Of a DNA stretch of 64,000 nt, positions 1 through 64,000 are shown piece after piece. The notes beneath the pieces are model-generated. The model did no database searches, was not told the DNA's origin, and saw only the letters and a list, made by a program, of their open reading frames with translations. The translations under genes and the position numbers were made by a program. Origin of the DNA: Bacteroidota bacterium (lineage in GTDB: Bacteria; Bacteroidota; Ignavibacteria; Kryptoniales; JAKASW01); the NCBI GenBank assembly GCA_023480735.1, contig JAMCXB010000062.1, forward strand, positions 1-64,000, written 5' to 3'. Position 1 is the stretch's first letter, and each line of letters begins with the position of its first letter.

Positions 1-2
1 AG

Positions 3-806
3 GCAATATCGGCAGGCGTGAAGATTATCTGGAACGATAAAGTGGAGGAAGTCAAGCAAGGGAAGGCAGTGGTGGCTACCGGACCGAAATCGGCGGATGC
101 GATTGCCAAAGGAATAGTTTTTTCAACATCGCATGAGGATGCGGCAATTACGTTTGTCGATAATCGTATCGCACCCAAGGCTTACGCTTATCTTCTCATA
201 AACGGAGGCAAGGCGACCTTCGCAACTTGTCTGTTTGAAGATTTCAAGAACGAGAGTAAGTACTTCCACAGTGGGCTTGAGAGGATGAAGAAGTCGGTCG
301 AAATCGACATTCATGAGCCGAAGGAGTTCGGAGGATTCGTGAACTTCTTCTTCAAGCCTGCAACAAAGGGGAACAGGTTCTGGTATGTCGGCGAAAGTGC
401 CGGTTTTCAGGACGGCCTCTGGGGATTCGGAATGAGATACGCCATGATGTCGGGGTATCTGGCAGCGCAGAGCATAATAACGGGCGAATCTTATGAGCGT
501 CTTGTCCAGGACAAAATAGAGAAGATACTTGAAGTCTCGGTTGCCGACCGGCTGATTTTCTCGATGCTTGGTAATCGCGGCTACGAGAAAGCTCTATCAA
601 TCGTGGACAAGCTCGAAGACCCGATTGCCTGGCTCAGCAAGTGGTACAATCCATCGTCTCTCAAAACGGTAATGTTCCAGATCGCCAAACGCTGGTACCA
701 TTCGCGTCTGATAGATAAACAGTGCATGCACGTGGATTGTGATTCCGTCTGGTGCAGACATGGAAATCAACCTCACGGGCACGGTATGGAATCAACGAAA
801 AATTAA
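3..806 (+). CDS. Geranylgeranyl-reductase-family flavoprotein, 3' part
   Basis: The frame is open at the left edge, so the true start lies outside the window and only the last ~268 codons are seen. The GTG at 18 is probably internal. A segment reading GESAGFQDGLWGFGMRYAMM near residue 130, followed by SGYLAA, matches the C-terminal FAD-contact region of geranylgeranyl reductase-like FAD oxidoreductases. These hydrogenate isoprenoid chains or act on related lipids; the N-terminal GxGxxG cannot be checked. The C-terminus carries an unusual Cys/His-rich tail (CMHVDC, VWCRHG, HGHG) that could bind a metal. A DUF302 gene follows 13 bases downstream. The family assignment is fairly safe; the substrate is unknown. 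Confidence 0.75.
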   Translation, partial: AISAGVKIIWNDKVEEVKQGKAVVATGPKSADAIAKGIVFSTSHEDAAITFVDNRIAPKAYAYLLINGGKATFATCLFEDFKNESKYFHSGLERMKKSVEIDIHEPKEFGGFVNFFFKPATKGNRFWYVGESAGFQDGLWGFGMRYAMMSGYLAAQSIITGESYERLVQDKIEKILEVSVADRLIFSMLGNRGYEKALSIVDKLEDPIAWLSKWYNPSSLKTVMFQIAKRWYHSRLIDKQCMHVDCDSVWCRHGNQPHGHGMESTKN

Positions 807-821
807 AAAGGAGGAAACGTG

Positions 822-1208
822 ATGACTTACTATTTCAGCAAAACTAAGAACGCCTCGTTCGAAGAGGCGGTAGAAAAAGTCAAAGACGAATTGAAAAAGG
901 AAGGCTTCGGGATCTTGACTGAGATCGACGTCAAAGAAACCCTGAAGAAGAAACTGGATGTAGATTTCAGGAAGTACAGGATCTTAGGAGCGTGCAATCC
1001 TCCGTTTGCCCACAAGGCGCTTATGGCGGAGGACAAGATCGGGACAATGCTGCCCTGCAACGTGGTGGTACAGGAACTGTCCAACGGCGTCGTTGAGATT
1101 GCCGCGGTTGATCCTGTCGCTTCTATGCAAGCTGTCGGCAATTCAGCGCTGGAGGGTGTTGCCAAACAGATTCAGGCTAAACTCCGAAAAGCCGTGGACA
1201 ATTGTTAG
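822..1208 (+). CDS. DUF302 family protein
   Basis: This protein of about 128 residues matches the DUF302 fold: an alpha/beta domain with the segment ILGACNPPFAHKAL and a later LPCNVVVQEL strand. No biochemical role is established for the family, although members often sit beside redox or metal genes. An AAGGAGG ribosome site at 808-814 favours ATG 822 over the GTG three bases upstream. It probably forms an operon with the preceding flavoprotein. No signal peptide is visible, so it is presumably cytoplasmic. Confidence 0.8.
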   Translation: MTYYFSKTKNASFEEAVEKVKDELKKEGFGILTEIDVKETLKKKLDVDFRKYRILGACNPPFAHKALMAEDKIGTMLPCNVVVQELSNGVVEIAAVDPVASMQAVGNSALEGVAKQIQAKLRKAVDNC

Positions 1209-1229
1209 AAACCCACTTCAGGAAAAGTG

Positions 1230-1412
1230 ATGCAACAAAATCTATTCGGAATCGGATACCTGACGTGGATTACATTCCTGCCGATCATCGGAATGGTGGT
1301 CGTAATCATTGTTCCAAAAGAGAAGACGAATGCGATGAGGATTAGTGCATCATTGAATCATCTGGTCGATTTCGTCGAGAACGCCGGAACGGGTGTTGCC
1401 GCAGCAAGGTGA
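1230..1412 (+). pseudogene. nuoM: Truncated NADH dehydrogenase subunit M (N-terminal fragment)
   Basis: The first ~40 residues resemble the start of NuoM, the proton-pumping antiporter-like subunit of complex I: one membrane helix (LTWITFLPIIGMVVVIIVP), then KEKTNAMRISA. After that the homology stops and about 20 unrelated residues lead to a stop. NuoM is normally close to 500 residues, so this is a remnant, probably left by a deletion that joined the 5' end of nuoM to the region just before nuoJ. Standard nuo order is J-K-L-M-N, so a piece of M before J is also out of order. It could be translated as a one-helix peptide but cannot replace NuoM. Confidence 0.65.
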
Positions 1413-1431
1413 AGAATATGAGGAGATGCAA

Positions 1432-1944
1432 ATGAACATCGAACAAGCGTTCATTTCGATAATCGGAGTTGTCATGATAGGCTCTGCCATTTCCATGATT
1501 TTATCGCGTAACATGATCATGAGCATATTGAGTATGGTTCTCACTTTCCTGGCGATTGCCACATTATTTCTCACACTCGATGCGCAGTTTCTCGCAATCA
1601 TGCAGGTGATTGTCTATGCAGGCGGGATTATTGTCCTGTTCCTGTTCGTTATCATGCTTCTCAATATTGAGCAGGTTCACCACTCGATCGGCACTGCCAA
1701 ATATAAAGGAATCCTCGGCGCTGCGTTGGGGGTTGCTTTCTTAGTCGAGATTGCTGTCGTAATTCTTTCTTCGGCGAAAGGGAATGAATCATCGCTCCCT
1801 GCTCATGCCGCTCAAATGGGAACGGTAGGATTTATCGGAAAGGTACTTTATACGAGTTACCTGTTCCCATTTGAAATTGTGTCGCTGCTGCTGCTCGCCG
1901 GCATAGTGGGCGCGCTATTCTTAGCAACAAAGAAATTAGATTGA
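1432..1944 (+). CDS. nuoJ: NADH-quinone oxidoreductase subunit J
   Basis: NuoJ is a membrane subunit of respiratory complex I that contributes to coupling quinone reduction to proton movement. The ~170-residue protein has five hydrophobic segments and the conserved run [20 protein letters not shown] near residues 58-77, typical of the family. A GAGGAG ribosome site at 1420-1425 precedes ATG 1432, so longer readings from GTG 1393 are unlikely. nuoK follows within 20 bases. The gene looks intact although the nuoM fragment beside it is not, so this may be a partial second complex I locus. Confidence 0.88.
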
Positions 1945-1961
1945 ATGAGGAGATAAGAGAG

Positions 1962-2261
1962 ATGCCACTCAATTTTTATCTGATACTCAGCGGAATCCTT
2001 TTCACGATCGGTGTCATTGGAGTTCTCACGCAGCGGAATGCCATCATGATTTTTATGTCCGTCGAGCTGATGCTGAACGCGGCAAACCTGTCGCTCATCG
2101 CCTTTTCGGCTTTCCACGATAATCCGGCGGGCCAGGTACTCGTGTTTTTCGTCATGGCGGTAGCGGCGGCCGAAACCGCGGTCGGATTGGCAATCATAAT
2201 CGCCATATTCCGGAATAAGCTGACCGTGAATATCGATGAAATCAACGTTCTAAAGTGGTAA
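1962..2261 (+). CDS. nuoK: NADH-quinone oxidoreductase subunit K
   Basis: This 99-residue protein has the expected NuoK length with three membrane helices. The membrane-embedded acidic positions used for proton transfer in this family are visible in [12 protein letters not shown] and [14 protein letters not shown]. The start at ATG 1962 follows GAGGAG at 1945-1950, and matches family length better than the TTG at 1941. It is coupled to nuoJ. No nuoL, complete nuoM or nuoN follows; the next gene belongs to a copper cluster, which supports a rearranged or partial complex I locus. Confidence 0.9.
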
Positions 2262-2363
2262 TCAGTGATGCTCCATCAATTTTCACGTTTAAATAAGACC
2301 TCAACGAACTGTAACCGTCGGCGAGAGTCAGCGTCTTTGGGTGTGAAAAGGGAAGGTTACAAG

Positions 2364-2576
2364 ATGATCTTAGAAATGACCATGGAGATGCATTTGGAAA
2401 TGGAACCCGATCACTCACTCGGTAATGATGCGGTTATCTCTACCCGCCCTTGTGTAAAGTGCGAAACCAATTGTGAATGTGGCTCACCTTGTGGGTGCCT
2501 CTTTGATGCAGGCACCTGTTTCGGCGAAGATAATGCCGGCACGAATCCAAATTCAACTATCCGGGAGGCGGCGTGA
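2364..2576 (+). CDS. Small Cys/Met-rich protein, candidate copper chaperone or buffer
   Basis: The 70-residue product starts with a Met/His/Glu-rich stretch ([13 protein letters not shown]) and has seven cysteines at residues 30, 33, 37, 39, 43, 45 and 52 in a CxxCxxxCxCxxxCxC pattern. It has no signal peptide or membrane helix. A GGGAAGG ribosome site lies about 8 bases before ATG 2364, and the stop overlaps the start of the copper ATPase gene, so the two are translationally coupled. The ATPase lacks its own N-terminal metal-binding domain, so this protein may deliver or hold Cu(I). I do not recognise a named family; the copper role is inferred from residues and context. Confidence 0.55.
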
Positions 2577-4606
2577 TGGAAGCAAACAGGGAAAGATTTC
2601 CGTTTCGTAACGCTGCCCAAACGGTTAGTCGGCGCGCCGGCAGGATGACGAACCTTATACCCTGGATAGTGGCACTCATCTTTGGTGTGTTTTGGTCGGC
2701 AACCTACCTGCTTCTGGGACGAATGCACGGCATGTGGCCCATGTTCAATTCAGAATTTCCCTTTTCAACTGCTCGTTTATTCACATCCCATATCGCTGAA
2801 TTACCGACAGCTCTTGGCGCATTCAGAAGCCGGTCCGCGAACATGAACACGCTTGTTGCAAGTGGAGAAGTGGCGGCATGGCTCTATTCGACTGTGGCAT
2901 TCCTTTTCCCGTCGGTCTTTCCGTCACAGCAGCTTGCCGGGCAATTCTATGATGTTGTTGCAGTCGTCACCGCGCTTGTAATTCTCGGCCTTGCGCTTGA
3001 GGTGCGCGCGAAAGGGAAAAGCTCCGAGGCGATAAAGAAACTCATCGGCCTGCAGGCAAAGACCGCAAGAGTCGTCCGAGACGGTGCCGAAAAAGACATA
3101 CCGTTCGAAGAAGTTATTGTCGATGATATCGTGGTAGTCCGTCCCGGTGAGAAAGTCCCGGTCGATGGCGTTGTGGTGGATGGCACGTCGAGCGTTGACG
3201 AATCCATGATTACCGGCGAGCCGATTGCGGTCGAGAAGCAGTCGGACGACGAAGTCATAGGCGGCACAATAAACAAGACCGGCTCATTCAAGTTTAAGGC
3301 TAAAAAGGTCGGCAAAGACACCGCGCTCGCACAGATCATCGGAATGGTACAACAGGCACAGAGCTCAAAAGCCCCAATTCAACGAGTTGTTGACCAAATA
3401 TCTGGTTACTTCGCTCCGGCCGTCATGATCCTCGGCGTTTTAGCATTCATAATATGGTACGACTTCGGTCCGCAGCCGAACCTCGTTTTTGCACTCATTG
3501 TCCTTGTTACAACATTAGTCATCGCTTGCCCGTGCGCGCTTGGAATCGCGACCCCGATTTCTCTGATGGTCGGCGTGGGAAAAGGTGCTGAGAATGGAAT
3601 ATTGATTCGCAGTGGTGCAGCGCTGGAGACTGCCCAGAAGCTGAATGCTATTGTCCTCGACAAGACCGGAACGATTACGAAGGGGAAGCCAGCTCTGACC
3701 GATGTGATTGCCGTCAACGGCTTCGATGAAAATGAACTGCTCGGCTTGTCGGCTTCTGTTGAGAAGGCTTCCGAACATCCCCTAGCTGAAGCGATTGTAA
3801 ATGGCGCCGTCGAACGAAAAGTTCAAATAAGCGACACTCAGTCCTTCAATGCAATCCCAGGGAAGGGCGTCGAAGCAACTGTAAACGGGAAACACGTGCT
3901 CCTTGGCAATTCCAAGCTGATGAAAGATGCAGGAATTGAAATCGGAACATCGGAGGAAAAGAGCCGCAAGCTTGCGGAAGAGGGAAAGACTCCGATGTAT
4001 GTCGCAATTGACAATCGATTTGGCGGAATTGTTGCTGTGGCGGACACGGTAAAGGAAGATTCTAAGAGTGCCGTGGCACAGCTTCAGAAGATGGGCTTGG
4101 AAGTCGTGATGTTAACAGGGGACAATGAGCGCACCGCAAAGGCGATTGCCCGACAGGTTGGGATCACCAGAGTGTTTGCCGACGTCCTCCCTGAAGACAA
4201 GGCGCACAATGTTCAGAAGATTCAGATGGAGGGGAAGAAAGTCGCGATGGTGGGTGACGGAATAAACGACGCACCGGCGCTTGCCCAGGCAGACATAGGT
4301 CTTGCGATCGGCACCGGAACCGACGTTGCAATAGAAGCCTCAGACATAACACTAATCAAAGGTAACCTCAGTGGTGTAGTTGCCGCAATAGATATTTCCA
4401 GAGCGACCATGAAGAATGTCCGGCAAAATCTTTTCGGCGCGTTTTTCTACAATACACTCGGGTTGCCGGTCGCAATGGGAGCTTTGTATCCGTTCTTCGG
4501 AATTCTGCTCTCGCCGATCATAGCCGGAGCGGCGATGGCTTTCAGTTCGGTAACGGTTGTCACGAACGCAAACCGGCTTCGCGCATATAAAATGAAAACG
4601 TCATAA
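2576..4606 (+). CDS. copA: Cu(I)-translocating P1B-type ATPase without N-terminal HMA domain
   Basis: This inner-membrane pump exports Cu(I) from the cytoplasm using ATP. Visible landmarks are the ITGEP actuator motif, the membrane CPC site near residues 318-320, the phosphorylated aspartate in DKTGT near 362, the HP dipeptide in SEHPLAEA, and [10 protein letters not shown]. The C-terminal helices carry FYNTLG and a MAFSS segment, as in Cu+-ATPases. At 676 residues it is short because the usual ferredoxin-like metal-binding domain(s) are missing and the region around the second membrane helix is degenerate. Its ATG overlaps the stop of the Cys-rich gene upstream. Ag(I) is a possible second substrate. 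The class call is strong; the exact metal is inferred. Confidence 0.9.
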
Positions 4607-4625
4607 GGCCCTGAAAGGAAATACA

Positions 4626-5003
4626 ATGACTATTGACCGAATACTCGTAACGATAGCCGGATTATCCCTCAGCGGATGGATCGGATGGTTCTTCTGGTTC
4701 TCAGAAAGGAAATCAACGAAAGTTGAAACCATGGAATCTGGAATCCAGGAAGTCGTAATCAAAGTGAAAGGCGGATATTCGCCGGACGTGATAACCGTTG
4801 AGAAGGGAAGGCCGGTACGCCTGAACTTCTACCGAGAAGAAACCGCTGTATGCTCGGAACAGGTCTTGTTCCCAGACTTCAACAAGCAGGCGATGCTCGT
4901 GCCGTTCAAGACAATCCCTGTCGAATTCACCCCGGACAGAGAAGGCGAATTCGGTTTCCAGTGTGGAATGGGAATGCTGCACGGGAAAATAATTGTAGAG
5001 TAA
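4626..5003 (+). CDS. Membrane-anchored cupredoxin-domain protein
   Basis: The 125-residue protein has one N-terminal membrane anchor (about residues 7-25) followed by a cupredoxin-like beta domain facing the periplasm. Likely copper ligands are Cys76 and Glu78 (TAVCSEQV) and the C-terminal FQCGMGMLHG segment with Cys113, Met115, Met117 and His119. The gene begins 20 bases after the copper ATPase, so it probably accepts or oxidises exported copper. This arrangement of a small cupredoxin next to CopA is common in copper operons. The domain call is good; whether it stores, transfers or oxidises copper is not shown. Confidence 0.82.
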   Translation: MTIDRILVTIAGLSLSGWIGWFFWFSERKSTKVETMESGIQEVVIKVKGGYSPDVITVEKGRPVRLNFYREETAVCSEQVLFPDFNKQAMLVPFKTIPVEFTPDREGEFGFQCGMGMLHGKIIVE

Positions 5004-5038
5004 CAAATCAAAACCTTGAAAAGAAAAGGAGAATCAAA

Positions 5039-5557
5039 ATGTTGTACGAAATTAAGTCCCCCTCGACAAGAAAACACATTGCAATCCATCTCTTCAGACT
5101 CGTGGCAGTCGCCTTGTTCCTAACTGCAGTTACATCGTACGCTCAAAGCTCGATGGGCAGCGGCATGGGGAATATGCAGCACATGCAGCAGATGAATAAC
5201 ATGCGGAACATGGCCTCCATGTCAGACATGATGCAGCATATGCAGACCATGACGCATGAACTTTCAGGCATGATGCAGCAGATGAACGACGACAAGGGAA
5301 TGGGCCAGATGGGAAGCATGGACCAGAACATGTCCATGATGCAGCAGATGCAGAAGCTGGGAGCGAACATGGAATCCCTGATTCACCAGATGAGCCAGAC
5401 TATGGCGGACAAGGGGATGATGGCGGATCCTAAGATGAAGGACCAGATGACGCAAATGCAAATGCACATGGGCTCGCTGGTCAACGATTATCACGAGATG
5501 ATGCAGAATCTGAAGTCGAAGACCCCGCCCGCCGGAAAAACCAGCGGCAATAAATGA
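5039..5557 (+). CDS. Secreted methionine-rich protein
   Basis: This 172-residue protein has a signal peptide ending near TSYAQ (about residue 36), then a mature part dominated by Met, Gln, His and Asn. I count roughly 35 methionines, often as MM, MQQM or MxxM. Met-rich motifs bind Cu(I) in periplasmic proteins such as the CopA/PcoA and CusF types. The gene follows the cupredoxin by 35 bases and starts at ATG 5039 behind an AAAAGGAG ribosome site; an upstream in-frame extension overlaps the cupredoxin gene and is rejected. No known domain is recognised. A periplasmic copper sponge is the best inference. Confidence 0.7.
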   Translation: MLYEIKSPSTRKHIAIHLFRLVAVALFLTAVTSYAQSSMGSGMGNMQHMQQMNNMRNMASMSDMMQHMQTMTHELSGMMQQMNDDKGMGQMGSMDQNMSMMQQMQKLGANMESLIHQMSQTMADKGMMADPKMKDQMTQMQMHMGSLVNDYHEMMQNLKSKTPPAGKTSGNK

Positions 5558-5676
5558 AAATCCAGATGTGGGGAGGCGGCACACCCGTCTGCCAAAGCAC
5601 TTTGGCGCGCAGGCACACTGTACAGGTTGATTGAAAATACAATGCCGCCTTTCCCTCCGGCAAAACAGGATGTGAA

Positions 5677-6588
5677 ATGAGGATGATTAAGTATTTGAAG
5701 AAAGCAATCCCAAGGATGCTACGAAAAGGGGAAGTATCCACGTTCGCGTCATTTCTGTACCTTCTTCTGGGAACTCAGAACTCATTTGCCCAGGGCAACT
5801 GGTTCGCGACCGGATACTTCCAGTATTCTCAGGGCAATTACATTTTCGGGAGCAATACATCGACGTTCTACCTAGTCCCCGGGCTGAGGTACGAAGCGAA
5901 CGACTGGAGCGCGTCGGCAATCCTCCCGATTGTTTCTCAGAACAATAATCTCGTTACTGCGGCCGGCGGGATGTTGCTGCCGCACGGCGGATCGAATATG
6001 AACATGTCTTCAGGCACGGGAGGTATGATGGGAGGTCCCGGCAGCTCCTCGATGGGAAGTATGTCAAACATCGTCGGGTTAGGAGACCTATTCCTGACCG
6101 CAGAGTATGAGATCATTCGCCCGGACTTGGGCCATTCGACAGGAAGTTTCGGACTGGGGGGAAATTCCCCGACGCTCGGTATAGACGCTCAGATGAAGGT
6201 TCCCACTGCAAGTACGGCAGACAACTTCGGGACAGGAAGATTTGACTTCGGAGGCTCGCTCAATTACAGGCAATTATTCGGTGCTTACGTCGTAATGGCT
6301 AATGCCGGGTACCTGCTTATAGGCAAGCCGGCGGGAGTTGATTTTAAGGACCCATTCTCCTACGGAGGCGGAATAGGAAGATTCTTCGGCGAAGGTGACT
6401 TCTCCCTTGCACTCATGTATCAGGGATACACGACGATCCTTTCAGGTTATCCGCCGCCGAATCAAGCATCACTCGGTCTGAACTGCAAAACAAGCCGCGA
6501 CATGATATGGACCTTACTCGTCTCGAAGGGGCTCACGGAAACCGCGCCTTCATTTGGCATAACAGGAGGGTTCAGATGGAGCTTATGA
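5677..6588 (+). CDS. Outer-membrane beta-barrel protein with Met-rich loop
   Basis: This ~303-residue exported protein has a signal peptide ending near SFAQG (about residue 39) and repeated amphipathic strands rich in Gly, Tyr and Phe, ending in the aromatic strand GGFRWSL typical of outer-membrane barrels. A loop around residues 108-130 is Met/Gly/Ser-rich (NMNMSSGTGGMMGGPG). It lies in the copper cluster 119 bases after the Met-rich gene. The fold resembles 'transporter'-annotated outer-membrane barrels found beside copper and phenol genes, but the substrate is unknown. The Met-rich loop suggests a metal-related role (inference). Confidence 0.65.
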   Translation: MRMIKYLKKAIPRMLRKGEVSTFASFLYLLLGTQNSFAQGNWFATGYFQYSQGNYIFGSNTSTFYLVPGLRYEANDWSASAILPIVSQNNNLVTAAGGMLLPHGGSNMNMSSGTGGMMGGPGSSSMGSMSNIVGLGDLFLTAEYEIIRPDLGHSTGSFGLGGNSPTLGIDAQMKVPTASTADNFGTGRFDFGGSLNYRQLFGAYVVMANAGYLLIGKPAGVDFKDPFSYGGGIGRFFGEGDFSLALMYQGYTTILSGYPPPNQASLGLNCKTSRDMIWTLLVSKGLTETAPSFGITGGFRWSL

Positions 6589-6661
6589 GGAGTAACCCCG
6601 CAAAAGTCCACCGTATCACCTTCACAAGGTTAATTGACAAGCCCGACAAGAATGGAGAACC

Positions 6662-6898
6662 ATGAAATCAGAAATCATAACATTTGCCACACTTACATGT
6701 CCCAATTGCGGTTACAAAGAAACTTTGGAAATGCCTGCGAACGCCTGTCAGCATTTTTATAGATGCAAGGCGTGCAGTATTGTAATGAGACCGAAACCCG
6801 GCGATTGCTGCGTATTTTGCTCTTATGCCGACGTGAAGTGTCCGCCGAAACAACTGGAGGCAGCAGGTGAAGACTCTGAATTGCGAAGTGACACATAA
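6662..6898 (+). CDS. GDCCVxC-domain protein
   Basis: The 78-residue cytoplasmic protein contains CPNC at 13-16, CKAC at 35-38 and the signature GDCCVFCSY from residue 47, followed by KCPP. This is the GDCCVxC family, a small Cys-rich group in which some members carry selenocysteine; here all positions are cysteine. Members are often found next to heavy-metal resistance genes, and a metal or redox role is suspected but not demonstrated. The start at 6662 follows GGAGA at 6654-6658. It fits the copper cluster. Confidence 0.8.
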   Translation: MKSEIITFATLTCPNCGYKETLEMPANACQHFYRCKACSIVMRPKPGDCCVFCSYADVKCPPKQLEAAGEDSELRSDT

Positions 6899-6949
6899 CT
6901 GTCGTTTCATTCCCAAATTTTGAATGTTCGCGAGACCGGAGAGAGGACA

Positions 6950-7366
6950 ATGGCCTATCTGAATCTAGCTGTCCTGCTGGCATTCATTGTCGGACAGGTT
7001 CAGTATGGCTGCATTTCACATTTTTGTACCATGATGCAGAGCCCGGTAAGCGCTCCGGAGCTGTCCATGAACTCAGAAGCTTATTCGTGCGAAGGCCCCT
7101 GCAGTTGTTCTCGAAGAATCACTCTGCGGCAATACGGGCTGCAGTTGGTCGAGAATAATTGTGTCAAAGCTGTCTATTCTAAGAAGAGTGTAATAAGCAG
7201 TTTCACGGATTCGACTAAGTTGCTCAGCCATTTTGTGATGGTGCTTGGCTTTATGCCAACTCTCTATGGGCATAAGTCAGCAATTGGCGATCAACTGTCG
7301 GCTATCAACAACGCAGCCTCCCCTCCATTAGATTTACCCATCCTGAACAGCAACCTCCGCATTTGA
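6950..7366 (+). CDS. Small exported or membrane-anchored Cys-containing protein, unknown
   Basis: The 138-residue product begins with a hydrophobic segment (residues 4-17) that could be a signal peptide or anchor. It then shows CISHFCTMM and a CEGPCSC cluster near residue 50, followed by a mixed region with a second hydrophobic stretch near residue 95. No family is recognised. GAGAGGAC just before ATG 6950 serves as ribosome site, so a longer start at 6920 is less likely. The Cys and Met residues and the location suggest a metal or redox role, which remains an inference. Confidence 0.5.
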   Translation: MAYLNLAVLLAFIVGQVQYGCISHFCTMMQSPVSAPELSMNSEAYSCEGPCSCSRRITLRQYGLQLVENNCVKAVYSKKSVISSFTDSTKLLSHFVMVLGFMPTLYGHKSAIGDQLSAINNAASPPLDLPILNSNLRI

Positions 7367-7479
7367 GACCCTCTTCGACATTCGGGTCATCTGATCGCGT
7401 GTAGAAATCTCGGACTTCAACTCCGGGAATCGATTATTAATCTTGGCGCAAAATAAGAAATCATAGAAGGATAAAAATC

Positions 7480-8955
7480 ATGTATAACTTTGTCAATCGC
7501 CTTGTTCAGCAAACGGCGCTTTCGACAGCCATCGCTGTTACGTTGGCCCTCGCTGTTTCACAAACGGCAAAAGCAATCCCGAGCTATTCCCGTCAGACCG
7601 GACTGAGCTGCGCAACCTGCCATACCGTTTTCCCGCATCTCACACCGTTCGGCAGGGACTTCAAACTTCATGGTTACGTCGGCAATAACACTCAGCTAAT
7701 AAGTGACCATGAGTCCACAAGCGATACAGTCAGTCAGGGCAGGACAATTCTGGAATTCCCAGCCACACCAATGATTTCTGCCAGAATCTCTTCACGGTGG
7801 AACTACCAGCAGGGAGGCGGGAATGGACTCGTTCCCCATGGGGTTGTAACCGCTGGACAGGGTTTCGTCTCCAGTCCTGATGGTTATGGAGACAAAGATC
7901 TCCTCGATTACCTCGCCGGGTCAAGCATATACATTGCAGGTGAGATCACTCCACGACTCGGAAGCTTCATTGAGTTCGGCGGACCCGATGATGAAGGTGG
8001 CTCGCTTGGGCTTGGAATGTTCGATGTAGCTCTCGTATCCCCAGACGAGACAATTGGAGGCCAGAACTTTGTTTACGGGATAAGAGCAGAGGATGCTTTG
8101 GGAGCTGGCGATCCTTCGAACACAATCGGAACCTGGGGCTTGACGGCAAGTCTTATGGGACTCAGCACGCATAATACGCTCTTTGATCCCGGGACGGCCT
8201 TCATGGAAGGTGGCGAACTCTTCGGAATGCTCGGCGATTTCGACGGCGGTGGTCTCTACGCAAGTGTCGGAGTTTACAGGCCAACGGCGAATCAGACTGC
8301 CAATGGCTACGTACAAGGCGCCGTATCAGGCTCAGGCGCGTTCGATGGGGTAGGCGGTGTAAACAGTTATGTCAGAGTCTCCTACTATCTTCCTCCAATC
8401 GGTAAGAACACCTATACGGAGATCGGAGGTTTCGGTTATTTCGGGAAGCTGAGTATGACCGCCGCGCCGGCCGCAGCGCTTGCAGTTCCGGATTATATCG
8501 ACAACTATTACAATTTGGGATTAGACTTCCAGGCTCAGTACATCGGCAACAACAATCTCGTAGAGCTCTTTGGACTACTCCAGTCTCAGCGCGATGGCGC
8601 CTTCTACGGTGTGGACGAATTTACAGGACTTCCGGGCGATGGTGCTCCGGTGTCGAGACAGGGCTTCGGAGTGAAGGCGGATTATTATTACAGCAGTTTG
8701 ATTGGCGCCTACTTGAAATACCTCTATCAGACATCCAGTCAGCTTAAGGACATGAATGTCAGCGGGGCGGTCGTCGGTCTTGGTTGCTTTCCCTGGGAAA
8801 ATGTCAACCTGAAACTCGAGAGGACATTCTTCTCGACATACAACATCGGTGCTGCGCAGTACGGAGCATATGTTGTTGCGGGAGCACCAAACCCAAGGTC
8901 TATCTCGGCGTCCGACTTTGACGTTACAGCGGTGAAACTGGAATACCTGTTCTGA
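7480..8955 (+). CDS. Outer-membrane barrel with one c-type heme motif
   Basis: The 491-residue protein has a signal peptide (cleavage near residue 32), a single heme-binding CATCH at residues 44-48 inside SCATCHTVFPHLTPFG, and a long Gly/Tyr/Phe-rich beta-strand region ending in the aromatic KLEYLF. This matches a family annotated as 'cytochrome c' in which one heme is fused to an outer-membrane barrel. Such proteins may carry electrons across or at the outer membrane. An AGAAGGAT ribosome site precedes ATG 7480. It lies downstream of the copper genes, with a gap that could hold its own promoter. The partner reductase is unknown. Confidence 0.75.
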   Translation: MYNFVNRLVQQTALSTAIAVTLALAVSQTAKAIPSYSRQTGLSCATCHTVFPHLTPFGRDFKLHGYVGNNTQLISDHESTSDTVSQGRTILEFPATPMISARISSRWNYQQGGGNGLVPHGVVTAGQGFVSSPDGYGDKDLLDYLAGSSIYIAGEITPRLGSFIEFGGPDDEGGSLGLGMFDVALVSPDETIGGQNFVYGIRAEDALGAGDPSNTIGTWGLTASLMGLSTHNTLFDPGTAFMEGGELFGMLGDFDGGGLYASVGVYRPTANQTANGYVQGAVSGSGAFDGVGGVNSYVRVSYYLPPIGKNTYTEIGGFGYFGKLSMTAAPAAALAVPDYIDNYYNLGLDFQAQYIGNNNLVELFGLLQSQRDGAFYGVDEFTGLPGDGAPVSRQGFGVKADYYYSSLIGAYLKYLYQTSSQLKDMNVSGAVVGLGCFPWENVNLKLERTFFSTYNIGAAQYGAYVVAGAPNPRSISASDFDVTAVKLEYLF

Positions 8956-9324
8956 TTTCACGCTCGTTGTGTCGCGTCAGTGTCTCCGACCTGACGCGGC
9001 GCAGCCTGACAGCATGGCGTTCGGCTTCTCTCCAGAGGTCACGGACTTTTCTTCAAATCGCACATCCGGCAGCCCCACTGTCCCTAAATACCTCACACCT
9101 CAAAAACCTACCCCTCAAACGTAAGCCTCATATCTCCATTTTCCCTCCTTTTCGTTCCAGTTCGCTGGTTTCGTCTTTCTTGATGTCGGCATGATGCTTG
9201 AACGGTTACAGCAGGATTCGCGGAACGTGGCGGCATCCGGGTGATGACTGGCGTCTCATTGATTACGAAAGACAGAGTTCCCGATCACGATTCAAATTCA
9301 AGAAGAAATCAGGAGAAGAGTCAA
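8956..9324 (+). other. Intergenic region without recognised feature
   Basis: This 369-base gap separates the heme-barrel gene from the T9SS cargo gene. A 75-codon reading frame at 8967-9194 is present but has no ribosome site, no hydrophobic or domain pattern and an atypical Ser/Arg/Leu composition, so I do not call it. No clear terminator or RNA gene is visible. Confidence 0.4.
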
Positions 9325-10203
9325 ATGAAGCATTCATATAGAACTTGTCGCACAGGAAACCATCTGGGGATGTTAGCGGTCGTACTCTTAATTCTTCCGA
9401 TATCCGCCTTCGCACAAATGAACTACAGCAACTGGGTTCAGCGGAACTCGACGGACACAACAGTGGTAAAATGCTGGAACGATTCGGCATCGACCGTCAT
9501 GTTTCCTCCTGGCTCCATGTCCGGGATGATGATGAATATGCCCGACTCCATTTACTGCCGCATTGACGAGATGCCGATGGATAGCCTCCTCGTGGCGCAC
9601 GACTCCACATTCATCGGGTGGTATCGCATTCAGATAGGAAAAGATTCCATGAACTTCAATTTGATGAGTTATTCAGGAATGGGGAGCGGCAACATGATGC
9701 AATTTAACAAGAACATGCCATGTCACCTTTACAGGGACAGTCTAATGGCAGATTCGGTGTACCACCATTGGCGCATCACAGGACTGATGGGGTGGAATGG
9801 TTCCGGCTGGGACACAATTTTGAATGTTTCAGTAACAGGCAGCAGTGCATCTTTCACAACATCCGAAGCCTATTCCGCGGTCGCATTTGTGGGCGAATCT
9901 AACACGGCAACGGCCATCGTAAGTCATGGCACGATACCGGCTGGATTTACTCTTGAGCAGAATTTTCCTAATCCGTTCAACCCGACGACCATTATCAGCT
10001 ACCAGATCGCAGCGCTCAGTCGTGTCAGCTTGAAAGTCTATGACATATTAGGGAGGCAAGTGAGCACGCTTGTGGATGATGTGCAATCGGCGGGAGCACA
10101 CAGAGTTTCATTCAACGGCTCGGACCTTCCGAGTGGCGTGTACTTTTACCGGCTCAATACAGAGGGCTTTGCCAAGACGATGCGGATGGTTTTGCTGAAG
10201 TAA
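9325..10203 (+). CDS. Met-rich secreted protein with type IX sorting tail
   Basis: The 292-residue product has a signal peptide (cleavage after SAFAQ) and a Met-rich central part (GSMSGMMMNMPDS, MSYSGMGSGNMMQ). It ends in a ~90-residue Por-type C-terminal sorting domain containing NFPNPFNPTT and a YDILGRQVSTL strand. The tail directs export by the type IX secretion system and surface attachment or release. The start ATG 9325 follows AGGAGAAG at 9311-9318; upstream codons are not needed. Because methionine richness recurs in several neighbours, it may be an extracellular copper binder (inference). The T9SS tail call is strong. Confidence 0.82.
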   Translation: MKHSYRTCRTGNHLGMLAVVLLILPISAFAQMNYSNWVQRNSTDTTVVKCWNDSASTVMFPPGSMSGMMMNMPDSIYCRIDEMPMDSLLVAHDSTFIGWYRIQIGKDSMNFNLMSYSGMGSGNMMQFNKNMPCHLYRDSLMADSVYHHWRITGLMGWNGSGWDTILNVSVTGSSASFTTSEAYSAVAFVGESNTATAIVSHGTIPAGFTLEQNFPNPFNPTTIISYQIAALSRVSLKVYDILGRQVSTLVDDVQSAGAHRVSFNGSDLPSGVYFYRLNTEGFAKTMRMVLLK

Positions 10204-10341
10204 AGGAGGCAGCCCCCTCTCCCGGTCGTCGAATGACTGAGCCTCCTCCGTTTGCTCCTGCGAGGGGCATGATGCGGGATGCCAGACTGGTTTGTAATAT
10301 TGTCGGAGAATCAGTAACGGACATAAACAGGGAAGTCGGGC

Positions 10342-10563
10342 ATGGACAGAAAGAACCGCGTACTCTTTGCGGAGATTACCACCGATGAACCGAAGAGGGT
10401 AGAACCGCTCTTGACGGAGATCGTTGTTGTCAACGCAATTCTCAGGAACGGTACCGGGTTCAAAATCAGGACGACGTCGGAAGGCGAAAGCGCCCAGGAG
10501 CTGAATCGGTTGATGTTGTCCGCACTAAGACGCATCTCCAAAGGAACAACTCTCAAGGCTTAG
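10342..10563 (+). CDS. Small hypothetical protein
   Basis: A 73-residue reading frame starts at ATG 10342, 138 bases after the T9SS cargo gene, with a weak GGGAAG upstream. It is charged, with alternating hydrophobic residues compatible with an alpha/beta fold, and has no Cys, signal peptide or known motif. It lies immediately before a decayed toxin gene, so it may itself be a fragment. I do not recognise it and give it modest confidence. Confidence 0.35.
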   Translation: MDRKNRVLFAEITTDEPKRVEPLLTEIVVVNAILRNGTGFKIRTTSEGESAQELNRLMLSALRRISKGTTLKA

Positions 10564-10619
10564 TGGATGTACGAGAACATGACCGAGCGGTTCCTCGATG
10601 ATGTCCCGAAGGGCACAAG

Positions 10620-10905
10620 AGGAGGTAAATTCACGCCTTTGCAGAATTTGGAGAAATGCGCGGCCGAAGGCACGGGATCTTTACGAATGCGTATAGTGCT
10701 TGGTGTATTCAGTCCCAGCTGATCTCAAGCCCTTTTGCAGGAGAGGATGATACAGACGGGTCCTGGAAAAAGGGAACGCCGCTAACGGAATCAGGCCTAC
10801 GCCATCTTCTCAACAAGAGATCCCGAGCAATCGATTACGACCAGGCAAAGTAAGACCTGTTCCACTGCATTACCAACTACTCCGCCGTTGACGCGTGGTG
10901 AGCAA
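10620..10905 (+). pseudogene. Decayed AbiEii-type nucleotidyltransferase toxin fragment
   Basis: Read across frames, this stretch resembles the C-terminal third of the intact toxin at 12150-13022. The segments RDLYE, YSVPADLK, WKKGTPLTE, LRHLLNKRS, AIDYDQAK and LFHCITNYSAVDAW line up with RDLYD, HSIPVDLK, WKKGSPLTE, LRELLDKRF, VIDYGQAK and VFPYITDHSALDLW. It has frame changes, an in-frame TAA after DYDQAK, and a missing N-terminus with its catalytic GGT/DLDF motifs. It is therefore a dead second copy of the toxin gene, upstream of the working pair. The boundaries are approximate. Confidence 0.75.
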
Positions 10906-11485
10906 TTTCCTCTCGCGTAATTACAGCTGTTGAGCTGATTGGCATCTGAGTTGGCTAAGTTCAATAGACTCAGCACACAGGTTAACGCACGGTTCGTCTT
11001 TTCTTTTTCATTCAGGGAACATATATTAACTGTGTTACGAGGCTGAGCGACTGGAGTCGCGTGTTCTTTTGTCAGATTTTCCGTGGCGATTATATGGCGA
11101 TATTGGAAGACAAATCCTTACCATTGTATACGCACCAGTAACAGAAAATCTTCCAGTTCGAAAAGAAATCTCCGTTTCGTGAACGCCCTCGCTTCATGAT
11201 TCTTTCTTTTAAGCAGAGGGCGCGCAATTCTCCTGGCTGGCTCACCCAGTGTCTCTTCAACCCGTGGCACGAATATGGCACTAGGGTCGTACACTTTCAT
11301 ACCAAACTATACATCTCCATACCAGACTTTCCCGCGGAATTCACAAGAGAAGGCCCAAACTGTCTTCTCCGAGGGCATTGCGGATACCTGTCACGCAGGA
11401 GGTGGCTGGTTCGAGTGGCGGTCACATCGAAGCAATGTGTTGCATTCTCCCTTGAAGATGATTTCCGAATTTGCCTTTCTCCAGA
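10906..11485 (+). other. Intergenic region upstream of the AbiE operon
   Basis: This 580-base gap lies between the toxin remnant and the AbiEi operator. It contains the first copy of a 19-base repeat (11084-11102). Several reading frames overlap here but none has a ribosome site or recognisable protein features. The antitoxin of the decayed copy cannot be recognised. Confidence 0.4.
11084..11102 (+). repeat. 19-base repeat, copy 1 (TGGCGATTATATGGCGATA)
   Basis: An exact second copy lies at 13076-13094. Each copy contains two TGGCGAT units separated by TATA. Each copy lies shortly downstream of an AbiEii sequence: this one after the decayed copy, the other after the intact one. The pair is thus best read as part of a duplicated toxin-antitoxin module. 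Confidence 0.7.
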
Positions 11486-11506
11486 AAGTATGATATTTTC
11501 ATACTT
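11486..11506. promoter_or_regulatory. Palindromic operator before AbiEi
   Basis: AAGTATGA at 11486-11493 and TCATACTT at 11499-11506 form a perfect 8-base inverted repeat with a 5-base TATTT spacer, ending only 12 bases before the proposed antitoxin start. AbiEi antitoxins are known to bind inverted repeats in their own promoter and repress it. This is the natural candidate for that site; binding here is inferred. Confidence 0.65.
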
Positions 11507-11518
11507 ACTGGAGGAGAT

Positions 11519-12157
11519 GTGGAAACCGGTTTACAAGGCTATATGGATTATGCCTACCTGCTTGAACAGGTAAAGGACTACCAATCCCCCAAGGCAAAGA
11601 TCACCACAATGATCAAGTCCGGAGAGATCATTCGAGTCAGAAGAGGACTCTACGTCCCGGGCCAGGGGAATTCCTATTCCTTGAAGACTCTCGCCAACCG
11701 AATCTACGGACCTTCGTACATCTCATTCGAATATGCCTTGTCATACCACAATCTGATTCCTGAAAGAGTCACAACTATCACTTCAGCCAGCCTCGCAAAG
11801 AATAAGCGGAAGGAGTTTAGGACACCCATCGGGACTTTCGTTTATCACAGTGTTGCACCGGGCTTATACCCCTATGGCGTAACCAGAAGGGAAGAGGACG
11901 GCAACCCATTTCTTATTGCCACAAAAGAAAAGGCTCTCTGTGATACAATGTCAAAGCTCAAGGGACACACCAGAGGCAACCCGATTGAAGAACTTCTCTA
12001 TGAGGATCTGCGAATGGAACAGGAAGACATCCTAGCCATGAACTTGGCTGACATCGAATTCCTCGTTCCGCTGTATCGAAAGAAGCTGCTCGCAGACTTA
12101 CTTACATATCTTAGGCAAAAGGGCGCGACGCTGAGAAGGAAAAAGAGTCATGCATAG
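11519..12157 (+). CDS. abiEi: AbiEi-type antitoxin/transcriptional repressor (type IV TA)
   Basis: The ~212-residue protein begins with a winged-helix-like region (SPKAKITTMIKSGEIIRVRRGLYVPG) matching the AbiEi N-terminal DNA-binding domain, followed by the FEYALSYHNLIPE segment common to AbiEi-like antitoxins. GTG 11519 follows GGAGGA closely; ATG 11543 is an alternative start. The 3' end overlaps the toxin gene by 8 bases, the usual coupling of this system. The protein should repress the operon through the palindrome at 11486-11506 and counteract the toxin. AbiE systems can give phage-abortive infection. Confidence 0.82.
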   Translation: METGLQGYMDYAYLLEQVKDYQSPKAKITTMIKSGEIIRVRRGLYVPGQGNSYSLKTLANRIYGPSYISFEYALSYHNLIPERVTTITSASLAKNKRKEFRTPIGTFVYHSVAPGLYPYGVTRREEDGNPFLIATKEKALCDTMSKLKGHTRGNPIEELLYEDLRMEQEDILAMNLADIEFLVPLYRKKLLADLLTYLRQKGATLRRKKSHA

Positions 12158-13022
12158 TGTCGTCGAAGACATGCTGAAGAAATATGACTACAGCGATCCG
12201 GACCGATATAAGAACGCACTCAAGGAAGTTATCCAGGAAATTGCACTGCTGGGCCTCTTCAGGGGAGGACTTTTCGACGAAGCGGCGTTCTATGGGGGAA
12301 CGGCCTTGAGAATACTCTACGGAATCGATCGCTTCTCACAAGACTTGGATTTCTCACTCCTCGAACCGGACAAGAAATTCGGAATTGACCCCTACTGCGA
12401 GTTCATCGAGAATGAACTAAGCGCATACGGATTCAAGGTCCGGGTCTCTCCCAAGAAGAAGTCTGCGCGTACGAACGTAGAGTCGGCATTCATCAAGGGC
12501 GGTACAATGATCAATATGATGCAGGTGGAAACTGTGAGGCCGCCGGTCTCCGGTGTCCACGGGGATGAGCTCCTGACGGTTAAACTGGAAGTTGACGTTG
12601 ACCCTCCGGCCGGCGCAACTTACGAACTCAAGCATCAACTGATGCCGATACCATACACCGTAAGACTCTTTTCCCAGCCTTCACTATTCGCGGGAAAGCT
12701 CCATGCGATATTATGCAGGAGATGGGGAAGCGGCCGAATGAAGGGAAGGGACTTGTACGATTACCTTTGGTATCTTGCTCATTCGATCCCGGTCGACCTG
12801 AAACACCTTCAGGCCAGGATGGTTCAGACCGGACATTGGAAGAAGGGTAGCCCCCTCACCGAGAAGGATCTTCGCGAGTTGCTCGACAAGAGATTCGGGG
12901 TTATCGATTATGGTCAGGCAAAACAAGATGTGTTCCCTTACATAACTGATCATTCAGCTCTGGACCTGTGGTCGGCGGAGTTCTTCAAATCAATTACCGC
13001 CGACAAACTCAAATGCGGCTGA
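12150..13022 (+). CDS. abiEii: AbiEii/AbiGii-type nucleotidyltransferase toxin
   Basis: This 290-residue protein carries the nucleotidyltransferase core: GGTALRILYG near residue 50, then RFSQDLDFSL with the paired acidic residues of the DxD motif, and KGRDLYDYLW near residue 197 where AbiEii proteins have a conserved Lys/Asp segment. Family members add nucleotides to tRNA acceptor ends or otherwise block growth, and are inactivated by AbiEi. It overlaps the antitoxin gene. A decayed second copy lies 1.5-2.4 kb upstream, pointing to an old tandem duplication. All visible key residues are intact, so it is probably functional. Confidence 0.85.
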   Translation: MHSVVEDMLKKYDYSDPDRYKNALKEVIQEIALLGLFRGGLFDEAAFYGGTALRILYGIDRFSQDLDFSLLEPDKKFGIDPYCEFIENELSAYGFKVRVSPKKKSARTNVESAFIKGGTMINMMQVETVRPPVSGVHGDELLTVKLEVDVDPPAGATYELKHQLMPIPYTVRLFSQPSLFAGKLHAILCRRWGSGRMKGRDLYDYLWYLAHSIPVDLKHLQARMVQTGHWKKGSPLTEKDLRELLDKRFGVIDYGQAKQDVFPYITDHSALDLWSAEFFKSITADKLKCG

Positions 13023-13075
13023 CTCTCCGGCTTGTAACTGTACCATGATAGGAGTCATTTTCAGGCAAAATCCCA

Positions 13076-13094
13076 TGGCGATTATATGGCGATA
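13076..13094 (+). repeat. 19-base repeat, copy 2
   Basis: This is identical to 11084-11102. It begins 54 bases after the stop of the intact toxin gene. GGAGTC is also found upstream of both copies, at varying distance, suggesting that the similarity once extended further. Confidence 0.7.
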
Positions 13095-13202
13095 CGCTTG
13101 GACATTTTGGTATCGGCACTTATCTCTCAGTATTCCCAATTCGTTTAAATCGAAACAGAATCGCTGTTTTTCGCCTGTACCAGCATGGCTAAAGCGCCCT
13201 TT

Positions 13203-13230
13203 CGCTGACTCATAATCAGCGGGTGCGGGG
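13203..13230 (+). other. tRNA fragment (CAU anticodon arm)
   Basis: CGCTGA (13203-13208) and TCAGCG (13216-13221) form a six-base stem around the seven-base loop CTCATAA, exactly an anticodon arm with anticodon CAT as in tRNA-Met or tRNA-Ile2. GGTGCGGGG follows, as in a variable loop and the start of a T stem. No acceptor stem, D arm or TTCGA loop is found, so this is not a tRNA gene. It looks like a remnant, possibly an old attachment site near the recombinases. Confidence 0.5.
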
Positions 13231-13701
13231 ACTCAGCCAACCTTTCCGACAATGTGCTTCGCTTGAGGATTGAGCGCGGGTACTCCTGCTTCCGCTGTTT
13301 TCCCATACGAAGGATCCGGGGGTGATCTGGCAAGCTCCTTCTTGTAAGCCAGAGGCTCACCAGCCTCAGGCTGAGGTCACGTCAATTATGAGGCAACGTC
13401 CTTCTCACGACTCCGCTGAAGTGACCCTTTTGCAAGTCAAGGCTTGTCAACGTGGGTTGGAAAATCTGACCGGATCTGGTAAATTATGTTAGTGAATCAG
13501 TCGGGGATAAAAGATTCACCTGCTCAATCCGTAAAATGGGAAGCGGATCGTCAGACAACCAAATAAAGAAAAGAAACTCAACCCAAAAACAGAATCGAAA
13601 GTGCCACCTCTTGAGGTGTGCGCGAATTGTGTGTTTTTCAAAAGGAGTTTTGGAATGTTAGAACTCAGTTTGGTTGTCATCCGGGACAGGGGGGATTCGC
13701 T

Positions 13702-15015
13702 ATGTCTCCTGGTGTAGTTTCTACGCAGAGCCTCGCAGCCTCTGCCGCCGAAGTGTATACGGTCTACTCGGAGTTTTCAAACGGTCAGCTGGAACTCATG
13801 CAAAGACTGTTGGTCCGAAGGGATACAGATAGCACAGCCGTTCAGGCTGCATCAGTAGGAGTTACGGCTGATGGTTTTGATCTAAGAAAGGCGATGGAGT
13901 CCGCAATATCCCGGTTCACGGGCGGTATGGTGACGAGGGACGAGGTAGAGGTGCTTCTCCAATATTTCAGGCTGTACCGGGAGCTGTTCTGTTCCAGTTC
14001 AACCCCGGCTTGTGAAAAAACACTTCTGTCATACGATTTACCTTCAAAGCCCGTACCTGTACAGGAGGTAAACGGAGCGAGTGTGATGGATGTTGTGCCT
14101 GTTGAGGAAAAACTGACCGAGGTCACTCTTCATCCTGAAGGGGTATCGATATCAGGATTTGAGGAAAGATACATGCCTGTCCTGGAGCCGACGCACAAAA
14201 AGCCGTACGTGAGAGATACCAAGTCCGCTTTCAAATGGCTGATCGAAAAAATCGGTGACCTTGATATCACGAGTCTAGATGCGTCGAATCTCGAACCGGT
14301 ATTCGCCAGCGAGTTTGGCCGGGCGAGCCATAATGCCGCGAGATTCTACCGGACTCTGAAAGCGGCATTCGGCAAAGCGGAAAAATGGGGATACATTCCA
14401 ACCAATCCATTCACTTCTTTCAAGCTTCCGAAGATTCCTGAGAAAGCCGCTGCGTATTTTAAGGAGTCGGATGTACAGAAGGTATTGGAGCAGAAAATCT
14501 CCAGGGACTACAAAGAATTGTTCGCCTTCGCATTCTACACCGGGATGAGACTGAAGGAGATTGTTACTATCAAGTGGGAATCAGTTGACTTGGAGAACAA
14601 GGTCCTCACCGTCTCGAACCAGGAAGATTTCACAACGAAATCTAAGAAGGAGCGTATCATTCCCCTCGCTGGTGTTTTGTACGACGTGCTGGTCGAACGG
14701 CACGCGAGAACACACAAGACGAAGACACCGACATATGTCTTCGAAAGAAGAGGAAAGCATTACAACGACAATTATGCTTCCCGTCTTCTTAAGAAGTCAG
14801 TCAGATCCGCCGGATTGGGTGAAAGACTTCATTTCCATTCACTGCGGCATGGCTTCGGATCGAATCTTCTGCGCGCAAACGCGAATCCGGTACATGTGCA
14901 GAAGCTCATGGGACACGCTAACCTTTCGACGACAATGAAGTACATTCATATAGAAAAAGACGATCTTGAAAAGGCTATCGGCAAACTGGACACCTTGCAC
15001 TCAAAGACCACTTGA
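13702..15015 (+). CDS. Tyrosine recombinase/phage-type integrase
   Basis: This ~437-residue enzyme has a poorly conserved N-terminal region (~170 residues), a core-binding domain (about 190-270) and a C-terminal catalytic domain. The catalytic residues are visible: Arg in TGMRLKEI, Lys in TKSKKER, His and Arg in HSLRH, His in GHANLSTT and Tyr in MKYIH. It cuts and rejoins DNA at attachment sites. ATG 13702 follows a GGGGGG ribosome-site-like run; an in-frame GTG at 13618 is less likely. It converges with a related recombinase on the other strand, ending 36 bases away. The large N-terminal extension is unusual for a simple integrase. Confidence 0.85.
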   Translation: MSPGVVSTQSLAASAAEVYTVYSEFSNGQLELMQRLLVRRDTDSTAVQAASVGVTADGFDLRKAMESAISRFTGGMVTRDEVEVLLQYFRLYRELFCSSSTPACEKTLLSYDLPSKPVPVQEVNGASVMDVVPVEEKLTEVTLHPEGVSISGFEERYMPVLEPTHKKPYVRDTKSAFKWLIEKIGDLDITSLDASNLEPVFASEFGRASHNAARFYRTLKAAFGKAEKWGYIPTNPFTSFKLPKIPEKAAAYFKESDVQKVLEQKISRDYKELFAFAFYTGMRLKEIVTIKWESVDLENKVLTVSNQEDFTTKSKKERIIPLAGVLYDVLVERHARTHKTKTPTYVFERRGKHYNDNYASRLLKKSVRSAGLGERLHFHSLRHGFGSNLLRANANPVHVQKLMGHANLSTTMKYIHIEKDDLEKAIGKLDTLHSKTT

Positions 15016-15051
15016 CAACTGCCGATGCAGCGATGTGTCGGTCCGCTGGTT

Positions 15052-16080
15052 TTACACGCCTGAACCGTGATCGAGCTTTTTGAGCGCCTCCATCACGTCG
15101 TCGTTCGTGACGTGCGTGTAAATCATGGTTGTTGAAATGTTGCTATGGCCGAGCAGCTTCTGGACTACCGTGACCGGCGCGTTTCGCCTTATGAGTTCTG
15201 TTGCGGTGCTGTGCCGAAGGCTATGGAAAAGCAGACGTTTATCGAGCCCCGCCTTTATTGCCGCTGCCTTGAATCGGCGAGAGATATAATTGCCCGTGTA
15301 CTTGGATGCCTTGCTTTTCCCGAACACAAATGCCTCCGGCGTTGGGGAATCAGGCAAACGTCTTTGCAGCAGATTCCTCAACCTTGCGCTCATTGGGATG
15401 GTCCTTTCTTTCTTGGATTTCGTCAAAAATTCGCTGGAATTAGCGATTCTTATGATTCCTTCGGTGAAGTCGACGTTAGCCCACCTTAGCCCGAGTATCT
15501 CACCCTGGCGGCATCCGGTTAGAAAACCGAACTCGAAAATATCCTGAATGGTCTGGTTCTTGAGCTGTGCGAGCAAGAGCGCGAGCTTATCATCTGTCAG
15601 ATAGAGGGGAAGATTGCGGGGGAGCTTTGGCAGTTTGACGCTGTCAAGTGGGTTTGTAACCAGGTTCTTCCATTCTACGGCTCTATTGAAGGCGGCCTTG
15701 ATCGTCCTGTAATTTCTTGCCGTATCAAACTTCGCCTTGTTGAACGAAGAAAGGAAGAACTTCTCCAGTATTTTGGACGCCAGCTCATCAAGCGGCACGC
15801 TTCCGGTGAAATCGATCAATTTCTTGAAGGCCGCTTTGGCATCCCGGGCGTACTTTGCCGAATGCCCTGACTTCAGGTACTCGACGTACCGGTCGGAGAA
15901 CTCCTGAAGTGATAGCGATTCTTCCGGAGTCTGTTCCTCTGACAGTTTTCTTTCAAGATCCGTGAGGAAGCGGTAGGCTTCTGCTTTCTTCGTGGTGTTT
16001 GTTGAAATTCGTCTGGTACGTTTCTTCTTTTCGTCGAAGAATTCGATGTACCATTTTTGTCTGCGTTTAAATAGGAACAT
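15052..16080 (-). CDS. Tyrosine recombinase/integrase next to tRNA-Phe
   Basis: The 342-residue protein has an Arm-type N-terminal segment (FLFKRRQKWYIEFFDEKKKR), a SAM-like core-binding domain (about 75-165) and a catalytic domain with Arg in TGCRQGEIL, Lys in KSKKERTIP, HSLRH, GHSNISTT and the nucleophile in MIYTH. ATG 16080 has GGAGG 7 bases upstream on the minus strand; a longer frame reaching 16287 would run into the tRNA and through repeats, so it is rejected. The gene starts about 175 bases from the 3' end of tRNA-Phe, the standard layout of an integrative element. It shares motifs with the recombinase at 13702-15015. Confidence 0.88.
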   Translation of the reverse strand: MFLFKRRQKWYIEFFDEKKKRTRRISTNTTKKAEAYRFLTDLERKLSEEQTPEESLSLQEFSDRYVEYLKSGHSAKYARDAKAAFKKLIDFTGSVPLDELASKILEKFFLSSFNKAKFDTARNYRTIKAAFNRAVEWKNLVTNPLDSVKLPKLPRNLPLYLTDDKLALLLAQLKNQTIQDIFEFGFLTGCRQGEILGLRWANVDFTEGIIRIANSSEFLTKSKKERTIPMSARLRNLLQRRLPDSPTPEAFVFGKSKASKYTGNYISRRFKAAAIKAGLDKRLLFHSLRHSTATELIRRNAPVTVVQKLLGHSNISTTMIYTHVTNDDVMEALKKLDHGSGV

Positions 16081-16125
16081 TGGAACCTCCAGTTTGAGTT
16101 TTGGGACTCCAATGGGAGGGTGCAG

Positions 16126-16191
16126 ATGTACAACGGACTGCAAGCCATGTACGACGGATTGCATGCAACTGTACAGTAAACTGTACAGTGA
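16126..16191 (-). repeat. Tandem repeats upstream of the recombinase gene
   Basis: Two imperfect 21-base units (16126-16146 and 16147-16167) are followed by two 12-base units (16168-16179 and 16180-16191), each of the latter containing the perfect palindrome ACTGTACAGT. All four units share TGTAC, at 16127, 16148, 16170 and 16182. They lie between tRNA-Phe and the recombinase start. Arm-type recombinase or excisionase sites, or an autoregulatory operator, are the likely meanings. Confidence 0.65.
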
Positions 16192-16254
16192 ATTTTTTTT
16201 TGTTTTGAAGCGTGGAAAAAATGACTTGGGAAAAGCTGCGAAATTGGAGTGCTT

Positions 16255-16330
<76 letters not shown>

Positions 16331-16479
16331 AATTGGGGCGCATTAATATAGTTTCACGACGAAAGTTTTTCAAGATTTATTTTGTCCGGCTTTGAACGCC
16401 ACACCCCATTTGCGGCAGGGCGTAACTTGCATGTTGACTTTTCCCCCGATTATTTTGAATACAAAAACGTGGAGTTCAC

Positions 16480-17418
16480 ATGACTATCAAACCGCCCTGC
16501 CTGAAAAAAGGGGACCTCATTTCGATCGTTTCGCCAGCAAGCACTCCTACTGATGCTTCTCGTGTACATTCGTCCGTTAAGTATTTTGAGTCGAAGGGGT
16601 ACAGGGTGACGATCAGCAAGAACGTCTTCAACATTAACGGATACTTAGCCGGCACCGACGAGGAGCGGGCGGAAGACCTCAACCAGGCGTTTGCGGACAA
16701 GAACGTGAGAGCCATCGTTTGTTCGCGGGGAGGTTATGGCACACCCAGAATTCTCGACAGACTTGACTACGGACTGATCAGAAGAAATCCCAAGCTACTC
16801 ATAGGGTATTCGGACATAACGGCTCTCCAGCTGGCAATCTTCAAGAAAACCGGGCTGGTCACCTTCAGCGGTCCGATGGCGGCAGTCGAGTTTGGCAAGG
16901 ACATAGATCCCTATACGGAAGAAATGTTTTTTCAAATGGTTACCCAGCCGGGTAAAATTGGTCCGCTGAAAAATCACAAAAGTTTCAGGCTCTCATTCAA
17001 GGGCAAAAAGAGAGTACTGGGAAGGCTCCTTGGCGGAAACCTATCACTGATTACTTCGCTCTTCGGAACTCAGTATGCTCCTGATTTCTCTCGCAGCCTC
17101 CTCCTGATTGAAGAAGTCTCAGAAGAGCCCTATTCAATTGACAGAATGCTGACACAACTCCGGCTCTCAGGCGTCCTGAAGAAGGTGTCGGCATTCGTGC
17201 TTGGGCAATTCACGGAATGCAACCCCGAGGAGCCAAACAGGCCGCATCGGACGCTCGAGGAAATAATCAGCAATGATCTGCTTTCTTACAGGAAGGCATC
17301 GGTTTCGAATATTCCGTACGGACATGTGCCTGTCAAAATGACTCTGCCGATTGGCGTCTTGGCTTCGGTCGATCCGGTGAAGCGAAGATTCTCGATCGAC
17401 GAAGCCGCGGTAAGTTGA
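16480..17418 (+). CDS. ldcA: LD-carboxypeptidase, peptidase family S66
   Basis: The 312-residue enzyme matches the MccF/LdcA family, which removes the terminal D-Ala from murein tetrapeptides or inactivates microcin-type peptides. The nucleophile is Ser111 in LIGYSDIT. The glutamate of the triad lies in LLIEEVSE, and the histidine in IPYGHVPVK near residue 287. There is no signal peptide, so it should work on recycled peptidoglycan in the cytoplasm. The gene stands alone between tRNA-Phe and the next gene. Murein recycling is the likelier role; microcin immunity is the alternative. Confidence 0.88.
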   Translation: MTIKPPCLKKGDLISIVSPASTPTDASRVHSSVKYFESKGYRVTISKNVFNINGYLAGTDEERAEDLNQAFADKNVRAIVCSRGGYGTPRILDRLDYGLIRRNPKLLIGYSDITALQLAIFKKTGLVTFSGPMAAVEFGKDIDPYTEEMFFQMVTQPGKIGPLKNHKSFRLSFKGKKRVLGRLLGGNLSLITSLFGTQYAPDFSRSLLLIEEVSEEPYSIDRMLTQLRLSGVLKKVSAFVLGQFTECNPEEPNRPHRTLEEIISNDLLSYRKASVSNIPYGHVPVKMTLPIGVLASVDPVKRRFSIDEAAVS

Positions 17419-17519
17419 TGCCTTGGCCATCGCATTTCAGTGAGGACCCTGCACCAGTCATTGAAATTGCATGCCTACTCTGCTAAATTTTAATAACTTC
17501 ATAATAAACTGGACATTCC

Positions 17520-18500
17520 ATGGAAACAAATCTAATTACAAGTATTAAAGGAAAGGCACGTGCCGCCAAGAGGCACATAGTGCTCCCTGATTCGCTCGAT
17601 GAGCGCGCGATCCGGGCAGCAGGGCAAATTACAGATGAGTCTATTGCAAGGATTAGTTTGATTGGGAATGAGAAGAAGATTCTGGATAAGGCGAAAGAGC
17701 TGAATGTAAAATTGGATGGAGTATCGGTGGTAGATCCTGAAGAGGATGGAAAACTCGACGACTTTGCGGAAGAGTTTTTCGAATTGAGGAAGGCGAAGGG
17801 TCTTACCAAGCCTCAGGCCATCGAGGTAATGAAGAACTCAATGTTCTATGGTGCTATGATGGTACGCCGTGGAATTGCGGACGGCAGCGTTGCGGGTTCC
17901 ATGTCTACGACGGCGGATGTCCTCCGGGCGGGCATACAGGTCATCGGGGTGAAAGAAGGGATCTCGATTGTGTCGAGCTTCTTCCTGATGATTTTTCCTC
18001 AAAAGGTCTATTCGTTTGCCGATTGTGCAGTTGTACCCGACCCGACGGCTGAACAGCTTGCCGACATCGCAATTACCACCGCAGAGAATCATAAGAAACT
18101 TGTAGGAGAAGAGCCTCGCGTCGCTATGCTGTCTTTTTCGACGAAGGGAAGTGCGAAGCACGATCTTGTTGACAAAGTGGTGCAGGCTACTGCGATTGCT
18201 CGGAAGAAAGCGCCGAGCTTAATCCTGGATGGCGAACTGCAACTTGATGCTGCCATCGTGCCTTCGGTCGCTTCACGGAAGGCTCCGGGCAGCAAGGTGA
18301 ACGGCGAAGCTAACGTCCTTATTTTTCCAGATCTCAACGCTGGCAACATCGGTTATAAGATGGCACAGCGGTTAGGCGACGCCGACGCGCTTGGACCCGT
18401 CGTCCAGGGGCTTAAGAAACCGGCATTCGATTTATCTCGCGGCTGCAGCGTTCAGGACATCGTAGATGTTGTGGCGATTAACTGCGTGATGGGTGTGTGA
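17520..18500 (+). CDS. pta: Phosphate acetyltransferase
   Basis: Pta interconverts acetyl-CoA and acetyl phosphate in acetate metabolism. The 326-residue protein is the short form without the DRTGG/AAA-type N-terminal extension. Recognisable family segments are [16 protein letters not shown] at the start, [20 protein letters not shown] around 117-136, [13 protein letters not shown] near 180, and the C-terminal [13 protein letters not shown] (about 278-290) and [10 protein letters not shown]. No acetate kinase gene is adjacent in this window. A phosphotransbutyrylase is the main alternative, but the motifs favour Pta. Confidence 0.9.
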
Positions 18501-18561
18501 GGAATCCGATGCTTTCACTTGGATTCCACAGGTCTGCCCGAAATCCAGGTGGAAAGGAAAG

Positions 18562-18628
18562 CTAAACCACAAGAGACACGGAGAATAGAATTGAAATATA
18601 GAGACTCCGTGTCTCACTCCCTCTGTGA
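18562..18628. repeat. REP-like palindromic intergenic element
   Basis: GAGACACGGAG at 18573-18583 and CTCCGTGTCTC at 18605-18615 form a perfect 11-base inverted repeat around an AT-rich loop. The element begins TAAACCACAAGAG and ends with CTCTGTG, so the match extends imperfectly outward. A related but not identical palindrome starting with TTAACCACATAGGCAC (minus strand) occurs near 56,000. Both look like short mobile or REP-type repeats. Confidence 0.55.
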
Positions 18629-18751
18629 TTCGACTTCTTATCCGGACCGCCTGGTGACAGCCAGACCGCGCGGCTTTTTTTCTCTTCGGCTGTTTGCTAA
18701 TTTCATATTCAGATGCGGCATTTCAACCTTAAACAGGCGTATTGAAGTAAA

Positions 18752-19582
18752 ATGGCGGGTATAATGACCATCGGCGATGTAAAAGTGGGCGATACTAATC
18801 CACTGGTGATAATAGCGGGGCCGTGCGTCGTGGAGAGCCGCGAACTCGCTCTGACGGTAGCAAGGGACGCGAAGGAAATAACCGACAGACTCGGCCTGCC
18901 TTATATTTACAAGTCCAGCTACAAGAAGGCAAACCGGACAAGCGGCAAATCCTTTGTCGGTATAGGGATGGAGGAGGCTCTCAAGATTCTTGAGGAGGTC
19001 AAGCGAGAACTTGATGTGCCGATTTTGACCGATGTTCACTCGGAGACCGAGGTAGAGACCGCCGCGCAGGTTGCAGACGTACTCCAGATCCCGGCATTCC
19101 TCTGCCGACAAACCGAGCTTCTTCAGGCAGCCGGCCGGACGGGCAAGGCTGTGAACATAAAGAAAGGACAGTTCATGGCGCCCGAAGACATGTGTTTGCA
19201 GGCGGAGAAGGTACGAGAGACCGGCAACTCGCGGGTCATGTTGACAGAGCGCGGCACAACGTTCGGTTACCATAATTTAGTCGTCGATATGCGCTCACTG
19301 GTGATAATGCGGCAGAGCGGCTTCCCGGTCATCCTAGATGCGACTCACTCTCTTCAATTGCCCGGCGGCGATAAAGACAGAACCGGCGGCCAGCCCGAAT
19401 ACATATTCCCGATAACTCGTGCGGGCGTCGCAGTCGGAATAGACGGCCTGTTCCTGGAGACTCATCCTGACCCGGCCAGGGCGTTGAGCGATGCTTCGAC
19501 ACAGTTGCCGTTCAATTTGTTTGAGCCCCTTCTGGAACAAGTCCGGAGGATCGACATGCTAAGACGTGAGATTGTGAAATGA
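18752..19582 (+). CDS. kdsA: 3-deoxy-8-phosphooctulonate (Kdo-8-P) synthase
   Basis: KdsA condenses arabinose 5-phosphate with phosphoenolpyruvate to make Kdo-8-P, an inner-core LPS precursor. The 276-residue TIM-barrel enzyme shows IIAGPCVVESRE near residue 25, YKSSYKKANRTSG near 55, and the C-terminal LETHPDP followed by LSDASTQLP. It opens a seven-gene operon (kdsA, kdsC, unknown, kdsD, lptC, lptA, lptB) in which each gene overlaps or abuts the next. The start could be ATG 18752 or ATG 18764; the ribosome site is weak. Homology to DAHP synthase is expected, but the motifs are those of KdsA. Confidence 0.95.
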   Translation: MAGIMTIGDVKVGDTNPLVIIAGPCVVESRELALTVARDAKEITDRLGLPYIYKSSYKKANRTSGKSFVGIGMEEALKILEEVKRELDVPILTDVHSETEVETAAQVADVLQIPAFLCRQTELLQAAGRTGKAVNIKKGQFMAPEDMCLQAEKVRETGNSRVMLTERGTTFGYHNLVVDMRSLVIMRQSGFPVILDATHSLQLPGGDKDRTGGQPEYIFPITRAGVAVGIDGLFLETHPDPARALSDASTQLPFNLFEPLLEQVRRIDMLRREIVK

Positions 19583-20082
19583 CTCGTGCCCAGATGCTGG
19601 TTTCAAAACTAAAGAAGATAAAGGCAATCTTTCTTGACGTCGATGGCGTCCTCACGGATGGAACGATTATTTACGGGAGCGACGGACTCGAACTGAAAGT
19701 CTTCGATTCCAAGGATGGGTTTGGCATCGCAAACGCGATTCAAAACGGAATACGGGTGGGAATAATAACCGCCCGCAACTCCGAAGCGGTGAAGAGGCGT
19801 GCAAACGAACTTGGTATTGTGGATCTCTTTCAGGGGTCCATCGACAAGATTACTCCGCTTGAGGAAATAAAGAAGGCCTATTCACTCTCAGATTCAGAGA
19901 TAGCGTATGTCGGCGACGATATACTTGATTTGCCGGTGCTTCAGAGAGTGGGGTTCGGTGCCGCGCCCGCAAACGCGGTGCGGGATGTCAGGATCAAGGT
20001 CGATTACGTTGCTAAGTTACGCGGCGGGCATGGAGCAGTACGCGAAATTATCGATTTAATATTGAAAGTACAAAAGAAATAG
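19579..20082 (+). CDS. kdsC: Kdo-8-phosphate phosphatase (HAD superfamily)
   Basis: KdsC removes the phosphate from Kdo-8-P, giving Kdo. The 167-residue protein is a cap-less HAD phosphatase: FLDVDGVLTDG (nucleophile Asp near residue 19 and the +2 Asp), ITARNSEAVKRRA for motif II, and GDDILDLPVL for motif IV. It overlaps kdsA by 4 bases and its stop overlaps the GTG of the next gene. The position directly after kdsA makes the assignment firm. Confidence 0.94.
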   Translation: MTRAQMLVSKLKKIKAIFLDVDGVLTDGTIIYGSDGLELKVFDSKDGFGIANAIQNGIRVGIITARNSEAVKRRANELGIVDLFQGSIDKITPLEEIKKAYSLSDSEIAYVGDDILDLPVLQRVGFGAAPANAVRDVRIKVDYVAKLRGGHGAVREIIDLILKVQKK

Positions 20083-20876
20083 TGCCGCTTCCGATTTCGA
20101 ATAATGGCAAAGAGTTTCCGCGCGAATTGACTCCGTTGGAGCAAGAGTTAATCTTTAGCCTGCTTCCCGAGCGTTCCGAAATATACCGTCGTTACCGTGA
20201 ACGAATCCAAGGTATGAAGGTTGTCGGACTCGGAAGGCGCGGTGCCGGGCATCTTGTCCTCGGTGAACATAGACCGCAGGCAGACACTCTCGAACTGCTT
20301 ACTCCTGTTTTCGCTTTGGGCGGCGCCGAGCACGTCACGACCAGTGTGACCGTCGTGATTCACGAAATAGCGGAAGAAACCATATCCGTGGAACTGATGA
20401 TATTGAAAGGAAACTTCGAAGAGCTCGATGTTGGTAACGCAAGGAAATGGTCTATTTCTGACTGGAATCCAGGAGAGGTCTGTCCGAAATGCTCCGTTCC
20501 TGTGAGGGAGATAAGCCTGCCGGTTGTGAAGAGTGATTGCGAGACGACGCTGGCGGTGTGCAGGGAACATCGCGGGATCTGGATCAGCGACGGCGATTTA
20601 AAAATGAATCATATCATCCCTGTAACCAGCTTTCTGAGCGAGCTGGACAGGCAAATGGCGCTGCAGGGAGTCAAGCGTGGATATCGCTCGCCTGGGCAGA
20701 TTTTCAATGAACTGGAGAGCTATTCGGATACGGAATTTGTTCGCGCTTTTGTTCTCTATAATAAATTCTGGAGAAAGATGGATATCAAGGATATCGCCTT
20801 TGAGCCGGCGGTAAATCGCTCATTCGCTTCAAGGCTCGTATCAAGACTTGTCCGGAAAGGGAGAGGGAAGCACTGA
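20082..20876 (+). CDS. Uncharacterised protein within the Kdo/LPS operon
   Basis: The 264-residue product is tightly placed between kdsC and kdsD, overlapping both by one base, so it is certainly co-transcribed. No signal peptide or membrane segment is visible. A CPKC motif near residue 139 and two further cysteines (KSDCETT, LAVCREH) within 30 residues could form a zinc site. The N-terminal half has RRYRERI and a beta-rich segment, the C-terminal part is basic (SRLVSRLVRKGRGKH). I do not recognise a family. The context suggests a role in Kdo or LPS synthesis or its control, which is inference only. Confidence 0.75.
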   Translation: MPLPISNNGKEFPRELTPLEQELIFSLLPERSEIYRRYRERIQGMKVVGLGRRGAGHLVLGEHRPQADTLELLTPVFALGGAEHVTTSVTVVIHEIAEETISVELMILKGNFEELDVGNARKWSISDWNPGEVCPKCSVPVREISLPVVKSDCETTLAVCREHRGIWISDGDLKMNHIIPVTSFLSELDRQMALQGVKRGYRSPGQIFNELESYSDTEFVRAFVLYNKFWRKMDIKDIAFEPAVNRSFASRLVSRLVRKGRGKH

Positions 20877-21853
20877 TGGATGCCGTAGAGAAAGGGAAAG
20901 AGGTCGTAAGGATTGAGGCAGAGGCGGTCAGAGCGCTGGAAGCGAAACTCGACCAGGCATTTGCGGGCGCGGTCGAGCTCATTGCGAAGACCGACGGCAG
21001 GGTTGTAATAACAGGTATGGGGAAATCTGGGCTGATAGCACGGAAAATTGTCGCGACGATGAACTCTACCGGTACGCCCGCGATCTTTCTTCACCCGAGC
21101 GACGCGGTCCACGGCGACCTCGGAATGGTCAGGCCGGAAGATGTGGTCGTTTGCATTTCGAAGAGCGGCGACACCGAAGAGGTCGTCCAGCTTCTTCCGA
21201 TGTTCAAGAGAATCGGCGTTCCGGTAATTTCAATCATCGGGAATAAGAACTCGAAGCTCGGCAGGGAAAGCGATTTCGTGCTTGACGCGGGCGTCGAGCA
21301 GGAAGCCTGCCCGTATGATCTGGCGCCGACAGCTTCTACTACCGCCGCACTAGTAATAGGAGATGCGCTTGCCATAACGCTTCTCAACAGGAACCACTTT
21401 ACGGAAGAGAAGTTTGCGTTCTATCATCCCGGCGGCAATTTGGGTAAAAGACTTTTCCTGAGAGCCGAAGAGTTGATGGTGAAGGGAAAAGATGTGCCGA
21501 AGGTTCTGGATACGGCATCGCTCAGAGAAACTATCCTTGCGATGACATCGGGACGCTTGGGTGCCACCTGTGTCGTCAATTCCACGGGCGAGCTGACCGG
21601 AATAGTGACAGACGGCGATTTGCGAAGGCTGCTTCAAAAGGATCATGATTTTTCGAAGATTACCGCCCAGGATCTGATGACAAAGAATCCAAAGGTCATA
21701 AAGCCGAATGTCCTGGCTGTCGCAGCGATAGAGGCAATGGAGAACTTTAATATTACACAACTCATCGTAACAGATGATTCACACAGGCCGATTGGAATGC
21801 TTCATCTGCACGACCTGGTGAAGGCGGGGCTCTCTCCCAAATCGGAATCATGA
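20876..21853 (+). CDS. kdsD: Arabinose-5-phosphate isomerase, SIS-CBS type
   Basis: KdsD converts ribulose 5-phosphate to arabinose 5-phosphate, the substrate of KdsA. The 325-residue enzyme has an N-terminal SIS domain (GRVVITGMGKSGLIARKI near 40; STGTPAIFLHPSDAVHGDLG; SKSGDTEEVV) and two CBS domains after residue 205 (GRLGATCVVNSTGELTGIVTDGD, then NITQLIVTD). It overlaps neighbours on both sides by a base or four. With kdsA and kdsC it completes the route to Kdo. Confidence 0.95.
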   Translation: MDAVEKGKEVVRIEAEAVRALEAKLDQAFAGAVELIAKTDGRVVITGMGKSGLIARKIVATMNSTGTPAIFLHPSDAVHGDLGMVRPEDVVVCISKSGDTEEVVQLLPMFKRIGVPVISIIGNKNSKLGRESDFVLDAGVEQEACPYDLAPTASTTAALVIGDALAITLLNRNHFTEEKFAFYHPGGNLGKRLFLRAEELMVKGKDVPKVLDTASLRETILAMTSGRLGATCVVNSTGELTGIVTDGDLRRLLQKDHDFSKITAQDLMTKNPKVIKPNVLAVAAIEAMENFNITQLIVTDDSHRPIGMLHLHDLVKAGLSPKSES

Positions 21854-22392
21854 GGAGATTTTTCTTCCTGTCTTTGCTCGCTTTTCAGCTTCCCGCTATC
21901 AGCTTCTATGGCTGCGCGGACAAGCTCAAGCCCACGGTGGTCCCGGTCTCAGGCCAGGTTCCGGATCAGGAGAGCTGGAACTCTACGATTGTATTCTCGG
22001 ACAGCGGAATGACCCGCGGCATCCTGAAGGCAGGCCATCTCATGATTTACAATAATCTCAACATGACTTATCTCGGCGACAGCATCCGGGTCGACTTCTT
22101 CGATGACATGGGAAGGCACACCAGCTACCTTACCGCCGACAGCGGAATCGTAAATAATCAAAACAACAATCTCGAAGCGATAGGCAACGTCTATGCCCAC
22201 AGCGACAGCGGCACGTCACTCTGGACGCAGAGACTCTTTTGGAACAACTCTACGGAGAAGATTACTTCCGATGTTTATGTGAAAATCGTGTCGCCAAAGG
22301 AAACGATAGAGGGCATCGGGTTTGAGTCTGATCGCGACCTGCGAAACTACAGGATATTTAACGTCAGTGGGGAGGCAAAGAGCACGAAATGA
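21850..22392 (+). CDS. lptC: LPS export periplasmic protein LptC (lipoprotein-like)
   Basis: This 180-residue protein begins with a signal sequence ending FYGC (Cys near residue 22), so it may be lipidated. The mature part has the beta-jellyroll repeats of the LptC/OstA class: ILKAGHLMIYNN, VDFFDDMGRHTSYLTADSG, EAIGNVYAHSDSG. LptC carries LPS from the LptBFG extractor to LptA. It overlaps kdsD and the LptA-like gene by 4 bases each. lptF and lptG are not in the window. Confidence 0.85.
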   Translation: MRRFFFLSLLAFQLPAISFYGCADKLKPTVVPVSGQVPDQESWNSTIVFSDSGMTRGILKAGHLMIYNNLNMTYLGDSIRVDFFDDMGRHTSYLTADSGIVNNQNNNLEAIGNVYAHSDSGTSLWTQRLFWNNSTEKITSDVYVKIVSPKETIEGIGFESDRDLRNYRIFNVSGEAKSTK

Positions 22393-23756
22393 ATCTACTC
22401 GTGAGATGTCTGCGATTCGAAAGATCAAATGCGAAATGCAGGATGCAGGAAGCAAGAGAGGAACGACCAATAAATGGTCTCGTCCGTCACGCCGCATTTC
22501 CACTCTGTTCTCTCTTTTTCCTCTTCTCCGGTTTCTCTGCTTTTTCCCAGGTCTACGCTCAGGATCAAACTGTTCACCTGATTCATGCCGATAGCCTTAT
22601 CGGTTATACGATAGGCGCAGACTCTTACCGCGAGCTCATTGGGCATGTGACAATGCGGCATAAGAATACGGTCCTCAAGTGCGACAGCGCGCTGCAGAAC
22701 CTGACGCTGGATATTGTAAACCTCTACGGCAACGTCGAAGTCAGGGATGATACGCTGACTCTCCTCACAAAACAGGCCCAATATTCGGGCAAGACAAGCA
22801 CGGTTACGAGCAACACGGCCGTTTACCTGAATGACCGGAGGCGCACGCTCACAGCCGACAGCGGCAGCTACGACTCTCAGACTAAGATGGCACACTTCTA
22901 CGGGAACGTATTCGTACGGGACTCGGTATCGCAGCTGAGGGCACAGCGGCTTATCTATTATCGAGACGAGGGGAAGACGATAGCCGACGCGCAGGTACGG
23001 ATCAAGAGCCTCCAGAATAATGTGACGGTATACGGCTCCCACTTCGAGAATTATGAGAAGAAAGATTACAGCCTGATGTCCGGTAGGCCGCTCCTCGTTC
23101 AGATCGACACGAGTTCCGACGGCAAGATTGACACATTAATGATAACTTCGCGGACCATGCAGGCCTTCCGCGACACTTCGAACCAGCGATTCGTCGCGGA
23201 AGACAGCGTGCTGATAATCCGGGGCAGTCTTTCCGCGCGGTGCGGACTTGGGACTTATTTCTCGAAAGACAGCGTAGTGGTGCTTCAGAAACAGCCTGTT
23301 GTGTGGTACGAAGATAATCAACTTACAGGCGACAGCATTGCTGTGTATATTGTCAACAAGCGGGTATCGCGCGTTAACGTCGTCGGCGCAGCCTTCGCGG
23401 TTTCGCAGAGTGACTCGATCTATGCGAACCGGTTTAACCAGCTCAAAGGGAGAAGGCTTTCCATGTTTCTCAAAGACAGGAAGGTAGACCGCATAATCGT
23501 TGAAAGTAACGCCACGAGTTTGTATTATCTCTACGACAAGAATAAACCTAATGGAATCAACAGAGTGAGCGGCGATCGCGTCGTTATGTATTTCACAGAC
23601 GGAAAAATAGACAGGATAGCGGTTATAAGCGGGGTCGAAGGGGACTACTATCCTGAGAAGATGATTGCCGACAACACAGGAACGTATAACCTCGCAGGCT
23701 TCACCTATATCAAGAACAGGCCCGACAGGGGAGACTTTCCCACGAGTTGGAAGTGA
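22389..23756 (+). CDS. lptA: LptA/OstA-like LPS transport protein
   Basis: The 455-residue protein has a long N-terminal stretch before a hydrophobic signal (about residues 36-58, ending SQVYAQD), then many beta-jellyroll repeats of the OstA type (NLYGNVEVRDDTLTLLTKQA; TADSGSYDSQTKMAHFYGNV; VEGDYYPEK). LptA forms the periplasmic bridge for LPS. This protein is far longer than the ~185-residue E. coli LptA; long OstA-like versions occur in Bacteroidota. ATG 22443 may be a better start than 22389, because the first 18 residues look non-coding. It is followed by lptB. Confidence 0.82.
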   Translation: MNLLVRCLRFERSNAKCRMQEAREERPINGLVRHAAFPLCSLFFLFSGFSAFSQVYAQDQTVHLIHADSLIGYTIGADSYRELIGHVTMRHKNTVLKCDSALQNLTLDIVNLYGNVEVRDDTLTLLTKQAQYSGKTSTVTSNTAVYLNDRRRTLTADSGSYDSQTKMAHFYGNVFVRDSVSQLRAQRLIYYRDEGKTIADAQVRIKSLQNNVTVYGSHFENYEKKDYSLMSGRPLLVQIDTSSDGKIDTLMITSRTMQAFRDTSNQRFVAEDSVLIIRGSLSARCGLGTYFSKDSVVVLQKQPVVWYEDNQLTGDSIAVYIVNKRVSRVNVVGAAFAVSQSDSIYANRFNQLKGRRLSMFLKDRKVDRIIVESNATSLYYLYDKNKPNGINRVSGDRVVMYFTDGKIDRIAVISGVEGDYYPEKMIADNTGTYNLAGFTYIKNRPDRGDFPTSWK

Positions 23757-24541
23757 GCGATAATCTGGTAGAACAGCAGGAAATCACGAAGACTTCCGAG
23801 GAGACTATGCGGAGCGTACTCTACTCAAGCGAGCTACAGAAGCGCTATAAGAAGAAGTACGTTGTCAACGGAGTTTCGGTCGAGGTCAAGCAGGGAGAGG
23901 TTGTCGGACTATTGGGACCCAACGGAGCGGGGAAGACGACCACTTTTTATATGATGGTCGGGATGATCAAGCCCAACTCCGGGCGTGTGTTCATCGACAA
24001 CACGGAGATAACCACACTTGCGATGTACAGGAGGGCACGCCTCGGCATCGGCTACCTTCCGCAGGAAGCCTCCATCTTCAGAAAAATGACCGTCGAAGAC
24101 AACATCCTGGCGGTGCTCGAATACAGGAAGATGGATCACGCCGACAGGAAAAAGAGATGCGCCAATCTCATGAGTGAACTTGGGATAACTCACATACGCA
24201 AGACGCACGGCTACGCGCTGAGCGGCGGAGAACGGAGGAGGACAGAGATTGCACGAGCGCTCGCTACCGAGCCGAAGTTTATGCTGCTTGATGAACCGTT
24301 CGCCGGAATAGATCCACTTGCCGTCGAAGACATAATGAAGATTGTGGTCAGTCTAAAGCAGAAGGGAATCGGGGTACTTATCACCGACCACAACGTGCAT
24401 GAAACGCTTTCAATCGTTGATCGGGCTTATCTGCTGTTCGAAGGGAAGATCCTGAAGTCGGGGAGCTCAGAGTTCCTTGCCAATGATCCCGAGGCGCGGA
24501 AATTGTACCTGGGTGAAAACTTTAGACTGGATAGGTACTGA
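23747..24541 (+). CDS. lptB: LPS export ABC transporter ATPase LptB
   Basis: LptB powers LPS extraction from the inner membrane. The ~264-residue ATPase shows Walker A GPNGAGKTT (about residues 57-65), a Q-loop GYLPQEASIF, the signature LSGGERRRTEIARAL, Walker B FMLLDEPFAGIDP and the switch histidine in ITDHNVHE. The TTG start at 23747 overlaps the previous gene by 10 bases; ATG 23807 (MRSVLYSSELQKRY) is an equally good start judged by family length. It ends the operon. Confidence 0.94.
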   Translation: MEVSDNLVEQQEITKTSEETMRSVLYSSELQKRYKKKYVVNGVSVEVKQGEVVGLLGPNGAGKTTTFYMMVGMIKPNSGRVFIDNTEITTLAMYRRARLGIGYLPQEASIFRKMTVEDNILAVLEYRKMDHADRKKRCANLMSELGITHIRKTHGYALSGGERRRTEIARALATEPKFMLLDEPFAGIDPLAVEDIMKIVVSLKQKGIGVLITDHNVHETLSIVDRAYLLFEGKILKSGSSEFLANDPEARKLYLGENFRLDRY

Positions 24542-24764
24542 GGAGAAGTTGGATTTTGTGGAACGAGATTCGGCGATCATTCAATCGTTTGAATCGTGCT
24601 TTTATCACGACGGAGTATTAGTTTTAACGGTCAGGGAATAACAGAAGCTCGCATTTCAGAAAAAGTTGCCGCAGCCTGACGATGCTTAATATAAAGGTTG
24701 ACTAGAAATGCTGATCAGACAACATATTATCGGTAGTTATTAAGAGAAGTTCAGCGTGTATGAA

Positions 24765-24799
24765 TAATTGCCACTCACTTCGGAAGTGAGCAGCAATTA
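24765..24799. repeat. Long hairpin (35 bases)
   Basis: TAATTGC (24765-24771) pairs with GCAATTA (24793-24799), and CTCACTT (24774-24780) with AAGTGAG (24784-24790), with a CA/CA internal loop and a three-base CGG loop. There is no clean downstream T run, so it is not a canonical terminator. It lies 224 bases after lptB and 20 bases before a likely promoter. It may end LPS operon transcripts or be a regulator site. Confidence 0.55.
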
Positions 24800-24818
24800 G
24801 CTTCAGAAATTTTCCTCC

Positions 24819-24848
24819 TTGCACAATTGAGCGCTATGTGTTTATATT
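24819..24848 (+). promoter_or_regulatory. Candidate sigma-70-type promoter for the aroF leader
   Basis: TTGCAC at 24819-24824 and TATATT at 24843-24848 are 18 bases apart. Transcription would begin near 24855, just before the AGAGAG at 24861-24866 and the aromatic-codon leader frame. The match is a visual one against the sigma-70 pattern; Bacteroidetes-type promoters may differ. Confidence 0.45.
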
Positions 24849-24854
24849 AACCAG

Positions 24855-24986
24855 TTGAAAAGAGAGACTAACATAAGCAGATTAAGAACCGCCTCGAGTG
24901 ATAATTCTGCTTCTCCTTCCGGCCCCCGGTCCCCTTGGGCCAATTGGTTTTACTCCTACTACTATTTTCCCCTCCGGGGGAAATGA
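24855..24986 (+). promoter_or_regulatory. Candidate attenuator leader rich in aromatic codons, upstream of aroF-tyrA
   Basis: One frame, ending at TGA 24984-24986, reads W-F-Y-S-Y-Y-Y-F at 24945-24968, seven aromatic codons in eight, with another Trp codon at 24936. The downstream genes make aromatic amino acids, so ribosome stalling on these codons would sense Phe/Tyr/Trp supply. Two exclusive pairings are possible: TTTCCCC with GGGGAAA (24966-24972/24977-24983), or CCCCCGG (24923-24929) with CCGGGGG (24974-24980), which would loop out the aromatic codons. GGCCC/GGGCC (24921-24925/24937-24941) is a third hairpin. The start is uncertain: TTG 24855, or a non-standard ATA at 24873 placed well after AGAGAG. 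No U-run terminator is visible. Confidence 0.6.
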
Positions 24987-25171
24987 CCTTATTGTATCTA
25001 TAGACATATTCTATTTGAAAACCGAAGGCCGAATGTCGCGGTCATATCTGATACGATAATTCCAATCCATTATAGCGTGAATCTTCCGAGTTGGAATTGA
25101 CATTAGAGTTGCTTAAGCGGTGTGGTGTTGCCGCCAACATTGATAAATAAAAGGTTATGAAAGGGAAATAA

Positions 25172-26191
25172 ATGGTAGTCGTATTCGAAGAAGAGGCGAG
25201 CGAAGACGAAATTGAGAATGTCATAAAAGTTCTCAACGAATTTGGCTTCGATGTACACAAATCAACGGGCGTTTCGCGAACCATACTGGGGGCAATCGGT
25301 GTCAAGCCGGATTTTGATCACAGGCAGATTCAGGTTCTCCCGGGCGTCGACGAGGTTTACCGAGTTACCGAACCGTATAAGCTGGCGAACAGGACCTTCA
25401 AACCCGAAGGAACGATTATCGATGTGAAGGGTGTGAAAATTGGTGGGAACGAAGTGATTGTGATGGCGGGGCCCTGTGCCGTTGAAAACGAGAAACAACT
25501 GTTCACGGTCGCCGAACACGTCGCCAAGAACGGTGCGAAGGTTCTGCGCGGGGGCGCGTTTAAACCACGGACTTCACCCTATTCGTTTCAGGGACTGGGC
25601 GAAGACGGCCTGAAGCTCTTGCGTAAGGCTGGAAATGAATTCGGTCTTGTGGTCGTAACAGAAGTGATGGACAAGAGCCAGATCGACCTCGTGGCGGAGT
25701 ATGCAGACATACTTCAGATCGGCGCCAGGAACATGCAGAACTTCACGCTCCTGAAGGATATCGGCAAAATATCCAAGCCTGTCATGCTTAAACGCGGACT
25801 AGCAGCTACCGTCGAAGAGTGGCTGATGGCGGCCGAGTATATCCTTGCTGGCGGCAACAGGGAAGTGATGCTCTGCGAGCGCGGCATCAGAACGTTCGAA
25901 AATTCCACCAGGAATACGTTGGACATAAACGCTATCCCTGTAGTTCATAAGAAGAGCCACTTGCCGGTTATTGTAGATCCGTCACATGCTACCGGAATTC
26001 GCGAGAAAGTTGTCCCCGTTGCCAGAGCCGCAGTCGCAGTTGGAGCGGACGGAATCATGGTTGAGGTGCACAACGATCCCGGTAAGGCATTGTCGGATGG
26101 TCCGCAGTCGCTGTTCCTGGACCAGTTCACTCTGATGATGAAGGAAGTAAGACTCATTGCAAAGGCAATAGGAAGAGAAATACCTGAATAG
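25172..26191 (+). CDS. aroF: 3-deoxy-7-phosphoheptulonate (DAHP) synthase
   Basis: This is the first enzyme of the shikimate pathway, joining PEP and erythrose 4-phosphate. The 339-residue protein is the type I-beta form with an N-terminal ferredoxin-like regulatory domain (about residues 1-70, as in Thermotoga) used for feedback by aromatic amino acids. The barrel has MAGPCAVENEKQ, RGGAFKPRTSPYSFQG, the LCERGIRTFE segment and PVIVDPSHATG. ATG 25172 follows AAAGGGAAATAA. tyrA follows 21 bases later. A leader with aromatic codons and hairpins precedes it. Confidence 0.95.
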   Translation: MVVVFEEEASEDEIENVIKVLNEFGFDVHKSTGVSRTILGAIGVKPDFDHRQIQVLPGVDEVYRVTEPYKLANRTFKPEGTIIDVKGVKIGGNEVIVMAGPCAVENEKQLFTVAEHVAKNGAKVLRGGAFKPRTSPYSFQGLGEDGLKLLRKAGNEFGLVVVTEVMDKSQIDLVAEYADILQIGARNMQNFTLLKDIGKISKPVMLKRGLAATVEEWLMAAEYILAGGNREVMLCERGIRTFENSTRNTLDINAIPVVHKKSHLPVIVDPSHATGIREKVVPVARAAVAVGADGIMVEVHNDPGKALSDGPQSLFLDQFTLMMKEVRLIAKAIGREIPE

Positions 26192-26212
26192 AGAAGAAAC
26201 AGAGGGGCTAAG

Positions 26213-27343
26213 GTGCAGAGAGACAAAGGGAGTTTTGGCTCATCTAAGAAGATAGGCGTGATCGGCTGTGGCCTGATAGGGGGATCGATTGCACTGTCGC
26301 TCTCTAATGCCGGTCACGACGTTTTAGTCGTAGATAAGCCCGAGAACGAGAGACAGATTCTCAAACAGATTCCGTCCGTCACATTCAAGAGCAACCCGGT
26401 AAGTCTCTGCAGCGAGAGCCCGCAAGTGGTGTTTGTATGTGTTCCGTCTGACATGACGATAGGAGTTGTCGAAGAGATTGCGCCTATCGTCTCTCCCGGA
26501 ACGATAATCACGGATGTTGCCGGCGTCAAACTTCCCATCATGGCCGCTGCCCGCAAAGTTGTCCCGGAAAACGTCTTCTTCGTCGGCGGACATCCGATGG
26601 CGGGTTCAGAAAAATCCGGAGTTGAGGCAGCGCAGCCCTTCCTTTTCCAAAATGCGGTTTATGTGTTGAGTCCGCTGTCGGAATATTCTGGGCAGGCCGT
26701 TTCGCCCCTGGTGGAAATAGTCCAGCAGCTTGGGGCGAGGATCCTTTTCATGGATGCCGCTCAACATGACAAGATTGCCGCCGCAATAAGTCATTTGCCT
26801 CAGTTGCTTGCGGTGGAACTCGTGAATCTCGTAAATGAACTGTCTTCCGAAGATGAACACTATAACACGCTTGCAGCCGGCGGGTTCAGGGACATGACAA
26901 GGATAGCCTCCAGCGATTTCTCCGTCTGGAAGGACGTAATCGCCGCCAACAGGGAAAACATCAGCGGTGTCCTGAGCGCTCTTATCCGCAGGCTTTCAAA
27001 GCTGGACAACCTTGTGAGAGATACAAGACTGGATGACGTGGGGTGCGAATTTGAAGAGGCGCAGCTTGCACGTACGAAAATCAAGAAAAGCGGAAAAGGC
27101 TTCCTTCGCCCGCTTTATGACCTGTACGTGGTTGTCGAGGACAGGGTCGGCGTCCTCAAGGAGATAACTTCGACTCTTGCTGATTCCGGCATCAACATAA
27201 AAGACATTGAACTGCTGAAGGTGCGCGAAGGAGCGGGGGGCATGTTCAGATTATCTTTCGAGACAGGGGAGATACTGGAAAGTTCTGCGAAGATTCTTGA
27301 GAAGCAGGGGTTCCAGATACTGAGAAAAGAGTTCGAGGGATAA
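26213..27343 (+). CDS. tyrA: Prephenate dehydrogenase with C-terminal ACT domain
   Basis: TyrA oxidises prephenate to 4-hydroxyphenylpyruvate for tyrosine synthesis. The 376-residue protein has a Rossmann start GVIGCGLIGGSIALSL, the catalytic region GGHPMAGSEKSG (about residues 121-132), HLPQLLAVELV, and a C-terminal ACT domain (YVVVEDRVGVLKEITSTLAD) likely to bind tyrosine or phenylalanine. GTG 26213 is preceded by AGGGGCTAAG. It forms an operon with aroF, matching a shared aromatic control. Confidence 0.92.
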   Translation: MQRDKGSFGSSKKIGVIGCGLIGGSIALSLSNAGHDVLVVDKPENERQILKQIPSVTFKSNPVSLCSESPQVVFVCVPSDMTIGVVEEIAPIVSPGTIITDVAGVKLPIMAAARKVVPENVFFVGGHPMAGSEKSGVEAAQPFLFQNAVYVLSPLSEYSGQAVSPLVEIVQQLGARILFMDAAQHDKIAAAISHLPQLLAVELVNLVNELSSEDEHYNTLAAGGFRDMTRIASSDFSVWKDVIAANRENISGVLSALIRRLSKLDNLVRDTRLDDVGCEFEEAQLARTKIKKSGKGFLRPLYDLYVVVEDRVGVLKEITSTLADSGINIKDIELLKVREGAGGMFRLSFETGEILESSAKILEKQGFQILRKEFEG

Positions 27344-27478
27344 CAGGCATTTCGATCGAAGGGATAGTCCTTTTGCGGAGATGAGCGAATAGATTTCCGG
27401 TTTGATTCGCTTGTTTGAAATGACAAATGGTGCGGTATGCAACAGGCACTCGCCATGTCCTAGCATTTTACAGGAGGT

Positions 27479-29815
27479 TCACTCATCCTCCTCTTCCTCG
27501 ATCTTCGACTCTGCCGTGCTGACATCTTCTGATTTCATCTTAACTCCATCCAGCGAAATCTTGAAAAGCATATCCTCGTCTGAGGAGAAAACCTTCCTGA
27601 AATCTTCGGGGCTGAAGAACTCCAGGAACCGTTGAGCATATTCGTTGAGTTTCCGCAAGTAGTAGTTCGAGTTGTATTCCAATTGGTTGGGACTGTCTTC
27701 GTCAAAGAGCCTTGCGCTCATGAAGGACCGGGGAGTAGGGTCATTTCCCGAAATGTAATACGAAACCCTGTCGCCGGGCCGCAGGTTTATGCCGGCGCTG
27801 ATTGCCGCTTCAAAGCTCGCGGTCCTGTTTCTTCTGTTTGCTCTGACTGACGACAGGTATTCATCGATTGATTCCTTTATCGATTCCGTGCGGACCATCT
27901 TAGCAAGCGGAATTTCCCGCCTGCCTATCTTCCGAACGTATTCGACGTACAAATCGTGGAGGCCTTGGACATTTTCGTGCAGCATGTATTCGATGGCAGT
28001 GTGAATGAACTCGCGTCCGAATTTTTCCATGCTTCTCGAAATCAGCGCCGAACCGCGAATCCTTACTTTGCCGTCATATCCAAGGAGTGCGTAGTTCTTC
28101 TTTTTATAGCTCAGCATCCTCCGGAACCGGCCGTCAAGCGACAAATTTATTCCTTGGGGCAGCGAGTGAGAAATCCCGGCTACGAACTTGTTCTCGGCTT
28201 CCTCGTCCGCGCATTCCGGCGGAGGCACGAAGTAGAGACCGTCCGTGTCCACTTCCAGCACTCTGCCTCCATCCGAAGAAATCTGGGCTATCATTTGCCG
28301 GAGTATCTTTTGTCCGGTTTCCGTGACCATATCTGCGGCGGAATAGTCGTTGAATATTCCGCGCGAATACCCGAGATATCCATAAAAGGAGTTTATGAGT
28401 ATCTTCAGGGAAGACTGCATCGCATCAAGTTTGAACTTCATGGCAGGATCCTCTTCTCCCCTCATTTGTTTCTTCGTGTCCAGGCGGAGTTTCGTCAGGT
28501 GCTTCAGGGTGCGCTGAAAAACGCCCAGGGCATCGCCCTCAGGAGATATCTTGTAGGTAATCATGATAGATGGATACAGCGATTCCACGTCGGCGTGAAC
28601 AATCGGCCCCACCACGCCGCGGACAAATACGTCGGTATAACCGCCGCTTGTCTGCCTCCCGGCCCGCGGACGAGGGATGGAATGCTTCTTGCGGAGGTAC
28701 TCCCTGACAAAAAGAGATTCTATCTTCACCGCCGAGCCCGTCCTGGGGATTTGTCCGTAATTGAAGGGAAGAACCTGTGAAAGGTAGAAACTCGTCTGCG
28801 ACAAATATTCGGACAGAAGCCTCGTCTCACGCACGTCGTCGAGTGCGTACTTTACCAACAAGTCGGGATTCTTCAGCCAGGTCTCCGATATCTTCGAGCC
28901 GTCGATATAGGTCCTGTCCTTCGAGGCGAACCCGAAGAATTTCGCCGCATTCTTCAGCCCGTAGCTCTCAAGCTCTCGTCTCGTCGAGTCATAGCTCTGA
29001 ACGAGGAGCCATGTGTCGATTATCTGTCTGCCGGGTATTTCAACGTTCGAATACTCTATCTCTCTTTCTGCGTACGAAAGGCGGGACGTGAAGACTCTCG
29101 GCTCCAGGTCGTCTCTTCCAATCCTAAATTTTACTCCGTTCATCTCGGACCGGCGCATTAGGTAAGGCAGATCGAAGTTGTAAATATTGTGTCCCTCTAT
29201 GACGTCGGGGTCTCTTTCTTTGATTATGTTCACCAGCTCGGACAACATTTCTGCTTCCGACTTTTCCCGACCGTCAATTACGTATTCCCACCCGGAACTG
29301 TCCGAAAGCGAAATCAGTATGACCCTGTCTTCCTTTCGCGAGGCATTGGAAAACCCGGATCTTGCGAATGTCTCTATGTCGAGCTGCATCCGTTCGAGCT
29401 CGGTAAATTCCATCTCCTTGAAGAGGGTCATTCCTGTCTGCATGAGGAATTGAAAAACGGGATCGAGCCTTACGTAAACCTCCTCCGTTTCCGAGAGGTC
29501 TCGTGTGGTATCCCCATGACCGGCACTCAGGTTGTCAGCAATTTTGCGGAGCGCGGCGCGTATGTCCGACCATCTGCGGAAGATGAAGAGGTACTGGTAG
29601 TAATTGCTGCCGGCCAGCTTGACTTCCCAAAATTTCTTATCGAAGCCCTTCAGCAGGGCGGCGTCTTTCAGGAATAAGAAAGGATAGAATTTGCGTTCCT
29701 GGGTTGTAGTCTTGCCGTCGATGCGCCTTACTATCTTGACGGTCGTCTCGCTCGCCTGGTAAACGGCGACGATTTTTGAATCGGTGCTATGGCCGAATAT
29801 TATCGCGTCGGTCAT
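27479..29815 (-). CDS. polB: Family B DNA polymerase with 3'-5' exonuclease
   Basis: This 778-residue enzyme is a DNA polymerase II/archaeal-like family B polymerase, usually serving repair or translesion synthesis in bacteria. Exonuclease motifs are LDIETFAR (Exo I), EGHNIYNFDLPYL (Exo II) and YALDDVRETR (Exo III). Polymerase motif A is ADVESLYPSIM, motif B KILINSFYGYLGYSRG and motif C VDTDGLYF. The C-terminus is acidic (EEEEDE). The gene converges with tyrA and lies 20 bases after udk on the minus strand. No LexA box is seen near the start. Length and motifs are complete. Confidence 0.93.
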   Translation of the reverse strand: MTDAIIFGHSTDSKIVAVYQASETTVKIVRRIDGKTTTQERKFYPFLFLKDAALLKGFDKKFWEVKLAGSNYYQYLFIFRRWSDIRAALRKIADNLSAGHGDTTRDLSETEEVYVRLDPVFQFLMQTGMTLFKEMEFTELERMQLDIETFARSGFSNASRKEDRVILISLSDSSGWEYVIDGREKSEAEMLSELVNIIKERDPDVIEGHNIYNFDLPYLMRRSEMNGVKFRIGRDDLEPRVFTSRLSYAEREIEYSNVEIPGRQIIDTWLLVQSYDSTRRELESYGLKNAAKFFGFASKDRTYIDGSKISETWLKNPDLLVKYALDDVRETRLLSEYLSQTSFYLSQVLPFNYGQIPRTGSAVKIESLFVREYLRKKHSIPRPRAGRQTSGGYTDVFVRGVVGPIVHADVESLYPSIMITYKISPEGDALGVFQRTLKHLTKLRLDTKKQMRGEEDPAMKFKLDAMQSSLKILINSFYGYLGYSRGIFNDYSAADMVTETGQKILRQMIAQISSDGGRVLEVDTDGLYFVPPPECADEEAENKFVAGISHSLPQGINLSLDGRFRRMLSYKKKNYALLGYDGKVRIRGSALISRSMEKFGREFIHTAIEYMLHENVQGLHDLYVEYVRKIGRREIPLAKMVRTESIKESIDEYLSSVRANRRNRTASFEAAISAGINLRPGDRVSYYISGNDPTPRSFMSARLFDEDSPNQLEYNSNYYLRKLNEYAQRFLEFFSPEDFRKVFSSDEDMLFKISLDGVKMKSEDVSTAESKIEEEEDE

Positions 29816-29835
29816 AACGGAATCCTGAATTCAGA

Positions 29836-30459
29836 CTATTTGTCTTCATTGATTAGTGACCGAACACGCGATGCCAGCATCCCTATCGCGACTTCGTTCT
29901 CGCCGCCCTTTGGGATTATCACGTCAGCCCAGCGTTTGCTCGGTTCGACAAACTCTAGATGCATCGGTTTTACGGTGTTGATATACTGCGTCATTACAGA
30001 ATCGAAAGACCTGCCGCGTTCCGTTATGTCTCGCTTAAGACGCCTGAGAAGTCTTTCGTCGGCGTCAGTGTCCACGAAGATCTTTATATCCATGAGGTCG
30101 CGAAGTGCCTTGTCGACGAATATCAGGATGCCTTCGAGGATTACAACCTTTCCTGGCTGAATGAGTTCTTTATCCTTCAGCCTGCGGTAGGTCGTGAAAT
30201 CATACAATGGCTTTTGAATCGGCTGGGAACTCTTCAGCTTCTTAAGATGCCTGACGAGGAGTGCTGTATCCAGCGAGTTTGGGTGGTCGAAGTTAATCTC
30301 GGTGATCCTATTCGAACGGAAAGAGGAAAGGTCTTTATAATATGAGTCGTGCTGGAGTATGATAACATCCTTGAAATGCAGATGTTCGATCAGCTTGCGG
30401 GTTACCGTCGTCTTTCCTGAACCCGTGCCGCCTGCGATGCCAATCAAGATCGGTTTCAT
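29836..30459 (-). CDS. udk: Uridine kinase
   Basis: Udk phosphorylates uridine and cytidine in pyrimidine salvage. The 207-residue protein has the P-loop GIAGGTGSGKTTV at the N-terminus, LQHDSYYKDL near residue 38, the YDFTTYRR segment near 85 that contacts substrate, and FVDTDADERLLRRLKRD near 130. It lies upstream of polB in the same direction, with 20 bases between them, so the two may share a transcript. Confidence 0.93.
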   Translation of the reverse strand: MKPILIGIAGGTGSGKTTVTRKLIEHLHFKDVIILQHDSYYKDLSSFRSNRITEINFDHPNSLDTALLVRHLKKLKSSQPIQKPLYDFTTYRRLKDKELIQPGKVVILEGILIFVDKALRDLMDIKIFVDTDADERLLRRLKRDITERGRSFDSVMTQYINTVKPMHLEFVEPSKRWADVIIPKGGENEVAIGMLASRVRSLINEDK

Positions 30460-30590
30460 CTATTCCTTTTTATTCAGAGTTTCCGGAAGGTTTGCTCGAC
30501 TTTCGAATCGCCGAACGCCATTAGAAATTATAAAATGGCGTAATTGCAAGCAATTTACGGCTGGTGGAGTTCCGAAATCCCTAAAAATGA

Positions 30591-30622
30591 AAGAGCGGCG
30601 CGCAAGACAGCGCGCCGCTCTT
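30591..30622 (-). terminator. Rho-independent terminator after gltA
   Basis: AAGAGCGGCGCGC (30591-30603) and GCGCGCCGCTCTT (30610-30622) make a 13-base GC-rich stem with a 6-base loop. On the minus strand it is followed by TCATTTTTAG, a T-rich tail. It lies 22 bases beyond the citrate synthase stop. Confidence 0.88.
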
Positions 30623-30644
30623 CTCCGCGATGGAGATTTGTGAA

Positions 30645-31937
30645 TTACCTCCTGACGATCGGGACATAATCCCGCTGGTCGTAGCCCATGTAGAGCTGAC
30701 GGGGACGAGCGATCTTTTGCTCTTTGTCCAACAGCATTTCCTGCCACTGTGCAATCCAGCCCGCCGTCCTTCCAATTGCGAAGAGAACGGGGAACATATC
30801 AACCGGGAATCCTATCGCCTGGTAAATCAAGCCCGAGTAAAAATCTACGTTCGGATACAGTTTCCGGGATACAAAATAGTCGTCCTGCAGGGCGATCCTT
30901 TCGAGTTCGAGCGCGATGTCGAGGAGCGGATTCTTGCCCGTCACTTCGAAGACGTCGTCCGCAAGCTTCTTGATTATTTTTGCTCGAGGATCGTAGTTCT
31001 TGTAGACGCGGTGTCCGAATCCCATCAAGCGCTTTTCACTCTTGCCCTCTTTAACTTCCTTAATGAACGCAGGAATCTTGTCCTTTGACCCTATCTCCTT
31101 CAGCATCCGGAGCACCGCCTCATTCGCTCCGCCGTGAAGCGGTCCGTAGAGTGCTGCAGATGCCGCCGCAAGAGCCGAAAACGGATCGACGTATGAGGAA
31201 CCGACGCTTCTCATTGCATTCGCGCTGCAGTTTTGTTCGTGATCTGTGTGCAAAATAAAGAGTACGTCCAGCGCCTTTTCAATTATCGGATTTGGCTTGT
31301 ACTTGGGCTCACTCATCTTGAAAAGCATGCCCAGGAAATTACCGGCGTAACTTAGTTCGTTGTCGGGATACGTGTACGGAAATCCCATTGCATGACGGTA
31401 AGCATAGGCCGCGATAGTGGAAACCTTTCCTATGAGCCTGTACGTCTGAAGCAGCCGCGACTGCTGATCAAATATCTCCTTTGCATCAGGATAGAAAGTA
31501 GACAGAGCAGCCATGGTGCTTGTGAACATGCCCATCGGGTGGGCGTCGTAATGGAAGCCGTCCACGAATTTCTTGATGTTCTCGTGTACGTAAGTATGGT
31601 GCATTATCTGGTATTTCCAGTTCTCCAACTCCTCCTTCTTCGGGAGCTCTCCATACACGATCAGGTAGGCTACTTCCATGTAGCTGCTTTCTTCAGCCAA
31701 CTGTTCGATCGGGTATCCTCGATATCGCAGAATCCCTTTGTCGCCGTCGATGAAAGTTACCTTGCTTTTGCACGATGCTGTGTTCATGAAAGCAGGGTCG
31801 TAACTCATCAACCCAAATTCATCCGGCTTTACCTTGATTTGTCGTAACTCACTTGCGCGTATGGCGCCGTTTTCAATCTGGAGTTCATACTGTTTACCCG
31901 TGCGATTGTCAGTAATTGTGAGACTGTCTTTCGGCAT
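30645..31937 (-). CDS. gltA: Citrate synthase (type II)
   Basis: GltA condenses acetyl-CoA and oxaloacetate at the entry of the TCA cycle. The 430-residue protein carries the type II N-terminal domain (LTITDNRTGKQYELQI), FIDGDKGILRYRGYPIEQLAE, the active-site region HTDHEQNCSANAMRSVGSS, GPLHGGANEAV with a catalytic His, and GFGHRVYKNYDPRA with the second. A single-gene transcript is likely: a strong terminator follows and a 367-base gap precedes it. Confidence 0.97.
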   Translation of the reverse strand: MPKDSLTITDNRTGKQYELQIENGAIRASELRQIKVKPDEFGLMSYDPAFMNTASCKSKVTFIDGDKGILRYRGYPIEQLAEESSYMEVAYLIVYGELPKKEELENWKYQIMHHTYVHENIKKFVDGFHYDAHPMGMFTSTMAALSTFYPDAKEIFDQQSRLLQTYRLIGKVSTIAAYAYRHAMGFPYTYPDNELSYAGNFLGMLFKMSEPKYKPNPIIEKALDVLFILHTDHEQNCSANAMRSVGSSYVDPFSALAAASAALYGPLHGGANEAVLRMLKEIGSKDKIPAFIKEVKEGKSEKRLMGFGHRVYKNYDPRAKIIKKLADDVFEVTGKNPLLDIALELERIALQDDYFVSRKLYPNVDFYSGLIYQAIGFPVDMFPVLFAIGRTAGWIAQWQEMLLDKEQKIARPRQLYMGYDQRDYVPIVRR

Positions 31938-32304
31938 AAGTCCTCCGTTAGTTTCATGTTTTCCTTGAGTGTTGCGCCGCAGCTTATGCGGTGTTTCTAT
32001 TTACTGATTACGAATCAGACCACTTAATTTTCTCGTCATTTCGTACGGACATTGTACTTCGTGATGTGTCAAAAACAATTTGGAACGGATGCCAATGGCC
32101 CGACGTGATCCCGGAGGCTTGATGGCGGAGAGCGCTAATTATCTCCCGCCTCGTCCCAACCAAAGGGGATCTCCCGAATTGTCCCGGATGCAAAACATCC
32201 CGCTGTCAATCTCATTACCGGCTGTTGCGACTTCTTTGTTCTTTTTGAAAGCTATCGCACCGCACTTATTTGCGGTTAGATGCTTGAATTTAAATCTCGC
32301 TCCT
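31938..32304 (-). other. Intergenic region upstream of gltA
   Basis: This 367-base stretch holds the gltA ribosome site (AGGAC just before the start on the minus strand) and presumably its promoter. I see no protein gene, RNA gene or strong repeat in it. Confidence 0.4.
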
Positions 32305-32667
32305 TTACAATCCATTCCCGCCCTTGATCTGCTTCCTGCGGTCGACCACGGAAAACCTGTCGATCTGCACATGGTTCAGTCCGTCCGGGCCTACCCCGAC
32401 AATCTTGTACTCGATTTTTTCTCCTGCCTTGAATGGACCGACTATCGCCGTCCAGTAACTGTTGTTCCGGCCGTAGTCGTTGTACCTCCACTCTGCCTGT
32501 ACCTTCTGATGCCTTTCCTCGGAGCCTTTGTTGGATACCTTGAGTTCAACGGCGATCTCTTGTCCTAGTTCTATCGGGTAACTGCCAATCCAGATAACCA
32601 CCTTATCATTCGGGAAAACTTCGGCGGGTGTCCTCGGTGCATCTTCGGTGTTATGCCAGATAACCAT
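32305..32667 (-). CDS. Small beta-sandwich-like hypothetical protein
   Basis: The 120-residue product alternates hydrophobic and polar residues as a beta-sandwich would, with Trp/Tyr-rich strands (KVVIWIGSYPIELGQ; VQAEWRYNDYGRNNSYW; KIEYKIVGVGPDG). This pattern resembles carbohydrate-binding or Ig-like domains of glycoside hydrolases, but no firm family match can be claimed. No signal peptide is present from ATG 32667, and the frame closes by a stop 13 codons upstream. The gene is isolated and may be a fragment of a larger enzyme. Confidence 0.5.
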   Translation of the reverse strand: MVIWHNTEDAPRTPAEVFPNDKVVIWIGSYPIELGQEIAVELKVSNKGSEERHQKVQAEWRYNDYGRNNSYWTAIVGPFKAGEKIEYKIVGVGPDGLNHVQIDRFSVVDRRKQIKGGNGL

Positions 32668-32718
32668 ATTGCCGTCCCATCGCTCTTTTAATTTATATCC
32701 ATCATATCATGAACTTGT

Positions 32719-33411
32719 TTATCCCGCATCACTTGGATGCAGAGCACTTTTTCTTCTGGATTTTCGTGCCATGAAGGCTAGCATGTCCGGGCTTGAGCTT
32801 TCCGTTTCGGCCATAACGTGAATGCTGTTATGATAGTGATCGCCGACGACAGATCCTCGCACAAGCCCTTCCTTTTTATCTAATGTATCGCTTTTAGGGA
32901 TGAACGGCAACAGATGTGCCGTCAATTCTCGCCTATTGGCCATCTTTTGAGTACAAAAACAAGCGACATCTCGCATTGGCCAAGAACTTGTGGCGTTTTT
33001 ACACGGAAAAACTTCCACATTTTTCCCTCCGACGCCCGCGTCTCTCAGGAGTGACGCATCAGAGTTTACAGTAAGGGCCATACTGCTCACGTGTGGCGAA
33101 CAATCAATGTATGTGACGGAGGCTGATCGCGATTCTTTCATTCAATTCCGTCACCCCCACAGGGGCCAATAACGCATCGGCTGGACGATGTTAGCCTTCA
33201 GCGTATTCAACAGCATTTTGTAGTAGAGACTTTCCAATTGTCGAAGAGGTTCGTTAAAATTGTCCTGAGAATCGAATTCTCTTGCGTGAGTGCCAAAGTC
33301 ATCCATCCTTCCGGCTATTACAGAGTGAATATACCGCGAAGACGCGATCTTGGAATTCGGCGATGATGATTCAGAGGAGATACCGCGGTGCGTGAATTTC
33401 TGTTTCTTCAC
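32719..33411 (-). pseudogene. Possible decayed gene, identity unknown
   Basis: Two minus-strand reading frames (33151-33411 and 32719-33141) lie in the same phase, separated only by two in-frame TGA codons. They would read as one ~230-codon gene. Neither half has a clear ribosome site and no motif is recognised. Readthrough as selenocysteine is unlikely because two stops fall close together. A decayed gene is the simplest reading; chance open frames are the alternative. Confidence 0.25.
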
Positions 33412-33658
33412 AGGCAGGAACTGAGTCCAGGTAATTTTCCTGCATGGCGTTGTTGTTTGTTGGTTGTTATATAACCTGTTGAATTGAGAAGAAAGAGTTA
33501 GAATTCCTCTTGATCTCGTGCAGTTCTTGCGTGATACCTACGCATGGCTTGCACGTTTGAAGTGACAGTGCTCTTGGAGACGAGAATTTGCAACGTTTCT
33601 TTTGGCATCTTCGTTGTAGTTATCTTAAGGCACAGAAAGGGAGATCACACAGGTTTCA

Positions 33659-34117
33659 ATGGTAGAGACGGCAATTGTCTGGCTGGGCAAAATCAGGCCA
33701 ACCAGATTTCTTGTTGCAGTGCTGATAGCATGTGGAATGTCCGCGTTGTTTTCTTCGTGTTCGTCGGTCAGCCTGCTGTCGGTTCCGTCGTTTGATATCT
33801 CGAGGATAGTGCCCGAACAGAAGTCGAACGGCTACATACTGAAAATCGAGGCCGTCCGACAAATAGGGAATGTTCAGGCTTGGATTGGTGAGGATGACTG
33901 GCTTTATATCACCATCCCGGACACTAGCATCGATTTCAACAGGATGAATGAGCTCAAAAAGAGTCCCCTGATCAGAAGTACTCAAATTTTCCGATATGAA
34001 AGTTCAGTTCAGGTGACACTTCAGTTGAATGGCAAATTTCATGATGTCCAAGTCCTTAGGTATCCGGGCGACAACAATATTTACGTGGTACTCTATCAAC
34101 TAAATACCGATCAATGA
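33659..34117 (+). CDS. Putative lipoprotein, AMIN-like domain
   Basis: The 152-residue protein has an N-terminal hydrophobic signal (residues 17-32) ending in the lipobox-like LFSSC. The remainder reads as a beta-rich domain with GEDDWLYITIPDTSID, SVQVTLQLNGKF and NIYVVLYQL, similar in style to AMIN domains that localise envelope proteins. The start ATG 33659 leaves a basic residue (Arg) in the n-region as needed. The next gene encodes an outer-membrane barrel 35 bases later. Function unknown; an envelope location is likely. Confidence 0.6.
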   Translation: MVETAIVWLGKIRPTRFLVAVLIACGMSALFSSCSSVSLLSVPSFDISRIVPEQKSNGYILKIEAVRQIGNVQAWIGEDDWLYITIPDTSIDFNRMNELKKSPLIRSTQIFRYESSVQVTLQLNGKFHDVQVLRYPGDNNIYVVLYQLNTDQ

Positions 34118-34152
34118 CAAGTTAACATCTGATTTCTGAGAGGAGGGCAATA

Positions 34153-34656
34153 ATGAAAAAAACAGCAATAATTTTGTCTATACTTTCCGTTCTTATTTTT
34201 TCGAGAAATTCATCTGCACAAACTCGCGGAGTTGGCGCGGGGATAATAGTTGGAGGTCCGACCGGCATAAGCGCCAAGTTTTGGATATCTAACATCAATG
34301 CCTTGGATATTGCGATTGGGTGGTCAAACGGCACTAGATGGGAAAGGTTCGACAAGAATGTGTATTATTACGATTCACAGAGCTATCTCCACATAAACGC
34401 CGATTATGTATGGCACAATTTTGACTTCATAAGAACGACACAACGTCTTCCGTTATACTACGGAGTCGGCCTGGACTATGAGAGCGGGTACGCTCTTCCT
34501 ACCGCTGTTGGAGTTCGAGGTGTGATTGGAATCGATTGGATGCCCTACAATGTCCCGCTTGATGTATTCCTGGAAATGGCTCCTGTGCTTTACGTAGCAC
34601 CTGCCACTGCGATGGGAGTAGACGCGAGCTTGGGTGCCCGGTTCTTCTTCCATTAG
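34153..34656 (+). CDS. Small outer-membrane beta-barrel protein
   Basis: The 167-residue product has a signal peptide (cleavage after SSAQ near residue 23). Short Gly/aromatic-rich strands follow (GVGAGIIVGGPTGISAKFW, LPLYYGVGLDYESG, VRGVIGIDWMPY), closing with LGARFFFH. The size and final aromatic strand fit an 8-stranded barrel. GAGAGGAGG precedes ATG 34153. A terminator follows, so it ends a two-gene unit with the lipoprotein. Confidence 0.68.
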   Translation: MKKTAIILSILSVLIFSRNSSAQTRGVGAGIIVGGPTGISAKFWISNINALDIAIGWSNGTRWERFDKNVYYYDSQSYLHINADYVWHNFDFIRTTQRLPLYYGVGLDYESGYALPTAVGVRGVIGIDWMPYNVPLDVFLEMAPVLYVAPATAMGVDASLGARFFFH

Positions 34657-34688
34657 CAAAACCGCCATAATTTGCTCAAATCAAAGGG

Positions 34689-34740
34689 TAGCCGGAAGCA
34701 GGGGGCTGTTGTCCGGCTAAGGCCCTCCTTTTTTATTTTT
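34689..34740 (+). terminator. Rho-independent terminator
   Basis: TAGCCGGA (34689-34696) and TCCGGCTA (34712-34719) form an 8-base stem, and GGCCCTCC with a long T-rich tail follows to 34740. It ends the transcript of the preceding barrel gene and separates it from the deoxyhypusine-synthase-like gene. Confidence 0.75.
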
Positions 34741-34804
34741 TGAAATTTTCAATATTTTCTTGCTATTAACAAAAAAAACCTGTTATTTTTGAGCAAAATC
34801 GAAC

Positions 34805-35905
34805 ATGGCAAAATCCAAATTTTTAAGCGGAAAAAAAATTGTACCCCAGCCGATTCCGAAAGGAATCAAAGTTACTGAATTAGTCGATAACTACTTTCAG
34901 GCTTACAATGCAGCACGTTTGCGGGAAGCAGCACAACTCTTTGCGCAGAAGATGCTTGATCCTGATGTCACAATAGGCATGAGTCTAACCGGTGCTCTCA
35001 CTCCGGCTGGTCTGGGCGGATCATGCGTTGTTCCTCTAATCAAGGCTGGATTCGTCGACTGGATTGTTTCCACAGGAGCAAATCTCTACCACGATACACA
35101 TTTTGCGATAGGACATTCTCTCCACAAGGCGAGCCCGTTTGTCGATGACAGGACCCTGCGCAAAGAAGGCGTAATTCGAATTTACGATATTCTCTTCGAT
35201 TATAAGGTTCTTCTGTCTACAGACTCCTTTTTCAGATATTTAATTGCACAGCCCGAATTCCAAAGAGAAATGGGTACTGCTGAGTTCCATTACAGGGTTG
35301 GGAAGTATGTTGCGGCCCGGGAGAAAAAACTGGGAATAAAACACAGCTCCGTTCTCGCTACTGCGTTTAAATATGCAGTGCCTGTTTACACTTCAAGTCC
35401 CGGAGATAGCTCGATTGGAATGAACGTGGCCGCGATGGCGCTTGACGGATACGGCTTGAAGCTAGACGTGTCCAGAGACGTAAATGAAACCGCTGCAATT
35501 GTACTTGGTGCTAAGAAGAGCGGCGGCCGTAGCGGTGTCCTGATTTTCGGTGGCGGATCTCCGAAGAATTTCATGCTCCAAACTGAGCCACAAATTCAAG
35601 AAGTGCTGGGAATAAACGAGAAAGGCCATGATTTCTTCATTCAAGTTACCGATGCCAGGGCCGACACGGGCGGACTGTCGGGAGCTACGCCTTCTGAAGC
35701 GGTGAGCTGGGGAAAAGTTGATCCTAACAAGTTGCCCGACACGGTAGTTGCATACCTCGATTCAACCGTCGCAATGCCGATATTAACTTCCTATGCATTG
35801 GAGAAACGCAAGCCCAGAACACTAAAACGGCTCTATGATCATCTCCCTGAACTCATGGAGACTTTGAAGAAAGAGCACGAGAAAGCTCTGAAAAAAAACA
35901 GATGA
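34805..35905 (+). CDS. Deoxyhypusine synthase-like protein
   Basis: The 366-residue protein belongs to the deoxyhypusine synthase family. Eukaryotic members transfer the aminobutyl group of spermidine to eIF5A; bacteria lack eIF5A, and bacterial homologues have been linked to polyamine (for example homospermidine) synthesis. The catalytic lysine is retained as Lys304 in EAVSWGKV, and NAD-site segments [15 protein letters not shown] and [12 protein letters not shown] (near residue 100) are present. It overlaps argJ by 4 bases. The coupling to arginine/ornithine synthesis favours a polyamine product. The exact reaction is not determined by sequence. Confidence 0.88.
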
Positions 35906-37110
35906 ATCTGAAGTATGACCGCTCAATTACTTTTCCTAAAGGCTTTCGGGCCAACGGGATTGCATCTGGCATCAAGCAAAATGGCCTTCCTGACCTCGGG
36001 ATTATTGTAAGCGACAGTATTGCCAACACTGCTGCTGTCTTCACCCAAAACAAGTTTCAGGCAGCTCCGATCCTTGTTTCAAAAGATAATTTGGCAGGTC
36101 CGGCCCCCAAGTCAAGAGGAATCATAGTCAATAGCGGTTGCGCTAATGCCCTGACAGGGAAGGCAGGCATAAAGTCTGCACAGAGGGTCGTAGCCGAAGT
36201 CGCAAAGCACCTCCGCATTTCCAAGAAAGAGGTGTTGACCGCTTCTACAGGCGTAATTGGAAGACAGTTGCCGACCGATGTTATCATAGAATCCATACCC
36301 GCTCTTGTCAGCGGACTCGATAACGAATCCGACGGCGTATTCTCCCAGAGTATCATGACGACCGACAAGTTTCCGAAGCAGGTAGCTGTTGAGGTACCCA
36401 TATCTAAGAACAAAAGCTTCAGGATTGGGGCCACGGCTAAGGGTGCAGGAATGATACACCCGAACATGGCAACGATGCTCTGTTTTATTACAACAGATGC
36501 AGACATCGAACATAAGCAGCTTCAGACACTGCTGCGAAGGGCCGTCGGCGCGTCATTCAACACAATAACGGTCGATGGCGATACAAGCACGAACGACAGC
36601 GTTTTCCTGATGGCTAACGGACTCTCGGGTACCAAATTGCGAACACTGGGTGAACTTAAGATATTTGAATCTACTCTGAAAACTGTTCTACGCGAGCTTG
36701 CGACCATGATCGTTAGGGACGGCGAAGGAGCCACGCGATTTGTGAGGCTTATTGTGGAGGCCGCCGCAACTTATGATGAAGCCGTCAAGGTCGGTCGAGC
36801 CATAGGTGTTTCGCCACTCGTAAAGACTGCCATTTTCGGGGGCGATCCGAATTGGGGCAGGGTGCTGTCTGCAGTTGGGAATTGTGAAGCTAGATTCAAT
36901 CCTGCCAAAGTTGAGCTAAGGATAGGAAGCTACAGCGTTTTCAAGAAGAATGAACCTCAGAAAGTCGATCTGTCAGTTATTGAGCATCTGTTCTCACAGA
37001 AGGAAATCGAGATGACGATCAGGCTTAATGCCGGACGGGAATCGGCGCAGGTGTTCACATGCGATTTGAGTTATGATTACGTTAAAATAAACGGTGAATA
37101 CACCACCTAA
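35902..37110 (+). CDS. argJ: Glutamate N-acetyltransferase / ornithine acetyltransferase
   Basis: ArgJ transfers acetyl from N-acetylornithine to glutamate, recycling the acetyl group in arginine synthesis and releasing ornithine. The 402-residue precursor self-cleaves before Thr191 in [21 protein letters not shown] precedes it. DGDTSTND follows in the beta subunit, and [13 protein letters not shown] lies near 315. Whether it is bifunctional cannot be read. It overlaps the DHS-like gene by 4 bases, an unusual pairing. No other arg genes are seen here. Confidence 0.94.
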
Positions 37111-37140
37111 ATCAAACAAAAACAAAAGAAGGAGTCACGT

Positions 37141-37332
37141 ATGGGAAAGTACGAAGAACTTCATCAGCTCGTAAGCAGCTTTGAAGCAGACTTCCGTAAG
37201 TTCTACGAGAAGCAAAACAAGGCCGCGGGCACCCGAGTGCGCAAACATATGGGAGAGCTGAAGAAATTTGCCCAACAGGTTCGTCAAGAGGTTCAGGAGA
37301 TCAAACAGAACATGAAAGAAGAGGGCAAGTAG
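37141..37332 (+). CDS. Histone H1-like DNA-binding protein
   Basis: The 63-residue protein is Lys/Glu-rich and helical throughout, with YEKQNKAAGTRVRKHMGELKKFAQQVR in the centre. This matches the small Hc1/histone H1-like proteins frequent in Bacteroidota and Ignavibacteria, thought to help condense DNA. An AAGGAGT ribosome site at 37129-37135 precedes ATG 37141. It follows argJ by 30 bases. The family call is good although the C-terminal Lys/Ala repeats of chlamydial Hc1 are absent. Confidence 0.82.
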   Translation: MGKYEELHQLVSSFEADFRKFYEKQNKAAGTRVRKHMGELKKFAQQVRQEVQEIKQNMKEEGK

Positions 37333-37598
37333 GTATCTTTTTTTGCGAGGCTGTCCAGAAAGTCTCCACGATCCAGAACGAAAAGCCAAAGCAGAGATAG
37401 AGTCCAGTAAGAAGGAAAAACGATAAGGAGACTGCTTTGTGGACAGCCTCACCTCTTCCATCCCACTGTCGGGTTGTACAAATTGATGTTAAAATTAGCT
37501 CCTCCAATACATCGGAGCGAGCCTCATGATAGGTTTCTCACTCTAAAGCAGGACAATCTGGTAGCGGGTTACAGTCTGCGACTCCGGCGGCAGGTCTA

Positions 37599-38279
37599 TC
37601 AAGTACGCTTCGAATCCTTCTTTTTCTTGTGTATGTCGATCATGTTCAGGTTGTCGACATAGCTTGTTGTCGACGGATCTTTCAACTCAATAAACTTGCG
37701 TGCGATTTCTTTCAGCCGGTCTGCAGTCTCGGCGATCAACTCCATGCCCTTTCCTAACTTATCATATTCCTTCTGTTTCAGTGATTTCCGCATCATGTCC
37801 AGTGCCAGGTAGATTACATTCAATGGATTGTTTATCTCGTGGCCGACGGTGGCCGCAAGTTCCAGCAAGGCAACCCTGCGAGTCAACTGCTGTATCTCCT
37901 TGTGCAAAGCCTGGACGCGCATCCCGCTTTCTACACGGGCCAGGATTTCCTGATGGGGAGCAGGTTTTGTAATATAGTCGTCGGCCCCGGCCTGGAGACC
38001 CTGCACCTGGTCCTTCATGTCACCGCGTGCGGTCAGAAGAATAATGTAGATGAACCTTAAAGTTGAGTCACTCTTAATCCACCTCGCCAATTGCTCCCCA
38101 TCTATCTCCGGCATCATCCAGTCGATCAACATCACATCAGGCATGTATCCCCTGACAATCTGAAGTGCTTCCTTACCGTTTGACGCCTCCTTAACTTCAT
38201 ATCCGCTCTTCGTAAGAAGCCGGTTAAGTATTACTCTGGCATTTGCATCGTCATCGACGAGCATTATCTTTGAATTCAC
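37599..38279 (-). CDS. Response regulator with HisKA-like output domain
   Basis: Residues 1-120 form a receiver domain: acidic pair DD at 9-10 (MLVDDD), phospho-acceptor Asp in LIDWMMPEIDG near 56, and a Lys in ITKPAPHQE. Residues ~130-200 look like a histidine-kinase dimerisation domain with the H-box GHEINNPLN, but there is no ATPase domain. It may pass phosphate on in a relay, or dimerise with the kinase encoded immediately upstream (overlap of one base). The C-terminus is Lys-rich. The domain order is uncommon. Confidence 0.85.
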   Translation of the reverse strand: MNSKIMLVDDDANARVILNRLLTKSGYEVKEASNGKEALQIVRGYMPDVMLIDWMMPEIDGEQLARWIKSDSTLRFIYIILLTARGDMKDQVQGLQAGADDYITKPAPHQEILARVESGMRVQALHKEIQQLTRRVALLELAATVGHEINNPLNVIYLALDMMRKSLKQKEYDKLGKGMELIAETADRLKEIARKFIELKDPSTTSYVDNLNMIDIHKKKKDSKRT

Positions 38280-39463
38280 TATTTCCCCTCTTTCCAGCTC
38301 GGAATTGTGAGGCGCACCGTTGTCCCGGCACCCACACCCTTGCTCGTGACTTCTATTTTTCCGCCCATCATTTCAACCAGATGTTTCGAGATGGCGAGGC
38401 CGAGGCCTGTGCCTCCGTATCTGCGGGTTGCACTTCCATCGACCTGTATGAATTTTTGAAATACTTTTTCCAGTTTATCCGTCGGAATGCCGATGCCGGT
38501 ATCTTTGACGGTAAACAGTATGTGCTTATTCCTGGCGTCGGCCGTCAGTTTTACCGTCCCCCTCGGCGTGAACTTGATGGCATTCCCAACCAGGTTGATC
38601 AACACTTGCTTGAGTTTCTGGATATCGGCGGCTGCAAACTTAGGCGGCTTCTTTGTCGAGCACTCCAGAACAAGCCCCTTCTGCTCGGCCTGCATCTCGA
38701 AGAGGGACTGAATTTCTTCTATCAGCTCGTCCACGTATACCTTCTCGATGTGTGTATCCATCGTGCCGGCTTCAATCTTTGATATGTCAAGGATATCGTT
38801 GATCACGTTGAGTAGATGATGCGAACTCTCAAGGGCATTCTTCGTGAAGAGACGCATTTCATTCTCATTCTCGTAGTAGCCCTCAGTAAGAAGAGTTAAG
38901 AAGCCGATAATCGAGTTTAAGGGAGTCCTGAGTTCGTGTGAGGTGTTGGCCAGGAATTCATCCTTGAGCTGATTTACTTCCAACAGGTGGTCGTTCATCC
39001 TTTGGATCTCTTGCATACGGAGGGAACCGTCTTCATCTCCTCTTGAACCGGTTGGTACCCTGGGCTCGGCTGCCAGCGTAATTACGCCCCCAACCACCCG
39101 CGTCTCACGATGGTTGCTCAATATGACCATTCGTTCTTTTACCAAAACCCGCTCGCCGGTTCGCTTCCTTAAATGATAGGTAACCTCTTCGGGATTTTGA
39201 TCCGTGGAGACATTATCCCTAAATGATCGAACGAGGTGAAGGTCATCTTGGTCCACGACATTTGTATCATAAAAGTCGATTTTGAAAAAGTCTCTTGCCC
39301 GATAACCGGTCAGGGAAGTGAAGCCGCCGACAGAATTTAGAGGGCGGAATCCCAGCCCGGAAAACTCAGCGATGTACATGAATCCCGGGATTTCCTCATA
39401 CAGCGATTCACTAGGCCTTCGCCCCCTGCGATTTACTTCCTTCTTTGTTTCCGCGTCTTTCAT
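38279..39463 (-). CDS. PAS-domain sensor histidine kinase
   Basis: The 394-residue kinase has a PAS sensor region (about residues 25-135, with TGYRARDFF), a HisKA domain with the phospho-acceptor in ANTSHELRTPLNSIIGF (near 180), and a HATPase domain (N box VLINLVGNAIKFT; DTGIGIP; GGTGLGLAI). No membrane helix is seen, so it senses a cytoplasmic signal. The downstream response regulator gene overlaps by one base. The stimulus is unknown. Confidence 0.93.
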   Translation of the reverse strand: MKDAETKKEVNRRGRRPSESLYEEIPGFMYIAEFSGLGFRPLNSVGGFTSLTGYRARDFFKIDFYDTNVVDQDDLHLVRSFRDNVSTDQNPEEVTYHLRKRTGERVLVKERMVILSNHRETRVVGGVITLAAEPRVPTGSRGDEDGSLRMQEIQRMNDHLLEVNQLKDEFLANTSHELRTPLNSIIGFLTLLTEGYYENENEMRLFTKNALESSHHLLNVINDILDISKIEAGTMDTHIEKVYVDELIEEIQSLFEMQAEQKGLVLECSTKKPPKFAAADIQKLKQVLINLVGNAIKFTPRGTVKLTADARNKHILFTVKDTGIGIPTDKLEKVFQKFIQVDGSATRRYGGTGLGLAISKHLVEMMGGKIEVTSKGVGAGTTVRLTIPSWKEGK

Positions 39464-39847
39464 CGATTTTTGTGGCCTATTTTATATAATCTGCCTAATC
39501 AGTTGTCGGAATTCCACAACAAAACTTCACCTCCGCAATTTTAATCTTGGCTCCTTCAATCGGAGGTTGAATAGTGGAAGGGCTGCCGGGACAGAATATC
39601 CCTTCCAAAGGAGGGTATCGGGCATTCTATCGCCGAGCCTTATGAGCCGTGTAAGTCCGAATGTCCCATCAAGATTCGATTCGAAGATTCTCACAATGGG
39701 CTGACCGCTCGCCTATGTTTCAACTGCGCATATATTATCCGAATTGGGAGACCACGCAATCCTAAACAGCTCACTCCCAAGTAGTCTGAAGCTGTGCCTG
39801 CTTGCGCTAACCAATCCTTAAACAAAGGATAAAGGTTGAAAGCAAGT
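39464..39847 (-). other. Intergenic region upstream of the kinase
   Basis: This 384-base gap lies between the kinase start and the end of the DUF4175 gene. No reading frame with coding character, RNA gene or strong hairpin is visible. It should contain the promoter of the kinase-regulator pair. Confidence 0.4.
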
Positions 39848-42800
39848 CTAATCCGGGCTCTTATTCAGGAGTTGATAATAGCGCAGGATTATCTTCTGGT
39901 ACTCAGGTGGAAAATTCTGACGAATGAGCTTGAGGAGCTGCTGCTCCTGCTGTGAATTTGCGTTTGTCAGGTTCAATTCTGCCGGACTTTTTCCGGTAAC
40001 ATCCTTTCCGGCCCTGGCAACTCTCTGGTTATCGTAGTCGCGCTGGCGGATTGAACGCGAGGCATCGAGCATCCTCGACAATATCTGCTGTTGGCGCTGA
40101 ATGGTTTCCTGCTTGATATTTCTGCTCTGCATGTCGGATACAACACGCTTCATGTCCTTTGCGATCTGGTCCAGGCTGCCGAGAACTCTCTCTCTTTCCT
40201 GGGACTGCTGAGTTTCGCGGGCAAGCTGTTCCAGCGATTTTCTGATTGCCTCCTGTTGAGCAGCAAGCCTGGCGAGTTCCGCCTGTTGCTGCATCGTGAG
40301 ACTGCCATTCTCTCCCAGCTTCTGAGTGAGAGCGTTCAGGCTCTCCTGTTGACCTGCCAACTGTTGAAGCTGCTGCATGAGTGAAGAACCGCCCGGTGCG
40401 CCTTGTCCCTGCATCATCGCCTGCAGAGTGTTCTGAATAGTCATAACTGCCTTGTTCATGGATCCCATTGCCTGGCGCTGCGGGTCGGCAGCGCTCGATT
40501 GGCCGGACCTTTGCTGAAGCTGGTTGAGTGCCTGCTGCATTTGTCCGTACGCCTGCCCTATCTGACGCCCCATTTGCGGAGTCACCGAGAAACTCTTGTT
40601 CGAGAGCTGCATCATCTGCTGGGCCGTGTAATTCAGTTCCTGCATGAGCTCGTTTTGCTTGTCGGATAGGGACCTCGTCACGCTTGGACTCTGGCTCGAT
40701 TGTTCAGTCTGGTTCATGAGAGATTCCTGCTTCTTGGAGACGTCCAGCAGGTTTTGCTGGGCCTTGCGCAATGCATTCATCGTTTCTCTCTGCTGGTTGC
40801 GCATCATCTCTTTCTGTGCCTCGGAAATCGACTGCTTGAAGTCCTGAAGTGCGGATGAGATTTGCTGCTGCGAAGACATTGCCTTTGAGAAGTCTCCCTT
40901 TGCCAGCTGCTGCTGAGCATCCTGGATTTTCTGTCCTACGTTAGACTTTTGAAGATTCTCTTCCGCCTCGCCGAGCTTTTTCATCGGCATCTCGCTTGCG
41001 AACTGACTCATCTTTTTCTTGAGATCCGACATAGCGCGGTTAGTGTTTGTCAGATCTTTCTCCAACTGCTTCTGTCGTTCTGAGAGCTGGTCGCGGGCCT
41101 GAGTGCTGCTCGAGTCTCCTCCGGCGGTCGACTTCTCAATCTCCTTCTGCTGGTCGACCATTTGTCCGGCGCGTTTCTGAAGTTCGTCGAGCTTCTGCGC
41201 TATCTCCACGCGTTTAATGAGGTTCAATGTGCGCTCTATGCTCTTGCGAAGCATGTCTTCGTTGACCTTGAAGTTCTGCATCGCCTGGCGCACCATGTTC
41301 GGATTCAAAGACTGAATAGCCTGTTGAAGCTTTTTCAGAGCCTCCTGAAACTCGGGCGAATTTATCTCCTGAAGGGCCTTTTGCAGCTCGAGATACTTCT
41401 CGAGAGTCTGAGGCGAAATTATCTTGTTCTCCAGCATCTTTTGCGTCATGGATTCGACTTGCTTCTTCACGTTGTCAATTTTCTTTTGCAGGCTGTCGAA
41501 CCTCTGGAGAACGTTCTGCATGTTTTTTTCCTGCTCCCAGCTCAACTGCTGGGTGGCGGTCTTCATGTCCTCAGACATTTTGTCGATTTGCTGCTGAAGC
41601 TCATCGGACCTGCTCAATGCATCCTCAGTCTTTGAAATAAGGTCGCTGTGCTCGCTGTCTGCCGAAGCGAAAACCTGATTGAGGGATGGAAGTCTTAGCT
41701 GGTACTCTGCGCTTACGGTCGCTTTTGGGCCGCTCACCAAATCGTTGTCGAATACCTTCGCGTGGTAACTAATTACGTCCTCCGGGACGAGACTCAGCGA
41801 CGTAAGATCCCAAACGTATGAGATCTCCTCTGAACCGGCAGATTTGCTCGGCAGAGGAATTTCAATTTGACGGTAATTCTTCTCAGGCGGAACATACTTT
41901 GAACTTATGAGCTTGTATTCAAGAAGGAGTTTCGTAAACCCATAGTCATCGCTCACAGTGATCTTGAGCGGAAGCTGCATATCCCTGTTCAAATCAACAT
42001 CTCTTCCGGGATACGTAATCTCGCAGGTCGGATATTCATCCTTCACGGCTTTTATGGAATAAACTATCGGGTCGCGATTCAGCAGGCTGTCGTCGTCAGC
42101 CAGGCGAAGCACGTATTTTGTTGTCCGGGTGACAGTGACGCTTCCGCTGGCACTCGTCCCATTAACCGAAAACTCCTTCTTCGTGGTATCCTCAAAGGCT
42201 ATCCACGCTGATTTAAGCTCCTTGTTGGCGTGCAGCGTAAACTCCGCGCGCGTACCGATCAGCGCCGTGAAATCTCCTATGTTGTCCTGAAGAGTCTCGG
42301 CAACCTTGTGCGTGTAAGCGGGATAAACGAGAGTCACCGCAAAACTCTGAACTATCGGCAGGTCAACTACCTTTACATGATATTCCTCCGTGCGTTGGTC
42401 ACCCGCCGAAACATAATAATCCAGAGTATTCCTTAAATTGGGCAATTCATATCGATATACACCACTGGTCGTCTCTTTCAGCCTGTGCGTTTCGAAATCC
42501 TGCTCGCCCGCATATCTCTCGCTCAGAGTAATCTCAGCCGGGGGCTCCTTCAAGCCCAACGAAGTCAACTTAGCGGTAATCCGGAGCGTATCGCCGCGGG
42601 AGAGTTCAGTGCTACCCGGTACGACTTCTATCGAATAGGCTAGCGGTGTGGGAAATCTGTTTGTGAAGTTTATGACTTTGAACAGTGCCGACGAAGACTG
42701 TCCCAGGAAAAGGATGAAAAGGAGAAACATCGCCGCGAACGAACCCGACAGGGCGAGCTTTGAAGTCCTCGTCGATCTATACCTTAAAGCTTTACCAAAA

Positions 42801-43246
42801 TCGAGATGAGAGGCACCTTGAAATATCTGCTCGATATAGGCTAGAGCGAGTTCATCGGAATAAAATCTGCCGGTCTTGTTTGACAGTAGTTCGACTGCGT
42901 TCCTCAATCTGTCCTTGATGTCGGGGAACGCATTTCCGACTTCAAGCGATACTTCGGCTATGTCGACAGTGAGCGGCTTCCTGAAATACTTCAATAAGTT
43001 TGGCACCAGTTCCCTTATTATGAAGAACAGGACGACGAGGACTGAGGCAAAGAAAAGGACCGCTCTTCCGGCGGTACCGAAATCAAAGACAGCCTCAAGA
43101 AACGCTGAGAACGTAACAACGATTAGAAGGGCAGAACCTGTCACAAAAATCCCGCTAATAATATGCGAGAGAATCTTTTTACGGTAGACTCTTCGAAGTG
43201 TGTTCAGCACTTCCGAGTTCTGCAATCCTGAAGAAGTAGCTTCCAT
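39848..43246 (-). CDS. Giant membrane protein, DUF4175 family
   Basis: The 1132-residue protein has membrane helices near residues 30-55 and 60-78, and another near 165-185. A large extracytoplasmic part with Ig-like beta domains (about 200-520) follows. From ~540 to ~1090 it is a Gln/Met/Lys-rich coiled coil. This matches DUF4175 proteins, often encoded beside DUF4159, MoxR and DUF58 genes of the Bat/aerotolerance type. The function is unknown; a scaffold or stress-related envelope role is suspected. It lies directly after a DUF4159 gene (3-base gap). Confidence 0.82.
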   Translation of the reverse strand: MEATSSGLQNSEVLNTLRRVYRKKILSHIISGIFVTGSALLIVVTFSAFLEAVFDFGTAGRAVLFFASVLVVLFFIIRELVPNLLKYFRKPLTVDIAEVSLEVGNAFPDIKDRLRNAVELLSNKTGRFYSDELALAYIEQIFQGASHLDFGKALRYRSTRTSKLALSGSFAAMFLLFILFLGQSSSALFKVINFTNRFPTPLAYSIEVVPGSTELSRGDTLRITAKLTSLGLKEPPAEITLSERYAGEQDFETHRLKETTSGVYRYELPNLRNTLDYYVSAGDQRTEEYHVKVVDLPIVQSFAVTLVYPAYTHKVAETLQDNIGDFTALIGTRAEFTLHANKELKSAWIAFEDTTKKEFSVNGTSASGSVTVTRTTKYVLRLADDDSLLNRDPIVYSIKAVKDEYPTCEITYPGRDVDLNRDMQLPLKITVSDDYGFTKLLLEYKLISSKYVPPEKNYRQIEIPLPSKSAGSEEISYVWDLTSLSLVPEDVISYHAKVFDNDLVSGPKATVSAEYQLRLPSLNQVFASADSEHSDLISKTEDALSRSDELQQQIDKMSEDMKTATQQLSWEQEKNMQNVLQRFDSLQKKIDNVKKQVESMTQKMLENKIISPQTLEKYLELQKALQEINSPEFQEALKKLQQAIQSLNPNMVRQAMQNFKVNEDMLRKSIERTLNLIKRVEIAQKLDELQKRAGQMVDQQKEIEKSTAGGDSSSTQARDQLSERQKQLEKDLTNTNRAMSDLKKKMSQFASEMPMKKLGEAEENLQKSNVGQKIQDAQQQLAKGDFSKAMSSQQQISSALQDFKQSISEAQKEMMRNQQRETMNALRKAQQNLLDVSKKQESLMNQTEQSSQSPSVTRSLSDKQNELMQELNYTAQQMMQLSNKSFSVTPQMGRQIGQAYGQMQQALNQLQQRSGQSSAADPQRQAMGSMNKAVMTIQNTLQAMMQGQGAPGGSSLMQQLQQLAGQQESLNALTQKLGENGSLTMQQQAELARLAAQQEAIRKSLEQLARETQQSQERERVLGSLDQIAKDMKRVVSDMQSRNIKQETIQRQQQILSRMLDASRSIRQRDYDNQRVARAGKDVTGKSPAELNLTNANSQQEQQLLKLIRQNFPPEYQKIILRYYQLLNKSPD

Positions 43247-43249
43247 CGC

Positions 43250-43957
43250 TTAATGTGTTAGTGCCCAGTAAACGAGGTTTGTTCCAAATTCGAGCGCCTC
43301 AAGTCGTTTTGACTCAGGGTCCTTGTGCACCTCCGGCGGGTCCCAGCCGTCTGAAGGGTTGCTTTCGTAGGTGTAGTAGACGACAAGTCGGTTGTCGAGA
43401 AAGATCCCGAAACCTTGGGGCGGCTTCCCGTTATGCTCGTGTGTCTTCGGAACGCCCTTCGGAAAATTGAATACACAATGATACATTCCGTACGAAAATG
43501 GAAGCTCGACCAGCGGCTTATCGGGGAAGACCTTCTTTATCTCTCTTCGAAAGGCGGCATCCATCCCATAGTCATCATCAGCGTACAGGAAGCCACCTTT
43601 CTCGAGATATTCTTTCAGACGTTGTACCTGATCATCGGTGAAACGAATGTTACCGTGCCCGGTCATGAATATCATGGCATATGAGAATATATCGTCGCTC
43701 ATTATGTCGACATAGTAGTAATTCGGATCTACGTCAATATTAGTCCGCTGCCTCACGAATTGCAGGAGAGTAGGTTCTTCCAGGGGATCATTATACCAGT
43801 CTCCGCCGCCGTCGTATTTCAGCCTCGCGATCCTGAACGCGCTTGTCTTCTGCGCGAGGACCTCATGGACAAAACCGAAGGAAATCGCGAAGCCCAAAAC
43901 GGTTATCCAAAGAATTTTCATCAATCCAAATCTAAAGAAGGGGGTAAGGAGATTCAA
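43250..43957 (-). CDS. DUF4159 domain protein, copy A
   Basis: This ~235-residue exported protein has a signal peptide (cleavage after VLAQ). The core resembles a glutamine-amidotransferase-like fold: FRIARLKYDGGGDWYND, MTGHGNIRFTDDQVQRL, GGFLYADDDYGMD and PFSYGMYHCVF. DUF4159 proteins are uncharacterised. The TTG at 43957 has GGAG five bases upstream; ATG 43921 is the alternative. It is closely similar to the copy at 44208-44882 and abuts the DUF4175 gene, so it probably works with it. Confidence 0.82.
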   Translation of the reverse strand: MNLLTPFFRFGLMKILWITVLGFAISFGFVHEVLAQKTSAFRIARLKYDGGGDWYNDPLEEPTLLQFVRQRTNIDVDPNYYYVDIMSDDIFSYAMIFMTGHGNIRFTDDQVQRLKEYLEKGGFLYADDDYGMDAAFRREIKKVFPDKPLVELPFSYGMYHCVFNFPKGVPKTHEHNGKPPQGFGIFLDNRLVVYYTYESNPSDGWDPPEVHKDPESKRLEALEFGTNLVYWALTH

Positions 43958-44207
43958 GATAACTCCGGATTGGCACTGGGCCGCTTCCGCTTATAATACT
44001 CGGTAGAGATAGGAGGGATTTACGGCGGCAATCCCGGACCGGCGTGCAGTAAGATAAAGGTTTATGCGGACTGGACTCCTTTCCATGCGGTGACCGTACC
44101 CGCCTCACCCGGTAACTTTATCTCCGGTGTGCGAATTTTACTTTCAAACGTTTCGTGGGGAGATTCTTGAGTTGAGCCTGGTCGATTGGGGCGTTCCCCG
44201 GCAAACT

Positions 44208-44882
44208 TCAGTGCGTCAAGGCCCAATAGATGAGGTTAGTTCCGAACTTCAGCGCCTCGAGCCGCGTTGCTTCCGGATCTCCGTGTACTGATGGCGGATC
44301 CCATCCGTCTGAGGGATTGCTCTCAGCGGTGTAATAGACGGCAAGCCTCTTTCCGATGAAGATTCCGTAGCCCTCCGGCGGTTTACTGTCTCCCCAATCC
44401 TGTGTCTTAGGCACTCCATTGGGGAAGTTATAGACACAGTGGTACAGTCCATAGGAAAACGGAAGTTCCACAAGCGGCTTGTTAGGCAAGACTTTCTTGA
44501 TCTCTCTTCGGAATGGACCGTCCATGCCGTAATCGTCGTCGGCGTAAAGGAACCCGCCGTCTTCAAGATACTGTCTAAGCCGTTCCGCCTGCTGGTCTGT
44601 GAATCTGATATTGCCGTGTCCGGTCATGAATATAAACGGATACGTAAATATGTTGTCGTTGGATATGTTGACGGGATAGAAGTTGGGATCTACGTTTATG
44701 TCCGTGTGCTTTCGAACAAACTGAAGGAGAGTCGGTTCTTCCATCGGTCCGTTGTACCAGTCGCCTCCGCCGCCATAATGCAGACGTGCGATTCTGAATG
44801 CGCTCGATTTACCTGCGTACGAACTCCCCGCCGGTACGAACGCTATCACTGAAATGAATAGTGCGAGATATACCTTCTTCAT
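44208..44882 (-). CDS. DUF4159 domain protein, copy B
   Basis: The ~224-residue protein (from ATG 44882; an upstream ATG at 44918 is possible) has a signal peptide ending SSYAG. The mature part is highly similar to copy A: FRIARLHYGGGGDWYN, MTGHGNIRFTDQQAERL, GGFLYADDDYGMDGPF, ESNPSDGWDPPSVHGDPEA. The two genes are a tandem duplication separated by ~250 bases of non-coding DNA. Both keep the same conserved residues, so both are probably active. The role is unknown. Confidence 0.8.
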   Translation of the reverse strand: MKKVYLALFISVIAFVPAGSSYAGKSSAFRIARLHYGGGGDWYNGPMEEPTLLQFVRKHTDINVDPNFYPVNISNDNIFTYPFIFMTGHGNIRFTDQQAERLRQYLEDGGFLYADDDYGMDGPFRREIKKVLPNKPLVELPFSYGLYHCVYNFPNGVPKTQDWGDSKPPEGYGIFIGKRLAVYYTAESNPSDGWDPPSVHGDPEATRLEALKFGTNLIYWALTH

Positions 44883-44981
44883 TTGAGTCAATCTATGTAA
44901 ACGCTCTTCATGTGTCAAGACAGACGGGTATCTTGTTCCTCAATTCAAATTGAAGTTTATCGTGAGGAATTAGTAAGTTAG

Positions 44982-45539
44982 ATGGTGGAGCATTTCATAC
45001 GAGATAACGGCTATATAACCGTCTTCCTGATGGTTGCGTTGAGCGGCGAGTTTGGGCTGATTGCTGGTGTCGCGCTGGCCCGAACTGGCTCCGTCACTCT
45101 TTCTGGCGTCATAATCCTTGGAACGATTGCGTCCTTCATCGGCAACATGTTTTATTATTTTCTCGGGAAATTCCTGTGGAACAAATGGCATTTTCTCAAG
45201 AAGAAATTCGGTGTGCGAGTAGAGGTAAGTTCCCGCATCGTTCGGCGCTACGGCTCACCTCTGATGCTTCTCTCGCGATTCTTCTACGGAGTAAGAAACA
45301 TTGTCCCGATTGCACTCGGGCTGTATGAAGTGAGCATGGGGCCCTTTGTCTTTTACAATATCGTTGGCGCGTTCATTTGGGCCTGGTTCTTCACGGAGGC
45401 AGGCGGGCTGGTTTCGAGTTACCTGATCAAAAATCTCTCAAACATTCGGAATGTACTTCTTTGGGGTGTTGCAGCGATCGTAATTTTGGGGATATTATAT
45501 ATTTTGATTCGCAAGTTTATATCGCGGCTGGAGAGGTGA
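44982..45539 (+). CDS. DedA family membrane protein
   Basis: This 185-residue inner-membrane protein has several hydrophobic helices and the DedA/SNARE-associated core, with SGEFGLIAGVALARTG at the start, FYYFLGKFLWNKW near 58 and RYGSPLMLLSRFFYGVRNIVPIALGL near 87-112, containing the conserved FxxxR(x)G-like segment. DedA proteins act as lipid flippases/half-transporters affecting envelope homeostasis. It is divergent from the DUF4159 gene and converges with the cytochrome gene, with a shared terminator. Confidence 0.88.
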   Translation: MVEHFIRDNGYITVFLMVALSGEFGLIAGVALARTGSVTLSGVIILGTIASFIGNMFYYFLGKFLWNKWHFLKKKFGVRVEVSSRIVRRYGSPLMLLSRFFYGVRNIVPIALGLYEVSMGPFVFYNIVGAFIWAWFFTEAGGLVSSYLIKNLSNIRNVLLWGVAAIVILGILYILIRKFISRLER

Positions 45540-45565
45540 AAAGTAATTGCCAACACAATAAACGA

Positions 45566-45596
45566 AACGCCGGAGGTAGTCTTTACTTCCGGCGTT
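45566..45596. terminator. Bidirectional terminator hairpin
   Basis: AACGCCGGA (45566-45574) pairs with TCCGGCGTT (45588-45596). It lies between two converging genes, 27 bases after the dedA stop and 30 bases beyond the cytochrome stop. The flanking tracts are weak, so efficiency is uncertain. Confidence 0.6.
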
Positions 45597-45625
45597 CCAA
45601 TGTTCTGTCAGATGTCCTTACTCCG

Positions 45626-47122
45626 TCACTGTGTGCCGTCGTGGCAGTCGGTGCACAGGCCGTCTTTCCACGAGTCCCCGATCCCTGCCGGCGGATGTTG
45701 GAAATCGATGCCCCCAAGGCTGACGTTTGTTTCAGGCTTTTCACCCTGACCCAAAATTATGTGACAGGTGTTGCAGCTATGAGGGATTACCTGTCCGTCT
45801 GCGCTCTTGTGGCTCCCGTCGTGACACCTGAAGCATCCCAGAGAGTTAGTGTGTCCTATATCGTCCGCGTAAGCTCTCCAGTCAACGTGCATGTAAGGGA
45901 AGAAGTTATCGCGGTAAATTCCCTGGACAGATGCGATAGCCTGCTTAATATCGGCACCCTTTTCAGCGGCAAACGTAGGATATTTGTCTTTGTAGAATGA
46001 GTTGATAGCAATAGCGATGCTGTCCAAAGCATCCTTAGTGTTTGTGTATCTTGGTGTCAACGCATTTACTGCTGTCTGTTTTATCCATGGGATTGTAGTG
46101 TCGATTGCTCCCGTTGCCATGGCGTCGTTTATGGCATCACCGGGCGTTTTTATGATGTGAGTGGGACGGTTATGGCAGTCCATGCAATCCATCGTCTTTA
46201 CATTCAGCTGCTTTACGGAATCCGGAGTAAATGGATTGTCCGATGTAGTGAATGTCTCGGTTTTACCGTTTGCGTCGACAACACGTACCCACGGTATGTT
46301 TTGAGAGGTGGAATCGGTAGCCAGGAACTGGACGGTATGATCCACGTGCCAGTGCACCGCGGGGCGATACGGTTCACCAGAAGTGCTCTTGCCTATTCTG
46401 ATGAGCATGTCGATATCCCATCTGGTATTGGCGGAGTCTTCGAGAAAAAATGCCTTTGTGACCCTACGTTCTCCGACGAACGCCTGAGGCCAGTGGCACT
46501 GTTCACAGGTTTCACGGGCGGGACGCAAGTTCTTGATTGGAGCCGGTATGGGCCTCGGATACTTATTAAACAGAACCGCGTAAACCTGATATGCTCCGGC
46601 CAGTTTTGACTTTACGTACCAGCTCGCTCCCGGGCCCACGTGACATTCGACGCATGCAATTCGCGCGTGTGGAGAGTGTTGGTAAGTCGTATACTCAGGG
46701 TTCATTACTCTGTGACATACTGTTCCGCAGAAGGTGGGCGATTCGGTAAACTCAAATGCCTTGTAACCGCCGATGGCACTGAATATCATGAGGAGAAGGG
46801 CGCCTGTCGAGAACAAGAAGAAGGCTCTTCGCTGACGTCCGTCGTTCAGATCGATTCTCGGCAATGGGGGTATTCCTGCCTTGGCAGCCTCTCGCCAGTG
46901 CTTTCTTTCGATCAGCGCTCCTACCGGAACCGTGATGACGCCGAGTATCAGCACGCTGGGGAGCAGGATGTAAGTTACTAGCCCGTAGTAAGCCGGCAGC
47001 GAACCCCAAAGTGTGTCGATCACCATCAGAACCAAAATGGTTATGAACGTCACAAGTGCGACTGCAGCCCCCACCATGCTTATCGGATTGTAAAACAGGT
47101 CGGGCAATTTTCTTTTGTTCAT
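45626..47122 (-). CDS. Membrane-anchored multiheme cytochrome c, NapC/NirT-related
   Basis: The 498-residue protein has membrane helices near residues 17-37, 43-65 and 102-120, then a periplasmic part with seven CXXCH heme motifs: CGTVCH, CVECH, CEQCH, CMDCH, CFRCH, CNTCH and CTDCH. The first part (FCGTVCHRVMNPEYTTYQHSPHARIACVECH) resembles NapC/NirT/NrfH quinol-oxidising cytochromes, which have four hemes. The extra C-terminal hemes suggest it also passes electrons onwards to a periplasmic or outer-membrane acceptor. No reductase gene lies beside it, so the partner is unknown. Confidence 0.85.
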   Translation of the reverse strand: MNKRKLPDLFYNPISMVGAAVALVTFITILVLMVIDTLWGSLPAYYGLVTYILLPSVLILGVITVPVGALIERKHWREAAKAGIPPLPRIDLNDGRQRRAFFLFSTGALLLMIFSAIGGYKAFEFTESPTFCGTVCHRVMNPEYTTYQHSPHARIACVECHVGPGASWYVKSKLAGAYQVYAVLFNKYPRPIPAPIKNLRPARETCEQCHWPQAFVGERRVTKAFFLEDSANTRWDIDMLIRIGKSTSGEPYRPAVHWHVDHTVQFLATDSTSQNIPWVRVVDANGKTETFTTSDNPFTPDSVKQLNVKTMDCMDCHNRPTHIIKTPGDAINDAMATGAIDTTIPWIKQTAVNALTPRYTNTKDALDSIAIAINSFYKDKYPTFAAEKGADIKQAIASVQGIYRDNFFPYMHVDWRAYADDIGHTNSLGCFRCHDGSHKSADGQVIPHSCNTCHIILGQGEKPETNVSLGGIDFQHPPAGIGDSWKDGLCTDCHDGTQ

Positions 47123-47746
47123 TCTTACCTCTATGTATGTTAATATTGTGTCAGTTGGTCCTTCTAAACATCACGAACTAAGTTTAGTAACGACGACACA
47201 GTCAGACCTGCTCAGGGGTAGCTTTTAAAGCAGTAAGGGAATTTGTTCCGCTCTCGATGCCGGGCATAATTTTCGAATTTGTGGTGGTTCAATTCAAACT
47301 TTCCTTAATCTCTAAGCAAACTTGAATGACGAAACCTCCATCGCGCAGGGTGGAATTTCCCTTGTCAGCTACCGCCCTCGCATTCGTTCTAATTGTCACT
47401 GCCGTAGCGTACAAGTTTCATTCCTTTACCAAATACGCAGGAATTTCCGCAAAGCATCGTTGAAGTCAGCTTGCTATGTTGATGCGAAGCGTTCTCCTAG
47501 TCCAGACGCTCCACTTTGCTTCCAATTGTCAGGGGTATAATTCCCCACCCCGGCAATCTATTCGTATCGGTTCCCTGAATAGCTAGACTTGTAATGACAC
47601 ACATATGAAATCGTCGTTGTCCTAATCTTGGCAGTGAATCTATAACTGCAACCAGCCTGCCACTCCTTTCTTGCCACCGCCAAATTGGTTTTGAAAGGGC
47701 TTCTTGTGTTTGAGTATTTCACTCGGAAGTACTTAAATTGTCAGCA
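47123..47746 (+). other. Intergenic region without recognised feature
   Basis: This 624-base region lies between the divergent cytochrome and asparaginase genes. A 72-codon frame at 47322-47540 lacks a ribosome site and protein-like composition. I see no RNA gene, terminator or repeat. Promoters for both flanking genes must lie here. Confidence 0.4.
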
Positions 47747-48235
47747 ATGATAATCAGAATATTTGTTACGGGTGGCACGTTTGACAAGGAATACAACGAA
47801 CTAACGGGGAAGCTGTTTTTCAAGGAGACACATCTTCCTGAGATGCTTAAGCTCGGCAGGTGTGAGGTTGGCGTCGAGTTGAGGACTCTCATGATGATTG
47901 ACAGCCTCGAGATGACCGATGAGGATCGCAGAATAATTCTTGAAAACTGTATCAAGTGTAAAGAAGAGAAAATCATTGTAACACACGGTACAGATACAAT
48001 GGAGGAAACGGCGCGGGTCCTAGGCGAGGCGATAAAAAACAAAACTATCGTCCTTACGGGTGCGATGATACCCTACAAATTTGGAAGCTCTGACGGGCTG
48101 TTCAATCTTGGCAGTTCATTCGCATTTGTAGAGACGCTGCCGCATGGGGTCTATATCGCGATGAACGGCCGGTGTTTCAACTGGGACAACGTCCGAAAGA
48201 ACAGAAAGACCGGTCAGTTCGAAGAGATTCGGTGA
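47747..48235 (+). CDS. Short asparaginase-domain protein
   Basis: The 162-residue product corresponds to the N-terminal catalytic domain of L-asparaginase. It has the first catalytic threonine in FVTGGTFDKEYNE (Thr11), the second in VTHGTDTMEETA and LTGAMIPYKFGSSDG. Full enzymes have ~330 residues; the C-terminal domain is absent and there is no sign of frameshift. Single-domain versions are widespread and their substrate is uncertain. A TTG at 47738 is an alternative start. The short form may still hydrolyse asparagine or a related amide (inference). Confidence 0.82.
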   Translation: MIIRIFVTGGTFDKEYNELTGKLFFKETHLPEMLKLGRCEVGVELRTLMMIDSLEMTDEDRRIILENCIKCKEEKIIVTHGTDTMEETARVLGEAIKNKTIVLTGAMIPYKFGSSDGLFNLGSSFAFVETLPHGVYIAMNGRCFNWDNVRKNRKTGQFEEIR

Positions 48236-48316
48236 TGGATTAGTTTCCTCCGACTCTCTCGAGTGTGAGAGAATAGACGATCGAGACTAACTTGTTTTGA
48301 TGTATTAGGAGAGTGA

Positions 48317-48901
48317 ATGAAGAAATTGAACTCTAAAGAACTGGTACGGTGTCCCTGGCCGAAGGATGACCTCCTGATGATCGATTATCACGACAAGGAG
48401 TGGGGCGTGCCTGTGCATCGTGACGAAAAGATATTCCAGTTCCTAGTACTGGAAGGGATGCAGGCGGGATTGAGTTGGTCGACAATTTTACACAAGCGTG
48501 AAAATTTCAGAAGGGCATTCGACAACTTCGATGTGGAAAAAGTCGCTCGTTATGATGGGAGGAAGATCCGGAGTCTCCTCTCGGACAAGGGAATAATACG
48601 GAACAGATTGAAGATAGAAGCCGCAGTTAACAACGCTAGGCAATTCATCAAGGTCATGGAAGACTTCGGAAGCTTTGACAAGTATGTATGGCGGTTTGTC
48701 GATGGGAAGCCCATAGTCAACGTGTGGAAGACGCTAAAGGGCCTGCCTGCGAGCACGAAGGAATCCGATGCGATGAGCAAGGATCTGAAAGAAAGAGGTT
48801 TCAAGTTCGTCGGTACGACCATCTGCTATGCACACATGCAGGCAACAGGGATGGTAAACGACCATGTTACGAGTTGTTTCAGATATCGGGAGTTGAAATA
48901 A
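48317..48901 (+). CDS. tag: DNA-3-methyladenine glycosylase I
   Basis: Tag excises 3-methyladenine from alkylated DNA. The 194-residue protein has the family N-terminus RCPWPKDDLLMIDYHDKEWG, then FQFLVLEGMQAGLSWSTIL near residues 36-54. The zinc-site residues are Cys12 and His near the start, and His/Cys in the C-terminal CYAHMQATGMVNDHVTSCF. It is complete, with AGGAGAG before ATG 48317, and stands alone. Confidence 0.95.
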   Translation: MKKLNSKELVRCPWPKDDLLMIDYHDKEWGVPVHRDEKIFQFLVLEGMQAGLSWSTILHKRENFRRAFDNFDVEKVARYDGRKIRSLLSDKGIIRNRLKIEAAVNNARQFIKVMEDFGSFDKYVWRFVDGKPIVNVWKTLKGLPASTKESDAMSKDLKERGFKFVGTTICYAHMQATGMVNDHVTSCFRYRELK

Positions 48902-48963
48902 CAAACGGAGATGAGGCGCCTAAGTGCGCAGTAGTTCAAGGGGTATGAAAGGAAGGGTGCACG

Positions 48964-49077
48964 ATGGAAAATGAGGATAAGCGATGGGGGAGACTTCGGA
49001 CCATCAATATCATCATAAGAATTGCAGTCGTCTTGCTGGCACTAGTTGCGGCAATCTGGCTGAAAATGTCGCGGTAG
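48964..49077 (+). CDS. Small single-pass membrane peptide (37 residues)
   Basis: A short frame from ATG 48964 encodes a charged N-terminus (MENEDKRWGRLR), a hydrophobic helix (IRIAVVLLALVAAIWL) and a basic end (KMSR). GGAAGGG ends 7 bases before the start, a good ribosome site. The composition is that of a tail-inserted membrane peptide. Nothing more is known. It might be a chance frame, but the signal plus helix make it worth keeping. Confidence 0.45.
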   Translation: MENEDKRWGRLRTINIIIRIAVVLLALVAAIWLKMSR

Positions 49078-49118
49078 ACTTTTTTGCTGCCTAAATTGAA
49101 CAGGATCTCCCGCGTCCA

Positions 49119-50087
49119 TTAATCTCTGTTTGAGAGCCCGGCCAGGAAATTTGCGATGATCATTGCGGCGAGCTTCGACGTATGTCCGTCCACATCGAAC
49201 TTCGGATTGACCTCGCATATATCTATCATCGCAGTCTTCGTCTCACTGCCGGCGAGGTAGGCACATTCGAGAATTTCCTCTGCGCTCAGGCCGGACGGTG
49301 TCGGAGCGCTGACTCCCGGTGCGTCTGAACTCCTAACGCTGTCGATGTCGAAACTGACGTATGTGCTGCCCGCTTCCAGGGTTGCGGTTCTGTAAGCCTG
49401 CATGAAGGTATCCGCATTTTTTTGCGATCGTATCTGAGTCAATGTTAAGACCTGTGCGCCGATGACCCGGACAAAAGACAAGTGCTCCCTGGAGTTGGCA
49501 AATTCCTGTGTACCGTACTCGACAAAGTCTTTTCCCAGCAGGACCTTCTCGTCTATGAGCATCCGATAAGGCGTACCGCTGTTTATTCCGCTGGAATAAT
49601 CGCGTACGTCCAGGTGAGAGTCGATGTTTATTGCGCCGCATCTTCCGCGTACCGACTCGCAGGCATGGAAATCGGCATAGCTGAGATCGTTGCTGCCGCC
49701 CAGGACGATGGGCGTGTAACCGTACCTAAACAGGAGACTTACGACGCCTTCGAGCTTTGTCAGAGCTTCTTCAAGTTTGAAATGCTTCTTTATGTCTCCC
49801 GCGTCGAAAATTCGGAATTCGGCGTCGGGGAGAGCTGCCGATTTTGTCGGGGTGAGCTTATAGAAAGCCTTGCGGATCTCATCAGGACCGGCGGAACTTC
49901 CGGCACGGCCAAGATTGCGCGTAGCACCCTCGTCATACGGGAATCCGACAAGGACAGCCTTGAACATGTCTCCGAATTTTTCGCGCCGCGTCTCAACGGT
50001 CTCGCCGAACCTCAAGTCCCCGATCTCTTTGCGTTTGTAGATCAACGACTGGTCGGGCGGGTCAAGAAAATTCCAGAACTGTTCCAT
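49119..50087 (-). CDS. Arginase/formimidoylglutamase family protein
   Basis: This 322-residue ureohydrolase is likely the last enzyme of histidine use (formimidoylglutamase, HutG), because it follows hutI. Metal ligands seen are Asp/His/Asp in INIDSHLDVRD (near residue 154) and FDIDSVRSSDAPG (near 245). The first ligand motif, normally GGxHS, is GGSNDLSY, so the usual histidine is replaced. Similar GGS variants occur in Bacteroidota homologues. Agmatinase or arginase are alternatives. It overlaps hutI by 26 bases. Confidence 0.8.
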   Translation of the reverse strand: MEQFWNFLDPPDQSLIYKRKEIGDLRFGETVETRREKFGDMFKAVLVGFPYDEGATRNLGRAGSSAGPDEIRKAFYKLTPTKSAALPDAEFRIFDAGDIKKHFKLEEALTKLEGVVSLLFRYGYTPIVLGGSNDLSYADFHACESVRGRCGAINIDSHLDVRDYSSGINSGTPYRMLIDEKVLLGKDFVEYGTQEFANSREHLSFVRVIGAQVLTLTQIRSQKNADTFMQAYRTATLEAGSTYVSFDIDSVRSSDAPGVSAPTPSGLSAEEILECAYLAGSETKTAMIDICEVNPKFDVDGHTSKLAAMIIANFLAGLSNRD

Positions 50088-51294
50088 TTTTCACCACGTT
50101 AGCAATTATGTTCTCCGTAAAGTGGTACGGAAGGTAGCTGTAGTCCTCTGCATTAATGACTATCATATCCGCCTGCTTACCGACCTCAATGCTTCCGAGC
50201 CTGTTCGAGATACCGATTGCCGCGGCCGCGTTAATCGTGGCGGCGTTCAGTGCTTCTTCCACTGTCATTTGGTTTAAGCTAACAGCCAGCCACATGACCG
50301 TCTGCATGTTGTCTACCATGGATGTTCCCGGGTTGAAATCGCTGGCAATTGCCAGGGCACATCCCGCATCAATCATTTGCCTCGCGGGAGCGGTCTTTCC
50401 CCGGATGTAAGGCGCTACCGCGGGAAGCACGACGCCAACCGTCTCGCTTTTCGCGAGAAGTGTAATTTCACCTGAAGAAATATTTTCGAGATGGTCAACT
50501 GAAACGGCATCAAGTCCGGTTGCAAGTTCAACTCCACCGCTTGAGGATAGCTCATCTGCATGCATTTTCAATTTGAGACCGTTGGCGCGGGCGGTCGTCA
50601 GGATCTTCTCTGCTTCAGCCGTAGTAAAGAATCCATCGTCACAAAAGACATCGCAGAAATCCGCCAGGTTCCTCTTGGAGATGTAAGGGATAAGTTCTTC
50701 CGTCAGGATCCTTATGTAGTTCTGCCTGTCGTTTGAATGCTCCGGCGGGATTGCGTGTGCGCCGAGGAAAGTAATCATGATATCGGTAATCGACTGCGCT
50801 TTCAATTCATTGGCGGTTTCAAGTATCTTTATCTCGCTCGCGAAATCGAGTCCGTAACCGCTCTTTATTTCCAGGGCTGTAGTACCCCAGCTGAGCATTT
50901 TGTCTATTCGCCTCTGCGCCTGTGAGCGAAGTTTGGAGCGCGGGATATCACGTGTCTTTCTCACTGTCTCTATGATTCCGCCTCCTGCCGCCGCTATCTC
51001 GCCGTAGGTTTTCCCTTTCGCACGCATGGCGAATTCACGTTCTCTAGTACCGGCAAATATCAAATGCGTGTGCGGATCCACAAATCCGGGGACGATCGTT
51101 TTGCCAGAAACGTCAACGACCTCACAATCTGGTCCTTCTTCAACTGTACCGATCTGCTTGATTACCCCATCTTCTACGAGGATATCGGCTCCGACCACCA
51201 GGCCGACGTCCTTCATCTCGTCGCCGCGTTTGAACAATTTTCCTGAACTTGAGCAGGTGGCAATTCCGGCCGGGTTCTTAAGTATAAGCCTCAC
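50062..51294 (-). CDS. hutI: Imidazolonepropionase
   Basis: HutI hydrolyses imidazolonepropionate to formiminoglutamate in histidine degradation. The 410-residue amidohydrolase has the metal pair in VDPHTHLIFAG (near 74-78), LEIKSGYGLD near residue 143, MHADELSSSGG near 239 and ASDFNPGTS near 310. It overlaps the SIMPL gene by 4 bases and the HutG-like gene by 26. hutH and hutU are not in the window. Confidence 0.93.
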   Translation of the reverse strand: MRLILKNPAGIATCSSSGKLFKRGDEMKDVGLVVGADILVEDGVIKQIGTVEEGPDCEVVDVSGKTIVPGFVDPHTHLIFAGTREREFAMRAKGKTYGEIAAAGGGIIETVRKTRDIPRSKLRSQAQRRIDKMLSWGTTALEIKSGYGLDFASEIKILETANELKAQSITDIMITFLGAHAIPPEHSNDRQNYIRILTEELIPYISKRNLADFCDVFCDDGFFTTAEAEKILTTARANGLKLKMHADELSSSGGVELATGLDAVSVDHLENISSGEITLLAKSETVGVVLPAVAPYIRGKTAPARQMIDAGCALAIASDFNPGTSMVDNMQTVMWLAVSLNQMTVEEALNAATINAAAAIGISNRLGSIEVGKQADMIVINAEDYSYLPYHFTENIIANVVKNGTVLEFS

Positions 51295-51968
51295 TTTGAA
51301 TGCGCCCTGTATGTGACGTTAACAAATGCCGATACTGAAATGCTCGACGGACTTATAGAAGGCGCAGCAGCTACTGACTCGACTGACATCGCCCTATACG
51401 TTGGGAAGATAGGGGGCCTCGATGTTGATGTCGTCATTGACTTGACCGTCAGGTCGACCAGACCCTCAAGATGTGCGATCGCTTCAGCTTTTTCTCGTGC
51501 CAATATCACTGCCTTCTCTAGCGCCTCGGTTTCCAGTTTATCCTGATCCTTCGCGCGAAATTCAATACCGTTTATCGTAACACCCTCCACTGAAGTTACT
51601 TCTCCGAGTACATCGTTCAATTGATAGATAGGAACGGACAAAGACATCGAAGTAGATACCTGATAATACTCCGGGGTCACCTGATCCGGTTTCTTGTAGT
51701 CGAAGAAAGGCGTAACCGACAAATTGTCTGTTGTGAGTTTTGTCGTGTCGACGAGATTCTTAATAGAGTTTTGGAGAGCGTGATATCTATTCAGGTAAAT
51801 CTTGAAAGCGTTAGTAGCCTGTTCTTGCCGGGCAATAATGCTCAGGTGGAACTCAGCGATGTCGGGTTTGGCAGAGACATCGGCGTTTGAAGAAACGGTT
51901 ATTTCAGATTGCGCCCATGACATTGAAACTACGGCAAAAGTGACGAGAAGGAACACGAGTCTTCGCAT
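51291..51968 (-). CDS. SIMPL (DUF541) domain secreted protein
   Basis: The 225-residue protein has a signal peptide (ending MSWAQS near residue 20) followed by a SIMPL domain (ITVSSNADVSAKPDIAEFHLSI near 23-44; NLSVTPFFDYKKP; SMSLSVPIYQLNDVLGEV). SIMPL/OMP26-like proteins are envelope proteins with suggested roles in oxidative stress. It opens the operon with hutI and the HutG-like gene, a pairing that has no obvious metabolic reason. Confidence 0.85.
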   Translation of the reverse strand: MRRLVFLLVTFAVVSMSWAQSEITVSSNADVSAKPDIAEFHLSIIARQEQATNAFKIYLNRYHALQNSIKNLVDTTKLTTDNLSVTPFFDYKKPDQVTPEYYQVSTSMSLSVPIYQLNDVLGEVTSVEGVTINGIEFRAKDQDKLETEALEKAVILAREKAEAIAHLEGLVDLTVKSMTTSTSRPPIFPTYRAMSVESVAAAPSISPSSISVSAFVNVTYRAHSK

Positions 51969-52186
51969 AGCTTACCTCCAGTTTACATTATTTATCAAAC
52001 AAACAGCGAAAATTCAAATGAATTTGTGGACCTTTTTCCGCTTGAGTATTCAGGAAGAATCAGGTAACTTTTTTCCATTCTTGAATTATGTTAGCAGAGC
52101 AATTGATGGATAGCCTTAGCTTATCGTGGCAAGCACGTCCCGGAACATAAAAACCACTTACCGTTTACTAAAAGAGGTAAAGCAAT

Positions 52187-54448
52187 ATGAAAACCTATTG
52201 GAAAACTAAGAGCGCCTTGCTCATCACGGTGGCGGTACTCATAGCGCCGGGTTTTGCCGGCGCACAGGAAAAACAGGAGTACAAAAACATTCAAGAGGCC
52301 CTGCAGGCGACCGTAACATTAATGGGCAAGTCCGGGCCGCGAAGTCTCAACTGGATCAACAATGGGAATAAGTATTCTTATATAACGACTAACGATTCCA
52401 CGAAGCGTGAGGAGATACGCGACTTCGACCCTGGTACAGGGATGGATGAACTTGTCTTCGACGCCCAGGGTGTGACGTTCCCGGACACAAATGAGGCATT
52501 TTCTTACCGCTCATTCCAATGGGCACATGATTCGAAGCATATTCTCTTCGAGACAAATTTCAGAAAGATCTATCGAAGGTCGGGTATTTCCGACTACTAC
52601 GTGTATTCACTGGCGAACAAGGAGCTGAAGGCTGCCGCAAAGAATGCGAGAACTGCCGAGCTGTCTCCCGATGGTTCCATGGTCGGTTACGAGAGGGGCG
52701 GGAACATGTTTATGTATGACTTTGTCTCAAAGACGGAAACGCAGCTGACGAACGATGCGACCAAAAATATTTTTAACGGGCATTACGACTGGGTATATGA
52801 AGAAGAATTCGGCCAGGCTCAGGCATGGAACTGGTCGCCCGACAGCAAATATATCGCATACTGGCAATTTGACGAAAGCGATGTGCCCATAATTCAGATT
52901 TCGAACTATGAAGGTCTCCACAATGAGTGGGAGAAGATACCAATACCTCAGGTCGGTGACCCGAATCCGCACGTCCGGATTGGCGTACTTGATGTGAATA
53001 CGCACAAAAACATTTGGCTCGACCCGGGTGAAAAAGGCGATTACTACATCCCCAGAATATATTGGACCAGCGAACCCAACACGCTTGCGATGATTACACT
53101 AAATCGGGCTCAGGATGACATGAAGCTTTATTTCTTCAATGTGACGAACGGAAGCCGCCGGCTCGTCATGGAAGAGAAGAACAACACCTGGGTGGCCATC
53201 TTCAACTTCTACACTGATGTGAACGATATGATTTTCTTTCCCGAGAAAATCCACGAATTCTTCTGGGTCTCGGACAGGAGCGGGTATTATCAGATTTACA
53301 GGTACGGCTACGACGGCAAACTCATAAACAGGGTGACGAATGGCAACTGGGACGTCATCAAGGTGCTTCGCATTGACCCTGAGAAGAAACTCATCTACTA
53401 CACCTCGGCGCAGGCGTCGCCGCTGGATGTCGAGCTGTATTCGATCAGCTTTGACGGCAAGCATGAAAAGCGACTGTCTGAGGCATTGGGCTATCACCAG
53501 TTTGACATGTCTCCCAATTGTCGGTACTACATCGATACGTATTCCAGCGTTAACCAACCGAGGCAGGTCGAACTCTGGAACACCGACGGCAAGATAGTTA
53601 AGAAGCTCGAAGCAAACGCCTCGGTCGAGAATTTTCTGCAAACCCACGAATATTCACCGTATGAACTATTTAGTTTCACTACCTCCGATTCCGTCAAACT
53701 CGATTGTTCGATGATAAAGCCTTTCAATTTCGACTCAACGAAGAAGTATCCGGTGATATTAGCAATCTACGGCGGACCCGAATCACATTCGGTTTACAAC
53801 TCTTTCGCCTTTTTCGGCTGGGATCAATGGCTTGCTCAAAACGGGTATATCGTGGTGGACGTGAACAATAGAGGCACTGCAAACTATGGAAGTAACTTCG
53901 AGAAGATTCTGTACAAGAAACTGGGATACTGGGAAAGTAATGACTTCGTTCAGACTGCACGTTACCTCGAAACCCTGCCATACGTTGACTGCAGCAGGAT
54001 GGCTATAATGGGAACGAGTTATGGCGGCTACAGCACCGTGTACACGATGCTTACACATCCGGGCGTGTTCAAAGTCGGAATCGCAAATTCCCCTGTCACC
54101 GATTGGCGCCTTTACGATGACATCTATACGGAACGATATATGGGACTTCTTTCTGACAACGAAGCAGGCTACATCAAGAGCGACTGCATGACATACGCCG
54201 ACAGCCTGAGAGGGAAGTTGTTGGTCGTTCATTCCATGATGGATGATAATGTGCATCCGATAAACACGATGCAGCTTCTGACTGCGCTGACAAATGCAGG
54301 CAAGGATGTTGACTTGCGCATATTCCCGCCGGGAGCGCATGGTGCTGTGTACAATAATGCCAGCAGGTTGCTGCTGTACAGGATTTACAACGAATATCTG
54401 AACCTGTACCTAAAGGGAAACTGCAGCGGACTGGATTTGAATCAGTGA
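52187..54448 (+). CDS. Dipeptidyl-peptidase IV-like S9 family peptidase
   Basis: This 753-residue exported serine peptidase has a signal peptide (cleavage after GFAGAQ). An N-terminal beta-propeller of the DPP IV type (about residues 50-490) contains the paired Glu motif DWVYEEEFGQ that anchors substrate N-termini. The C-terminal alpha/beta hydrolase has Ser near 610 in GTSYGGYS, Asp near 687 in DDNVHP and His near 718 in GAHG. It releases X-Pro dipeptides for peptide use. AAAGAGGTAA precedes ATG 52187. Confidence 0.93.
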   Translation: MKTYWKTKSALLITVAVLIAPGFAGAQEKQEYKNIQEALQATVTLMGKSGPRSLNWINNGNKYSYITTNDSTKREEIRDFDPGTGMDELVFDAQGVTFPDTNEAFSYRSFQWAHDSKHILFETNFRKIYRRSGISDYYVYSLANKELKAAAKNARTAELSPDGSMVGYERGGNMFMYDFVSKTETQLTNDATKNIFNGHYDWVYEEEFGQAQAWNWSPDSKYIAYWQFDESDVPIIQISNYEGLHNEWEKIPIPQVGDPNPHVRIGVLDVNTHKNIWLDPGEKGDYYIPRIYWTSEPNTLAMITLNRAQDDMKLYFFNVTNGSRRLVMEEKNNTWVAIFNFYTDVNDMIFFPEKIHEFFWVSDRSGYYQIYRYGYDGKLINRVTNGNWDVIKVLRIDPEKKLIYYTSAQASPLDVELYSISFDGKHEKRLSEALGYHQFDMSPNCRYYIDTYSSVNQPRQVELWNTDGKIVKKLEANASVENFLQTHEYSPYELFSFTTSDSVKLDCSMIKPFNFDSTKKYPVILAIYGGPESHSVYNSFAFFGWDQWLAQNGYIVVDVNNRGTANYGSNFEKILYKKLGYWESNDFVQTARYLETLPYVDCSRMAIMGTSYGGYSTVYTMLTHPGVFKVGIANSPVTDWRLYDDIYTERYMGLLSDNEAGYIKSDCMTYADSLRGKLLVVHSMMDDNVHPINTMQLLTALTNAGKDVDLRIFPPGAHGAVYNNASRLLLYRIYNEYLNLYLKGNCSGLDLNQ

Positions 54449-54626
54449 CCCGTCGTCGGGCATCATGCAACTACGAGCCGCAGATTCCGGTATACATCAC
54501 TGCGGCCCGACGATTTAGGAATGGACGGGTTGCAAAATGAGAATGCGAGCGAGGCACACAGCTCACGCCACCTCTGCTTCATTGCCTTTAGTAAGGGCGG
54601 TTAGTATATTTCTATGAAAGAAATCG

Positions 54627-54992
54627 ATGCACGACATACTCGTTATAGACGATAACGCGATCAACAGGCAGTTGGCTGTTTATCTCTTGAAGAAAGGCGG
54701 CTACGAGGTTTATGAGGCTGAGTCGGGGCAGCAGGCCTTTGATTTCCTGAAGTCTCAAACTCCCGATGTTATTCTGCTCGACATCCAGCTGCCGGAGATG
54801 GACGGCATTGAAGTACTTAAGCGTATTCGGTCGGACAGCTCTACCAAGGACGTAACGGTCATCGCGCTCACTGCATATACGATGCGCGGAGACAAAGAGA
54901 AATTCGAAGCGGCGGGTTTCGACGGTTATTTGCCGAAACCTATCGAACCGAGGACCTTTGCCAAACAAATACTAGAGATCTACAGTTCTTGA
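54627..54992 (+). CDS. Single-domain response regulator (CheY-like)
   Basis: The 121-residue protein is a lone receiver: DD at 8-9 (VIDDN), phospho-acceptor Asp in VILLDIQLPEMDG (about residue 52), Thr in ALTAYT and Lys in LPKPIEP. There is no output domain. The downstream HPt gene overlaps by one base, so the two probably act in one phosphorelay. The cognate kinase is not next to it. Confidence 0.92.
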   Translation: MHDILVIDDNAINRQLAVYLLKKGGYEVYEAESGQQAFDFLKSQTPDVILLDIQLPEMDGIEVLKRIRSDSSTKDVTVIALTAYTMRGDKEKFEAAGFDGYLPKPIEPRTFAKQILEIYSS

Positions 54993-55255
54993 TGAAGGAC
55001 CAGAGTTTTGAGGATCTCAAGACTCTTTTTGCGGCCGACTTGTCCGGTAAAATCATCGCTCTGAAGGCCGCGATAAGGGATGCAAATTGGGATGCCATAA
55101 GGACGATTTCGCACCAGATAAGTGGCGCCGCGACATCATTCGGCTATCCCGAGATCTCAATGCTGGCCTCGGAGTTGGAACGTTCGGTGGAGCAGAACAG
55201 TTTAGATTATTTGGCGGACTTAGTGAAAAAGATTTCCGATCTTTTTGTTCTTTGA
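54992..55255 (+). CDS. HPt-domain phosphotransfer protein
   Basis: The 87-residue helical protein carries the phosphotransfer histidine in ISHQISGAATSFGYPEI (near residue 40), as in HPt domains. It overlaps the receiver gene by one base (ATG starting in the TGA stop). It should shuttle phosphate between a hybrid kinase and a response regulator. TTG 54989 is an alternative start. Confidence 0.85.
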   Translation: MKDQSFEDLKTLFAADLSGKIIALKAAIRDANWDAIRTISHQISGAATSFGYPEISMLASELERSVEQNSLDYLADLVKKISDLFVL

Positions 55256-55347
55256 AAATACGGCAGTCTCTTTTCCCGTCCGTGGCGGTTTCCTGCAAGA
55301 GTCAAATTCTGTTTCCCGGTTTAGCGGCAATCACATCATAAGAATTT

Positions 55348-55710
55348 GGGGATGAATTGGAATCGACGGGGATTCGGGAAGCTTTGAGCTGCGTGTCGCG
55401 GTTTTGCCGGTGCCGCGTTAAAAAATCGGTAAAAATGTAAATGCGAACTCTAATTACGCATTGGCTGCTTAATTAAAAACTAAGCAACCCGTTCATCCAG
55501 ATGTTCTGTCTGTCGGCACTGGAATGGGCGTCGCCCAGGCAGGCTTTTCATTCTTCTGTTCTCAGTGGTAGAATGGAAATAGTCAGCTGAGATGGCTGGT
55601 CGTGATTCTGCTTCGCGAGTAGCGACCGGTGAAGTTCATGGTCGAAGCTATGCACGTAGACGTTCAAGGTATCCTATCTTCGGACCGGGGTTCGAATCCC
55701 CGCATCTCCA
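55348..55710 (+). ncRNA. ssrA: tmRNA (transfer-messenger RNA)
   Basis: The RNA rescues stalled ribosomes with SmpB. The 5' GGGGATG and the 3' CATCTCC pair as acceptor stem (one G-U). The conserved AATTGGAATCGACGGG follows the 5' end and the T arm CGGGGTTCGAATCCCCG precedes the 3' end. The tag frame at 55443-55472 encodes ANSNYALAA and a stop. The CCA end is not encoded. The last 17 bases, plus 3 bases beyond, are repeated 80 bases downstream. Confidence 0.95.
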
Positions 55711-55793
55711 CAAAAAATCGGGCCGGGGTTCTCCCTTGTGAACCGGAACGGTTTGCGAGGGATCCCTTCGGGAGAATCCCCGCATCTCCACAA
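55694..55793 (+). repeat. Duplicated 3' end of ssrA (attachment-site-like)
   Basis: The 20-base GAATCCCCGCATCTCCACAA occurs at 55694-55713 (ssrA 3' end) and again at 55774-55793. Integrative elements often use the ssrA 3' end and leave such duplications when inserted or excised. The 60 bases between are too short for an element, so an excision scar or nested insertion is likely. Confidence 0.75.
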
Positions 55794-55956
55794 TATCGTT
55801 CAGCCGTCAGCGTTAAGCTCTCTGCAATCAAACCTGTTCGCCATTCCCAGGCTCACATGGAAATCCGTCATTCAATCCTTCCGCCATTCCTCAATTCCTA
55901 CATTCTGTGCTTCTCTTTTCGCTTGCGTCCGCATCCCAGAGCGTGTCCCCTGGGTC

Positions 55957-56065
55957 TGCGACAAAAATATAAAACACATAGGCACATAGGGCACATTAAC
56001 GAATAAATCTATGTTTTCTAATGTGCCTATGTGGTTAATCTATTGCTTTTTACAAATTTGTCGCA
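55957..56065. repeat. Nested inverted repeats (REP/MITE-like element)
   Basis: Outer arms TGCGACAAA (55957-55965) and TTTGTCGCA (56057-56065) enclose inner arms CACATAGGCACAT (55975-55987) and ATGTGCCTATGTG (56021-56033). The minus-strand text begins TTAACCACATAGGCACAT, related to the palindrome at 18562-18628. No gene is inside. The element lies between ssrA and otsA. Confidence 0.65.
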
Positions 56066-56125
56066 CACCCGTGTCCCCTTTGCCGATTTTGATTTTTCGA
56101 ATAGTATTCTATATTGAATATTAGT

Positions 56126-57625
56126 ATGTGGACGAGGGAGAGGTTATCAGAGTTAATAAAGTCGAAGCTGGGCAACCGGCTGCTCGTTGTCGTCTCAAAT
56201 CGTGAGCCTTATGTCCACGTGTTCGACGGCGATGAGATCAAGTACTTTGTCCCGCCCGGCGGGCTGGTTACTGCGCTCGAACCTATCATGAAGGCGAGTG
56301 GCGGGTACTGGGTCGCTCAAGCTTCTGGTGAAGCAGACAATCTCGTAGTCAACGATTCTAATGAAATCGGGTGCCCGCCCGAAACGCCGAATTTTACCCT
56401 CAAGCGTGTTTTCCTGACAAAAGAAGAAGAAACGGGTTTCTATTACAATTTTGCAAACGGTGGGCTGTGGCCGCTGTGCCACGTTGCGTATATCAGACCC
56501 AGCTTCGAAGCGGCAGACTACGCGATATACAAGAGAGTCCAGGAGAAGTATGCCGATGCGATCGCGGAAATCGTGGGTGACCGGCCAGCTTTCGTGTTTA
56601 TCCAGGACTATCATTTCGCCAATCTTGCGCGGATACTGAAGGAGAGGGTGAAGAACGTCATCACCGCACAGTTCTGGCATATCCCCTGGCCGAACAGCGA
56701 AGTGGTCCGAATCTTACCTTTCAAAGAGGAAATCCTCGACGATCTCCTGTACAACGATCTCCTTGCATTTCAAGTCCAATATCACTTGATGAATTTTCTG
56801 GATACCGTCAACCGGTATCTAGAAGCGCGAGTCGAGTACGATGTCTCGCGGATAAGCAGAGGGGGAAGGACGACTCTCGTCCGTTCTTTTCCGATAGGCA
56901 TTGACTTCGAACAGGTATCGACATTATCCTCCAGCCAGAAGATCATGGGTATGAGGGATGACTTCATAAAGAAATATCGATTGAAGGATAAAATCGTCGC
57001 TATCGGAGTCGACAGAATCGATTATACAAAGGGGATAGTCGAACGGTTTCATGCCGTCGACAGATTCCTTGAGAAGAATCCGCAATACATCGGGAAGTTT
57101 GTGTTTGTGCAGCTCGGCGCCCTGAGCAGGATGCATATTCCGGCGTACAGGGAACTGAATGATTCGTTAAACAATTTGATGGTGAGGATTAATGAGAAAT
57201 ATCAATCATCGGGCTGGAAGCCGATAATTTTCGCGCGAGCGAATCATTCGAAAGAAACCGTTACCGCCTGGAACGGTTTAGCAAACGTTTCGATGGTAAC
57301 TTCGCTCCATGACGGTATGAATCTCGTGGCGAAGGAATTTGTCGCCGCGCGTAATGATTTTAGCGGTGCGCTGATCCTGAGTGAGTTCACAGGAGCCGCC
57401 AGGGAACTCGGGGACGCCGTTCTTGTGAACCCTTATTACATCGATGGCCTTGCCGATGCGGTAAAGACGGCAGTTGAGATGAGTCCCGAAGAGCAACAGA
57501 GGAGAATGACAAGGATGCGGGAAGCGGTGGAATACCAGAATGTTTACAGATGGGCGGCCAAGCTGCTAAGCGAGATCTTTAATTTTGAGTTCGTAGAGTA
57601 TGATACTGAGACTGTCAATAGTTGA
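56126..57625 (+). CDS. otsA: Trehalose-6-phosphate synthase (GT20)
   Basis: OtsA makes trehalose 6-phosphate from an NDP-glucose and glucose 6-phosphate. The ~499-residue GT-B enzyme shows LVVVSNREPYVH near the N-terminus, QDYHFANLARIL near 153, QFWHIPWPNSEV, DRIDYTKGIVERF near 297, and the C-terminal ILSEFTGAARELG followed by NPYYIDG. ATG 56126 is chosen over TTG 56114. It heads a five-gene operon (otsA, mscS, DUF5752, treT, otsB) and overlaps mscS by 26 bases. Confidence 0.9.
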   Translation: MWTRERLSELIKSKLGNRLLVVVSNREPYVHVFDGDEIKYFVPPGGLVTALEPIMKASGGYWVAQASGEADNLVVNDSNEIGCPPETPNFTLKRVFLTKEEETGFYYNFANGGLWPLCHVAYIRPSFEAADYAIYKRVQEKYADAIAEIVGDRPAFVFIQDYHFANLARILKERVKNVITAQFWHIPWPNSEVVRILPFKEEILDDLLYNDLLAFQVQYHLMNFLDTVNRYLEARVEYDVSRISRGGRTTLVRSFPIGIDFEQVSTLSSSQKIMGMRDDFIKKYRLKDKIVAIGVDRIDYTKGIVERFHAVDRFLEKNPQYIGKFVFVQLGALSRMHIPAYRELNDSLNNLMVRINEKYQSSGWKPIIFARANHSKETVTAWNGLANVSMVTSLHDGMNLVAKEFVAARNDFSGALILSEFTGAARELGDAVLVNPYYIDGLADAVKTAVEMSPEEQQRRMTRMREAVEYQNVYRWAAKLLSEIFNFEFVEYDTETVNS

Positions 57626-58640
57626 ACGGCTGATTGTCCCTCTGGCGATAATCGCTGCCGCTCTTCTTGTGGGCGTCTTCTTCAGGAACGTCGTCTTCTC
57701 TTATCTGCAGAAGCTGGCGAAGCGGACGAAATGGCGCTTCGATGATGTGGTGATTGAAGCAACCCGCAGCTCCGTCATACTATGGTCTCTGGCTGCCGGC
57801 CTTTACGTCCTTATAGAGACGCAGGGACTCTCGAAAAACATCGCTGAAATTTCTTCCAAAGCTCTCGGAGTCCTGGTCATCTTCTCCGTCACCGTGGTCG
57901 TCTCCAACATCGGTACGGAGATGGTCGAATATTACAAGTCTGTAATAACAGGCCTTGCCTCCGCTACCAGTCTCTTGAAAAATATCATAAGAGGGACGGT
58001 CTATTCGGTCGGAATTCTGATTATCCTGGATGATCTTCATATATCCATTGCACCGCTCCTCACCGCGCTCGGTGTCGGAGGCCTGGCCATAGGATTGGGA
58101 TTGCAGGAGACGCTGTCGAATTTCTTCTCTGGGCTCCAAATACTAGCTGCGCGTCAGATACAGGTCGGCAATTACGTTCGGCTCAGCACGGCGGATGAAG
58201 GCTACGTCGAGGACCTGAACTGGAGGGCTACAGTTATTCGGACGTTGTCAGGAAATCACGTGATTGTTCCGAACAAGAACATCGCAAATCTGATTGTGAC
58301 AAATTACGAGAGGCCACTGCCCGAAATCTCAGTGTCGATGAACGTCGGAGTGGAATATTCGAGCGATCTTGAAAAGGTGGAGGTGGTCACGGTTGAAGTT
58401 GCGCGCGATATCCAAAGAACGGTGACGGGTGCAAAGAGAGACTTCGAACCATTCATTCGCTATAACCAGTTCGGCGATTCATCGATAGACTTTTCAGTGA
58501 TTATGCGCGGCAACAGCTACGTAGATCAATACCTGATAAAGCACGAGTTCATAAAGAGACTGAAGGCGAGATACGACAAGGAAGAAATATCTATACCATT
58601 CCCGGCGCGCACGGTGTATATGAGCAAAGGAGATACCTGA
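57600..58640 (+). CDS. MscS-family mechanosensitive channel
   Basis: The 346-residue membrane protein has helices near residues 9-30, 60-78, 93-112 and 130-155. The MscS core pore helix and beta domain follow: ALGVGGLAIGLGLQETLSNFF, then LQILAARQIQVGNYVRL, then HVIVPNKNIA. MscS channels open under hypo-osmotic shock to release solutes. Placement inside a trehalose operon, overlapping otsA by 26 bases, ties it to osmolyte control: synthesis under stress and release after it. Confidence 0.92.
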   Translation: MILRLSIVERLIVPLAIIAAALLVGVFFRNVVFSYLQKLAKRTKWRFDDVVIEATRSSVILWSLAAGLYVLIETQGLSKNIAEISSKALGVLVIFSVTVVVSNIGTEMVEYYKSVITGLASATSLLKNIIRGTVYSVGILIILDDLHISIAPLLTALGVGGLAIGLGLQETLSNFFSGLQILAARQIQVGNYVRLSTADEGYVEDLNWRATVIRTLSGNHVIVPNKNIANLIVTNYERPLPEISVSMNVGVEYSSDLEKVEVVTVEVARDIQRTVTGAKRDFEPFIRYNQFGDSSIDFSVIMRGNSYVDQYLIKHEFIKRLKARYDKEEISIPFPARTVYMSKGDT

Positions 58641-58641
58641 A

Positions 58642-59289
58642 ATGGAGAATACTCCTTTTGAATTCAAATCTAGGCTGGTCCTCACTGAGCTTCTGGGACG
58701 CAGGGCCGCGACGTTGCCCGAATTGGTGGAAGGCATAAGATCCGTCCCTCTTTCGTCGATTTATCACCACACCCACCGGTTTCTCCAGCAGCATCACTTT
58801 CTCTCCCCGGAACCGCCGAATGATTTTGCCTACTGGGTCACCAACATGTTGAACGACGAAATTGCCGGCGAGAAACTCGCAAGTATCGATGTGATGCAAT
58901 TTCTCAAGCTGTCCGATCTTAGGCAGCGATTCCTGACTCTCCTGGAAGATTATCTGAGGACGGCTAACAATGTGAACAGACAGTCTCCCGAGGGAGAGGA
59001 ATTTCACTTTATGAGCTCTCGGATCTTTGTGGTGCCGACAGGAAAGATTGCAAGAACTGTGGAAGAGTTCAGGGAGGTACTCAAAGCCGTAAGCATACAC
59101 TCGATTTATTTCCACATGTTTGAGGCCAAGCTTCGCTTAGAGAAAGGCGACAACGATTTTTCAATCTGGCTTCGCTCAGCCGGTAAAGAAAGAGAAGCGG
59201 AACAAATATCGCGGTTGGATCCGTACACATTCACCCTGGAAGGACTCAGGGAAAGACTCTTAAAGATCATCAACAATGGCACAAGTTAA
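58642..59289 (+). CDS. DUF5752 family protein
   Basis: The 215-residue soluble protein contains two similar halves, each with a hydrophobic start, a HTHRF/HMFEAKL segment and an FAYWV/FSIWL strand (residues ~29-75 and ~140-190). This matches DUF5752, a family of unknown function often encoded in trehalose and GT20/GT4 gene clusters. It is one base after mscS and overlaps treT by 14 bases. A regulator or accessory of trehalose synthesis is possible but unproven. Confidence 0.75.
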   Translation: MENTPFEFKSRLVLTELLGRRAATLPELVEGIRSVPLSSIYHHTHRFLQQHHFLSPEPPNDFAYWVTNMLNDEIAGEKLASIDVMQFLKLSDLRQRFLTLLEDYLRTANNVNRQSPEGEEFHFMSSRIFVVPTGKIARTVEEFREVLKAVSIHSIYFHMFEAKLRLEKGDNDFSIWLRSAGKEREAEQISRLDPYTFTLEGLRERLLKIINNGTS

Positions 59290-60496
59290 AGATTATGCAG
59301 ATATCGTAGGCGAATCCGTCATCGATGAGTTGTATGCGATCGGTGACAAGGCGCACGACATGAAAATACAGCATGTCAACTCCACTGCCGTAGGCGGCGG
59401 GGTTGCAGAGATTCTGACCCGTCTGGTCCCCATGATGAATGAGCTCGGTGTGCAAGCCAGATGGGATGTGATAAAAGGCGGAGAAAAGTTTTTCACGATC
59501 ACGAAGAAGATGCACAACGCGCTTCACGGTGTTCCGGAGACTTTCAGCGACGGCGACTGGGCGCACTTCATGGAGGTCGACAGGGAAAACGCACGCTCGA
59601 TGAATTTTGACAACAATGTTGTTTTCATTCATGACCCGCAGCCAATCGGCTTGGTGGAACAGAGGGAACACCTTGACAACAAATGGGTATGGCGATGCCA
59701 CATAGATTTTTCGGAGCCAAGAGAAAATGTGTGGCTCTTCCTGAAGGATTTCATAGAACGTTTTGACGGCGCAATCTTTTCCGCTCCGGCTTTTAGCAGG
59801 CCGCTCAAGACGAAACAGTTTCTGATATCCCCTTCAATAGATCCGCTCAGCGACAAGAACAAAGACCTGACTGACGATTTCGTTGAAAGCATGTTCGAGA
59901 GATTTGGTATCGACCGAAAGCGCCCCGTCGTAACGCAGATCTCCCGGTTCGATTATCTAAAAGATCCTGTTGGTGTAATCAAAGCTTACAAGCTGGTAAA
60001 GCGCTATATCGATTGTCAGCTTGTGCTTGCGGGCGGTGGCGCGACCGATGATCCGGAAGGTGAGAAAGTGCTGAGTGAAGTAAGAGAGGCGGCCGATGGC
60101 GACAAAGACATATTCGTTCTGCTGCTCCCACCGTCGAGCGATGTGGAAATAAACGCTTTGCAAAGGGGATCGACCGTCGTATTACAGAAGTCACTGAGAG
60201 AAGGCTTCGGATTAACGGTAGCTGAGGCAATGTGGAAAACCAGACCGGTAATAGCATCGGCGGTCGGCGGAATACCGCTGCAAATCAAACACAAGTACAA
60301 CGGCATCTTAACGCACAGCGTAGAAGGCACGGCCTATTGGATCAAGCAGTTGATCAACGAACCGAATTACGCGCGTGAGCTGGCTAGAAACGGCAAGGAA
60401 CACATACGACAGAATTTCCTGATAACACGGCATCTGCGTGACTACCTTCTCCTCTCCTTGTCCCTCTTCCACGACAAAGATATAGTCTACCTTTAG
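59276..60496 (+). CDS. treT: Trehalose synthase, glycosyl-transferring (TreT, GT4)
   Basis: TreT joins an NDP-glucose and free glucose directly into trehalose. The 406-residue GT-B enzyme has HVNSTAVGGGVAEIL (about residues 33-47), VVFIHDPQPIGL, VTQISRFDYLKDPVGV near 222, and the late REGFGLTVAEAMWKTRPVIA that binds the donor. It overlaps DUF5752 by 14 bases. Together with OtsA/OtsB the operon encodes two independent trehalose routes. TreT was first described in archaea; bacterial copies are less common. Trehalose phosphorylase of GT4 type is the alternative. Confidence 0.85.
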   Translation: MAQVKDYADIVGESVIDELYAIGDKAHDMKIQHVNSTAVGGGVAEILTRLVPMMNELGVQARWDVIKGGEKFFTITKKMHNALHGVPETFSDGDWAHFMEVDRENARSMNFDNNVVFIHDPQPIGLVEQREHLDNKWVWRCHIDFSEPRENVWLFLKDFIERFDGAIFSAPAFSRPLKTKQFLISPSIDPLSDKNKDLTDDFVESMFERFGIDRKRPVVTQISRFDYLKDPVGVIKAYKLVKRYIDCQLVLAGGGATDDPEGEKVLSEVREAADGDKDIFVLLLPPSSDVEINALQRGSTVVLQKSLREGFGLTVAEAMWKTRPVIASAVGGIPLQIKHKYNGILTHSVEGTAYWIKQLINEPNYARELARNGKEHIRQNFLITRHLRDYLLLSLSLFHDKDIVYL

Positions 60497-60497
60497 C

Positions 60498-61295
60498 TTG
60501 GATTCCGTGCCATTGAAATTCAGCGCTGAGTTGTTGCTTCGACGTGTCGCTCAGCTGGAATCTATGGGAAAACTCCCATCCTTCTTCTTCGATTTTGATG
60601 GGACATTGACGAACATTGCCCGCGCACCTGAAGATGTCAAGTTGAAGAAAGTCGTCAGGTCCATACTCGAGGAGCTTGCAGAGCGGTTTGCCGTCGGCGT
60701 CATAAGCGGCAGAAAGATGAATCAGCTCAAAAGGCTCGTCGGGGTCAAAGATATCTTTTATTCTGGGAATCATGGCGTTGAAATAGAAGGAGCGAATTTC
60801 AAATTTGTCGAACCCAGGTCTGCCAGATCATCGACTTACATCACATCACTGGCAAAGGACATGGAGCGGAAGCTTCATCGTTTCGGTGCGCACGTAAATT
60901 CGAAGAATTACTCATTGTCGGTTCATTACCGAATCGTAGATCCTCGAATGCTTAAGGGACTCATGTCCGAAGTTGAGAGAATCTTAAAGGCACCGCTTCG
61001 CCAGGGGAGGATCGATGTCTTTCATGGCAAAAAAGTCGTTGAGATAAAGGCTCCGGTAGACTGGGACAAAGGCAAAGCGATCCAGCTGATTATAGAAAAG
61101 AAGATTAAAAACGGAGTGCCGGTCTTCTTTGGGGATGATACGACTGACGAATACGGATTCAAGAAAGTGAATAGTATTGGAGGAATGAGCGTATTTGTCG
61201 GTAAGAAGGGTCGGCAGACTGCGGCAAAGTATCGCGTTTCTTCCCCGGCCGATTTGACGGGGGAACTGGCGAAGTTTCTATTCGATTTGGAGTAG
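60498..61295 (+). CDS. otsB: Trehalose-6-phosphate phosphatase
   Basis: OtsB hydrolyses trehalose 6-phosphate to trehalose. The ~265-residue HAD enzyme has FFFDFDGTLTNIARAPED (nucleophile Asp near residue 33), VGVISGRKMNQLKRLVG, GNHGVEIEG, and the C-terminal FFGDDTTDEYGFKKV. It starts one base after treT, at TTG 60498 or GTG 60507 (no ATG is available at the N-terminus). It closes the trehalose operon, and the terminator downstream lies between it and groEL. Confidence 0.92.
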   Translation: MDSVPLKFSAELLLRRVAQLESMGKLPSFFFDFDGTLTNIARAPEDVKLKKVVRSILEELAERFAVGVISGRKMNQLKRLVGVKDIFYSGNHGVEIEGANFKFVEPRSARSSTYITSLAKDMERKLHRFGAHVNSKNYSLSVHYRIVDPRMLKGLMSEVERILKAPLRQGRIDVFHGKKVVEIKAPVDWDKGKAIQLIIEKKIKNGVPVFFGDDTTDEYGFKKVNSIGGMSVFVGKKGRQTAAKYRVSSPADLTGELAKFLFDLE

Positions 61296-61458
61296 GTCCA
61301 ACAACCGTAACCCTATAAGTCGAAGTGGGGCACGAATCCGTAGATGTATGGATAAGTGCGACCCACAGGTGAAGTGAGTCTGACTTTGAAATCCTTAGAT
61401 CCAGTCTTGAGGTTCCTATAGGGAAGCGGTGCTTTGGGTCCCGGAACCAAGCCACAAT

Positions 61459-61488
61459 AAAAAAGTCCCGCTCTCGCGGGACTTTTTT
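61459..61488. terminator. Bidirectional Rho-independent terminator
   Basis: AAAAAAGTCCCGC and GCGGGACTTTTTT form a perfect stem around TCTC (loop 61472-61475). The A and T tracts let it work in both directions. It lies 28 bases beyond the groEL stop on the minus strand and also ends the otsB-side transcript. Confidence 0.92.
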
Positions 61489-61516
61489 ACCTTTGAATTT
61501 TTACTTCTGACCTCGT

Positions 61517-63157
<1,641 letters not shown>

Positions 63158-63161
63158 TCAA

Positions 63162-63446
63162 TTATAGAATTGCAAAAATGTCGCTTTCGCGCATGATAAG
63201 ATATTCCGTCCCCTCGTAGCTGACTTCGGTCCCGGAATATTTCCCATAAAGAATTATGTCTCCTACTTTGACTTCGGGTGGAACTTTCTTTCCATCGTCC
63301 GTCACTCTTCCCGGTCCCACTGCAACAATCTCACCCTGCTGTGGACGTTCCTTCGCGGTGTCCGGTACGTAGAGGCCACCTTTCGTCTTCTCTTCGGCCT
63401 CGAGCGGTCTCACAACTACTCGATCTGCCAACGGCTTAATCTTCAT
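63162..63446 (-). CDS. groS: Co-chaperonin GroES (10 kDa)
   Basis: The 94-residue protein caps GroEL. It shows [21 protein letters not shown] at the start, [20 protein letters not shown] in the mobile-loop/roof region, [17 protein letters not shown] and a final [19 protein letters not shown] lies upstream of ATG 63446 on the minus strand. groEL follows. Two CIRCE sites and a promoter lie 50-127 bases upstream. Confidence 0.98.
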
Positions 63447-63495
63447 ATCGTTTATCCTCCTTTTTGTTTGACCAACGTAAGGAAATGAATTTTTC

Positions 63496-63522
63496 TTAGC
63501 ACTTAGTGTTTGCGAGTGCCAA
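63496..63522. promoter_or_regulatory. CIRCE operator 1 (HrcA site)
   Basis: Arms TTAGCACTT (63496-63504) and GAGTGCCAA (63514-63522) with a 9-base spacer match the CIRCE pattern (TTAGCACTC-N9-GAGTGCTAA) with two mismatches. HrcA binds such sites to repress groESL when unstressed. It overlaps the -10 element of the groESL promoter. Confidence 0.85.
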
Positions 63523-63549
63523 TTTACTCGCCGCTCGTTTTAAAGTCAA
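63521..63549 (-). promoter_or_regulatory. groESL promoter
   Basis: On the minus strand, TTGACT (63544-63549) and TAAATT (63521-63526) are 17 bases apart, a good sigma-70-type promoter. It lies between two CIRCE sites, which cover its -10 and -35 elements, as expected for HrcA repression. Confidence 0.75.
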
Positions 63550-63573
63550 GCACTCAGGAATAGTGAGTGCCAA
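63547..63573. promoter_or_regulatory. CIRCE operator 2 (HrcA site)
   Basis: Arms CAAGCACTC (63547-63555) and GAGTGCCAA (63565-63573) with a 9-base spacer match CIRCE. It overlaps the -35 element of the groESL promoter by three bases. A double CIRCE around one promoter would give tighter repression. Confidence 0.85.
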
Positions 63574-63867
63574 AAAGGGTCAGCTGCAATATTTGTAGAT
63601 TAGCGGATGACACCTGCGGTCGTCGGATTCTGCAAAATAGACGGCAACATGCCACTGAATTTTGCGGAGAATTGACCTATTCCACTAAGCTACACTCTCT
63701 AATGCGAGATTTTACCTGTTTAGTTCGGCACACCTCTTGCGTTAAACCGCCCAGTGGGACGCCAAAAGTGTCCTTCAAATCTTGAACGTTCATAGAAATT
63801 CTGGGATTTTGTCCAGTTAATGAGCAGCCCAGATCATAGTCCTCACATTCAAAGGGAGGAAGATGCG

Positions 63868-64000
63868 ATGCCAGAATTCTTGGCTCGGAAAGTGGTGCTG
63901 TCTACTGAGTTTTTTGTGACGGAAGAATGTAACGGATGCGGGTTATGCAAAAATATCGCTCCCGACTTCTTCGACTACGTGGATTACGCTTACTACTACT
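63868..64000 (+). CDS. Ferredoxin, single [4Fe-4S] type (partial)
   Basis: The first 44 codons are in the window and the gene runs off the right edge. ATG 63868 follows AAAGGGAGGA, a strong ribosome site. The start of the cluster motif is visible: EECNGCGLCKNIAPDFF, with three cysteines in CxxCxxC spacing. The fourth cysteine must lie beyond the window. Such ferredoxins carry electrons for many enzymes. It is divergent from groES with ~290 bases between, in which I see no other gene. Confidence 0.85.
   Translation, partial: MPEFLARKVVLSTEFFVTEECNGCGLCKNIAPDFFDYVDYAYYY

Follow-up and report, generated by a model that had tools for sequence, protein, structure and literature searches.

The window, a 64-kb stretch of a 2.8-Mb draft genome (contig 25), carries aroF, coding for a DAHP synthase with a ferredoxin-like regulatory domain, and tyrA, coding for a prephenate dehydrogenase with an ACT domain, separated from the preceding lptB gene by a gap of 630 nt (24542-25171) in which a candidate leader is located (Table 1). 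A preliminary description of this DNA had placed these two enzymes directly downstream of the leader, which is borne out by their domain matches, and tyrA is the next gene after aroF in 18/18 genomes of the two families of the order that were compared. A gene for a family B DNA polymerase with an exonuclease domain (27479-29815, minus strand) lies tail to tail with tyrA. The comparison includes the family of the source genome (the own family, 13 genomes of a single genus), in which the region upstream of aroF is readable in 11 genomes, one of the other two being without this copy and one being cut by a contig end, and seven genomes of the order's other family (the sister family); genomes inside each family are kin, so the counts of 11, 7 and 18 are not independent events.

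Table 1. Features of the aroF-tyrA locus and its leader (window coordinates).
Feature	Position	Strand	Description
lptB	23747-24541		TIGR04406
sigma70-type promoter	24819-24848	+	TTGCAC 24819-24824, 18-nt spacer, TATATT 24843-24848
leader ORF	24855-24986	+	43 codons, TTG start, TGA stop, (M)KRETNISRLRTASSDNSASPSGPRSPWANWFYSYYYFPLRGK; frame and start kept in 11/11 own-family genomes
aromatic run	24936-24968	+	Trp 24936-24938 (TGG), then W-F-Y-S-Y-Y-Y-F 24945-24968
invariant Tyr-Phe codon pair	24963-24968	+	abuts the hairpin, proposed stall site; TAY TTY in 18/18 genomes, two families
terminal hairpin	24963-24985 (core 24966-24983)	+	UAUUUUCCCC-UCC-GGGGGAAAUG over last codons and stop; predicted in 18/18 leaders
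G-poor stretch past the stop	24987-25036	+	conserved in part, without a U-run; may be related to Rho
aroF	25172-26191	+	DAHP_synth_1 and DAHP_snth_FXD (PF00793, PF18152); NF006421
tyrA	26213-27343	+	PDH_N, PDH_C, ACT (PF02153, PF20463, PF01842)

The promoter proposed earlier just upstream of the leader is supported by the relatives, in which TTGCAC-18-TATATT is kept: the identical -35/-10 pair is found at a constant distance from the leader start in 11/11 own-family genomes, and the sister family has a similar promoter (TTGCAA...TATATT). The leader ORF ranges from 33 to 54 codons across the 11 own-family genomes and begins with ATG, GTG or TTG, 6-7 nt past the -10 box, in all of them. Because the relatives place one of these three codons at exactly that spot, TTG 24855 is taken as the start in the window; this was one of the two starts suggested beforehand, and the other, ATA 24873, was dropped, being unneeded when the relatives' starts align with 24855. 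The gap between the -10 box and the start leaves no room for a Shine-Dalgarno site, and the own-family message is therefore predicted to be leaderless and probably is, in contrast to that of the sister family, where the leader starts 26-38 nt past the -10 box. Conservation of the ORF suggests that it is translated, and searches with the Pfam and NCBIfam profiles returned no match for its peptide.

The frame ending at TGA 24984-24986 was originally singled out for W-F-Y-S-Y-Y-Y-F and a further Trp codon, an observation that was confirmed: 24945-24968 is the most aromatic-dense eight-codon stretch of the 64-kb window in all six frames, 7/8 aromatic codons being reached nowhere else, and dinucleotide shuffling of the intergenic region 24542-25171 never attained this value in 2000 rounds. 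Across the own-family leaders, aromatic codons make up half of the final 13 codons versus 6% of the remainder, and the leader end reads Y-(F/Y)-Y-F-P-x-(R/W)-G-x-stop in 11/11 genomes. The aromatic codons show silent drift (TAT/TAC, TTT/TTC), with one position swapping Tyr and Phe and so retaining the aromatic class, while the Pro codon CCC in the leader end is invariant; this combination of silent drift and a fixed CCC indicates that the leader is constrained both as a peptide and as RNA. At least one Trp codon is present in every leader of both families, although that of the own family lies within G-rich sequence and may be kept for RNA structure. The Tyr/Phe swap, the invariant Tyr-Phe pair and the presence of Trp in every leader make joint sensing of several aromatic residues plausible.

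In the own family, a C/G hairpin spans the final leader codons with the stop codon at its foot (11/11). The last 9-11 codons were folded against a background of 500 synonymous versions drawn according to genome codon use. The resulting p values of 0.004-0.078 for the own family (0.066 in the window, mostly below 0.03 in the relatives) and of 0-0.038 for the sister family indicate that the hairpins are mostly stronger than the peptide demands and are selected as RNA. The sister-family hairpin, of 10 bp (GCCCAGUGGU...ACCACUGGGC), covers the final codons, and the stop follows immediately after the helix. All cells of this helix are paired (100%), and one pair is changed on both sides, from G-C to A-U in L139, via two silent codon changes, a single event among seven sequences that is equalled by 73/500 shuffles. 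In L144, also of the sister family, the second Trp codon, which lies inside the hairpin loop, has become an in-frame TGA that shortens the ORF, and the stem is retained.

With respect to its distribution, the aromatic leader occurs once per genome in the 11 own-family genomes and, among the operons checked, only upstream of aroF-tyrA. A covariance model built on the own-family leader core and run over 294 genomes of the class gave one match per genome in these 11 members; every other match in the class had E >= 0.01, and those at E 0.01-0.5 were treated as chance. The sister family shares 74-77% identity in aroF, yet its leader sequence is unrelated to that of the own family (7/7 genomes) and ends in YFAQWW-R-(N/H)-HWA-stop in 6/7, mostly as YFAQWWRNHWA-stop. 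Despite these unrelated sequences the same plan is found in 18/18 genomes: a promoter and a short ORF with aromatic codons, its Tyr-Phe pair directly before a GC hairpin that has the stop codon at its foot, and then aroF-tyrA. Elsewhere in the class, 12 aroF orthologues of other families (one of them with no more than 50 nt of upstream sequence) show no aromatic leader, and neither do seven of eight wider relatives, the exception being L039, a KSB1 MAG, and most outgroup copies of aroF closely follow lptB. Alignment of the aroF upstream regions thus recovered the aromatic run and the hairpin in two families (18/18), with the compensatory change in L139, while other families of Ignavibacteria are without the leader, and the simplest reading is apparently that the ancestor of the order gained it. 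Within the genomes, none was found before the second DAHP synthase gene, hisG or, in the own family only, trpE; the second DAHP synthase gene of the own genus directly follows another gene, and own-family trpE either overlaps the gene upstream of it or lies close behind it. Rfam 15 covariance models at gathering score matched only tmRNA and tRNA in the window and nothing in L002, L138, L197 and L204.

Viewed together, these comparisons of sequence make it very likely that aroF-tyrA is preceded by a ribosome-sensing leader that responds to the supply of Tyr and Phe. The fuller reading, in which charged Tyr- and Phe-tRNA would act as the signal for aroF-tyrA through occlusion of the hairpin, is given a probability of about 0.7, and Trp is perhaps also sensed. 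With Tyr or Phe in short supply, the ribosome would stall on the Tyr-Phe pair and cover the 5' arm of the hairpin, and with the hairpin blocked RNA polymerase would continue into aroF-tyrA. When both are plentiful, the ribosome would finish the leader and leave at the stop codon by the hairpin foot, so that the hairpin could form, causing the polymerase to pause and transcription to end early. A ribosome whose A site waits for the Tyr or Phe of the pair should, judging from its footprint, cover approximately 6-9 nt of the 5' arm, which alone would suffice to prevent the hairpin. Counting against occlusion, a stall at the first aromatic codons instead of Tyr-Phe would leave the hairpin free, and a closely trailing ribosome would cover it even without a stall, so that timing would matter. 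The original proposal of an attenuator-type aromatic leader holds for the leader and its hairpin, kept in 18/18 genomes without a U-run, and not for its competing hairpins or the ATA start.

The manner in which such a leader would be read out depends on what surrounds the hairpin. It had been suggested that 24966-24983 and the pairing 24923-24929:24974-24980 form exclusive hairpins; the former is real and conserved, while the latter, although drawable, does not clearly exceed chance (window z -1.6, p 0.06; own-family mean z -0.74) and was rejected as a mutually exclusive partner. A general search for competitor helices, pairing the 5' arm with upstream sequence and the 3' arm with upstream or downstream sequence, gave no general excess over dinucleotide shuffles in either family, and a UAUUUUCCC repeat that lies downstream in several relatives, considered as a partner of the 3' arm, likewise did not exceed chance. 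The same test applied to ilvB leaders of the own genus as a positive control gave z scores of -2.6 to -6.6, indicating that it is able to detect such helices. No U-run follows the hairpin in either family (T-scores directly past the stem of 0.4-1.9), in agreement with the preliminary description, and U-run terminators are present elsewhere in these genomes, the convergent gaps behind this comparison being few (13 and 2). Terminator prediction marks 24963-24985 as a terminator-like site whose tail, ACCTTATTGT, is just loosely U-rich.

These results bear directly on a classical transcription attenuator, as in pheL-pheA or trpL, in which the hairpin and a weak U tail would together form an ordinary intrinsic terminator and an antiterminator would counteract it. 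The leader peptide and a suitably placed hairpin, the terminator-like call with its tail and the drawable upstream pairing would all fit this explanation, but it is made improbable by an antiterminator that does not rise above chance in either family, even though ilvB leaders yield one by the same test, and by a U-run that occurs in neither.

For the occlusion reading, an early end of transcription is rather likely to be the output. With neither a U-run nor an antiterminator, and with a G-poor tail in both families and a Rho gene present, an ending helped by Rho is favoured over others, although it is put forward tentatively; Rho would act on the untranslated leader RNA, most likely aiding termination. 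The 50 nt past the hairpin contain 1-4 G in the sister family versus a mean of 8.0, and 3-8 versus 11.9 in the own family; an excess of C over G after the leader stop is clear in the sister family alone, the own-family tail being G-poor but hardly C-rich. The gene for Rho (PF07497) is found in 19/20 genomes of the order, including the source genome. Weak intrinsic termination is possible given the loosely U-rich tail of the own family, and an early end brought about by the hairpin with such a weak tail is considered unlikely. Beside the normal rho, a second divergent ORF (~370-415 aa) with a weak match to the Rho RNA-binding domain (E 1e-10 to 7e-4) was seen in the source genome (G000:C38:21237-21446) and in 11 genomes of the same family, and not in the sister family.

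On the other hand, the leader RNA might act on translation by masking the aroF ribosome-binding site, which a stalled ribosome would then release. In L008-L010 the leader segment CACTCCTTCCC is indeed predicted to pair with this site with a probability near 1, and a few relatives pair better than shuffles, but the site is sequestered neither in the window (z +1.3) nor in most other genomes, and the stretch preceding it in the sister family is A/C/U-rich with hardly any G, so that a translational attenuator appears quite improbable. By eye, a small hairpin was noticed just before the aroF ribosome-binding site in several relatives (the region of 25040-25170 in the window), with stems that differ (CCGGAG/CTCCGG, CCGAAG/CTTCGG, TTAGA/TCTAA). 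The view that there is no attenuator, and that the ORF either encodes a small functional peptide or arose by chance across a conserved promoter region, could draw on the variable N-terminal half of the peptide and is hardly credible, given that two unrelated sequences retain the start, the frame, the Tyr-Phe pair and the position of the hairpin in 18/18 genomes, only before an aromatic operon, and that the hairpin is under selection at the RNA level.

The pheL-pheA and trpL attenuators of E. coli have their antiterminator and U-run terminator well past the leader stop. The aroF-tyrA leader resembles these systems in having a peptide rich in end-product codons and a hairpin before a biosynthetic operon, and differs in its single hairpin that overlaps the last codons and the stop, with neither antiterminator nor U-run. 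A textbook form is found in L039, where a Tyr-rich leader (KYYYRYYYYFSYIDSG) precedes the aroF-tyrA operon, as in the leader described here, but carries a GATAGTGGG repeat and a T9 terminator. Candidate leader peptides without an obvious terminator have been described for mycobacterial cys operons, with Rho being proposed (PMC1262725); these share regulatory codons near the leader stop, but concern cysteine in Actinobacteria and have no conserved hairpin, whereas that of aroF-tyrA is conserved and abuts the regulatory codons. Leaderless leader peptides are represented by S. meliloti trpL (PMC7298713) and, as cited in PMC9031893, by mycobacterial polycysteine ORFs (Canestrari et al. 2020), whose regulatory ORF similarly begins right at the 5' end of the message or close to it, although they respond to other amino acids in other phyla and the aroF-tyrA leader is leaderless by prediction and in the own family only. 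Leader-peptide attenuation of amino-acid operons has also been inferred for Flavobacterium psychrophilum, a member of the same broad phylum (PMC9723704). A literature search of partial coverage returned no case for this lineage, nor a mixed Tyr/Phe leader before aroF-tyrA.

If the occlusion reading is true, an uncultured lineage would control aromatic synthesis by ribosome-controlled attenuation with a switch simpler than the textbook one. It is somewhat doubtful, though conceivable, that the order possesses a separate attenuator class, with a lone hairpin at the ORF end, without U-run or antiterminator, switched only by a Tyr-Phe-stalled ribosome covering the hairpin and read out by Rho or a pause. 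Two families with the same plan and nearly all sequence different provide a natural experiment on what is essential in an attenuator, namely the codons, the hairpin and their exact contact.

Finally, a different conserved leader was observed upstream of ilvB in 11 genomes of the own family (L197-L207; contig 28 of the source genome, outside the window) and is absent from the sister family. It ends in (I/V)LILLLLSEGNILLGIIS and the stop codon, or close to this, and has no evident U-run and no Rfam match. A hairpin A:B (GGGGAATATCC...GGTTATTCCCC) surrounds its stop, and a downstream segment C (GGGAATAACC) pairs with B at the z scores given above for the control, the A:B and B:C helices being mutually exclusive.
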